Shown here: in pieces, positions 1 to 37,375 of the stretch
How the letters are laid out: every line of letters begins with the position of its first letter
Numbering within the stretch: position 1 is the stretch's first letter
Assembly (NCBI GenBank): GCA_031253545.1
Contig: JAIRWH010000003.1
Span: forward strand, 1-37,375
Length of the DNA: 37,375 nt
Direction: 5' to 3'
Source: Oscillospiraceae bacterium
GTDB lineage: Bacteria > Bacillota > Clostridia > Oscillospirales > UBA929
Program-made: the position numbers and the translations under genes
Notes under the pieces: model-generated
What the model was told of the DNA's origin: nothing
Seen by the model: the letters and a program-made list of their open reading frames with translations, nothing else
Database searches by the model: none

Positions 1-115
1 TTTCGATGAACTGCATGACCCCGTAGCCGTGGTTGGGCCGATGGAACGCCAACAGCACAAGAAAAGTAGTTTCCGTCAGCGCGCCGCCCACGATATTGTC
101 GCGAACGGCAATCAC
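1..115 (-). CDS. PadR-family transcriptional regulator, N-terminal part (runs off left edge)
   Basis: Only the first 38 codons lie in the window. The minus-strand frame reads through GGALTETTFLVLLAFHRPNH followed by GYGVMQFIE, which is the first helix and start of the winged helix of PadR-family regulators. PadR proteins are small dimeric repressors, often of drug-efflux or stress genes and of themselves. The only upstream start codon in the open frame is GTG at 115; a G-rich AGGGG lies directly against it, which is unusually tight, so an internal GTG at 91 is an alternative. A strong promoter sits 33 nt upstream within an inverted repeat, which fits autorepression. The rest of the gene, including the C-terminal dimerisation helix, is outside the window. 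Confidence 0.75.
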   Translation of the reverse strand, partial: MIAVRDNIVGGALTETTFLVLLAFHRPNHGYGVMQFIE

Positions 116-128
116 CCCCTCGCCGCGT

Positions 129-168
129 TATTACGGATACCGTAGTAACTATATCAGTATCCGTAATA
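129..168. promoter_or_regulatory. Inverted-repeat operator candidate for the PadR gene
   Basis: TATTACGGATAC at 129-140 is an exact inverted copy of GTATCCGTAATA at 157-168, with 16 bases between. It encloses the -10 box of the minus-strand promoter and reaches into its spacer. Symmetry, length and position match PadR autoregulatory operators; which protein binds is inferred. Confidence 0.65.
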
Positions 169-176
169 GCTGTCAA
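148..176 (-). promoter_or_regulatory. Sigma-A promoter of the PadR gene
   Basis: On the minus strand TTGACA (176-171), a 17-base spacer and TATAGT (153-148) make a near-consensus promoter. The predicted start near 141 gives a leader of about 26 nt before the GTG at 115. Confidence 0.7.
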
Positions 177-274
177 GGGGTTTTGTAAAATATTTTTCGT
201 GCCCCGCCGTTCAAGAAAAAACCGAAGCCCGCCGGGCGCGCGAGCCGCCTCCGGGCGTTTTCGCCGCGCCCCGC

Positions 275-304
275 TTGACAATCGCGCCGCAATAATGTTA
301 CCAT
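275..304 (+). promoter_or_regulatory. Possible promoter of the PEP-binding/crcB pair
   Basis: TTGACA at 275-280 is followed after 18 bases by TACCAT at 299-304, a 4 of 6 match to the -10 consensus. A short palindrome GTTACCATAAC (297-307) covers the -10. The rest of 180-346 shows no gene. Confidence 0.45.
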
Positions 305-346
305 AACGCAACGGGCACACCATTACGTTACGGGCGGGATGGGAAC

Positions 347-1990
347 ATGAACAAGTTAGAGTGGATTTGCCCCGAAGGGCGTATGCGCGACCTCTGCGAG
401 AAATATTTCGGGCCGGGCGACGTGCGCGATGTGCAAAGCCGCAAAATCGGCGGCGGCTACATAGGCGGCAAGGCCTTGGGCATGCTGCTCGCGCGCAGGA
501 TGCTGCAAAAGAACGCCCCCGTGGCGCTGCAAAGGCGCATAGAGCCGCACATATCGTTTTACATCGGCACGGACGTATACGAAGACTGGCAGGAGCGCGG
601 CGAAAAGTTTTCGCCCCTGCAAAAGGGGGAATTGGAGCGCGCCTTGGAGCGTTTGGGCGAGGGGCCCATCATCGTGCGCAGCAGCTCCATATTGGAGGAT
701 AACTTCGGCAACGCCTTCGCGGGCAAGTACGAGAGCGTGTTTTTGGCAAACAGCGGCCCGGCGCACGAGCGGGCGCGGGCGTTTATCGAGGCGGCCGCCG
801 CGGTATACCGCAGTTGCCGGAGCGAGGAGGCGCGGCGTTACAGGGAGAACAGGGGTTTGCAAAACGCCGACGAGAAAATGGCGCTGCTCGCGCAAAGGGT
901 TTCCGGTAGCGAGCGCGGCGGGCTATTTTACCCGGACGTCGCCGGCGTGGGCTACTCCACCAACCTGTATGTGTGGGAACGCGGCATAGACCCCGCCGCG
1001 GGCATGCTGCGGCTTGTGTGCGGCCTGGGCACCCGTGCCGTGGACAGGGTGCCGGGCGACTTCGCGCGCGTGGTGTCGCTCCACGACCCCGCAAGGCGGC
1101 CCATCGCCCCGGAAGACGAAGCCAAGTACGCGCAGCGCCGCGCCGACGTAATCAACCTCGCCACCCGCCGCCTTGAAGACAGGCCCGTCTCGGAGCTTGA
1201 CCTCGCCAACTTCCCCGGCTGGGAGCGCCTGCTCACCAAAACGGCGGAGCTGCCCTCGGTCATGCGCACCGTGCTCACGGGTCTCGCGGCGGCATACGAT
1301 TACCCCGTGGACATCGAGTTTACCGTAAACTTCAACGCCGCGGGCGGCTTTACGGTCAACCTGCTCCAATGCAGGCCGCTTGAGACAATGAAGAGCGCGG
1401 CGGGCGCGGAAGCGCCCGAAGCCCCAAGCAACCCGCTCGGCGGCAGCGAGCCGCTGCTCTCGTGCAACGGCGGCTTCATGGGCGGCAACACAAGGCGCGG
1501 CATAGACAAGGTGATATATGTGCCGGCAAAGGCGTACTTAGCCCTGCCGGAACGCGATAAATATCAGGTGGCCAGGGTAATAGGCGCGCTCAACACGTGT
1601 TTGCGCGGGCAAAAGGTGCTGCTCATAGGCCCCGGCCGCTGGGGCAGCACCACGCCCTCCTTGGGCGTGCCCGCCCATTTCTCGGAATTGTGCCACATGA
1701 CGGCCTTGGCGGAGGTCTCGTACAGCGAGGGCGGGTTCGCCCCGGAGCTTTCGTTCGGCAGCCACTTCTTCGCCGATTTGGTGGAATCGGGTATGTTTTA
1801 CGCGGCCGTCTACCCGGAACGGGAGGAAACGGTCTTTGCCCCCGATATGATTACCTCGCGCGAGAACCTGCTGCTCTCGCTCTTGCCGGACAGCGCCGCC
1901 CTGGCGGAGGTTATCCATGTGGCAAGCACGGAGGGCTTGGTATTTTACGCCAATATGCTCAGCCAAAAGCTGCTTGTGTTCTTCTCATGA
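347..1990 (+). CDS. PEP/pyruvate-binding (PPDK N-terminal-like) domain protein, stand-alone
   Basis: This 547-residue protein carries the ATP-grasp-like nucleotide-binding domain found at the N-terminus of pyruvate phosphate dikinase and PEP synthase. Markers are the Gly-rich KIGGGYIGGKALGML near residues 33-47, the VRSSSILEDNFGNAFAGKYES segment near 108-128 (compare VRSS..ED...SFAG in the family), and DIEFTVN plus LLQCRPLE near 323-348, which closes the domain. A C-terminal region of about 190 residues with GPGRWGS follows. The swivelling phosphohistidine domain and the PEP-utilising TIM barrel of true PpsA/PpdK are absent, so it is not a complete dikinase. The start has GGGATGGGA upstream. 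crcB follows after 28 nt and is probably co-transcribed. Substrate and role are unknown. Confidence 0.7.
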   Translation: MNKLEWICPEGRMRDLCEKYFGPGDVRDVQSRKIGGGYIGGKALGMLLARRMLQKNAPVALQRRIEPHISFYIGTDVYEDWQERGEKFSPLQKGELERALERLGEGPIIVRSSSILEDNFGNAFAGKYESVFLANSGPAHERARAFIEAAAAVYRSCRSEEARRYRENRGLQNADEKMALLAQRVSGSERGGLFYPDVAGVGYSTNLYVWERGIDPAAGMLRLVCGLGTRAVDRVPGDFARVVSLHDPARRPIAPEDEAKYAQRRADVINLATRRLEDRPVSELDLANFPGWERLLTKTAELPSVMRTVLTGLAAAYDYPVDIEFTVNFNAAGGFTVNLLQCRPLETMKSAAGAEAPEAPSNPLGGSEPLLSCNGGFMGGNTRRGIDKVIYVPAKAYLALPERDKYQVARVIGALNTCLRGQKVLLIGPGRWGSTTPSLGVPAHFSELCHMTALAEVSYSEGGFAPELSFGSHFFADLVESGMFYAAVYPEREETVFAPDMITSRENLLLSLLPDSAALAEVIHVASTEGLVFYANMLSQKLLVFFS

Positions 1991-2018
1991 AAACCGCGCG
2001 AGAAAGGGGGTTTGGGCG

Positions 2019-2396
2019 ATGAAAGAGATTCTCGCCGTGGCGGCGGGCGGCTCCATAGGCTCCGTGGCCCGCTATCTGCTCACAAGGGTGGTGCCGAGCG
2101 CGGCGTTTCCCTTTGCCACGCTCGCCGCAAACATCATCGCGGGTTTCGCCGTGGGCGTGCTCGCGGGCTTGGACGGCACACTGTATGCCCTGCCGCCGCG
2201 CTGGAGGCTCTTTGCCGTAACGGGCGTACTCGGCGGACTGAGCACATTCTGCACGTTCAGCTTAGAGACCGTGAAGCTCTTCGAGGCGGGCAGGCACACC
2301 GCCGCCGCTCTGAATGTCTTTGTGTCCGTGGCGCTGTGTATCCTCGGCGTCGTCACGGGGCGGGCGATTGTCAGGGCGCTCGTGGCGGCGGCATAG
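2019..2396 (+). CDS. crcB: CrcB/FluC fluoride channel
   Basis: A 125-residue, four-helix membrane protein of the Fluc fluoride exporter family, which lowers cytoplasmic fluoride as a dual-topology dimer. Family marks are GGSIGSVARYLL near residues 10-21, the pore-lining Asn of the NxxxG turn (N38 in TLAANIIAG) and GGLSTFCTFSLET near 72-84, corresponding to the fluoride-binding Phe box (F77, F80). The ATG at 2019 is chosen because AGAAAGGGGG sits 8 nt upstream; an earlier in-frame ATG at 1917 would lie inside the preceding gene. It follows the PEP-binding gene closely, with no separate promoter or fluoride riboswitch visible. It ends 6 nt from the convergent lipoprotein gene. Confidence 0.9.
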   Translation: MKEILAVAAGGSIGSVARYLLTRVVPSAAFPFATLAANIIAGFAVGVLAGLDGTLYALPPRWRLFAVTGVLGGLSTFCTFSLETVKLFEAGRHTAAALNVFVSVALCILGVVTGRAIVRALVAAA

Positions 2397-2402
2397 CCGC
2401 GC

Positions 2403-3590
2403 CTATTCGCCGGGCGGCGCTTCCTCCCCGGCGGGGTAATCCGCCTCGCAGGGCGGGTACTTTGTGCTGTCCCAGCGGTAGAGCGCCGCGCGCATGGTCT
2501 CGTCCGCGCTCAGGAAATACTCGTGCGCGGTCTCCTCGCCGTAGTCGTTCATGGCGGCGTCCACATGGTACCACCGCCCGTCTATGCTGACGATATTCCA
2601 AGCGTGGCCCTCGGAGGCCCTCTCGCCGTAAACCACCTCGGCGGTTATGCCGGCGTTGTCGCAGAGCGCCTTATAGGCGAGCGCGTAACCCTCGCCCACA
2701 GCCTTTTTATCCGCGAAGGAGGCGATATTATACGGCCTGCCGCGCCCGGAGCCGCGCAGCGCGTCGTAGGCGGCGGTGTCGTGGTCGTAGGAAAGCAGTT
2801 CGCACAGCGCGTCGTGCAGCGTGAGCGCGTTGCCCGCGTCGCTTTCGGTAAGCGTAAGCCCGTCGCAAAACTCGCGGAAGATTTGCTCCACATATTGTTG
2901 CAGCCTTGTCAGCACCGCGGCGGAATATTCGTAGGCGAAACGAAATTCCAATATACGGCTCTGGCTCTTATCCGCCTTATAGAAGGTTATGTCGTAGGCG
3001 GGGAAACCCAGCGCGTAGAGCGGCTCCTGCGTGTAAAGCTGCGCTATGAGGCCGTCCGGGTCGAAGGACTCCTCATAAAACGGCATTTCCACGGCAAGAT
3101 ACGGCGCGTATGAGTGCATGGCCTCGCGCAGTTTGCGGCGGAGCACTTCCCTGCCGCCCGCCTCCGTGAGCGTGTCTGTCTCGGACTGCGGCCTGTCGCG
3201 CATATACTTTATGGAAAGGTTTATAGCGGGGCCTTTCGAGTCCGAGGCGGATTCGTAGAGTATATACGCGCCCACATAGTAGCCGTATGGGTCGTTGTAC
3301 ATCACCTCGGATATGGCCGTCACAATATCCTCGCCCGCGTTTGAGTCGTAGGACGTAAACCTCAGCAGCCCGCCGCTCAGCCCGCCGCGCACCCAACGCT
3401 TCACAACCTGCACGAGCATATTGTATGAGGTCACTTCCTGCCCCGACGTGTCCGCCGTGTAGTTCGGCTCCAAATGCGGCGCGCTTTCCCTGTACGCGCG
3501 GTTGAGCATGGCAGAGCAGCCGCACAGCAACAACAGCGGCAACACAAGCGCGCAAAGCGACCCCGCGGCGCGGCGACCCACGTTTATCAC
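2403..3590 (-). CDS. Lipoprotein with transglutaminase-like domain lacking the catalytic Cys
   Basis: A 395-residue exported protein. Residues 1-24 are a lipoprotein signal peptide (basic RR, Leu-rich core, then LLCG before C25), so the mature protein should be lipidated and anchored outside the membrane. The C-terminal third has the transglutaminase-core pattern: a helix around LHDALCELLSYDHD (258-271), KKAVGEGYALAYKALC (295-310), EGHAWNIV with H329 and WYHVDAAM with D344. In active members the first motif reads AVCxGYA; here residue 299 is Gly (codon GGC at 2696-2694, one base from TGC). His and Asp of the triad remain. The ancestral role would be cell-wall or peptide processing; without Cys it is probably a binding or structural protein. 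GTG start at 3590 with AGGAAGGG just upstream. Confidence 0.8.
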   Translation of the reverse strand: MINVGRRAAGSLCALVLPLLLLCGCSAMLNRAYRESAPHLEPNYTADTSGQEVTSYNMLVQVVKRWVRGGLSGGLLRFTSYDSNAGEDIVTAISEVMYNDPYGYYVGAYILYESASDSKGPAINLSIKYMRDRPQSETDTLTEAGGREVLRRKLREAMHSYAPYLAVEMPFYEESFDPDGLIAQLYTQEPLYALGFPAYDITFYKADKSQSRILEFRFAYEYSAAVLTRLQQYVEQIFREFCDGLTLTESDAGNALTLHDALCELLSYDHDTAAYDALRGSGRGRPYNIASFADKKAVGEGYALAYKALCDNAGITAEVVYGERASEGHAWNIVSIDGRWYHVDAAMNDYGEETAHEYFLSADETMRAALYRWDSTKYPPCEADYPAGEEAPPGE

Positions 3591-3680
3591 GCCCTTCCTC
3601 GCGCGAATATCATACCATTTGCCGGGGCAAAAACCGCGCCAAGCGCTCCTTCCGCGCCGGAAAAAAGGGGTATCCTTTGT

Positions 3681-3772
3681 TGGCGGAGATGGAGAGATTC
3701 GAACTCTCGAGGCGTTTTTGACGCCTACACGATTTCCAGTCGTGCGCCCTCGACCATCTAGGCGACATCTCC
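3681..3772 (-). tRNA. tRNA-Ser(GGA)
   Basis: The minus strand folds as a type II tRNA. The acceptor arm GGAGATG pairs with CATCTCC, the discriminator base is G, and CCA is encoded. The anticodon stem CACGA/TCGTG encloses a loop with GGA, there is a long variable arm (GGCGTC AAAAA CGCC), and the T-arm reads GAGTTCGAATCTC. The 92-nt length and long variable arm agree with serine identity. Confidence 0.95.
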
Positions 3773-3782
3773 ATGCCGTATT

Positions 3783-3811
3783 ATTCTAACCCCGCTTGGC
3801 GAATTTGTCAA
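3783..3811 (-). promoter_or_regulatory. Promoter of tRNA-Ser
   Basis: TTGACA (3811-3806), 17 bases and TAGAAT (3788-3783) on the minus strand, ending 11 nt before the tRNA 5' end and beginning 11 nt after the stop of the upstream membrane-protein gene. Confidence 0.75.
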
Positions 3812-3821
3812 CCGCCCGCCG

Positions 3822-6254
3822 TTATTCAAGCCCTTCCGCCTCGCCGTCAAACGCCCGCGCGGAGCGCGAAAGCGAGGAGCTTTGCCCGGCATACAGGCGG
3901 GAAATGGCAAGGCAGATGCCCGCGCCCACGAGCAGCGCGGCGATGCGTATGAGCGAGTGCGCCGTCCATACGTCTACCACGGAGGCTTTGAGCGAAGCCG
4001 CGATGACCATGACTAACCCCGATATACGCGCGGAATTGCGCTTATGGGCAAAGCCGTACAGCACGGAGGCGAACCCCACGGCGACGACCACAATACTGGG
4101 GATGACGCTCGCCTCCGGGGGAGCGAGGTATTGCAGCCAGACGAAGAGCTGCAGGCAGATAAACCACAGCACAATGACGCTGCTGTATTTATTCCATTCA
4201 ACATGGACAAAACGGTGGAAGAGCGCGGCGGCCAACAGGAGAGTGCCGATAAAGGCGAACCATTGGACGGTGCGGAACGCGGGCGGCATGAGGGAAACAT
4301 CGCCGCGCGCGAGCGCGCGCAGCAGCTCCACGCCCTGCAGCTCCGCCGCGCGGAAACCCGCTATGACCACGGCGAATATCCGCACCGATTCCGTGAAGGC
4401 GCAGAGCAGGAACAGGAGGGCGCGGTAGACTATGCCGGAAACCTTTTTGCCGCTCAGCAGCGCAAGGTAGACGGCGAGCGCGATTCCCATGAGCATGGAG
4501 GAGAGTATTGTGCCGAAGCCGCCGTCCATGCGCGGCGCGAGCGACGCGCCCGCGCAGATGAGCAGCACGGCGGCGGACAGGCGCGAGCAGACCTTATGGG
4601 CGAATCCGGCATCCGCCGCCACGAAGCGCACGGCGAGCACATACGCCGCGAGGGCGAGCGCGGCAAAATTGATGATATTCACAAAATACGGTTCTCCCGC
4701 GAATAGCGCGCTGCCGTGGCAGGACAGACCCAACAAAAGCGCGGCGAATGTGCCGATATAGGCGGCGGCGCGCCGCAGGGCGATACCGGGCAGCGAGTTT
4801 AAGCGCCCCACGCAAAGATACAGCAGCACGGCGAGGGCGGCGAGGGAGGGGCTGTACCACAGCGCTTGCGGCAATGTGAGAAACGAAAAGCGGCATACCG
4901 TGAACAGGCCGAGCGCGGCGGGCAGGTAGCAGGGTCGCAGATAGGCGAACGCGAAGGCTGCCGCAATGAGAAGCGAAGAGTATACGTCAATCGGCGAGGG
5001 CTTTATGCCGTCCGCGATTGCGGAGGTTACGCCGAGGTTGCCGAGCATGAAGCCCGTCATGGCAAGGGTGTTTACGGTGTATATGATGTTGCCCGTGACG
5101 GGCATGGCTTTTGCCGCGAGCAGCAGGCCCGCCGCCGAGAGCGGTATGAGCGCCGCCGCCGCGTACGGCGTGGCAAGGACGGGCAGCGCGGGGTCGGGGA
5201 AATAGAGCAGCAGCGCCGTTACGGCGCAGGCCGAAAGAGAGCAGTAAATGTACAGGGGCACGATATATTTGCCGCCGCGCCGTGAATATTCCGAGAGCGT
5301 GAGCGCGAGAAACACGCAGGCAACGGCCGCCGTGACGGGTCCGAGACCGCCTGTCCGCGACAGCACGGCGCAGCCCGCGATAACGCCGACTGTGCCCGTG
5401 AGGCACGGGACGGCGAACCCGCAAAAGCGCATGAGTATGAACGCGCCGCACAGCCAGAGGGCGAACAGCAGGTTCGCCGCGACAAACGGATACAGATACA
5501 TGAACGTGTAGCCCGCGGTGAACGTCACGAACACCACGGCAAGCCCCGCGGAAAGAAATATATTGCGTATGACGGTATATTTGAGGAAACCCGGCAGCCA
5601 CGCGGCGCGGACGAGCGCCGCCGCAATGAGCGCGCCGCCGAAGAGGAGGAGCAGGGCAAAGCGCGCCGCGTCGGGCAGGTTGCCCCAGGCAAACACCGCC
5701 GCCGCGAGGGCGGCCGCCGTGATGAGTATGCCCGCGAGCACGGCGACGATGTGCTGCCCCACGAAGTTTTCCGCTCTGCCCGACCCGGTTTTGGGCGGGC
5801 GGGGGGCGCGTTGCGGCCGGCGGTAGGCTTGCGGTTGCGGCGGGCGGGGGGCGTAATACTGCGGCGCGTACGGCGGGGGGTATTGGCCGGGTGCCGGCTG
5901 CGGGGGCGGGGGGTATTGGCCGGGTGCCGGCGCCTGATTGGCGCATAAAAGCCGCACGCCGTTTTCCTCAAGGATTCGCAGGTACATATCGCGGGCGACG
6001 GGGGTCTCCGCCAGCACGGTGTCTTCCAGCGTGATAACGCAGTCGAACATCCTGTACGCGGCATCGGCGAGCATTTTCTTGAAAAGGGGGCGCGCATCCG
6101 GCGGCAGGTCGTTGTCGTCAACGTAGTAGCCCAACAAGACCATGCCGCTGCGTTCGGCGTAAGCGCGACATTCCTCGGCCTGCCTTCTGATATATTCGGC
6201 CGCGGCCGCGCCGGTGAGCGCCGTGGCGCGTCGCGCGTAGATTACGGCTCGCAT
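3822..6254 (-). CDS. Degenerate serine-recombinase domain fused to a DUF2339-like polytopic membrane protein
   Basis: One uninterrupted 810-residue frame with three parts. Residues 1-107 follow the serine-recombinase catalytic domain: MRAVIYAR, then AEECRAYAERSGMVLLGYYVDD, RPLFKKMLADA, FDCVITLED and ILEENGVRLLCAN. The nucleophile position (S in YARxS) is Ala10, and the Arg of the LDRxxR motif is lost (LEDTVLAE, 76-83), so strand cleavage is not expected. Residues 108-160 are a Pro/Tyr/Gln-rich linker with APGQYPPP twice. From about 165 to 785 there are some 18-20 hydrophobic segments; the end (RISGLVMVIAASLKASVVD, then IRIAALLVGAGICLAISRLY) matches the conserved tail of DUF2339 proteins. The soluble domain should be cytoplasmic. 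The ATG at 6254 has AAAGGTGG upstream. No DNA-binding or zinc-ribbon recombinase part is present. Function unknown. Confidence 0.75.
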   Translation of the reverse strand: MRAVIYARRATALTGAAAAEYIRRQAEECRAYAERSGMVLLGYYVDDNDLPPDARPLFKKMLADAAYRMFDCVITLEDTVLAETPVARDMYLRILEENGVRLLCANQAPAPGQYPPPPQPAPGQYPPPYAPQYYAPRPPQPQAYRRPQRAPRPPKTGSGRAENFVGQHIVAVLAGILITAAALAAAVFAWGNLPDAARFALLLLFGGALIAAALVRAAWLPGFLKYTVIRNIFLSAGLAVVFVTFTAGYTFMYLYPFVAANLLFALWLCGAFILMRFCGFAVPCLTGTVGVIAGCAVLSRTGGLGPVTAAVACVFLALTLSEYSRRGGKYIVPLYIYCSLSACAVTALLLYFPDPALPVLATPYAAAALIPLSAAGLLLAAKAMPVTGNIIYTVNTLAMTGFMLGNLGVTSAIADGIKPSPIDVYSSLLIAAAFAFAYLRPCYLPAALGLFTVCRFSFLTLPQALWYSPSLAALAVLLYLCVGRLNSLPGIALRRAAAYIGTFAALLLGLSCHGSALFAGEPYFVNIINFAALALAAYVLAVRFVAADAGFAHKVCSRLSAAVLLICAGASLAPRMDGGFGTILSSMLMGIALAVYLALLSGKKVSGIVYRALLFLLCAFTESVRIFAVVIAGFRAAELQGVELLRALARGDVSLMPPAFRTVQWFAFIGTLLLAAALFHRFVHVEWNKYSSVIVLWFICLQLFVWLQYLAPPEASVIPSIVVVAVGFASVLYGFAHKRNSARISGLVMVIAASLKASVVDVWTAHSLIRIAALLVGAGICLAISRLYAGQSSSLSRSARAFDGEAEGLE

Positions 6255-6312
6255 AGCGTGTAGTCGCCACCTTTCGGGAACGGCATAGCGGAGGAAGGAC
6301 GGTTACGGTAAA

Positions 6313-6341
6313 AGCATAGCACATCGCCGCCGGGGTGTCAA
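6313..6341 (-). promoter_or_regulatory. Promoter of the recombinase-like/membrane fusion gene
   Basis: TTGACA (6341-6336), 17 bases, TATGCT (6318-6313) on the minus strand; the predicted leader is about 50 nt. The fusion gene therefore has its own promoter, separate from the DsbA-like gene upstream. Confidence 0.7.
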
Positions 6342-6397
6342 CCGGGAAGAACGGGGCGCTGCCGCCTTGTCGTTGTTGCGTTACAAGGCCGGGCGGA

Positions 6398-6904
6398 TTA
6401 GCGGCACTCGCGCAAAAACGCTTCCAACTGCCCTCTCGTGACCCCTATCCCCGCCACGGAGTCCAAACGCTTTTGCCCGCAGACGAACGCCGGCACGGCC
6501 CACACCTTCATCGGCCCGTAGGCGTAGTCGTTCGCCTCCTGCAGCTCGCTTTCATATTCGCCGCCCCGCAGCGCCGCCGCGAAACGCTCCGCGCTCTCGC
6601 CGCACTCGGCCGCGCAGGCGGCGAGCGTTTCCACATCGTCCGGCGGCAGCCTGCGCTCGAAATACGCCTTGAAGACGCTGCGGTTATACTCTTCCTCTTT
6701 CCCCGCCTCGCGCATATACAAAGCTCCGCGCACGGCAAGGTCGGCGTAGGGCTTATGCTCCGGCTCCTCAACCTTCGGGTGCGCCTCCACGGGCCGCCAC
6801 ACAATCTCCGCCGAGGGAAAGCGCGGCAGCAGGCTTTCCAATTCGGCTAGCCCCCTGTAACAGTACGGGCAGGTGTGGTCGAAAAACACTTCAATCTTCG
6901 GCAT
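6398..6904 (-). CDS. DsbA-family thioredoxin-fold oxidoreductase
   Basis: A 168-residue protein with a thioredoxin-fold start (KIEVFFDHTCPYCYRGL) holding the redox motif C12-P-Y-C15, an inserted helical domain (about 60-125), and a cis-Pro loop VWAVPAFVCGQKRL near 138-151, as in the FrnE/DsbA-like group. No signal peptide is present, so it is probably cytoplasmic, in line with FrnE-type disulfide isomerases or 2-hydroxychromene-isomerase-like relatives rather than an exported DsbA. An additional Cys lies in the cis-Pro loop. AAGGAGG stands 7 nt before the ATG. It has its own promoter and is divergent from nnrD. The substrate cannot be deduced. Confidence 0.85.
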   Translation of the reverse strand: MPKIEVFFDHTCPYCYRGLAELESLLPRFPSAEIVWRPVEAHPKVEEPEHKPYADLAVRGALYMREAGKEEEYNRSVFKAYFERRLPPDDVETLAACAAECGESAERFAAALRGGEYESELQEANDYAYGPMKVWAVPAFVCGQKRLDSVAGIGVTRGQLEAFLRECR

Positions 6905-6937
6905 GGGTAACCCTCCTTCATGTCCTTGTCCAACGTG

Positions 6938-6966
6938 TTTATACCACGTTGCGGCGCGTTAGTCAA
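6938..6966 (-). promoter_or_regulatory. Promoter of the DsbA-like gene with palindromic -10 region
   Basis: TTGACT (6966-6961), 17 bases, TATAAA (6943-6938) on the minus strand. CAACGTG at 6931-6937 and its inverted copy CACGTTG at 6945-6951 flank the -10 box, a likely operator. Confidence 0.7.
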
Positions 6967-7007
6967 GTTTGGCTTTTGGTACCGCTTGTCCGAATAAAGA
7001 GCGGGGT

Positions 7008-7037
7008 TTGCCGTACCCCCGCCTTTCGCGGTATAAT
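7008..7037 (+). promoter_or_regulatory. Promoter of nnrD
   Basis: TTGCCG (7008-7013), 18 bases, TATAAT (7032-7037). The perfect -10 lies 22 nt before the ATG, leaving a very short leader with AAAGGGGGTGGG as ribosome binding site. Confidence 0.6.
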
Positions 7038-7059
7038 GCCGCAAAGGGGGTGGGCGCCG

Positions 7060-7911
7060 ATGGCGGACACAATCAACCCGGACGCCGCGCTTGTAGCCTC
7101 GTGGTTGCCCTTGCGCGACCCGGACACCCACAAACGCAGGCAGGGTCATGTTTTGGTGGCGGCGGGCTCGCCGGGTATGCACGGCGCGGCCGTATTCGCC
7201 GCTGCGGCGGCCTACCGCGCGGGCGCGGGCCTTGTGACGGCGGTTATCCCGCGCGAGATATACGGGCTTGTGGGGGCGGCTGTGCCGGAGGCGCTGTTTG
7301 TCTTTCGCTCCGAGCATGACGCGGAGCTTTCCGGCGTGTCCGGCGTGCACGCGCTGCTCGTGGGCCCCGGGCTGCCCCGCACGGCGCACACGCGCTCGCT
7401 TGTGCGTAAGGTGACGGCGGCCCGTGTGCCGCAGGTGTGGGACGCGGGGGCGTTGGACGCGGCGGCGGAGGCGGGGGGCGTATTGCCGGAGGATACCGTG
7501 GTTACGCCGCACATGGGCGAAATGGCGCGGCTTTGCGGCGAATCGGAGCGCTCGCTGCGGCAGGCGCGCCGGGAAAGCGCGCAGCGCTTTGCCGATAAGA
7601 GCGGCGCGGTCACCGTGCTGAAAGGCCGCGCCACGGTAATCGCCGTGCCGCGCGGCAAGGCGGCCTATGTCAACGTCACGGGTTCGCCGGCGCTTGCCAC
7701 GGCCGGTACGGGCGACTGCCTTGCGGGCATAATCGCGTCTTTGCTCGCGCAGGGGCTGACACCCGAAAGGGCCGCCGTGTGCGGCGTGTATTGGCACGGG
7801 TTCGCCGGGCAAATGATGCGGGAGGGGCAAACGGCCTCCGACCTTTTGGCTCTGCTCCCGCAGGCGCGCGAGGAGATATTGCGGCAAGCCGGCAACGGGC
7901 GAATGTCATAA
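7060..7911 (+). CDS. nnrD: ADP/ATP-dependent NAD(P)H-hydrate dehydratase
   Basis: A 283-residue protein of the ribokinase-like YjeF C-terminal family, which dehydrates damaged NADHX/NADPHX back to NADH/NADPH at the expense of ADP (bacterial form). Family signatures are GHVLVAAGSPGMHGA near residues 29-43, VTPHMGEMARL near 148-158 and the nucleotide-binding ATAGTGDCLAGIIASLLAQG near 213-232. The epimerase half (NnrE, YjeF N-domain) is not fused here, so this is the stand-alone dehydratase. The ATG at 7060 is preferred over longer in-frame starts because of the adjacent GGGGG and the promoter position. A ThuA-like gene follows after 15 nt, probably in the same transcript. Confidence 0.9.
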   Translation: MADTINPDAALVASWLPLRDPDTHKRRQGHVLVAAGSPGMHGAAVFAAAAAYRAGAGLVTAVIPREIYGLVGAAVPEALFVFRSEHDAELSGVSGVHALLVGPGLPRTAHTRSLVRKVTAARVPQVWDAGALDAAAEAGGVLPEDTVVTPHMGEMARLCGESERSLRQARRESAQRFADKSGAVTVLKGRATVIAVPRGKAAYVNVTGSPALATAGTGDCLAGIIASLLAQGLTPERAAVCGVYWHGFAGQMMREGQTASDLLALLPQAREEILRQAGNGRMS

Positions 7912-7926
7912 AAGGGGGCGGCGAAT

Positions 7927-8607
7927 ATGCGCGTATTGCTGCTGTGCGACGATTATTGGCACCCGGCCGCCGTGGCCGCGGAGGGCGTGAGACCGCTTGC
8001 CTCGCGCGGCTTTGACTTTACCGCGCTCACACACGCGGGCGACTTTCGCGCCGCTTTGCTCCCGCAATATGACGCTGTGTTGCTGGCAAAGAGCGACAAC
8101 ACCTCGCGGGAGGACAAAACGCCTTGGAAAACGGAGGAAACGCAGCGCGCCTTCGCCGATTACGTATCCGGCGGCGGGGGGCTTTTGGCCGTACATTCGG
8201 CGCTGGTGCCCGGCAAGGACACGGGTATTCTCGACACCTTAATCGGCTGCCGCTTTGTGACCCACCCGCGCGAATGCCCCGTTACGGCGCAGCCGCTCAA
8301 ACCCCACCCGGTTACCGAGGGCGTGGGCGCTTTCCGCGAAACCGACGAGCACTATATCATCGAGGTGCTCGCGCCCGACGCGGATATATTGTTCGCCTCA
8401 TATTCGCCGCCGCAAGGCTCGCCGGAGAAGTACGGCTCGGAGCCGTATGACAACTGCCCGGGGCGCGTGTGCGCCTGCGGCTTTACGCGGCGGGAGGGCA
8501 AGGGGCGCGTGTGCGCCCTCACCCCGGGGCATTTCCCGGCTGTGTGGCAAAACCCGCATTTCCAAAGGACGCTTGAAAACGCCCTGCGTTGGGTGTCGGG
8601 CGCGTGA
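7927..8607 (+). CDS. ThuA-like domain protein
   Basis: A 226-residue protein with the class I glutamine-amidotransferase-like fold of the ThuA family. It opens with MRVLLLCDDYWHP, has YDAVLLAKSDN near residues 56-66, the Gly-rich loop SGGGGLLAVHSALVPG near 86-101 where active amidotransferases carry their Cys, then HYIIEVL and GHFPAVWQNPHFQRTLENAL near the C-terminus. The nucleophile elbow has Ala-Val-His in place of a G-C-G motif, as is usual in ThuA proteins, so no amidotransferase activity is predicted. ThuA proteins are linked to sugar metabolism, but the specific reaction is unclear. GGGGGCGGCG precedes the ATG; the nnrD stop is 15 nt away. No signal peptide. Confidence 0.8.
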   Translation: MRVLLLCDDYWHPAAVAAEGVRPLASRGFDFTALTHAGDFRAALLPQYDAVLLAKSDNTSREDKTPWKTEETQRAFADYVSGGGGLLAVHSALVPGKDTGILDTLIGCRFVTHPRECPVTAQPLKPHPVTEGVGAFRETDEHYIIEVLAPDADILFASYSPPQGSPEKYGSEPYDNCPGRVCACGFTRREGKGRVCALTPGHFPAVWQNPHFQRTLENALRWVSGA

Positions 8608-8739
8608 GGGGGACGCGCGCGCCGCTTCTTCCGGCATCGTATAAAACGGGCTGCCGCTTTGTCGGCGCGCCCGGCGAGTGTTCGCGCGCGCGTTTGTCCG
8701 TGCCGGGCGCTTTCCGGGCGCGAGGATAAATTACAGAAT

Positions 8740-8787
8740 AAACGTGGTTATATTTTGTAGCCTTTTGCCCTCCTCAAACGTGTTATA
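8740..8787 (+). promoter_or_regulatory. Direct-repeat promoter region of the ECF sigma operon
   Basis: AAACGTGGTTATA (8740-8752) and AAACGTGTTATA (8776-8787) are near-identical direct repeats 36 nt apart. The second contains TATAGT at 8784-8789, usable as a -10, but there is no good -35 at 17 bases. The repeats may be activator sites or ECF-type promoter elements. The rest of 8608-8803 is GC-rich and shows no gene. Confidence 0.4.
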
Positions 8788-8806
8788 GTCGGAGGGGGTT
8801 GGTTTG

Positions 8807-9298
8807 GTGGCGGGAGAACGTATCAACGCGGGCGAGAATATTGACGGGATAATAGACAGACATTCGGGTTTGGTTTATCGCCTCGCGCTCGCGCGCACGG
8901 GCTCCGCGCACGACGCGGAAGACGTGTATCAAGACGTGTTCCTCGCGCTTATCTCAAAGCCGCGCGTATTCAACGACGACGAGCACCTCAAGGCATGGCT
9001 TATCCGCGTGACCGTCAACCGCTGCCGTTCCCTGCTCTCGTCGGCGTGGCGGCGCAAGACCCAACCGCTCACAGACGATATACCCTACCAAACGCGCGAG
9101 CAAAGCGACCTGCTTGAGTACCTGAGCCCGCTTCCCCCCAAATACCGCGCGGTTATCCATCTCTTTTACGGCGAGGAACTGAGCGTGGAGCAAATCGGCC
9201 GAGTGCTGCACGCGAAGCCCTCCACGGTACGCGCGTGGCTCACCCGCGCGCGGGCTATGCTCAAAGAAAAATTGAAGGAGGATTATTTCAATGGCTGA
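8807..9298 (+). CDS. ECF-type RNA polymerase sigma factor
   Basis: A 163-residue sigma-70 family protein with only regions 2 and 4, as in extracytoplasmic-function sigmas. Region 2 includes RHSGLVYRLALARTG and DAEDVYQDVFLALI with WLIRVTVNRC at its end (about residues 17-75). Region 4 is YLSPLPPKYRAVIHLFYGEE followed by the helix-turn-helix SVEQIGRVLHAKPSTVRAWLTRAR (about 105-150). GTG at 8807 is chosen because GGAGGGGG lies 8 nt upstream; TTG at 8804 is directly in front and also possible. The last 8 nt overlap the next gene, a membrane-anchored protein of the expected anti-sigma type, so the two are probably translated together. Regulon unknown. Confidence 0.9.
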   Translation: MAGERINAGENIDGIIDRHSGLVYRLALARTGSAHDAEDVYQDVFLALISKPRVFNDDEHLKAWLIRVTVNRCRSLLSSAWRRKTQPLTDDIPYQTREQSDLLEYLSPLPPKYRAVIHLFYGEELSVEQIGRVLHAKPSTVRAWLTRARAMLKEKLKEDYFNG

Positions 9299-9995
9299 GA
9301 ACCACTACAAGCGCGTTATGGGGCAAATCACCCCAAGCGCCGCCCTGGTGCGGCGCGTGAAGGCCGCCTCGCGCGCGCGGCTTTACTCCCCGCGTCATAA
9401 CCCGCAACGCGCGTTCGCCTGCGGCCTTGCCGCCGCCCTGGTGCTCACCTTGGGCGTGTCCGCCCTCGCCGCCGCGCAGGGCGGCCTCAAACTCAACACC
9501 GCCAAAGTCGTCGAAGACGGGCAATACGCCGCCCGCAATTTCGACACGGGCGCGCTCGCGCAATACTCTTTGGAGTTTTCCCGTTTCAGCGAGGTTGCCG
9601 GCTATTTCATCATACCCATAGGCAACGAGTATACGCGCGAAGCCGGGCCGGGGGCGCTGCAATACTACCCGGACACGGAAACCGCGCGTATCCTCTGCGG
9701 TTTTGACCTTGCCGCCTGCCGCGCCGAGGCGGAGATATGGGTGCCGCTCGCGCCCGATTACCTCTGGAGCGTGGCGTATGCCGACTACCATGCCGCCCCG
9801 GAGGACATGAGGTTTATTTACGAGGATTCCGATAGCGGCATTACCGCCCGCGCCGTCATAAGCAACCCCGCCCCGGAATGGGTCATGGACTTGCGGTTTG
9901 TATACGGCGGGGTGTATTACATCTTCAAGGTCGGCGGCTCGGAGGGCGGCGTTAGCCCGCGGGAAGCCGCCGCGCTGCTCACGGGCGCTTTCTGA
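9291..9995 (+). CDS. Single-pass membrane protein, probable anti-sigma factor
   Basis: A 234-residue protein that starts inside the sigma gene (8-nt overlap). Residues 1-45 are basic and soluble, with SAALVRRVKAASRARLY recalling the short sigma-binding helices of Firmicutes anti-sigmas. One transmembrane helix follows (about 46-66: FACGLAAALVLTLGVSALAA). The remaining 165 residues would be outside the cell and are rich in Tyr and acidic residues, with no recognised enzyme motif. The order sigma gene then overlapping one-pass membrane protein is the standard arrangement for a sigma/anti-sigma pair; that role is inferred from position and topology, not from a recognised zinc-binding HxxxCxxC motif, which is absent. 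The outer domain may sense an envelope signal. Confidence 0.65.
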   Translation: MAENHYKRVMGQITPSAALVRRVKAASRARLYSPRHNPQRAFACGLAAALVLTLGVSALAAAQGGLKLNTAKVVEDGQYAARNFDTGALAQYSLEFSRFSEVAGYFIIPIGNEYTREAGPGALQYYPDTETARILCGFDLAACRAEAEIWVPLAPDYLWSVAYADYHAAPEDMRFIYEDSDSGITARAVISNPAPEWVMDLRFVYGGVYYIFKVGGSEGGVSPREAAALLTGAF

Positions 9996-10058
9996 GCGCG
10001 CCGCAGGCGGGTGGCGTTTCGGGGGGCGGGGGCGAACCTTCCGCTCCCCCGGCATATC

Positions 10059-10098
10059 CCCCCGGCGCGAAAAATACGCGCCGGGGGCTTGCTTTTCC
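10059..10098 (+). terminator. Intrinsic terminator of the sigma/anti-sigma operon
   Basis: CCCCCGGCGCG (10059-10069) and CGCGCCGGGGG (10077-10087) form an 11-bp stem with an A-rich 7-nt loop, followed by CTTGCTTTTCC. Its T-rich tail overlaps the -35 box of the rpmE promoter. Confidence 0.7.
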
Positions 10099-10117
10099 TC
10101 CCGCCGTGTGTTATCAT
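10089..10117 (+). promoter_or_regulatory. Promoter of rpmE
   Basis: TTGCTT (10089-10094), 17 bases, TATCAT (10112-10117), 34 nt before the GTG start of the L31 gene. Confidence 0.6.
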
Positions 10118-10151
10118 TAGCGGCACTACTGTTTGGAGAGGTGAGTTATCC

Positions 10152-10364
10152 GTGAAAAACGGCATACATCCCAACTACGCCCCCACCACCATCCGCTGCG
10201 CCTGCGGCGAGGTCATTGAGACCGCCTCCACCAAGAAAGACATTAGGGTGGAAATCTGTTCCAAGTGCCACCCGTTTTTCACGGGGCGGCAAAAGTTGGT
10301 GGATTCCGGCGGGCGCGTGGACCGTTTCCACAAAAAATTCGGCCTGGCGGGCACAAGCAAGTAA
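10152..10364 (+). CDS. rpmE: 50S ribosomal protein L31
   Basis: A 70-residue protein beginning [20 protein letters not shown] and continuing with [19 protein letters not shown] and [11 protein letters not shown], the full L31 signature. It binds the large ribosomal subunit and helps bridge to the small one. Cys at CAC and CSKC give the zinc-binding (C+) form, as opposed to the zinc-free paralogue made under zinc limitation. The GTG at 10152 has GGAGAGGTGAG upstream. It stands alone with its own promoter; the next gene is convergent, 31 nt away. Confidence 0.96.
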
Positions 10365-10395
10365 CCCGCCAAGCCATTTGTCCCCAAAATACCCG

Positions 10396-11016
10396 TTACT
10401 CGCCCGTGAGGAACTCGTTTGCCCAGTCGTCAAACGCGTGCATCACGGCGTCGTAGGTCTGCTTCGTCACGTCCGGCAGGTACTCGTAACCGCCGAACAT
10501 ACGCGCCACTTCGTCGAAGCCCTGTTTCGCGCCCGCGCGCAGGTCGCTGACGGTCTGCGCGTCGTAATCGTTGCCCGCCAAGGCGCGGGCGAAGTCCAAG
10601 ATACGCGCCGTGGTTTGCCTAACACCGTAGTAGCCGTCTTCGCCAATCATGGCGGCGGCTTCCTCGCGTAACTCAGGGTCAATTTCCGGGTTCTCGGCTC
10701 TGCGCGCCCATGTAATCTGCCCCGTGTCCTCCACGGCACCCAGCCCGAAACGGCTTTCCACCTTTCCGCCCGTAATCAGGGCGAGCACAATATTGCGCAA
10801 GGTTTCCGTGGCCGCCAGCGCCTCGTCCCACAGTTTCTGCACGGTGGCGGCGCCGTCTTTGGAATAGATGCCGCCCACGCCGCTCTCCGGCAAATGCGTG
10901 TAGGTGTCCGCCGCGCGCGCGGCGGGGGAGCTTTCCGCCCCCGCGGGCTTAGTCTGCGTTGCGGGCGGCAACACCGAAGCGCCGCCAACCGCGCCTACGT
11001 TGGGTATGTCCGACAT
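10396..11016 (-). CDS. DUF5610-like protein of unknown function
   Basis: A 206-residue soluble protein without signal peptide or membrane segment. The first 45 residues are low-complexity (Ala, Gly, Pro, Thr). The C-terminal part has IGEDGYYGVRQTTARILDFA near residues 125-144 and a helical end (DLRAGAKQGFDEVARMFGG, then DVTKQTYDAVMHAFDDW). This pattern recalls DUF5610-type proteins, in which an EDGxxGVxQTxxRIxDFA segment is typical; the match is from memory and not certain. AAGGAGG is 9 nt before the ATG. Its role is not known. It is the only gene on its transcript here. Confidence 0.6.
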   Translation of the reverse strand: MSDIPNVGAVGGASVLPPATQTKPAGAESSPAARAADTYTHLPESGVGGIYSKDGAATVQKLWDEALAATETLRNIVLALITGGKVESRFGLGAVEDTGQITWARRAENPEIDPELREEAAAMIGEDGYYGVRQTTARILDFARALAGNDYDAQTVSDLRAGAKQGFDEVARMFGGYEYLPDVTKQTYDAVMHAFDDWANEFLTGE

Positions 11017-11103
11017 AATAGGTTCCCTCCTTAATTTTCCGGCTTCCTGCCGTAAGCGGTATATCGTATCAAAAACCTTCGCGCTTTAAGACGGCGAAGG
11101 TCT

Positions 11104-11131
11104 TTGTAACATGACCGCAATAACATATAAT
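11104..11131 (+). promoter_or_regulatory. Promoter upstream of a possible structured leader
   Basis: TTGTAA (11104-11109), 16 bases, TATAAT (11126-11131). A ribosome-binding-like AAAGGGAGG follows at 11145-11153 but no ATG, GTG or TTG at a useful distance. The next 100 nt can fold into nested stems (see the ncRNA entry). Confidence 0.55.
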
Positions 11132-11137
11132 GTGAGA

Positions 11138-11260
11138 ATATAGTAAAGGGAGGTTATCCGTCAAGACAGGCAACCCGCCGCGAGGTTGACGCAGACCGCC
11201 CGGAGGGCGGGGACGGCGCTTTGACGATTCTGCTCGCAAGCCGATATTCATATACGGTCA
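11138..11260 (+). ncRNA. Candidate structured leader or small RNA
   Basis: Downstream of a good promoter, three pairings nest: GTCAA (from 11160) with TTGAC (ending near 11225), CGCCG (near 11172) with CGGCG (near 11217), and CCGCCC/GGGCGG around 11197-11212. No terminator or known riboswitch consensus was recognised, and the main operon promoter lies 100 nt further on. It may be a regulatory RNA, a leader, or chance pairing in GC-rich DNA. Confidence 0.3.
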
Positions 11261-11323
11261 TCCTCTCGGGAAAGGACGGGGGTTGGGACGGAATACGCCG
11301 AAAACGACCCTGCAACTTCCTTG

Positions 11324-11352
11324 TTGCACAAGTGTGTTGAATAGTATATAAT
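11324..11352 (+). promoter_or_regulatory. Main promoter of the pduL-glycogen operon
   Basis: TTGCAC (11324-11329), 17 bases, TATAAT (11347-11352). The leader to the pduL ATG is about 35 nt and ends in GGGGAGG. Confidence 0.8.
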
Positions 11353-11394
11353 AGGGGTGTCGGACGGAATAATCGAAAAGGGGAGGAATACGCT

Positions 11395-11970
11395 ATGTCG
11401 CTTGGCAAGATTACCGTGGAGGGTTCGGCGCGCCATGTGCACGTTACCAAAGAGGCCTTGGCGGCTTTGTTCGGCGAGGGTTACGAGCTGCACAACAAGC
11501 GCGAGCTGAGCCAGCCGGGGCAGTACCTCACGGAGGAAAAGGTTCGCGTTGAGGGGCCTCGCGGCGGCATGGACCGTGTGTCCATACTGGGCCCGGAGCG
11601 CAAGAATGTGCAAGTGGAAATCTCGCTCACGGACGCGCGTACCCTCGGCATAGAGACCCCCGTGCGCGAGAGCGGCGACATCGCCGGCAGCGGCGCTTGC
11701 CGCATTGTGGGCCCGGCGGGCTCACTCGACATCACCGAGGGCGTTATCGCCGCGAAGCGCCATATACACCTGCGCCCGGAAGACGCGCAGGCGTTGGGCG
11801 TTGCCAACGGGCAGCTTTGCTCCGTGCGCGTGGGCGGGGAGCGCGGCCTTGTGTTCAACGAAGTGGTGGTGCGGGTAAGCCCCTCGTTTATGCCCGCCAT
11901 GCACATTGACTACGACGAAGTGAACGCGGCGGGGCTTGCCGGCAACGCGGAAGGTGAGATTATTGTCTAA
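11395..11970 (+). CDS. pduL: Phosphate propanoyltransferase / phosphotransacetylase, PduL type
   Basis: A 191-residue PduL-family enzyme, which exchanges phosphate and CoA on acyl groups (acetyl- or propanoyl-CoA to acyl phosphate) and needs zinc. The two family His motifs are present: SARHVHVTKE near residues 11-20 and AAKRHIHLRPEDA near 119-131. Fold markers such as ELSQPGQYLTEEKV, ILGPERKNVQVEIS and FMPAMHIDYDEVNAA also fit. There is no N-terminal encapsulation helix and no microcompartment shell gene nearby, so a cytoplasmic acetate-forming role is more likely than propanediol metabolism. It is the first gene after the operon promoter, with GGGGAGG before the ATG, and its last 8 nt overlap the probable glgB start. 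Such genes yield ATP with acetate kinase, which is not in the window. Confidence 0.92.
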   Translation: MSLGKITVEGSARHVHVTKEALAALFGEGYELHNKRELSQPGQYLTEEKVRVEGPRGGMDRVSILGPERKNVQVEISLTDARTLGIETPVRESGDIAGSGACRIVGPAGSLDITEGVIAAKRHIHLRPEDAQALGVANGQLCSVRVGGERGLVFNEVVVRVSPSFMPAMHIDYDEVNAAGLAGNAEGEIIV

Positions 11971-13858
11971 ACAAACCGCCGTGCCGGAAGGCGCGATAGA
12001 TAAGCACCTCTACTTCTTCCACGAAGGCTCCGATTGCAGGGCCTATGAGTTCATGGGCGCGAGGAAGGCGGCGGGCGAGGGCGGCAAGGGCTGGGTGTTT
12101 CGCGTGTGGGCGCCGGAGGCCTCCGCCGTGAGCGTGCTCGGCGACTTCAACGCCTGGAACCCGCAAGTTCACAAGATGAGCAAAATCTCCGTGGGCGTGT
12201 GGGAGCTTTTCATACCGAACCTCAAGGAGTACGACGCGTATAAATACGGCGTGTTTACCAAAGACGGCCGTATGCTCGAAAAGACCGACCCATACGGATA
12301 CCATTGCGAGACGCGCCCGAAGACCGCCTCCAAACTCTACGATTTAGACGGCTACAAATGGGACGACGGCGACTGGGTGGCCGCGCGTTCCCGCCCGTAT
12401 GACAAACCCATGAATATATACGAGGTGCACCTCGGCTCGTGGCGCAGGGGCGACGGCGGCGCGCTGCTCACATACACGGAGCTTGCCGAGCGGCTGAGCG
12501 TTTATGTAAAGGAAATGGGCTTTACACACATCGAGCTTATGCCCGTCACGGAATACCCCTCCGACTCAAGCTGGGGCTATCAGGTCACGGGCTACTTCGC
12601 GCCCACCTCGCGCCACGGCACACCCAAAGACTTCATGCGCTTTGTGGACATTATGCACCAAAGCGGCGTGGGTGTGCTGCTCGACTGGGTGCCGGCGCAC
12701 TTTATCAAAGACGGCCACGGGCTGATTGAGTTTGACGGCTCGTTTTGCTACGAATATAACGAACCCACTCGCCGCGAGCACACGGGGTGGGGCACGCGCG
12801 TGTTCGACTACGGGCGCAACGAAGTGCGCTCCTTTCTGCTCTCCGGCGCCATCTACTGGCTTGATAAATACCACATAGACGGGCTGCGCGTGGACGCGGT
12901 GGCCTCCATGCTCTATTTGGACTACGCCCGCGGCGGGGACTATGTGCCCAATATCTACGGCGGCAGGGAAAACTTAGAGGCTGTGGACTTTTTGCGCAAG
13001 CTCAGCGAGCAGGTGTTCGCCGCCTTTCCCCACACGCTGCTCATGGCCGAGGAGAGCACGGCCTGGCCCATGGTCACCAAACCCACCTACATGGGCGGCC
13101 TCGGCTTCAACTTCAAGTGGAACATGGGCTGGATGAACGACACGCTCCACTACATGAAGCTCGACCCCGTATATCGCCAATACAACCACAGCGACCTCAC
13201 ATTCTCCATGATGTACGCCTTTTCGGAAAACTATATACTGCCGCTCTCGCACGATGAGGTGGTGCACGGCAAATGCTCGATAATCGAGAAGATGCCGGGC
13301 TATTACCCCGATAAGTTTGCCGGTGTGCGGGCTTACCTTTCTTTTCAGATGGCCCACCCGGGCAAACAGCTGCTGTTTATGGGCGGGGAGTTCGGGCAGT
13401 TCATTGAGTGGACGGAGGCAAACAGCCTTGACTGGCACCTGTTGGGCTATGAGCTGCACGCGAAGCTGCACGAATATGTGAAAACGCTGAATATGCTTTA
13501 CCTCTCGCGGCCGGAGTTCTGGGAAGACGACTGCTCCTGGCAGGGTTTCCGCTGGCTCAACCACGGCGACTACCAAGGCAACACGCTCTCGTTTTGCCGC
13601 GTGGCCAAAAGCGGCTCGGAGGTTGTGTGCGTGTTCAACTTCTCGCCGCTCCACCGCTCCGGTTACAGGCTCGGCGTACCTCGCGCCGGCACATACCGCG
13701 AAATCCTCAACTCCAACGCGGCCAAGTTCGGCGGCTGGGGCTACTGCAATAACCACGATATGTACGCGGACCCCGTGCCTTGCAACGCGCAGCAGCAAAG
13801 CATAATGCTCGACCTCCCGCCCTTCTCGGCGGTGTTTTTGGAGGTGCGCGGCCCATGA
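11963..13858 (+). CDS. glgB: 1,4-alpha-glucan branching enzyme
   Basis: About 631 residues, a GH13 branching enzyme that cuts alpha-1,4 chains and re-attaches them as alpha-1,6 branches. It has an N-terminal CBM48-like domain ([20 protein letters not shown]) and the catalytic barrel with EVHLGSWRR, nucleophile D311 in [15 protein letters not shown], acid/base E363 in [10 protein letters not shown], and D431 in [10 protein letters not shown]. The early domain is short, as in the 630-residue type. Start: TTG at 11963 is preferred, since AAGGTGAG lies 4 nt upstream; TTG at 11936 and GTG at 11954 are in frame but lack such a site. It overlaps pduL by 8 nt and glgC by 4 nt (ATGA), so translation is coupled. 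Confidence 0.95.
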
Positions 13859-15057
13859 AGAAAACCTGTGTGGCCATGCTGCTTGCCGGAGGGCAGGGCA
13901 GCCGCCTTTCCGTGCTCACGGCGCAGGTGGCGAAGCCCGCCGTGCCGTTCGGCGGCAGATACAGGCTGATTGACTTTCCGCTCTCCAACTGCGCCAATTC
14001 CGACATAGACACCGTGGGCATACTCACGCAGTACCAGCCCCACGCGCTCCACAGCTATGTGGGCTCCGGGCTGCCCTGGGACCTCGACCGCCTTGACGGC
14101 GGCGTGCATATACTGCCGCCGCATGTGAAGGGCAGGGAGGGTCAGTGGTATAAGGGCAGCGCCAACGCCATATATCAAAACATCAATTTTATAGACAGCT
14201 ATGAGCCGGAATATGTGCTTGTCCTGGCGGGCGACCACATCTACAAGATGGATTACCGCCCCATGCTTGCCGCGCACATAGAGGCGAAGGCGGACGCCAC
14301 CGTGGCCGTGAAGGAGGTTTCGCAAGACGAGGCCTCGCGCTTCGGCATAATGATAGCCCGCCCCGACGGCACAATCTACGACTTTGAGGAAAAGCCGGAA
14401 AAGCCCAAGAGCACGCTCGCCTCCATGGGCATATACATCTTCACATGGGAGAAACTGCGCCGGTTCCTTATAGAAGACGAAAACACGCCCGATTCCAAAA
14501 ACGACTTCGGCGGCAATATCATACCCAATATGCTCGCGGCGGGCGAGAAGATGACGGTGTACCGCTTTTCGGGCTACTGGAAAGACGTGGGCACCATAGA
14601 GAGCCTTTGGGACGCGAACATGGATATGCTCTCGGGCAAAACCACGTTCGACCTCTTCGACCCCGGCTGGCGCATATATTCCCGCAACGCCACGGCTCCG
14701 CCCTACTACTGCGGAGACAGCGCCGTGGTGTCGCACAGCCTTGTGACGGAAGGCTGCGAGATATACGGGCAGATATATAACTCCGTGCTGTTTAACGACG
14801 TTACCGTGGCGGCGGACGCGCAGGTGCGCTACTCCATACTCATGCCGGGCGTTATTGTGGAGCCGGGGGCGATTGTGCAATACGCCATTGTGGCGGAAGA
14901 CGCCATTATCCGCGCGGGCGCGCGCGTGGGGCAGGAGCCGCTTGAGGTGCCCAACCACGACGACTGGGGCATTACCGTAATCGCCGGCGGCGTTACCGTG
15001 CCGGAGGGCGACTCTGTGCCCGCCAACCGCATTGTGGGAAAGGACGGGCCGCTGTGA
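13855..15057 (+). CDS. glgC: Glucose-1-phosphate adenylyltransferase
   Basis: A 400-residue ADP-glucose pyrophosphorylase, the committed step of glycogen synthesis: glucose-1-phosphate plus ATP to ADP-glucose plus PPi. The nucleotidyltransferase signature [15 protein letters not shown] is near residues 8-22, then [20 protein letters not shown], the GSANAIYQN and [13 protein letters not shown] motifs, FGIM, and EEKPEKPKS. The C-terminal third is a left-handed beta-helix with hexapeptide-like repeats ([15 protein letters not shown], then [13 protein letters not shown]). The start ATG overlaps the glgB stop (ATGA); the 3' end overlaps the glgD GTG. The pairing with GlgD suggests a heteromeric enzyme in which GlgC is the catalytic subunit. 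Confidence 0.96.
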
Positions 15058-16178
15058 ACAATCTCCACGGTATCCTCTTCGCCTATTCCGCCACAAGGCG
15101 GCTCAAAGAGCTGAGCGAGCACCGCACAGCCTCTTCCGTGCCGTTTGGCGGGAGATACAGGGTCATAGACTTCATGCTGTCGAGCATGGTCAACGCCGGG
15201 GTGAGGGACATCGGCGTGATTATGCGGGAAAACTACCAATCGCTGCTCGACCACCTCGGCTCCGGCAGGGACTGGGACCTTTCGCGCAAGCGCGGCGGCC
15301 TGCGCCTGTTGCCGCCGTTTTGCTACACGGGCACCCAGAGGGGCGAGAATTACTTCCGCGGGCGCATGGAGGCGCTCGGCGGGGTGTCTTCCTACATATC
15401 GCGGATTCGTCAGGGCTATGTGGTGCTCGCCGACGGCGATATTGTGGTCAACCTGCCGTTTGACCATGTGTTTTCCGAGCACCTCCGCAGCGGCGCGGAT
15501 ATTACCTGCCTCTGCACCAAAAACTTTTTGGAGAGCGATTACACGGAGGCCTTTTATACGCTCAACTCAAAGAACCGCATCACCGATATTGTTTCCGGCA
15601 AGGCCGGCGACAACTCCGACGCCTACGAATCCATGAACGCCTACATCATGTCCAAGCAAATGCTGGAAAACCTCGTGTCGCACTGCGCCGCGCGCAACCT
15701 GCACCACTTCAACCAAGATGTGCTCCAAGCCATGAAAGACGAGCTTTTGCTCTACGCCTACCCCTTCGACGGCTACTGCGCCCGCCTGACGAGCGTGGGC
15801 GCGTATTACAAGCACAGCTTGGACTTGCTCGACCCGGACATACGCGCGCAGCTCTTCCCCCGCGGCCGCCCCATACTCACCAAGGTGCGCGACGACGCCT
15901 CCACCTATTGCGGCCAAGACAGCGTGGTGCGCAATTCGTTTGTGGCGGACGGGTGCTTTATCGAGGGCCATGTGGAAAACAGCGTCATCTTTCGCGGCGT
16001 GAAGGTGCACGCGGGGGCGGTGGTGCAAAACAGCATACTCATGCAAGACACGGTGGTGCGCAAGGGCGGCAAGCTCTCATACAGCGTGGCGGACAAAAAC
16101 GTGACCGTGAGCGAAAACCATATGCTCATGGGTCACAGCACATACCCCATCGCCATATCCAAAGGCGCGGTGGTGTGA
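15054..16178 (+). CDS. glgD: ADP-glucose pyrophosphorylase regulatory subunit GlgD
   Basis: A 374-residue GlgC-related protein. It keeps the fold ([20 protein letters not shown] near residues 28-47, [16 protein letters not shown], and a C-terminal beta-helix with [16 protein letters not shown]) but lacks the Gly-rich nucleotide-binding signature of GlgC: its N-terminus reads [19 protein letters not shown]. That is the standard GlgD arrangement in Firmicutes, where it modulates GlgC. GTG start at 15054 overlaps the glgC stop in GTGA, so the two are made in coupled fashion. The next gene, glgA, follows after 55 nt. Confidence 0.94.
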
Positions 16179-16233
16179 GCGCCCGTGCCGCCGCGCCCGG
16201 CGCGGCGAAGCGGCCGATTGAAGGAGGAAACAG

Positions 16234-17670
16234 ATGAAGGTACTTATGATGGCGAGCGAGGCGGGGCCCTTTGCCAAGACGGGCGGCATGGGCGATGTGC
16301 TCGCCTCGCTGCCCGCGGCCATGGCGCGCAAGCGCGCGGCTGTGCGCGTTATGCTGCCGCTGTATGGCTCCATCGGGGAGGAATGGCGGCGGGAGATGAC
16401 GTTTCTCGGCTCACGCTTCATCGCCCTCGGTTGGCGTAGCGTGTATTGCGGGCTGTTTGAGCTGCGGCGCGACGGGGTGGTGTGGTACTTCCTCGACAAC
16501 GAGTATTATTTCAAGCGCTGGGAGATTTACGGGCATTTCGACGACGGCGAGCGGTTCGCGTTTTTTTCGCGCGCCTGCGCCGAGTTTGCCCTCTGCCTCG
16601 GCGATTGGCGGCCGGACATTATCCATTGCCACGACTGGCAGACGGCGCTCGTGCCCGTCTATCTGCGCCGCCTGTTCGGCGCGGAAAGCGCGGATATACG
16701 CACCGTGTTTACCATACACAACATCGAATACCAGGGGCGTTTCGCCGCGGATTTGCTCGGCAATGTGTTCGGGCTCGACAAAGGGCTGTTTGACACCGGC
16801 ACCATAGAGTTTTACGGCGGGCTTAACCTGATGAAGGCCGCCATCGAGATGAGCGACATGATTACCACGGTGTCGCCCACATACGCCTCGGAGCTCAGCT
16901 ACGCTTTCTACGCGCAGGGGCTTGAAGGGGTGATAAACGCCTCGCGGCATAAGATGCTCGGCATACTCAACGGCATTGATATGCAAATATATGACCCGGA
17001 AACCGACCCTAACCTCTTTGTGAATTACAATAAAGACGAGACAGAGAAGAAGAAAGACAATAAGCGGCGTTTGCAGACGCTCTTAGACCTTGCCCCGCAA
17101 GAGGACGCGCCCCTCATCATCATGGTTTCGCGCCTTGTGCCGCACAAGGGCATCGACCTTGTGGCCTCGTCGCTGAACGCGATTATGGACCTGCCCGTGC
17201 AATTTGTGGTACTCGGGCGCGGCGAATGGCATTACGAGCAGCTGTTTATCGGCGCGGCCGCCATGTACCCGGGGCGTTTCGCCGCCTCCATCAACTACAA
17301 CGAGCCGCTCGCCATGAAACTCTACGCCGGCGGCGACATTATACTCATGCCCTCCAAGAGCGAACCGTGCGGCCTTTCGCAGCTGATTGGCATGCGCTAC
17401 GGCACCGTGCCGCTCGTGCGCGAGGCCGGCGGCCTGCGCGACACGGTAAGCCCGTATATCGCCAAGACGGGCGCGGGCACGGGCTTCACGTTTGCCAACT
17501 ACGATGCCGGCGACATGATGTATGTGCTGCGCGAGGCGGTGGAGCTCTACCACGGCGACCGCGCCGCCTGGCTCGCGCTGGCGCGGCGTTGCATGGAGCG
17601 CGATTCCTCCTGGGACGGCCCGGCCTCGCGCTATCTCGCCGTGTACAGGCAACTGACAAAAACTAAGTAG
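16234..17670 (+). CDS. glgA: Glycogen synthase (ADP-glucose type)
   Basis: A 478-residue GT5 glycosyltransferase that extends alpha-1,4-glucan from ADP-glucose. The N-terminal KTGG motif (residues 15-18 in FAKTGGMGDVLASLP) binds ADP-glucose. IIHCHDWQTALVPVYL near 129-144, TIHNIEYQGRF, LNGIDMQIYDPETD and the C-terminal EPCGLSQLIGMRYGTVPLVR near 378-397 complete the family signature. Full length for the family. The ATG is preceded by GAAGGAGG. It sits in the middle of the glycogen operon, with glgP 15 nt downstream. Confidence 0.96.
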   Translation: MKVLMMASEAGPFAKTGGMGDVLASLPAAMARKRAAVRVMLPLYGSIGEEWRREMTFLGSRFIALGWRSVYCGLFELRRDGVVWYFLDNEYYFKRWEIYGHFDDGERFAFFSRACAEFALCLGDWRPDIIHCHDWQTALVPVYLRRLFGAESADIRTVFTIHNIEYQGRFAADLLGNVFGLDKGLFDTGTIEFYGGLNLMKAAIEMSDMITTVSPTYASELSYAFYAQGLEGVINASRHKMLGILNGIDMQIYDPETDPNLFVNYNKDETEKKKDNKRRLQTLLDLAPQEDAPLIIMVSRLVPHKGIDLVASSLNAIMDLPVQFVVLGRGEWHYEQLFIGAAAMYPGRFAASINYNEPLAMKLYAGGDIILMPSKSEPCGLSQLIGMRYGTVPLVREAGGLRDTVSPYIAKTGAGTGFTFANYDAGDMMYVLREAVELYHGDRAAWLALARRCMERDSSWDGPASRYLAVYRQLTKTK

Positions 17671-17685
17671 GAGACACGAATACCT

Positions 17686-20118
17686 ATGGCCACGCTTTCT
17701 ATCAGCGAAGTAAAAAGCCAAATACTCGGCAAGCTGCGGCGGCATTACGGCAGGGGTATATTAGACTGCACCCGGCAGCAGCTCTTTAAGACCGTGGCGC
17801 TCACCATCAGGGACTTGCTCGCCCAAAGGCTCAGCGAAAGCCGCGCCGTGAGCGCGGGGCGCGAACTGCATTACCTCTCCATGGAGTTCCTGCTCGGCCG
17901 CTCGCTTGCCAAGAACACCTTCAACTTAGAGCTTTCCGGGCCGTTGCGGGCGGCTATTGTGGAGCTGCTCATAGAGCGCCCCGATTCCCCCGGCGAGTTT
18001 ACGTTCGACGACTTCTTGGAAACGGAGCCGGACGCGAACTTGGGCAACGGCGGCCTCGGCCGCCTCGCGGCCTGCTACTTAGACTCCATGACCACGCTCG
18101 GCCTTTGCGCCACGGGCTATACGATTTGCTATGAATACGGCATATTCAAGCAGAAAATCATAGACGGGCAGCAGGCGGAGCTGCCCGACCCCTGGCTTGA
18201 CATCGGCGACTGCTGGCTTATCCCCCACGTGGAGGAGGCCGTGACCGTGCGCTTCGGCGGCAAAATAGAGGAGCGTTGGGAAGACGGCAACTTCACCATC
18301 GCGCACACAGACTATTCGGAAGTGCTCGCCGTGCCCAAGGATATGCTCATTTCCGGCTATAAGTCCGACCGCGTGAACAGGCTACGGCTTTGGGACAGCC
18401 AAAGCCCCGTGGAGATGGATATGCCCCTGTTTTCCTCCGGGCAGTATATAAAGTCCATGGAACAGCAGGCTATGGCCTCGGTGATAGCCAAGGTGCTCTA
18501 CCCCGACGACAACCACTTCGAGGGCAAGCTGCTGCGCCTGCGGCAGCAATACTTCTTCGTATCCGCCACGGTGCAGGACATCACGCGTTCGCACAAGGAA
18601 AAATACGGCTTTCTGCGCGATTTCCACCTGCGCCATGTGCTCCACATCAACGACACGCATCCGGCCTTGGTCATACCGGAGCTCATGCGTATTTTACTTG
18701 ACGAGGAGAAGCTCAACTGGGAAGAGGCGTGGTCCGTCACAAAGCGTTCCGTGGCCTACACCAACCACACCGTGATGAGCGAGGCCTTGGAGCGTTGGCC
18801 CGCGGGTATTGTGGAGATGCTGCTGCCGCGCCTCTGGCGCATACTCTGCGAGATTAACGACCGCTATATCTCCGACTTGCGGAGCCACGGCAGAGACGAA
18901 TACGCCGTGTCGCAAATGGCGGTCATCTGGGACGGCGAGGTGCGCATGGCCAACCTGTGCGCTTACGCCTGCTTCGCCGTAAACGGCGTGTCCGTGCTCC
19001 ATTCGGGCATACTGCGGCGCGATATTTTCCGCAACCAATACGCCTCGGAGCCCACGAAGTTCTTCAACGTGACCAACGGCGTGGACCACAGGCGCTGGCT
19101 CGCGCAGATAAACCCGGAGCTCCATTCGCTGATTATGGAGCTAATCGGCGACAATTACCTTTCGCGCCCGGCGGAGCTGGAAAGGTTGGAGGCGTTCACG
19201 CGCGACGACGAGGCGCTTGACAGGCTCGCCGGGGTGAAAGACCGCAACAAGGCCGAGCTTGCCAACCGCCTGCGGAAGAGCCAAGGGCTGGCTGTGGACC
19301 CCAGGTCCATATTCGACGCGCAGGTGAAGCGGCTGCACGAATACAAGCGGCAGCTGCTGAATGTGCTGCACATACTGTATCTTTACAACCGCATCGCGGA
19401 CAGCCCCGGCAGTATCGCCATGCGCCCGCGCACATTCTTCTTCGGGGCGAAGGCCGCCTCCGGCTACCACATGGCGAAGCGCATTGTGCGGCTTATCGGC
19501 TCCGTGGCGCACCATATCTCCCGCCACAAGACCGCCTCGAAGCTGCTGCAAGTGGTGTTTTTGGAAAATTACCGCGTGTCTGTGGCGGAAAAGCTCATGC
19601 CCGCCGCGGAAATAAGCGAGCAAATCTCGCTCGCGGGCATGGAGGCGTCCGGCACGGGCAACATGAAGTTTATGATGAACGGCGCCCTCACCGTGGGCAC
19701 CTTAGACGGCGCGAACGTGGAAATGCGGCAGTTCGTGGGCGAGGGCAACATCTTCATATTCGGGCTGACGGCGGACGAAGTGGAGAAAACGCGCGCGGAC
19801 GGCTATTCCGCCGCGCAGTTCTATTCGCACAACGAGGAGCTGCGGCGTGTGCTCGATATGCTCTCCGGCGGCCTTGCCGACGGCGAATCCTATTCCGACA
19901 TCACGCACTCGCTGCTGCTCGGCGGCAACGCGCCCGCCGACCCGTATTTGGTGCTCGCCGACTTTGAAGCCTACTGCGCCGTGAAGGCGAAGACGGACGA
20001 GGTCTACGGCGACAGGCGGCTTTGGAACCAAATGTCGCTGCGCAATATCGCGGCCTCCGGCGCTTTCGCGGCCGACCGCAGCGTGAAGCAGTACGCGGAG
20101 TATATATGGGGGATGTGA
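17686..20118 (+). CDS. glgP: Glycogen/maltodextrin phosphorylase
   Basis: An 810-residue GT35 phosphorylase that releases glucose-1-phosphate from glycogen ends using phosphate and PLP. The family pattern is complete: ELHYLSMEFLLGRSL near residues 61-75, DANLGNGGLGRLAACYLDSM near 111-130, HINDTHPAL, the catalytic-site region RLHEYKRQLLN, and the PLP-binding K661 in EASGTGNMKFMMNGAL. Length matches the family. AGGAGA lies 11 nt before the ATG. The stop overlaps no gene but is only 2 nt from the metG start. Having it with the synthesis genes means stored glucan can be made and degraded from one transcript. Confidence 0.96.
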   Translation: MATLSISEVKSQILGKLRRHYGRGILDCTRQQLFKTVALTIRDLLAQRLSESRAVSAGRELHYLSMEFLLGRSLAKNTFNLELSGPLRAAIVELLIERPDSPGEFTFDDFLETEPDANLGNGGLGRLAACYLDSMTTLGLCATGYTICYEYGIFKQKIIDGQQAELPDPWLDIGDCWLIPHVEEAVTVRFGGKIEERWEDGNFTIAHTDYSEVLAVPKDMLISGYKSDRVNRLRLWDSQSPVEMDMPLFSSGQYIKSMEQQAMASVIAKVLYPDDNHFEGKLLRLRQQYFFVSATVQDITRSHKEKYGFLRDFHLRHVLHINDTHPALVIPELMRILLDEEKLNWEEAWSVTKRSVAYTNHTVMSEALERWPAGIVEMLLPRLWRILCEINDRYISDLRSHGRDEYAVSQMAVIWDGEVRMANLCAYACFAVNGVSVLHSGILRRDIFRNQYASEPTKFFNVTNGVDHRRWLAQINPELHSLIMELIGDNYLSRPAELERLEAFTRDDEALDRLAGVKDRNKAELANRLRKSQGLAVDPRSIFDAQVKRLHEYKRQLLNVLHILYLYNRIADSPGSIAMRPRTFFFGAKAASGYHMAKRIVRLIGSVAHHISRHKTASKLLQVVFLENYRVSVAEKLMPAAEISEQISLAGMEASGTGNMKFMMNGALTVGTLDGANVEMRQFVGEGNIFIFGLTADEVEKTRADGYSAAQFYSHNEELRRVLDMLSGGLADGESYSDITHSLLLGGNAPADPYLVLADFEAYCAVKAKTDEVYGDRRLWNQMSLRNIAASGAFAADRSVKQYAEYIWGM

Positions 20119-20120
20119 CA

Positions 20121-21659
20121 ATGCCCGTTTTTTTTCTCACCACGGCCATACCCTACGCCTCAAGCCTGCCCCATGTGGGCAATTCCCACGACGCCGTGCT
20201 GGCCGATGCCATCGCGCGCTACCGCCGCCTGCGCGGCGACGATGTGTTTTTCCTCACCGGCACGGACGAACACGGGTTGAAGATACAGCGCAAGGCCGAG
20301 CAGGAGGGCAAAACCCCCAAGCAGCTTGCCGACGAGGTGACAAGCGGGCTGAAAGACACATGGAAGCTGCTCAATATCAGCAACGACGCATTTATCCGCA
20401 CCACCGACCCGCACCATGTGGCGGCCGTGCAGGGCATATTCCAAAAACTGTATGACAACGGCGACATATACAAAAGCAGCTACGAGGGCTGGTATTGCAC
20501 CCCCGACGAGAGCTTTTACACCGATTCGCAGGCGCTTGCGGGCGACACGCCCGAAAAGCGCGTTTGCCCGGACTGCTCGCGGGAGCTGGAGCGCATGGCG
20601 GAGGATGCCTACTTCTTCCGCCTGAGCAAATACGCCCCCGCGCTGCGCGAGCATATTGAGAGCCACCCCGACTTCCTGCTGCCCCCGCAGCGCAAAAACG
20701 AGATGGTGAACAATTTCTTGGAGCCGGGGCTGCAAGACCTCTGCGTCACCCGCTCGTCGTTTAACTGGGGCATACCCGTGCCGTTTGACCCGGCGCACGT
20801 CATCTACGTGTGGATAGACGCGCTTTCCAATTACATCACCGCGCTGGGCTACAACCCCGGCGGCGAGAGCGGCGAACTGTTTCGCAAATACTGGCCGGCG
20901 GCGCTGCATATCGTGGGCAAAGACGTGGTGAGGTTTCACTTTATCTACTGGCCGTGTATGCTCATGGCGCTGGGGCTGCCGCTTTACCGCACGCTCTACG
21001 GCCACGGGTTCCACAACACGGGCGCGGACAAGATGAGCAAGACCGCCGGCAATGTATATTACCCCGCCGAACTTGCGAAGACATTCGGCGTGGACGGCCT
21101 GCGCTACTATATGCTCAGGGAGATGCCGTTTTCCGGCGACAACACCATATCCGCCGAAAATATTACCACGCGCTATAACCAAGACCTCGCCAACGACTTA
21201 GGCAATCTCCTCAGCCGCACGGCCGCCATGACGGAGAAATACTTCGGCGGCAAACTCACCCTGGGGCCGCCCGACGCGGAGATGGAGAAGGCCCGCGCGG
21301 AGGCGGCGGAGCTTTTCGCCGGGAACATGGACGCTTTGCGTGTGCAGCAGGCGCTCGCGGAGGTATTCAAGCTGGTGAGCCGATGCAATAAATATATAGA
21401 CGAATCCGCGCCTTGGGCTTTGGCCAAAGACCCTTCGCGCGAAGGGGAGCTGCGCGCCGTGTTCTCCACCCTGCTCCGCTGCCTGCACACCGCCGCCGTG
21501 CTGCTTTCGCCCGTAATGCCCGCCGCCGCCGCCGCCATGCTCGGCAGCCTTGGGCTCGGCGGGGAATACGCGGCATGGGGTAGCCTGGAAAGCGGGCCGC
21601 GCCTATGCAATGTGACCAAGACCGCCGCGCTGTTTCCCAGGATAATGCCTTCGCAATAA
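20121..21659 (+). CDS. metG: Methionyl-tRNA synthetase
   Basis: A 512-residue class I synthetase charging tRNA-Met. Signatures are LTTAIPYASSLPHVGNSH with the HIGH-like HVGN, GDDVFFLTGTDEHGLKIQ, WIDALSNYITALGYN and KMSKT at residues 304-308. The zinc-knuckle region reads YCTPDESF and later CPDC, i.e. three Cys with an Asp in the fourth position. The C-terminal tRNA-binding (EMAP/Arc1p-like) domain of longer MetRS forms is missing, so this is the short form. ATG at 20121 has GGGGG 8 nt upstream; GTG at 20115 is in frame but less well placed. An essential translation gene between glgP and an amylase gene is unusual; only 2 nt separate it from glgP. Confidence 0.96.
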   Translation: MPVFFLTTAIPYASSLPHVGNSHDAVLADAIARYRRLRGDDVFFLTGTDEHGLKIQRKAEQEGKTPKQLADEVTSGLKDTWKLLNISNDAFIRTTDPHHVAAVQGIFQKLYDNGDIYKSSYEGWYCTPDESFYTDSQALAGDTPEKRVCPDCSRELERMAEDAYFFRLSKYAPALREHIESHPDFLLPPQRKNEMVNNFLEPGLQDLCVTRSSFNWGIPVPFDPAHVIYVWIDALSNYITALGYNPGGESGELFRKYWPAALHIVGKDVVRFHFIYWPCMLMALGLPLYRTLYGHGFHNTGADKMSKTAGNVYYPAELAKTFGVDGLRYYMLREMPFSGDNTISAENITTRYNQDLANDLGNLLSRTAAMTEKYFGGKLTLGPPDAEMEKARAEAAELFAGNMDALRVQQALAEVFKLVSRCNKYIDESAPWALAKDPSREGELRAVFSTLLRCLHTAAVLLSPVMPAAAAAMLGSLGLGGEYAAWGSLESGPRLCNVTKTAALFPRIMPSQ

Positions 21660-21710
21660 ATCTCCGCCGTTGATTCCCGATAGCGAATAACCGGAAAAGG
21701 AGCGTTTGCC

Positions 21711-23570
21711 ATGCCCTTCAATTCACGCTCGGCTTTGCACAAGACCCCCTACGGCGCGGTGCGCGCGGGAGAGGATGTGACGCTGCGGCTGCTTGTGCCG
21801 CGCTCGCTTGCCTATGGGCGCGTGTTTTTACACATGGACTGCGAGTTTTCGGGCAGGAAGCGGATGCTCCAAGTGCCGCGCACGGGGCTTTGCGGCGGGA
21901 GCGACCGCTATGAGCTTACCATACCCACCAAGGGTCTGCTCGGCCCCGTGTGGTATCACTTCGCCTTCGAGCGCGCCGGCAAGCACGCGGGGTTCCTCGG
22001 CCCGGAGCCGGGCGACACGGGCGGGCCGGCGCGCGAGTATGCCGAATCGCCGCCGAGTTTCCAGCTCACGGTGTATGAGAAGGAAGACACGCCCGACTGG
22101 TTTGGCGCGGGCGTGACATATCAGGTGTTCCCCGACCGCTTCCACAGGCTGCGCGTGCCCGCGCCCAAGGGCATGGTGGGCAACCGCCGCGTGCATAAGG
22201 AATGGCGCGAAACGCCGGATTACCTGCCCGACAAAAACGGGGAGGTGCGCAACTGCGACTTCTTCGGCGGTTCGCTGCAAGGCGTGGCGAAAAAACTGCC
22301 CTACCTGCACAGCCTGGGGGTCACGTGCATCTATTTCAGCCCCGTGTTTGAGGCCGCCTCCAACCACCGCTACGACACGGCGGACTACACGAAGATAGAC
22401 CCCATGCTCGGCACGGAGAAAGACTTTTCCGACCTGTGCGAACAGGCCGCGAGGCTCGGCATATCCGTAATCTTAGACGGCGTGTTTAACCACACGGGCT
22501 ACGACAGCGTGTATTTCAACGGGCGCGGCACCTACCCGGAGCCGGGCGCGGCGCAGTCGCAAAGCTCGCGCTATTACCCGTGGTATTCCTTTCAGGAATG
22601 GCCGAAGAAATATTCAAGCTGGTGGGGCGTGTATACGCTGCCGCAGGTCAACGAAAGCCACCCCGATTACTTAGACTTTATCGTAACGGGCGAGCGCAGC
22701 GTCATACGCAAATGGCTGCGCCTCGGCGCGAGGGGCTGGCGGCTCGATGTGGCCGACGAATTGCCAGACAGCTTTATAGAGAAGCTCAAAACGGCGGCGC
22801 GCGAAGAAAAGAAAGACGCCGTGGTTATCGGCGAGGTGTGGGAAGACGCGTCCAACAAAGTGGCGTACAGCGAACGGCGGCGCTATCTTCTGGGGCGCGA
22901 ATTGGACGGCGTGATGAATTACCCCTTCCGCGACGCGGCAATCGCCTTTGTAATGGGCGGCGCGGCGGAAGCGTTTGAATCGCGCATGGAGCAGCTGCGC
23001 GAGAATTACCCGCGCGCCTGCTATTATTCGCTGATGAACTTCCTCGGCACCCACGACACGCCCCGCATACTCACCGTGCTCGGCGCGACGGGCGAAGAGT
23101 GGGCGAAGGGCAAGGCGGAAAAGGCCGCGCTCACGCTGCCGCCGCAGCGGCGGGAGCTCGCGCTCTCGCGCCTGCGCGTGGCCGCCGCCATACTGTATGC
23201 CTTCCCCGGTTCGCCCATGGTCTATTACGGCGACGAGGCGGGGTTGGAAGGCTTTGAGGACCCGTTCAACCGCAGGGGCTTTCCGTGGGGCGAAGAAGAC
23301 AAAGGCCTTGTGGCGTGGTTTTCTTCTTTGGGCAGGGCGCGGGCCAAGAGCGCAGCGCTCAGGCGCGGCGGCATTGAGTATATCGCCGCCGGCGAAGGGC
23401 TGCTCGCGTTTTTGCGCGCGTGCGAAGGCGAAAGGCTCTTGTGCCTCTTCAACCGCACGGACAAAGCCCTGCCGTTTGAGTGGCACAACGCCGTGGACGT
23501 CATCACCGGCACGCCCTACGGCGGGGCCGTGCCCCCCATGTCGGCCGCCTACCTGTCCACGCCGCTCTGA
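21711..23570 (+). CDS. GH13 alpha-amylase / neopullulanase-type glycosidase
   Basis: A 619-residue GH13 enzyme acting on alpha-glucans. An N-terminal beta-sandwich of about 120 residues precedes the barrel (WFGAGVTYQVFPDRFHR near 137-153). Catalytic residues are visible: nucleophile D346 in GWRLDVADEL, acid/base E375 in VVIGEVWED, and D449 in FLGTHDTPRI, with the region I motif VILDGVFNHTG. The domain order resembles neopullulanase, cyclomaltodextrinase and maltogenic amylase (GH13_20-like). No signal peptide is seen, so it should act in the cytoplasm, trimming or debranching glycogen fragments. AAGGAG lies 10 nt before the ATG. The gap to metG is 51 nt without promoter, so it closes the glycogen operon. 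Confidence 0.92.
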   Translation: MPFNSRSALHKTPYGAVRAGEDVTLRLLVPRSLAYGRVFLHMDCEFSGRKRMLQVPRTGLCGGSDRYELTIPTKGLLGPVWYHFAFERAGKHAGFLGPEPGDTGGPAREYAESPPSFQLTVYEKEDTPDWFGAGVTYQVFPDRFHRLRVPAPKGMVGNRRVHKEWRETPDYLPDKNGEVRNCDFFGGSLQGVAKKLPYLHSLGVTCIYFSPVFEAASNHRYDTADYTKIDPMLGTEKDFSDLCEQAARLGISVILDGVFNHTGYDSVYFNGRGTYPEPGAAQSQSSRYYPWYSFQEWPKKYSSWWGVYTLPQVNESHPDYLDFIVTGERSVIRKWLRLGARGWRLDVADELPDSFIEKLKTAAREEKKDAVVIGEVWEDASNKVAYSERRRYLLGRELDGVMNYPFRDAAIAFVMGGAAEAFESRMEQLRENYPRACYYSLMNFLGTHDTPRILTVLGATGEEWAKGKAEKAALTLPPQRRELALSRLRVAAAILYAFPGSPMVYYGDEAGLEGFEDPFNRRGFPWGEEDKGLVAWFSSLGRARAKSAALRRGGIEYIAAGEGLLAFLRACEGERLLCLFNRTDKALPFEWHNAVDVITGTPYGGAVPPMSAAYLSTPL

Positions 23571-23651
23571 CAGTTGCCGGCGGTTAGCGGCCGGCAGACG
23601 GGCGGGTTTTGCGGAAAACAGGCAATATGTGTTCTCCGAAAAAAGCAAAGG

Positions 23652-23680
23652 TTGACAACAAGCCGCGCGGGTGATATACT
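23652..23680 (+). promoter_or_regulatory. Promoter of the cheA operon
   Basis: TTGACA (23652-23657), 17 bases, TATACT (23675-23680), about 50 nt before cheA. Upstream, TGCCGGC and GCCGGCA around 23575-23598 could form a weak terminator stem for the glycogen operon. Confidence 0.8.
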
Positions 23681-23730
23681 GAATTGGTTATCCTTGTGAC
23701 ACATTCGCAAAAGATAAGGAGCGGATGAGT

Positions 23731-25815
23731 ATGAGCAACGACCCGATGCTGGAAATGTATTTGGACGAGGGTATTCAGCTCACGGAACGGCTGGAAGAAA
23801 TCCTCATGGAAGGCGAACAAATCGGCGGCTTCAATACCGAGCACATTAACGAGATTTTCCGCGTTATGCATACAATCAAGGGTTCGGCCGCCATGATGGA
23901 CTTCACGCAAATATCCACCCTGGCTCATTCGCTGGAAGATATGTTCTATTTCATACGCGAACATAACGACTGCACCCCCGACTGGGCCGAGATAGCGGAT
24001 ATATGCCTTGAAGCCGTGGATTTCTTCAAGGGCGAGATGGCGAAAATCCAAAACCATCTGCCCAGCGACGGCGATATGACGGAGTTGCTTGCCCGTTGCC
24101 ACAAGACATTGGAAATCCTCTCCGGCAAGCCCCATGAGCCTGAGGAGGGCGCTCCCGCCCCTGCCGCCCCTGCCGCCCCCGCCGCCGCGCCGCCCGCCGC
24201 CGAAGCCGCTCCCGCCGCGGCCGAAGCCGCTCCCGCCGCCGCGGAGGGCAGCTTGCAGGTGCGCGTGTTTTTTGAGGAAGGCTGCAAGATGGAAAACATC
24301 AGGGCGTATCAGATAGTCAACGCCCTCGGCGAATCGGTGCGCAACCTCGTGACCGTGCCCACCGACCTCTTGGAAGATTGCAGCGACGAAATCATCAAGC
24401 ACGGCGTATTGCTCACCATGTCCCCCGACTGCGACACAGAGGTCGTGCGCAAGATTGTCTCCGAGGCCATGTTTGTAAAAACCTTTGAGATTAGCCGGGT
24501 CAAACACCCCGAACCCGCCGCCGCAACCCCCGAACCCGCCGCCGCGCCGCCCCCGGCAGACGGCGCCGCCCCGCACCCGGCCGCCCCCGCCGCCGCCCCG
24601 CACCCGGCCGCGAAGGCCATGCCTCCCCCGCCCCCGCCGGAGGTGAAGGCCACGGTAATCAACGTCAACGTGGACAAATTAGACAAGCTCATGGACCTCA
24701 TGGGCGAAATCGTCATCAGCGTGGCCATGGTGGTGGGCAGCCCCGACCTTGCGGACCTGAAATTAGACAAGTTTGAGAAGGCGGCCTCGCAGCTCCTGAA
24801 AAACACCAACGAATTGCAGAATATCATCATGTCCGTGCGCATGATACCCATATCCTCCACTTTCCATAAAATGCACCGCATTGTGCGCGACACATCGAAG
24901 AAGTTAGACAAAGAGGTGGAGCTTGTCATACTCGGCGAAGAGACCGAGGTGGATAAAAACATCATAGATAACCTCTCCGACCCGCTCATGCACATTGTGC
25001 GCAACTCCATGGACCACGGTATCGAAGACGACCGCGAGGAGCGCGTGGCGGCGGAAAAGCCGCCCGTGGGGCGCATCACCCTGGAAGCCCGCAACTCCGG
25101 CAGCGATGTTATCATCTCCTGCACAGACGACGGGCGCGGGTTAGACAAAGACAAAATCCTCGCCAAGGCGCGGCGCAGCGGTCTGCTCACGCACCCCGAA
25201 AGCGAATACACCGACAAGGAAATCTACCAGTTTATCATGCTTGCCGGCTTTTCCACCAACGAACAGGTCACGGAGCTTTCCGGGCGCGGCGTGGGCATGG
25301 ACGTGGTGAAAAAGAACATAGAGAAAATCGGCGGCACGGTGCTGCTCGACTCCACCCCCGGCAAGGGCATGACCGTGACCATACGCATACCGCTCACGCT
25401 CGCCATACTCCAATCCATCGAAATCAAGGTGGGGCATAACCTCTACCTTATCCCCACGCTCAGCATCCGCGAATCCTTCCGCCCGGAGCTGAAAGACATC
25501 ATCGTGGACCCGGACGGCAACGAGATGATACTCTTCCGCGGCGAGTGTTACACCATCATCCGCCTCGCGCAGCAGTTCTGCGTCACGGGAGCCGTGGAAA
25601 ACTTCAACGAGGGCGTGCTCATCATGGTGGAAGACGAAGGGCACATGGTGGGCTTATTTGCCGACGGTTTGGTGTCTGAGCAGCAAGCCGTGGTCAAGCC
25701 CATACCCTCCTTCATCACGGAGCGCATCGGCTCCATCAGGGGTATCTCCGGCTGCACCATTATGGGCAACGGCAACATAGACCTTATCATAGACGTGAAG
25801 AGTTTGGCGAAGTAG
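23731..25815 (+). CDS. cheA: Chemotaxis histidine kinase CheA
   Basis: About 694 residues with the classical domain order. P1 has the phospho-accepting His in RVMHTIKGSAAMMDF (H47). An Ala/Pro-rich linker is followed by a P2-like domain (LQVRVFFEEGCKMENIRAYQ) and a second Ala/Pro linker. P3 dimerisation begins at VDKLDKLMDLMGEIVIS. P4 carries the N box HIVRNSMDHGIE, DDGRGLD and GRGVGMDVVKKNIEKIGG. P5 is the CheW-like C-terminus, including LAQQFCVTGAVENF. CheA relays receptor signals to response regulators, which are absent here. ATG at 23725 and 23731 are both in frame; AAGGAG is 9 nt from 23731, a better distance than 3 nt from 23725. cheW follows after 21 nt. Confidence 0.96.
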   Translation: MSNDPMLEMYLDEGIQLTERLEEILMEGEQIGGFNTEHINEIFRVMHTIKGSAAMMDFTQISTLAHSLEDMFYFIREHNDCTPDWAEIADICLEAVDFFKGEMAKIQNHLPSDGDMTELLARCHKTLEILSGKPHEPEEGAPAPAAPAAPAAAPPAAEAAPAAAEAAPAAAEGSLQVRVFFEEGCKMENIRAYQIVNALGESVRNLVTVPTDLLEDCSDEIIKHGVLLTMSPDCDTEVVRKIVSEAMFVKTFEISRVKHPEPAAATPEPAAAPPPADGAAPHPAAPAAAPHPAAKAMPPPPPPEVKATVINVNVDKLDKLMDLMGEIVISVAMVVGSPDLADLKLDKFEKAASQLLKNTNELQNIIMSVRMIPISSTFHKMHRIVRDTSKKLDKEVELVILGEETEVDKNIIDNLSDPLMHIVRNSMDHGIEDDREERVAAEKPPVGRITLEARNSGSDVIISCTDDGRGLDKDKILAKARRSGLLTHPESEYTDKEIYQFIMLAGFSTNEQVTELSGRGVGMDVVKKNIEKIGGTVLLDSTPGKGMTVTIRIPLTLAILQSIEIKVGHNLYLIPTLSIRESFRPELKDIIVDPDGNEMILFRGECYTIIRLAQQFCVTGAVENFNEGVLIMVEDEGHMVGLFADGLVSEQQAVVKPIPSFITERIGSIRGISGCTIMGNGNIDLIIDVKSLAK

Positions 25816-25836
25816 CCTTCGCAGGAGGTGGCCGCA

Positions 25837-26295
25837 GTGGACGAAACCATAGACCTGAGCGACGAGAGGGGTACCGAGGACAAATACCTCACTTTCGCCT
25901 TGGGCAACGAGCATTACGGCATGAAAATCTCGCTTGTCATTGACATCATCATGGTGCAGGCCATCACCGACGTGCCGGAGGTGCCCCGCTACATAAAGGG
26001 CATTATCAACCTGCGCGGCAAGATTGTGCCCGTTATGGACGTGCGCTGCCGCTTCAACAAAGAGGAGCTTGCCTACAACGACAGGACCTGCATTATCGTG
26101 ACCAACGTGGGCGGCAATTTGGTGGGGCTTATCGTGGACATGGTGAGCGAGGTTATGGATATTCTGCCGGAAGACATCGCGCTGCCGTCGCAGGGCGGCC
26201 CGGAGATGCAAAACCGCTATATCAGCGGTATCGGCAAAACCGCCAACGGCGTGAAGCTGCTGCTCGACATAGACAGGCTTGTGTCCGACCATTAA
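25837..26295 (+). CDS. cheW: Chemotaxis coupling protein CheW
   Basis: A 152-residue single-domain CheW, which bridges receptors and CheA in the membrane-proximal signalling array. The family pattern is clear: [20 protein letters not shown], then [20 protein letters not shown] and [29 protein letters not shown] and [12 protein letters not shown] at 25837 is selected because AGGAGG at 25823-25828 is 8 nt away; GTG at 25828 overlaps that site. It lies between cheA and uvrB with no promoter in between. Confidence 0.96.
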
Positions 26296-26324
26296 CCGCC
26301 TCCTTATGGCAGGGCTTGTTTGCC

Positions 26325-28283
26325 GTGCCCGACTTTAAGGTTTGCGGGGACTTCGAGCCCGCCGGGGGTCAGGCCGAGGCCATTGACGCGCTCGCGCGCG
26401 GCGTGGAGGAGGGCTTGCCCTCGCAGACGTTGCTCGGCGTTACCGGTTCGGGCAAGACATACGTCATCGCCAAGGTCATAGAGCGCGTCCGGCGCCCCAC
26501 GCTTGTGCTCGCCCACAACAAAACGCTCGCCGCGCAGCTTTGCGAGGAGTTTCGCCACCTCTTCCCCCACAACGCCGTGGAATATTTCGTGTCCTATTAC
26601 GACTATTACCGCCCGGAGGCGTATATACCCACCACGGATACCTACGTGGAAAAAGACAGCTCCATAAACGACGAGATAGAGCGCTTGCGCCACAGCGCGT
26701 CCTCGTCGCTGTTTGAGCGGCGCGACGTGCTGGTGGTCTGCTCGGTGAGCTGCATCTATTCGCTCGGCTCCCCGGAGGAATACGGCAAGATGACCATATC
26801 GCTGCGGCCGGGCATGGAAAAGCCCCGCGCCCGGCTGATAAAAGACTTGGTGGAAATCCGCTACACGCGCAACGACGTGGCGTTTGAGCCGGGGTGTTTC
26901 CGCGTGCGCGGGGGCAGCTTGGATATATACCCCGTGTATTCCGCCGGCCACGCCGTGAGGGTGGAATACTTCGGCGACGAGATAGAGCGTATCACGGAGT
27001 TTCAGGTTTCCACGGGCGCTTTGCGCGCCGAACTGCGCCATGTGGCCGTGTATCCCGCCTCCCACTATATCACCGAGCGCGAAAACATCGAGCGCGCCGC
27101 CCGCGATATTGAGAAAGAGTTACACGAACGCGCGGCGTGGTTCAGGGAGCAGGGCAAGGAGTTGGAGGCGCAGCGGCTGACGCAGCGCACGATGTTTGAC
27201 TTAGAAATGCTGCGGGAGGCGGGCTTCTGCTCCGGGGTGGAGAATTATTCGCGGGTGATTGCCGGCCGCGCGCCGGGCTCCACGCCGCACACGCTCATGG
27301 ATTACTTCCCGAAGGACTATATGCTCGTGGTGGACGAATCCCATGTGACGCTGCCGCAGGTGCGCGCCATGCACGCCGGCGACAGGGCGCGCAAGAAGGC
27401 GCTCATAGATTACGGTTTCAGGCTCCCCTCCGCCTACGACAACAGGCCGCTGCGCTTTGACGAGTTTTGCGCCAAGCAGGGCGTCACGCTGTATGTGTCC
27501 GCCACGCCCGCGTCCTACGAACGCGAGCAAAGCGACCGGGTGGTGGAATTGGTGCTGCGCCCCACGGGGTTGCTCGACCCGGAAATATCCGTGCGGCCCG
27601 TCGCCGGGCAGATAGACGATTTATACGGGGAAATCAACGCCCGCGCCTCGCGCGGCGAGCGGGTGCTGGTCACGGCCCTGACCAAGAAGATGGCCGAGGA
27701 CCTCACGGCGTATTTGCAGCAACTGAACGTGAAGGCGCGCTATATGCACCATCAGGTGGACACCTTAGAGCGTATGGAGCTGCTGCGCGACTTGCGCTTG
27801 GGTGTGTTTGACGTGCTTGTGGGCATAAACCTGCTGCGCGAGGGGCTTGACCTGCCGGAGGTGAGCCTTGTGGCTATCCTCGACGCGGACAAAGAGGGCT
27901 TTTTGCGTTCGGACACGGCCTTGGTGCAGACAATCGGCCGCGCGGCAAGGCACGAGGCGGGGCTTGTGATAATGTACGCGGACAAAATCACGCCGTCCAT
28001 GAGCGTGGCGATTGCCGAGACCAACCGCCGCCGCGAGATGCAAAAAGCCCACAACGAGCGGCACGGCATTGTGCCGAAGAGCATAGTGAAAGACGTGCGC
28101 GACACGCTTGAGGTTTCCCGCTCCGCCGCCGAGAAGGAGCGCGCGGGCAATATGACCGAGCGCGAGCGGCGGGAACTGATTGAGCGCATGGAGGCGGACA
28201 TGAAAAAGGCCGCGAAGATGTTGGAGTTCGAGTACGCCGCCTTGCTGCGCGACCGGATAATCAAACTTCGCGCGGGGAAGTGA
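26325..28283 (+). CDS. uvrB: Excinuclease ABC subunit B
   Basis: About 652 residues, the damage-verifying helicase of nucleotide excision repair. Walker A GVTGSGKT is at residues 38-45; the damage-probing beta-hairpin region [20 protein letters not shown] follows, then helicase motifs [21 protein letters not shown]-type, [21 protein letters not shown] and QTIGRAAR. The C-terminal UVR domain ([20 protein letters not shown]) that contacts UvrC is complete. GTG at 26325 gives the usual N-terminus ([19 protein letters not shown]); TTG at 26316 is an alternative. It is read 29 nt after cheW, between chemotaxis genes, and uvrA is not in the window. Confidence 0.96.
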
Positions 28284-28310
28284 GTCCGCCTTTCGCTGAA
28301 ATATCCCTTG

Positions 28311-28339
28311 TTGCGCTTTTTTGCGGCGTGTGGTATAAT
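28311..28339 (+). promoter_or_regulatory. Promoter of cheC-cheD
   Basis: TTGCGC (28311-28316), 17 bases, TATAAT (28334-28339) with TG one base before the -10 (extended -10). The cheC-cheD pair can therefore be expressed separately from uvrB. Confidence 0.65.
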
Positions 28340-28377
28340 TGCCGAAAATACAATGTCGGAAATGAGGGGCGAACGCT

Positions 28378-28992
28378 ATGAAGGATATGTTCAACAACGA
28401 CCTGTACCTCGACGTAATGCGCGAAATCGGCACAATCGGCTCCGGCAACGCGCTCTCCTCGCTCTCGTCCATGATGGCCAACCCCGTCAATATGATAGTA
28501 CCCGTGGTGAAGACCATGGAATATTCCCAGGTGCTTGAGGATATGGGCGGGCCGGAGCAGATGCTGGTGGGTCTGTTGCTCACGTTGGGCGGCGACGTGG
28601 AGGGCATGATAATGTTCCTGCTCCACAAAGACTTCGCCCATGTGATGCTCAACACGCTGCTGGGCAAAAAAATCGAAAACTTTGAGCAGATAGACGAAAT
28701 GGGCTACTCCGCGCTCAAAGAGGTGTCCAGCATCATGGCGGGCTCCTATTGCAACGTCATATCCTCCATGACGGGCCTCACCATAAAAATCTCCACCCCC
28801 GACATCACCGTGGATATGCTCGGCGCCATCATCAGCGTGCCCACCATCTACTACGCCAACATCAGCGACAGAATCATCTACATCGAGGGCGGTTTCAGCG
28901 GCAACGGCCTTGTGGCGAACTGCCATATCCTCATGATACCCGACGAAGTTTCCCTCAAAAAAATACTGACCAATCTCGGTCTTGAGGGATGA
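28378..28992 (+). CDS. cheC: CheC-family protein with both phosphatase Asn residues replaced
   Basis: A 204-residue CheC-like protein with its two pseudo-symmetric helices. The CheC active-site consensus is D/S-x3-E-x2-N-x22-P, used to dephosphorylate CheY-P. Here site 1 reads D12-VMR-E16-IG-T19 and, exactly 22 residues later, Pro42. Site 2 reads S111-ALK-E115-VS-S118 with Pro141, again 22 residues on. The Glu and Pro positions fit, but the Asn is Thr in one site and Ser in the other, so phosphatase activity should be weak or absent. CheC also binds and regulates the deamidase CheD, whose gene overlaps its stop by 4 nt, and that function may remain. The ATG at 28378 is preceded by GGGGCGAACGCT. 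Confidence 0.85.
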   Translation: MKDMFNNDLYLDVMREIGTIGSGNALSSLSSMMANPVNMIVPVVKTMEYSQVLEDMGGPEQMLVGLLLTLGGDVEGMIMFLLHKDFAHVMLNTLLGKKIENFEQIDEMGYSALKEVSSIMAGSYCNVISSMTGLTIKISTPDITVDMLGAIISVPTIYYANISDRIIYIEGGFSGNGLVANCHILMIPDEVSLKKILTNLGLEG

Positions 28993-29480
28993 GCAACACC
29001 ATCAAGGTCGGTATAGCCGACCTAAACGTGTGCAAAGCGCCCGATGTGCTCGTCACATACGCGCTTGGCTCGTGCGTGGGTATCTGCCTCTACGATGTGG
29101 CCACCCGCGTGGCCGGCCTGTCTCATATCATGCTGCCCATTTGCGAATCCGGGAGCACGAGCGCGCTTTCGCAGCCGTACCGTTTCGCGGATACCGCCAT
29201 ACCCCTGCTCGTGAAGAAGATGGAGCAGCTCGGCTGCAATAAGCTGCGCCTGAAAGCGAAGATTGCCGGGGGCGCGAAGATGTTTGCCGCCGCGGGCAAC
29301 AGCTCCATCGGCAATATCGGCATACGCAACGTCATCGCCGTGAAGGCGGCGCTCTCGCAGCTGCGTATACAGGTTGTGGCCGAAGACACGGGCAAGGACT
29401 TCGGGCGCACCGTGTTCTTTTCCGCCGCGGACGGCGTTATGGTGGTAAAATCCGCCACAAAAGGCGAATGGAACTTGTAA
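28989..29480 (+). CDS. cheD: Chemoreceptor glutamine deamidase CheD
   Basis: A 163-residue CheD, which deamidates specific Gln residues of methyl-accepting chemotaxis proteins and interacts with CheC. The catalytic triad is visible: T23 and C29 in VTYALGSCVGICLYD and H46 in GLSHIMLP. KIAGGAKMFA and NVIAVKAALSQLRIQVVAED also fit the family. ATG overlaps the cheC stop (ATGA), so CheC and CheD are made in coupled amounts. Receptors and CheB/CheR are not in the window. A long inverted repeat with a T-run follows the stop. Confidence 0.95.
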   Translation: MSNTIKVGIADLNVCKAPDVLVTYALGSCVGICLYDVATRVAGLSHIMLPICESGSTSALSQPYRFADTAIPLLVKKMEQLGCNKLRLKAKIAGGAKMFAAAGNSSIGNIGIRNVIAVKAALSQLRIQVVAEDTGKDFGRTVFFSAADGVMVVKSATKGEWNL

Positions 29481-29512
29481 CCCGCGCTTTGTTAATTGAT
29501 ATGCCTTTTCGC

Positions 29513-29576
29513 AAAAACCCAACACACACCCTATATCTGACAAGATATAGGGTGAATGATTGACTAAGGGTTTTTT
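29513..29576 (+). terminator. Long hairpin with T-run after cheD
   Basis: CACCCTATATCT (29527-29538) and AGATATAGGGTG (29543-29554) form a perfect 12-bp stem with a 4-nt loop. Outside it AAAAACCC (29513-29520) pairs with GGGTTTTT (29568-29575), and the T-run is part of that arm. Probably an intrinsic terminator; the nested symmetry is larger than usual. Confidence 0.55.
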
Positions 29577-29671
29577 CTTATGCTATAAATATAGGTCGCG
29601 GGTAAATATAATCGCTATCTTCATTTTTTTGGGGGGCGGGGGGTTGCGCGCGGGGGGCGGCAGCCCTTGAC

Positions 29672-29768
29672 CTTGCCCGAAAGGCGCGTTCCCCGTCCCC
29701 GTTGCGGGGGTTGTGCGTGACCCCTCGGTCTTGCCCGAAAGGCGCGTTCCCCGTCCCCGTTGCGGGGG
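29672..29768. repeat. 39-bp direct repeat, two copies
   Basis: Bases 29672-29710 and 29730-29768 are identical over 39 bp, with a 58-bp period. The unit starts CTTGCCCGAAAGGCGCG and ends in GTTGCGGGGG. It lies in a gene-free, G/C-run-rich stretch (29581-29818) that also holds GCGGGGGC/GCCCCCGC around 29770-29788. Confidence 0.85.
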
Positions 29769-29783
29769 CGCGGGGGCGAAGCC
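29764..29783 (+). repeat. Dispersed 20-bp intergenic repeat, copy 1
   Basis: GGGGGCGCGGGGGCGAAGCC occurs here and again at 34800-34819; a G-rich GGGCGGGCGGGAA-like tail follows both copies. Confidence 0.6.
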
Positions 29784-29818
29784 CCCGCTCCTTTGCGGGC
29801 GGGCGGGCGGGAATGGGA

Positions 29819-29847
29819 TTGACTTATTGCCTGCGCTGTGATATAAA
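29819..29847 (+). promoter_or_regulatory. Promoter of the type I toxin mRNA
   Basis: TTGACT (29819-29824), 17 bases, TATAAA (29842-29847), giving a leader of roughly 75 nt before the toxin ORF. Confidence 0.7.
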
Positions 29848-29932
29848 GCGCTTAGGGCGTTGCCATAACGGTAGGCGGTTAGCCGATATTCCTCTTTGAG
29901 TGTTTTCACGAAGGGAGGTGAGGCTCACGACT

Positions 29933-30016
29933 TTGTTTGAGGTTCTTTACTTGCTTCTCATGGCTATTTCGGTTTATATAGCATGGAGGTCTTGGAAAGA
30001 CGACAATAAGAAGTGA
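29933..30016 (+). CDS. Holin-like type I toxin (small hydrophobic peptide)
   Basis: A short ORF just after a very strong AAGGGAGGTGAGG (29911-29923). From TTG at 29933 it gives 27 residues: FEVLYLLLMAISVYIAW then RSWKDDNKK, a single membrane helix with a charged, Lys-ending tail. This is the pattern of the putative holin-like toxins of Firmicutes type I toxin-antitoxin loci. In those, the peptide usually begins two or three codons earlier (an M-T-T/L stretch); here that frame has ACG ACT preceded by CTC, not a start codon, so TTG at 29933 is the best start. The stop codon lies within the 5' arm of the following hairpin, as in related loci. Overexpression of such peptides damages the membrane. 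Its own promoter, hairpin and antisense promoter make a complete module. Confidence 0.7.
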   Translation: MFEVLYLLLMAISVYIAWRSWKDDNKK

Positions 30017-30086
30017 CCGCCCCGGCCAAGGTGTGCGGTCACTTCTGCATATCTCAGGCTAACCGCTTGACGGCAGCGCCCTTTGT
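29995..30086 (-). ncRNA. Antisense antitoxin RNA of the type I module
   Basis: A minus-strand promoter (TTGACA/TATAAG) predicts an RNA starting near 30086. It runs through GGGCGCTGCC and GCGGTTAGCC, then the AGAAGTGACCGC hairpin (30046-30009), and ends in TATTGTCGTCTTT. It would be about 90 nt and overlap the 3' end of the toxin mRNA, as RatA-like and SR4-like antitoxins do. Ends are predicted, not measured. Confidence 0.6.
30009..30046. terminator. Shared hairpin of toxin mRNA and antitoxin RNA
   Basis: AGAAGTGACCGC (30009-30020) and GCGGTCACTTCT (30035-30046) are a perfect 12-bp inverted repeat with a 14-nt loop. The T-rich tract is on the minus-strand side, so it should terminate the antisense RNA best; toxin mRNA may extend further. 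Confidence 0.65.
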
Positions 30087-30092
30087 ATGTTT

Positions 30093-30121
30093 CTTATATC
30101 ACGGGGCGAGGGGGTTGTCAA
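30093..30121 (-). promoter_or_regulatory. Promoter of the antitoxin RNA
   Basis: TTGACA (30121-30116), exactly 17 bases, TATAAG (30098-30093) on the minus strand, nearer to consensus than the toxin promoter, as expected for an antitoxin made in excess. Confidence 0.75.
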
Positions 30122-30167
30122 GGGGGAGGTTGTCGGTTGTCGGGCGGACGGGCGCGGGGGAGGCGTG

Positions 30168-30365
30168 AAGAACACAACAAGGAAGGGTATCGCGATGTCT
30201 GCGTTTTCGGCCGCGTATATCTACGCGAATGGCGGCAAGAAACTCCTTGCGCTTTTCGCGCAAATCGGCGCGCCCAACATCCGGGCGCTGGAGCTCAACG
30301 GCGAACCCGTGCGCGGGCTCAACAGCCTGCTGAAAGTTGTGCTGCCGCCGCCCGACGAAGACTGA
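30168..30365 (+). CDS. Small hypothetical protein
   Basis: Not recognised. From GTG at 30168 (GGGGGAGG just upstream) it encodes 65 residues; from ATG at 30195 (GGAAGGG upstream) 56. The sequence includes SAFSAAYIYANGGKKLLALF and NIRALELNGEPVRGLNSLL, ending LPPPDED. It has no signal peptide or obvious membrane helix. It lies between the type I toxin locus and hicA, with no clear promoter of its own. The consistent codon use and two good ribosome binding sites favour a real gene over chance, but weakly. After its stop, 30366-30420 holds a short GCGGGA/TCCCGC stem. Confidence 0.45.
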   Translation, partial: KNTTRKGIAMSAFSAAYIYANGGKKLLALFAQIGAPNIRALELNGEPVRGLNSLLKVVLPPPDED

Positions 30366-30420
30366 GGGCGAGCGCCTTTTCCACAACACGCGGGAACACC
30401 GCTCCCGCAGGTTATATCGC

Positions 30421-30449
30421 TTGACAGCCGTGCGTATTATGCGTATACT
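30421..30449 (+). promoter_or_regulatory. Promoter of hicAB
   Basis: TTGACA (30421-30426), 17 bases, TATACT (30444-30449), 20 nt before the hicA ATG; the leader is short and ends in GAGGGG. Confidence 0.8.
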
Positions 30450-30469
30450 GTAACCGAGGGGATGTGCGC

Positions 30470-30664
30470 ATGAAGTTTCGGGAGGTAGAGAAAATTGTTC
30501 TGACCGACGGATGGATATTCAAAAACGCCAAAGGCTCACATTATCAGTATATCCACCCTACAAAGCCCGGAAAAGTAACTATTCCCTGCCATTCCGGCGA
30601 CATAGCCCCCGTTATTGTAAAACACATCTTGAAACAAGCCGGATTGTGGGAGGCTCAAACATGA
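30470..30664 (+). CDS. hicA: HicA-type mRNA interferase toxin
   Basis: A 64-residue protein with the double-stranded-RNA-binding-like HicA fold: MKFREVEKIVLTDGWIF, the catalytic His in KGSHYQYIHP (H24), and KVTIPCHSGDIAP with a C-terminal helix VIVKHILKQAGL. HicA toxins cleave mRNA when released from HicB. The ATG at 30470 is 8 nt from GAGGGG; a GTG two codons upstream is less likely. Its stop overlaps the hicB start by 4 nt (ATGA), so toxin and antitoxin are translated together. Confidence 0.93.
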   Translation: MKFREVEKIVLTDGWIFKNAKGSHYQYIHPTKPGKVTIPCHSGDIAPVIVKHILKQAGLWEAQT

Positions 30665-31122
30665 AACTGACATATCCCGCATGTTTTTATGAAGACCCGG
30701 ATACCGGTGCCTACGCCGTGGTGGTACCTGATTTGCCCGGGTGCGCCACGGGAGCCGACAACCTTGCGGACGCAATACTGATGGGGATTGACGCCGCGTC
30801 GGGCTGGGTGCTGTCCGAACTGGAAGAAGGCCGCCCTATTCCCGCTACGAGCGCGATTAACGCGATAGAGCCCGAACGAGGCGGATTTGTCAGTTTATTG
30901 GTGCTTGATATGGACGCTTATGCCGAAAAACACGGCAACAAAACCGTCAGAAAGAACCTCACGTTACCCGCGTGGCTCAATACGTTCGCCGAATCCCGGC
31001 AAGTGAATTTTTCGCGGGTCTTGCAGGACTCCCTAACGGATATGTATCGGCGGCGTCAGCCGTCCCCGCTTTCTCCCGCAACGCGCGGGAAAAAACCTGT
31101 TGACAACGCCGCGCGGCGTTGA
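30661..31122 (+). CDS. hicB: HicB-type antitoxin
   Basis: A 153-residue antitoxin. The N-terminal half is the HicB partial RNase H-like fold (KLTYPACFYEDPDTGAYAVV, VPDLPGCATGADNLADAI, DAASGWVLSELEEG). The C-terminal half has a DNA-binding segment of ribbon-helix-helix type (NKTVRKNLTLPAWLNTFAE, then NFSRVLQDSLTDMY). It neutralises HicA and probably represses the hicAB promoter. The last 20 residues (RRRQPSPLSPATRG onward) are a basic, Pro-rich tail whose DNA also contains the promoter of the next gene, so the tail may owe its sequence to that overlap. Confidence 0.9.
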   Translation: MKLTYPACFYEDPDTGAYAVVVPDLPGCATGADNLADAILMGIDAASGWVLSELEEGRPIPATSAINAIEPERGGFVSLLVLDMDAYAEKHGNKTVRKNLTLPAWLNTFAESRQVNFSRVLQDSLTDMYRRRQPSPLSPATRGKKPVDNAARR

Positions 31123-31128
31123 TATAAT
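31100..31128 (+). promoter_or_regulatory. Promoter with 18-bp palindrome in the spacer
   Basis: TTGACA (31100-31105), 17 bases, TATAAT (31123-31128), consensus at both boxes. CAACGCCGCGCGGCGTTG (31104-31121) is a perfect palindrome filling the spacer, a classic repressor-site position. The -35 and the spacer lie within the hicB coding end. Confidence 0.8.
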
Positions 31129-31203
31129 TTACTCTGTGAATAATATGTGAACGCCTCTTTACAAGGGGGTTTGCACAACTTGACTGCAAAGGAGAATGAA
31201 AAG

Positions 31204-31626
31204 ATGGACCCGAACAACAATCAGCAACCCCCGCAGCAGCCCCCGGCATATAACCCCCCGCCTCCGTCCTACGCCCCGCCCCCGTCCTACGCCCCGCCCG
31301 GCTACGGCCCGCCCGGCTACGGCCCGCCGCCGAAGAACCCCGGCCAAGGGCTGGGCATCGCCTCCATGATTCTGGGCATCCTCTGCCTTCTCTCGGTCGG
31401 ATGGGGCGTTGCGCTCGGCATCGTGGGCATTATTCTGGGCATAATGGGCAAGAAAAAATCCGACGAGGCGGGTATGCCCTCCGGCATGGCTAAGGCGGGT
31501 CTTATCTGCAGCATCATCGGTCTCGGCGTCGGCCTCATTCTGTGCGCCGCGTGCGTCATCCCCCTCGCTTGCAGCATATGCTCCGCCGCGCCCGGAGCCG
31601 CGTCCTTATGCTCTTCCGGCTGGTAA
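31204..31626 (+). CDS. DUF4190-like membrane protein with Pro-rich N-terminus
   Basis: A 140-residue protein. The first 48 residues are Pro/Tyr/Gln/Gly-rich, with PPPSYAPPPSYAPPGYGPPG-like units. The DUF4190 pattern follows: GQGLGIASMILGILCLLSVG, then GVALGIVGIILGIMGKKKSD, giving two membrane helices, then MAKAGLICSIIGLGVGLILC as a third. The last 30 residues have seven Cys, which is not a usual feature. AGGAG lies 8 nt upstream of the ATG. Function unknown; these proteins are often near membrane and stress genes. It is monocistronic or read into lgt past a terminator-like hairpin. Confidence 0.8.
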   Translation: MDPNNNQQPPQQPPAYNPPPPSYAPPPSYAPPGYGPPGYGPPPKNPGQGLGIASMILGILCLLSVGWGVALGIVGIILGIMGKKKSDEAGMPSGMAKAGLICSIIGLGVGLILCAACVIPLACSICSAAPGAASLCSSGW

Positions 31627-31656
31627 TAATCTCTCCGAAAATCACTCATTAGCCCC

Positions 31657-31708
31657 GGAAACGCCGCGTTACCCGCCGCGCGCGGGAAAGATGCGGCGTT
31701 TCCTTTTT
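31657..31708 (+). terminator. Terminator or attenuator between the DUF4190 gene and lgt
   Basis: GGAAACGCCGC (31657-31667) and GCGGCGTTTCC (31693-31703) form an 11-bp stem, with CCCGC/GCGGG inside the loop, followed by TTTTT. It ends only about 5 nt before the lgt ribosome binding site, and no lgt promoter is seen after it. Confidence 0.75.
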
Positions 31709-31730
31709 CCGCAAGGGAGGTTTTGCCCGT

Positions 31731-32567
31731 ATGCACCCGTATATTAACGCGCTCGGCAGGGATATTCCCGTATTCGGCTTAATGGCGCTGGCGGGTATCG
31801 GCGCGGCTTTGGGCATTGTGGCCCTGCTCTGCCCCCGGAAAGGCGTGAACCGCTCGGATGCCACGCTCACGGCGCTCATGGCGGTGGCGTGCGCCATGGC
31901 GGGCGCGTGGCTCATCGGCCCGATTATAAAGCTGCCCGATGTGCTTATCCATTGGGAGCGCTATTCCTCCATGCCGCTCGGCAGCTTCCTGGCGTGGTTT
32001 GCCGGGGGCATAGTATATTACGGCGGGTTTATCGGCGGAGCGGCGGGCGCGCTCATTTTCTGCCGCGCCTTCAAGATGCCGTTTCTGCCTATGGCCGACA
32101 TATACGCCGTGGCTTTGCCCGCCGGACACGCCCTCGGCCGCGTGGGCTGCTTCTTCGGCGGCTGCTGCTTCGGCGTGGAAGTGCCCGCAACCCACCCGCT
32201 TGCCGTAACCTACCCCCCGCGCCACGACGGGCTCGACGCGGTGGCCGCGCCGGCGGGGGTGCCGTTGCTGCCCGTGCCGCTCATAGAGGCGGCGGGCAAT
32301 CTCATAATCTCCGCCGCAGTGTTGTGCTTTCTGTATCTCACAAGGCGTTCCGCCGTGCCCGGCCGGGCGTTGGCGCTATACGGCCTATTGTACTCCGCGC
32401 AACGCTTTACCATAGAGTTTTTCCGGGGCGACGCGCTGCGCGGCGTATACGGCGGAGTGTCCACCTCGCAATATATCAGTGTTGCCCTGTTTGCCCTCAG
32501 CGCCGCCCTCATGCTTTGGACATTCCGCAAAAAGAAGCCCCCGCTTTGCCCCGCGCCTTGCCCGTAA
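31731..32567 (+). CDS. lgt: Prolipoprotein diacylglyceryl transferase family protein
   Basis: A 278-residue polytopic membrane protein with about seven helices. Lgt attaches diacylglyceryl from phosphatidylglycerol to the lipobox Cys. Marks include YYGGFIGGAAGALIFCR near residues 102-118, the region around HALGRVGCFFGGCCFG near 139-154 (compare GRxGNFxNxE in E. coli Lgt) and RFTIEFFRGD near 224-233 with the second conserved Arg. The Cys-rich GCFFGGCCFG loop differs from classical Lgt and is typical of a divergent Firmicutes subgroup; so activity is likely but less certain. AAGGGAGG is upstream of the ATG. The lipoprotein at 2403-3590 would be a client. Confidence 0.85.
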   Translation: MHPYINALGRDIPVFGLMALAGIGAALGIVALLCPRKGVNRSDATLTALMAVACAMAGAWLIGPIIKLPDVLIHWERYSSMPLGSFLAWFAGGIVYYGGFIGGAAGALIFCRAFKMPFLPMADIYAVALPAGHALGRVGCFFGGCCFGVEVPATHPLAVTYPPRHDGLDAVAAPAGVPLLPVPLIEAAGNLIISAAVLCFLYLTRRSAVPGRALALYGLLYSAQRFTIEFFRGDALRGVYGGVSTSQYISVALFALSAALMLWTFRKKKPPLCPAPCP

Positions 32568-32634
32568 ACCCCGCCGGCCGACCGACGGTGTTATTTGCGC
32601 GAAACGCGGCGGGCGCGCCGCGTTTCCGCTCCCC

Positions 32635-33342
32635 CTACCACTCCCGCGCGGCAAAGCCTTCCGGCGCTTCGGCAAGCACGGAGGATTCGCCGGACTGCGT
32701 TATGACGAACAGCCCGTGCTTTTGGGCGTAGCTTGTCACGCCCGCGGGCACTATGCCTCCCGCCACCGCGCCGATAATCTTCCTGCGGTCGTTGCGGCAA
32801 TCCATATAGGCGCGCACTTTCCCTATGCGCTCCAAGTGCTCGTCCACAAACTCGCGCCGCATTTCCGTCTCGACTTCCGCGAGCAGGATATATTCGCCGT
32901 TTTCGAGGATAGCGTCCACCTCGGCGACAACCTTGTTGTTTTCGGAGTATTCGTTGCGGCATGTCATGCGCGTGAACGCGTAGCCTAGCTCGTTGAACTT
33001 GGCGCGCAAGTCCGCCGTGAACATGGACTCAACCAACCTGCCGACGGTGTTTTGCAGCCCGCCCATGTTCTTGGACAATTCGGCCGCCAACTTTTCGGTC
33101 TTCGCTTGAGATTCGCGAAACTCCCGTTGAGCCTCGCGCCTTTCGCGCTCGTAGCGTTCATACCGTTCGTCGGCCTCGCGCTTGCGGCGCTCGTCTTCTG
33201 CTTTGTACTGCTCATGCCGCTCGTCGGCCTCGCGCTTGCGGCGCTCGTTCTCTTCCGCTATCCTGTCCAAGGTCGCCCACACCGACTCAAAGGTGTGGCT
33301 CTTCGCGCCGGCCAACGCTTGCTCCGCAGTCATGATGTCCAT
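32635..33342 (-). CDS. Coiled-coil protein with PD-(D/E)XK nuclease-like C-terminus (DUF3782-like)
   Basis: A 235-residue protein. The N-terminal half is a highly charged coiled coil, with an 18-residue unit (ERRKREADER plus an EQYKAE-like part) repeated twice. The C-terminal half has the order expected for a restriction-endonuclease fold: VVAEVDAILENGEYILLAEV, with Asp of EVD and a downstream EVE where active members carry E-x-K. IIGAVAGGIVPAGVTSYAQK and HGLFVIT finish the fold. DUF3782-type proteins with this layout are common in genomes with many repeats; function unknown. The missing Lys suggests it may be inactive. ATG at 33342 has GAGGGGG 10 nt upstream; earlier in-frame codons exist to 33372. 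It lies just downstream of tRNA-Gly on the same strand. Confidence 0.75.
   Translation of the reverse strand: MDIMTAEQALAGAKSHTFESVWATLDRIAEENERRKREADERHEQYKAEDERRKREADERYERYERERREAQREFRESQAKTEKLAAELSKNMGGLQNTVGRLVESMFTADLRAKFNELGYAFTRMTCRNEYSENNKVVAEVDAILENGEYILLAEVETEMRREFVDEHLERIGKVRAYMDCRNDRRKIIGAVAGGIVPAGVTSYAQKHGLFVITQSGESSVLAEAPEGFAAREW
33167..33248 (-). repeat. 54-bp in-frame tandem repeat in the coiled coil
   Basis: Bases 33167-33194 and 33221-33248 are identical over 28 bp with a 54-bp period, i.e. 18 codons, so the reading frame is kept. Confidence 0.8.
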
Positions 33343-33405
33343 ATAAACAAACCCCCTCAGGGTGCGGCACACAGTACCGACACCGCACCGTCAACGGGGT
33401 GGCTT

Positions 33406-33479
33406 TGGAGCGGGCGAAGGGAATCGAACCCTCGCGTCGAGCTTGGGAAGCTCGCATTCTGCCATTGAATCACGCCCGC
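33406..33479 (-). tRNA. tRNA-Gly(CCC)
   Basis: The minus strand gives GCGGGCG pairing with CGCCCGC in the acceptor arm, a D-arm with AATGGCAGAAT, the anticodon stem CGAGC/GCTCG with loop TTCCCAA (anticodon CCC), the T-arm GAGGGTTCGATTCCCTT, discriminator T and encoded CCA. Length is 74 nt with CCA. Confidence 0.95.
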
Positions 33480-33498
33480 GCATAGTTTGGCCACTTAA

Positions 33499-33527
33499 AT
33501 ATTACCACATCTTCTCCCGGCGCGCAA
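33499..33527 (-). promoter_or_regulatory. Promoter of tRNA-Gly within a 14-bp inverted repeat
   Basis: TTGCGC (33527-33522), 17 bases, TAATAT (33504-33499) on the minus strand, 20 nt before the tRNA. One arm of an inverted repeat (33512-33525 with 33571-33584) covers the -35 and spacer. Confidence 0.6.
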
Positions 33528-33649
33528 GTGGTTAATGCCGCAGGGAGCGGAGCGGTCGCGCAGCGAACAGGCGCGCCGGGAGAACCGGGAAGCCCCGCCG
33601 CTTCGTTTGCGACGCCCGGCGCAAAACCCCGTGTCCGGATACCCTTCGG

Positions 33650-33904
33650 CTATTTTGTCAGTTTGAGCAGCCGCGCGAGGAAAACCAAGAGGCAAGCGCC
33701 GCCGACGGCGACCGCAACGCTGACGAGCCACCCGCCGCCAAGACCCAAAAACGACGCTATGAACCCGCCCGCGACGCTGCCGGCGATGCCCAGCACGATG
33801 CTGAGCCACAGCGCCTTCTTTTTCACGCGCATGATTGCGCTCGCGAGCCAGCCGGCCAACGCGCCGACCGCCAACCAAACAACGATTCTGATGATGTCGC
33901 CCAT
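33650..33904 (-). CDS. YeaQ/GlsB-family small membrane protein (transglycosylase-associated)
   Basis: An 84-residue protein of three membrane helices: IIRIVVWLAVGALAGWLASA, then KALWLSIVLGIAGSVAGGFI and LVSVAVAVGGACLLVFL. The GALAGWLAS and GIAGSVAGGF motifs are typical of the transglycosylase-associated-protein family, linked to envelope stress (GlsB/YeaQ/YmgE); the exact function is not established. AGGGGGC lies 8 nt upstream of the ATG. The space 33528-33649 downstream is GC-rich with inverted repeats (GCGCCGGG/CCCGGCGC) and no gene. Confidence 0.88.
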   Translation of the reverse strand: MGDIIRIVVWLAVGALAGWLASAIMRVKKKALWLSIVLGIAGSVAGGFIASFLGLGGGWLVSVAVAVGGACLLVFLARLLKLTK

Positions 33905-33983
33905 GACACAGCCCCCTGAATATTATTCTGAAACCGCAAAAAGGAGGTTACGCTTTTTCCCGCACGAAGAGGGCGCGCGGGGG

Positions 33984-34307
33984 CTAAACGGAATCCCTTT
34001 GCCTTATGTATTCGATTATATCCCGATACGACTCCGCAGACAACTTTGCGGCCACGCCGCCCCCGAAATATGCGACATCGTCTATCGCCAGCCAGCGGCT
34101 TTTCTGGCCGTAAGTAAACTCGCAGACACAGTTACAGTCCAACGACGTCGCTTGCCTCGCAAGGTCGCTTTTCACATCGTTCAAGTTTTTCAGCTGCGCG
34201 CCGAACTTAAAGCTGAGGTCGGCGCTCACGGCGGATATTCTTTGACCTTCAACAATCGGTGTCTCAATGAAGATAACCCCGTTGAAGACGGTGGGGTACC
34301 CCCTCAT
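33984..34307 (-). CDS. Hypothetical protein paired with the DUF4177 gene
   Basis: A 107-residue protein not recognised with confidence. It includes VFNGVIFIETPIVEGQRISA, then KSDLARQATSLDCNCVCEFT and RWLAIDDVAYFGGGVAAKL. The central part has a faint likeness to YbjQ-type small domains, which may be chance. No signal or membrane helix; three Cys near the centre. The ATG at 34307 shares one base with the stop of the DUF4177 gene (TGATG), with AAGGGA upstream, so the two are co-translated. It may act with that partner. Confidence 0.6.
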   Translation of the reverse strand: MRGYPTVFNGVIFIETPIVEGQRISAVSADLSFKFGAQLKNLNDVKSDLARQATSLDCNCVCEFTYGQKSRWLAIDDVAYFGGGVAAKLSAESYRDIIEYIRQRDSV

Positions 34308-34498
34308 CACGCGTCCCTTTCCAAAATCGCCACGAATTCCTGCCGCGCGCCGCCAAAGCCGGGAATGTCGGCGGTGGCGCATGAATTCAATTTCCAACCT
34401 TGCTGCGCGTAAGCGTTTAGCGCCGCTTGCAACCTCTGCGGGTCGAACTTCCCCGAAAACCATTTGTCTTTCATTGTCAAGACATGGTACTCCTTCAT
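34307..34498 (-). CDS. DUF4177-domain small protein
   Basis: A 63-residue protein: MKEYHVLTMKDKWFSGKF, then LQAALNAYAQQGWKLNSCAT and GGARQEFVAILERD. The pattern of a beta strand, a helix ending in YAxQGWxL and a final strand is that of DUF4177. Such proteins are small and cytoplasmic, with unknown function. GAGAGGGGGG is about 8 nt upstream of the ATG. Its own promoter lies at 34674-34703, leaving a long leader of some 165 nt in which no regulatory RNA was recognised. Confidence 0.75.
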   Translation of the reverse strand: MKEYHVLTMKDKWFSGKFDPQRLQAALNAYAQQGWKLNSCATADIPGFGGARQEFVAILERDA

Positions 34499-34673
34499 GG
34501 TTTTTGCCCCCCTCTCAATTATGCCGCGGCACCCCGTGCCGTCCGCCGCTTTCTCCGCGCCCTTGCTCCGAATAACCTCGGATAAAGCAAAACCGGGAAA
34601 AGCGGAACGCGCTGTTTTTGCGGGTTTGCCGCATTGGTCGTTCCAAAAACAGATTTATCCGACAATTACCCTG

Positions 34674-34703
34674 AGTATATCACACGAAGCCCGGCGTTGT
34701 CAA
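34674..34703 (-). promoter_or_regulatory. Promoter of the DUF4177 gene pair
   Basis: TTGACA (34703-34698), 18 bases, TATACT (34679-34674) on the minus strand. Between 34499 and 34670 no gene is seen. Confidence 0.65.
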
Positions 34704-34799
34704 AACACGGCCCCGGCGCGGAATGACCCGCGCCACGTTGTTATCGCCCCGTGAGCGGGGCGGTAGTTGTAAGTTATTAGTGGTTAGTTTTTAGCAGAC

Positions 34800-34819
34800 G
34801 GGGGCGCGGGGGCGAAGCC
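34800..34819 (+). repeat. Dispersed 20-bp intergenic repeat, copy 2
   Basis: Identical to 29764-29783, and again followed by a GGGCGGCGGGCGGGAA-type tail. It lies in the gene-free stretch 34704-35015. Confidence 0.6.
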
Positions 34820-34851
34820 ATAAACCGGGCGGCGGGCGGGAACACGGCGCG

Positions 34852-34881
34852 TTGACAGCGCGGGCGCTTTTGTGCTATGAT
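34852..34881 (+). promoter_or_regulatory. Promoter of the phosphohexomutase gene
   Basis: TTGACA (34852-34857), 18 bases, TATGAT (34876-34881), leaving a leader of about 130 nt before the start codon. Confidence 0.7.
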
Positions 34882-35021
34882 AGGCGCAAGGTTACGCGGC
34901 AGGCGCGACGAACTGCGGCAACAGGGCTTTTGCCGTTTCCGGCCGCGGGGAGGAAGCGGGGGAGAGAGCCTTCGCTGACCCGCTTTCGGAGCAAAAAACA
35001 CAAAGGGGGCGGGCTTTGGGT

Positions 35022-36752
35022 ATGGCGGATGAATACAGGCGTGAATATGAGCGTTGGCTTTCTTCGGACGCGCTGAGCGAAGACGAGCGCGTGGAGCTGG
35101 AGGCTGTGCGCGGCGACGACGAGGCTGTGCGCGACCGTTTCTCCGCGCCGCTCGTGTTCGGCACGGCGGGTCTGCGCGGCGTGATGGGCGCGGGCATTAA
35201 CAGGATGAACGCGCACGTGGTGCGGCAAACCACCCGCGCGCTTGCCGCGCTTGTGCTGCGCGGGGGCGACGCGGCGGCGGAGCGCGGCGTGGCCGTGTGT
35301 TACGATTGCCGTGTCAATAGCCGCCTTTTCGCCGAGGAGGCGGCGAGAGTGCTCGCGGACGCGGGGGTGCGGGTGCGCCTTTTCGGCGATATGCGCCCCA
35401 CGCCGGAGCTTTCGTTTGCCATACGCGAATATGGCTGCGAGGCCGGCATAAACATCACCGCCTCGCACAACCCCAAGGAATACAACGGCTACAAGGTCTA
35501 TTGGGGCGACGGCGCGCAGATGCCGCCCTCCCACGCGGCCGTGGTGGCAAAGGAAAAAGACTCGCTCGACGTGCTCGGCTGCGCGCCGCGCGTAAGTTTC
35601 GGGGAAGCCAAGGCAAAAGGGCTTATCATGGAGCTGGGCGAGGAGACCGACGAGGCGTATCTTGCCAAGGTGCTCGCCTGCGCCGTGTCGCCTCAGGCGC
35701 GGCAGGCCGCCGCCTCGCTCCGCCTTGTGTATACGCCCTTCCACGGCACGGGGCGGTTGCTTGTGCCGGAAGCGTTGCGCCGCATGGGTTTCGGCTCGGT
35801 TTCATGCGTGGAGGAGCAGATGACCCCCGACGGCCTGTTTCCCACGGTCGCCTCGCCCAACCCCGAAAACAAAGAAGGTTTCGCGCTTGCCGTGGAAAAG
35901 GCGAGGGCCGAGGGCGCGAACCTCATTATCGGCACAGACCCCGACGCCGACCGCATGGGCTTGATGCTCCGCAACAACGAGGGCGAATATGTGACCCTTT
36001 CGGGCAACCAGGTGGGCGTGCTGCTGCTCGATTACCTCATACGCGCCAAGCGGCAGAACGGCACAATGCCGCGCAACCCGGCCTGCGTGAAGACCATCGT
36101 GACCACGGAAATGGCGCGCGCTGTGGCCGAAAAAAACGGCGTGGCCTGTTTTGACACCTTCACGGGGTTTAAGTTCATGGCCGAGCTGATAAAGGAGTTT
36201 GAGGCCGAGGACAGCCACTCGTACATATTCGCGTTTGAGGAAAGCTACGGATACCTTTGCGGCGACCACGCGCGCGACAAAGACGCCGTGGTGGCCTCCG
36301 TGCTCGCCGCGGAGATGGCCGCGTGGTATTCCATGCGCGGCATGACGCTCTACGAGGCCATGGAGGCGCTGTACGCCGAATACGGCTATTACGCCGAAAA
36401 CACGGTAAACCTTGTGATGCCGGGGCTTTCGGGCATGGAGAAAATGGCTCGGACAATGGCGCGTTTGCGCGGGGACGCGCCGGGCGACATAGCCGGCACG
36501 CCCGTGCTCGCCGCGCGCGATTACCTCGCCGGGCTGCGCGTGCCGCGAAACGGCGGCCGGGAGGCGCTGTCGCCCCGCGGCAGCGACGTGCTCGCCTATG
36601 AACTTGCCGACGGCACGGTGTTCATCGTGCGCCCGTCGGGCACGGAGCCGAAAATAAAGGTGTATGTGCTCACAAAGGGGGGCAGCCGCGCCGAGGCGGG
36701 CGAAAAGGCGCGCATGTATTCCGATTACGCGAAAACATTGGCGAATGATTGA
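35022..36752 (+). CDS. Phosphoglucomutase/phosphomannomutase family protein
   Basis: A 576-residue phosphohexomutase, interconverting hexose-6-phosphate and hexose-1-phosphate, and thus linking glycogen to glycolysis. The four domains are visible: LVFGTAGLRGVMGAGINRMN near residues 43-62; the phosphoserine loop INITASHNPKEYNGYKVYW with S148; the metal-binding loop GTDPDADRMG; the sugar-specificity loop FAFEESYGYLCGD; and the phosphate-binding RPSGTEPKIKVY near the end. The length matches the PgcA/PGM2-like group. ATG at 35022 lies 12 nt after AAAGGGGG; an in-frame TTG at 35016 is better spaced and may be the true start. The next gene overlaps by 8 nt. Confidence 0.93.
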   Translation: MADEYRREYERWLSSDALSEDERVELEAVRGDDEAVRDRFSAPLVFGTAGLRGVMGAGINRMNAHVVRQTTRALAALVLRGGDAAAERGVAVCYDCRVNSRLFAEEAARVLADAGVRVRLFGDMRPTPELSFAIREYGCEAGINITASHNPKEYNGYKVYWGDGAQMPPSHAAVVAKEKDSLDVLGCAPRVSFGEAKAKGLIMELGEETDEAYLAKVLACAVSPQARQAAASLRLVYTPFHGTGRLLVPEALRRMGFGSVSCVEEQMTPDGLFPTVASPNPENKEGFALAVEKARAEGANLIIGTDPDADRMGLMLRNNEGEYVTLSGNQVGVLLLDYLIRAKRQNGTMPRNPACVKTIVTTEMARAVAEKNGVACFDTFTGFKFMAELIKEFEAEDSHSYIFAFEESYGYLCGDHARDKDAVVASVLAAEMAAWYSMRGMTLYEAMEALYAEYGYYAENTVNLVMPGLSGMEKMARTMARLRGDAPGDIAGTPVLAARDYLAGLRVPRNGGREALSPRGSDVLAYELADGTVFIVRPSGTEPKIKVYVLTKGGSRAEAGEKARMYSDYAKTLAND

Positions 36753-37375
36753 AACCACCGCGTTGCCCGGCGGGGCGAGGCTCGTGTGCGAACACATGGC
36801 CTACGCGCGCAGCGTGGCGCTGGGCATATGGGTGGCCGGCGGGGTGTACGACGAGGGCGAGCGCAACGCCGGGGTGACCCACGCGTTGGAGCATATGGTG
36901 TTTAAGGGTACGCCGAGGCGCACGGCGGCGGCCGTGGCGGCGGATACGGATGCCATCGGCGGGCAGGTAAACGCCTTCACCGCGAAAGACCTCACGGGCT
37001 TTTACGCCCGCTGCCTCAACACGCATTTCCCCCGCGCCCTCGACCTGCTCGGCGATATATTCTTCAACGCGCTCTTGGAAGAGAGCGACTGGGAAAAAGA
37101 GCGCGATGTGATAATTGACGAGATTAGCCTCGCGAAGGACAACCCCGAAGAACTGGTCTGCGACGAGCTGTATTCCGCCGTGTACGCCGGGAAGCCGCTG
37201 GGAAGGCCCGTGCCCGGCACCGTGGCCGCGCTCGAGTCGCTCACGGCCGCGGACATCGCCGCCCACAGGCTCCGTACGCGCTTCGGGCCGCGCGTGGTGG
37301 TGTCGCTTTGCGGGGCGTATACGCCGGCAGACAGGCAGGCCGCGGAGGAGCGTTTTTCCGTGCTCGCGCCGAGCG
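36745..37375 (+). CDS. M16-family zinc peptidase, N-terminal part (runs off right edge)
   Basis: The frame is open from ATG at 36745 to the window end (210 codons). It has the inverted zinc motif H46-ALE-H50 in THALEHMVFKGT, with the third ligand E126 in DVIIDEISLAKDNPEE, 76 residues later, as expected. PGGARLVCEHM and RSVALGIWVAGGVYDE also match pitrilysin/processing-peptidase relatives such as YmxG/PqqL. There is no separate ribosome binding site; the start overlaps the 3' end of the mutase gene by 8 nt, so translation coupling is likely. The second, non-catalytic domain is beyond the window. Confidence 0.9.
   Translation, partial: MIETTALPGGARLVCEHMAYARSVALGIWVAGGVYDEGERNAGVTHALEHMVFKGTPRRTAAAVAADTDAIGGQVNAFTAKDLTGFYARCLNTHFPRALDLLGDIFFNALLEESDWEKERDVIIDEISLAKDNPEELVCDELYSAVYAGKPLGRPVPGTVAALESLTAADIAAHRLRTRFGPRVVVSLCGAYTPADRQAAEERFSVLAPS

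Follow-up and report, generated by a model that had tools for sequence, protein, structure and literature searches.

Large serine recombinases (LSRs) possess a catalytic domain (Pfam PF00239), exemplified by TP901-1 integrase (3bvp) and by proteins of C. difficile (3g13) and S. pneumoniae (3guv), and owe most of their hold on DNA to helix E, recombinase domain and zinc ribbon. Dead enzymes are often reused as binding domains, and a search of open-access text found no serine-recombinase core reused outside DNA recombination, or on a polytopic membrane protein. The transposase TnpA of the IS607 family (core structure 6dgc) is active, has a winged-helix domain for DNA binding at its N-terminus, and also contains a helix E region. 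In small serine recombinases helix E carries the dimer interface, and the cores of IS607 TnpA pair via helices B and D (PMC6188088). DUF2339 proteins (PF10101) are represented by Arc3A of P. aeruginosa (PA5114), which limits lysophospholipid accumulation under phospholipase attack and for which divergent members of the family are able to substitute (PMC8926400).

The gene considered here, at 3822..6254 on the minus strand of the stretch of DNA analyzed (the window, 37,375 nucleotides of a gut-type Clostridia genome), brings two of these systems together, encoding a dead LSR catalytic core, a Pro-rich linker and a DUF2339-type polytopic membrane protein. Like the LSRs, its product has the MRAVIYAR N-terminus, the same fold and a like order of elements up to beta-4, with about 30–38% identity over 107 residues. 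Unlike them, it carries Ala in place of Ser10, has lost the arginines of the LDRxxR motif, is devoid of helix E, recombinase domain, zinc ribbon and coiled coil, and has a membrane protein attached. The TnpA core is the best PDB fold match of its N-terminal domain (TM 0.85), but of TnpA's winged helix and helix E region it has neither. With DUF2339/Arc3A it shares the Pro-rich linker, a TM1 that starts as E..(G)....LA..LI, a large number of TM segments and the C-terminal motif GFA....R..GL....K...D...SL.R...VG..C..S..Y, while it differs in falling below the PF10101 threshold, in having a recombinase core where the anchor and coiled coil would be, and in a very divergent middle. The recruitment of such a core to the membrane, as the original prediction from the bare letters had proposed, is thus borne out to the extent that the dead core and the DUF2339-type protein are joined in one frame.

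A recombinase core that has lost its active site

Residues 1–107 (5934..6254, minus strand) correspond to the serine-recombinase catalytic core, running beta1-alphaA-beta2-alphaB-beta3-alphaD-beta4 and stopping before helix E. In one scan the Pfam Resolvase model PF00239 matched residues 3–107 with E 1.5e-4 and 22.3 bits, against a cut-off of 23.3, and in a six-frame genome search the same residues reached 26.1 bits, above the cut-off. By BLAST, ordinary LSR N-domains in other genomes of the family, class and phylum are 33–38% identical (E 2e-8 to 1.5e-11). A profile built from the LSR domains recovered in this analysis scores the domain at 44.8 bits (E 1.5e-12), and no score among 2,000 shuffled copies is above 4.8. 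Judged at the level of sequence, this score is independent proof of homology to LSRs, and residues 1–107 are on that footing homologous to the LSR catalytic core. NCBIfam, PADLOC and PHROGs added nothing except an integrase match to residues 1–75. A search of solved structures with the lone domain sequence returned nothing useful, and a search by profile succeeded.

The modelled fold agrees. Folded from its single sequence, the domain is predicted with low confidence (pLDDT 54) and in the order beta-alpha-beta-alpha-beta-alpha-beta; integrases and resolvases (phiC31, C. difficile, S. pneumoniae, TP901-1) rank first among its matches, weakly (E >0.01). Folded with an alignment of 34 LSR relatives, with LSRs from viral contigs, it reaches pLDDT 92.7, and serine recombinases take PDB matches 1–42 without exception (best E 1.1e-7, TM 0.85); because an alignment made of LSRs biases the model, this result confirms the fold and is no proof of homology. 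Both the assignment of the first 107 residues to the serine-recombinase catalytic domain and the expectation of a structural match to such enzymes have therefore stood.

The chemistry, on the other hand, is gone. Codon 10 (GCC, Ala; 6225..6227, minus strand) occupies the invariant Ser column (YxRxS) of the LSR alignment, so the predicted replacement of the nucleophile holds. At the position of LDRxxR lie residues 76–83, LEDTVLAE (6006..6029, minus strand), with V80 and E83 in the two invariant Arg columns. Residues 69–87 contain no Arg or Lys, and the LDRxxR arginines are therefore lost under any alignment; one had been reported missing, and in fact both are. R8, Q25, D46 and R55 are retained. 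The PF00239 match stops at beta-4, at profile position 101 of 145, and a Pro-rich linker and TM segments follow where helix E, recombinase domain and zinc ribbon would be expected. Taken together, these features would make DNA cleavage by the domain very unlikely. Thr11, adjoining the lost serine, might be imagined as nucleophile, that or another, of a still active recombinase or nuclease, but two active-site arginines have gone, as has every DNA-binding part, and we find such an activity scarcely credible.

The losses are unevenly spread. The LSRs have 38 hydrophobic columns, and at 33 of these the residue here is hydrophobic too, whereas just 7 of the 22 other strongly conserved columns, the polar ones, are kept. 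This pattern is that of a fold retained after loss of its chemistry, unlike random decay.

A dimerizing role had also been suggested for the domain. With helix E absent, the usual dimer interface cannot form, and canonical dimerization falls away; by analogy with IS607 TnpA, the domain could conceivably pair through a helix B/D interface. That interface (PMC6188088), together with the retained core fold, is also what a dominant-negative protein would use, one that forms hetero-oligomers with an active serine recombinase. However, small serine recombinase dimers use the missing helix E, and a search of the host genome (97% complete) found no second PF00239 gene to supply a partner, making this a very improbable role.

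The membrane protein and its linker

The membrane part, residues 164–790 (3885..5765, minus strand), has about 22 hydrophobic segments and opens with the DUF2339-type motif ENFVGQHIVAVLAGILI. It is polytopic, as had been predicted, but the earlier count of about 19 membrane segments differs from the 22 hydrophobic 19-mers found on the Kyte-Doolittle scale. Residues 698–797 (3864..4163, minus strand) carry the conserved DUF2339 C-terminal motif, GFAHKRNSARISGL...K...D...SLIR...VG.GIC.AIS.LY. The PF10101 model itself gives no match over cut-off to the fusion protein. Over the last 85–97 residues, 36–38% identity is seen to a protein from the same order (genome G196) that does pass PF10101, and a profile of ten DUF2339 relatives matches at both ends, with 14.3 bits (i-Evalue 2e-4) for the linker and the start of TM1 and 55.9 bits for the tail, which upholds the predicted DUF2339-type tail; against 500 locally shuffled membrane parts the best score was 4.0. 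The two matches are collinear, linker first and C-terminal motif second, and in the middle of the membrane part similarity to DUF2339 proteins is not detectable. On these matches the membrane part is best classed as a divergent DUF2339 (Arc3A-type) protein. An Arc3A-like role in handling lysophospholipids may be extended to it by analogy with distant DUF2339 proteins.

Between the two parts lies a Pro/Tyr-rich, basic linker (residues 108–163; 5766..5933, minus strand), much as first described, with 20 Pro, 7 K/R and 1 acidic residue in residues 108–164. It matches the linker of DUF2339 relatives and contains an 11-aa (33-nt) duplication: two identical 27-nt copies, at 5872-5898 and 5905-5931, stand at a spacing of 33 nt, and this perfect direct repeat (window 5872-5931) encodes APGQYPPP twice. 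It is likely a recent in-frame duplication. In all ten profile proteins a Pro-rich linker comes after an N-terminal membrane anchor and a coiled coil. Four further relatives were read in the order: in three the N-terminus is extended at length in this manner or by a coiled coil alone, and in the fourth it is not extended. The linker would on this evidence be ancestral, with the recombinase core standing in for whatever preceded it.

Integrity and distribution of the fusion

The fusion gene is a single uninterrupted reading frame of 810 codons with an ATG start. Upstream lies a promoter-like TTGACA-17-TATGCT with TG ahead of the -10 element (extended -10; 6313..6341, minus strand), where promoter-like sites number 4 against 0.7 expected from shuffles of the region, followed by a Shine-Dalgarno-like sequence, AAAGGTGG (6267..6274, minus strand), with the ATG 12 nt further on. 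This ATG coincides exactly with the LSR gene start (MRAVIYAR, versus MKAVIYAR in relatives). Directly downstream is a tRNA-Ser(GGA) gene (3681..3772, minus strand) with a promoter-like site of its own (3811-3783). A DsbA-like gene (6398-6904) flanks the fusion on one side, and the tRNA-Ser and a transglutaminase-like gene (2403-3590) on the other. Because those neighbors in the window with Pfam matches are mostly ordinary housekeeping or chromosomal genes (glycogen synthesis, MetG, chemotaxis, UvrB, Lgt), the locus does not resemble a mobile element. The fusion protein matches no PADLOC model, and no defence neighborhood surrounds the gene. Two further frames of the window, 9288-10055 and 10396-11016, both on the minus strand, have no Pfam match at E 1e-4 and are putative genes.

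The source assembly is a draft of 96 contigs, the linker holds a tandem duplication of 33 nt, and the join is found in no other genome, all of which would fit an LSR fragment joined to a DUF2339 gene in assembly. Several observations run counter to such a chimera. GC3 is uniform across the gene, at 0.78 in the N-terminal domain and 0.80 in the membrane part (0.78-0.82 for genes elsewhere in the window). Apart from matches of 18–46 bases the linker sequence occurs once in the genome, the assembly holds no other copy of a resolvase domain, and the join falls in front of a linker that itself matches that of DUF2339 proteins. A misjoin would also leave the dead active site unexplained. An artefact is thus argued against by the gene's own promoter, its host-like codon usage and the want of a long second linker copy, as well as by chemistry lost while the hydrophobic core was kept, and we regard it as quite improbable. 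The fusion holds as genuine, then, in one of the genomes searched, and the claims of one frame, of an own promoter, and of a gene that, as far as the sequence shows, is no assembly join of two partial genes are sustained.

The search for a second example was broad. No second fusion was found in the 17 other genomes of the family, nor in 394 genomes of the order, 391 of the class and 399 of the phylum (sets that overlap in part); for the large sets scoring covered just the top two candidates of each genome, and a distant fusion may have escaped. A scan of 84,980 species genomes for close relatives of the full protein, which needs exact 8-residue matches, yielded no confirmed relative. An alignment scan of a species-wide collection with the DUF2339 tail returned ten relatives, and a resolvase domain is missing from them all; there is likewise no fusion among the class-wide PF10101 matches, and a plasmid search gave nothing. 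Every other resolvase-domain match inspected is an ordinary recombinase, a description that covers the family's PF00239 frames of more than 700 residues (G014:C128, G008:C2) as well as a short, odd match (G012:C21). The same domain order, which had been looked for in related Clostridia, is therefore not seen there, every other DUF2339 protein recovered being without a resolvase domain. The worry that this frame might be a lone fusion artefact is answered in part: it is alone among the genomes searched, but the evidence speaks against an artefact of assembly. In another metagenome-assembled genome (L039), a DUF2339 gene (2949-6182) is followed some 3 kb downstream by a recombinase-like frame (9285-10019, plus strand); the two are unfused, and their proximity is possibly due to chance.

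PF00239 is found in 16 of 18 genomes of the family. DUF2339 is absent, at the sensitivity of PF10101, from the family's other 17 genomes, and it is rare in the class (16/341); this absence and rarity suggest that the DUF2339-type gene was gained by transfer. In a same-genus genome the fusion gene is missing beside the DsbA gene, and a GAF/PAS hybrid histidine kinase is found there (L019, 6749-9796, minus strand). The DsbA-like and transglutaminase-like genes, parted here by the fusion gene and tRNA-Ser, adjoin directly in another genome (G012; L021, 6490-8293). This latter difference would fit the fusion gene having been inserted between them, or rearrangements that happened separately.

Possible roles of the recombinase core

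We favor, with moderate confidence, an Arc3A-like membrane protein in which a captured, dead recombinase core has taken the place of the original cap and now acts as a protein-contact or structural module. The N-terminal cap, in the nearest relatives a membrane anchor and coiled coil before the Pro-rich linker, would have been replaced by an LSR catalytic core. With no signal sequence, and with a basic linker before TM1, the core would probably lie on the cytosolic side, where it may serve as a folded contact, oligomerization or structural module instead of the coiled coil, performing no DNA chemistry. The membrane part would then do the work of a DUF2339 protein, plausibly lipid-related, as in P. 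aeruginosa, where this is the limiting of lysophospholipid build-up. Both the cytosolic placement and the cap function are what we infer. Speaking against the swapped cap are its occurrence in one genome only, with no cross-species sign of selection on the N-terminal domain, the undetectable similarity of the middle of the membrane part, and the failure of PF10101 to match the protein.

The main rival, and a real one, is that the core has no role at all: an LSR element may have inserted where a DUF2339 gene begins and left some 107 in-frame codons, folded and tolerated as a neutral scar. LSRs are common in the family, as the PF00239 counts attest, and are known to insert into genes, and the single occurrence of the fusion and its absence beside the DsbA gene in the same-genus genome would fit. 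A roleless remnant sits less well with a hydrophobic core kept while polar and catalytic sites were lost, with a promoter, RBS and start codon now at the recombinase end, or with host-like GC3 and ~35% identity to the nearest LSRs, which imply a long time without loss of frame. We judge the neutral scar possible but rather unlikely.

The remaining proposals give the dead core a ligand. It might bind DNA, RNA, or a nucleotide or other small ligand at the membrane and so control the DUF2339 part, as the retained R8, Q25, D46 and R55 and the 7 K/R to 1 acidic residue of the linker could allow, but loss of the LDRxxR arginines and of helix E, recombinase domain and zinc ribbon makes such a sensor improbable. 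More doubtful still is a full membrane receptor, in which the dead cleft would bind DNA ends, RNA or a nucleotide and gate an Arc3A-like, lipid-protecting protein; were it true, sensing of foreign DNA or damage would be coupled to defence of the envelope.

If selection on the N-terminal domain were confirmed in strains, the swapped cap would stand as an example of recombinase domestication. It would also mark the cap at the N-terminus of DUF2339/Arc3A proteins as a part open to exchange, and this could clarify the organization of a widespread family. The architecture is surprising; as a single occurrence without functional context, it stays a curiosity. As to its origin, most likely the front of the gene is the 5' end of an LSR-bearing element's recombinase gene, left behind before the DUF2339 linker, or the domain was captured in some other way, and the fusion would be old enough for its codon usage to have turned host-like.

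Elsewhere in the family, a 722-aa LSR frame (L076, G008:C2:127000-130500) continues in frame into a segment resembling, by eye, the C-terminus of SpoVT, a layout that looks as if an LSR element lay within a sporulation gene.
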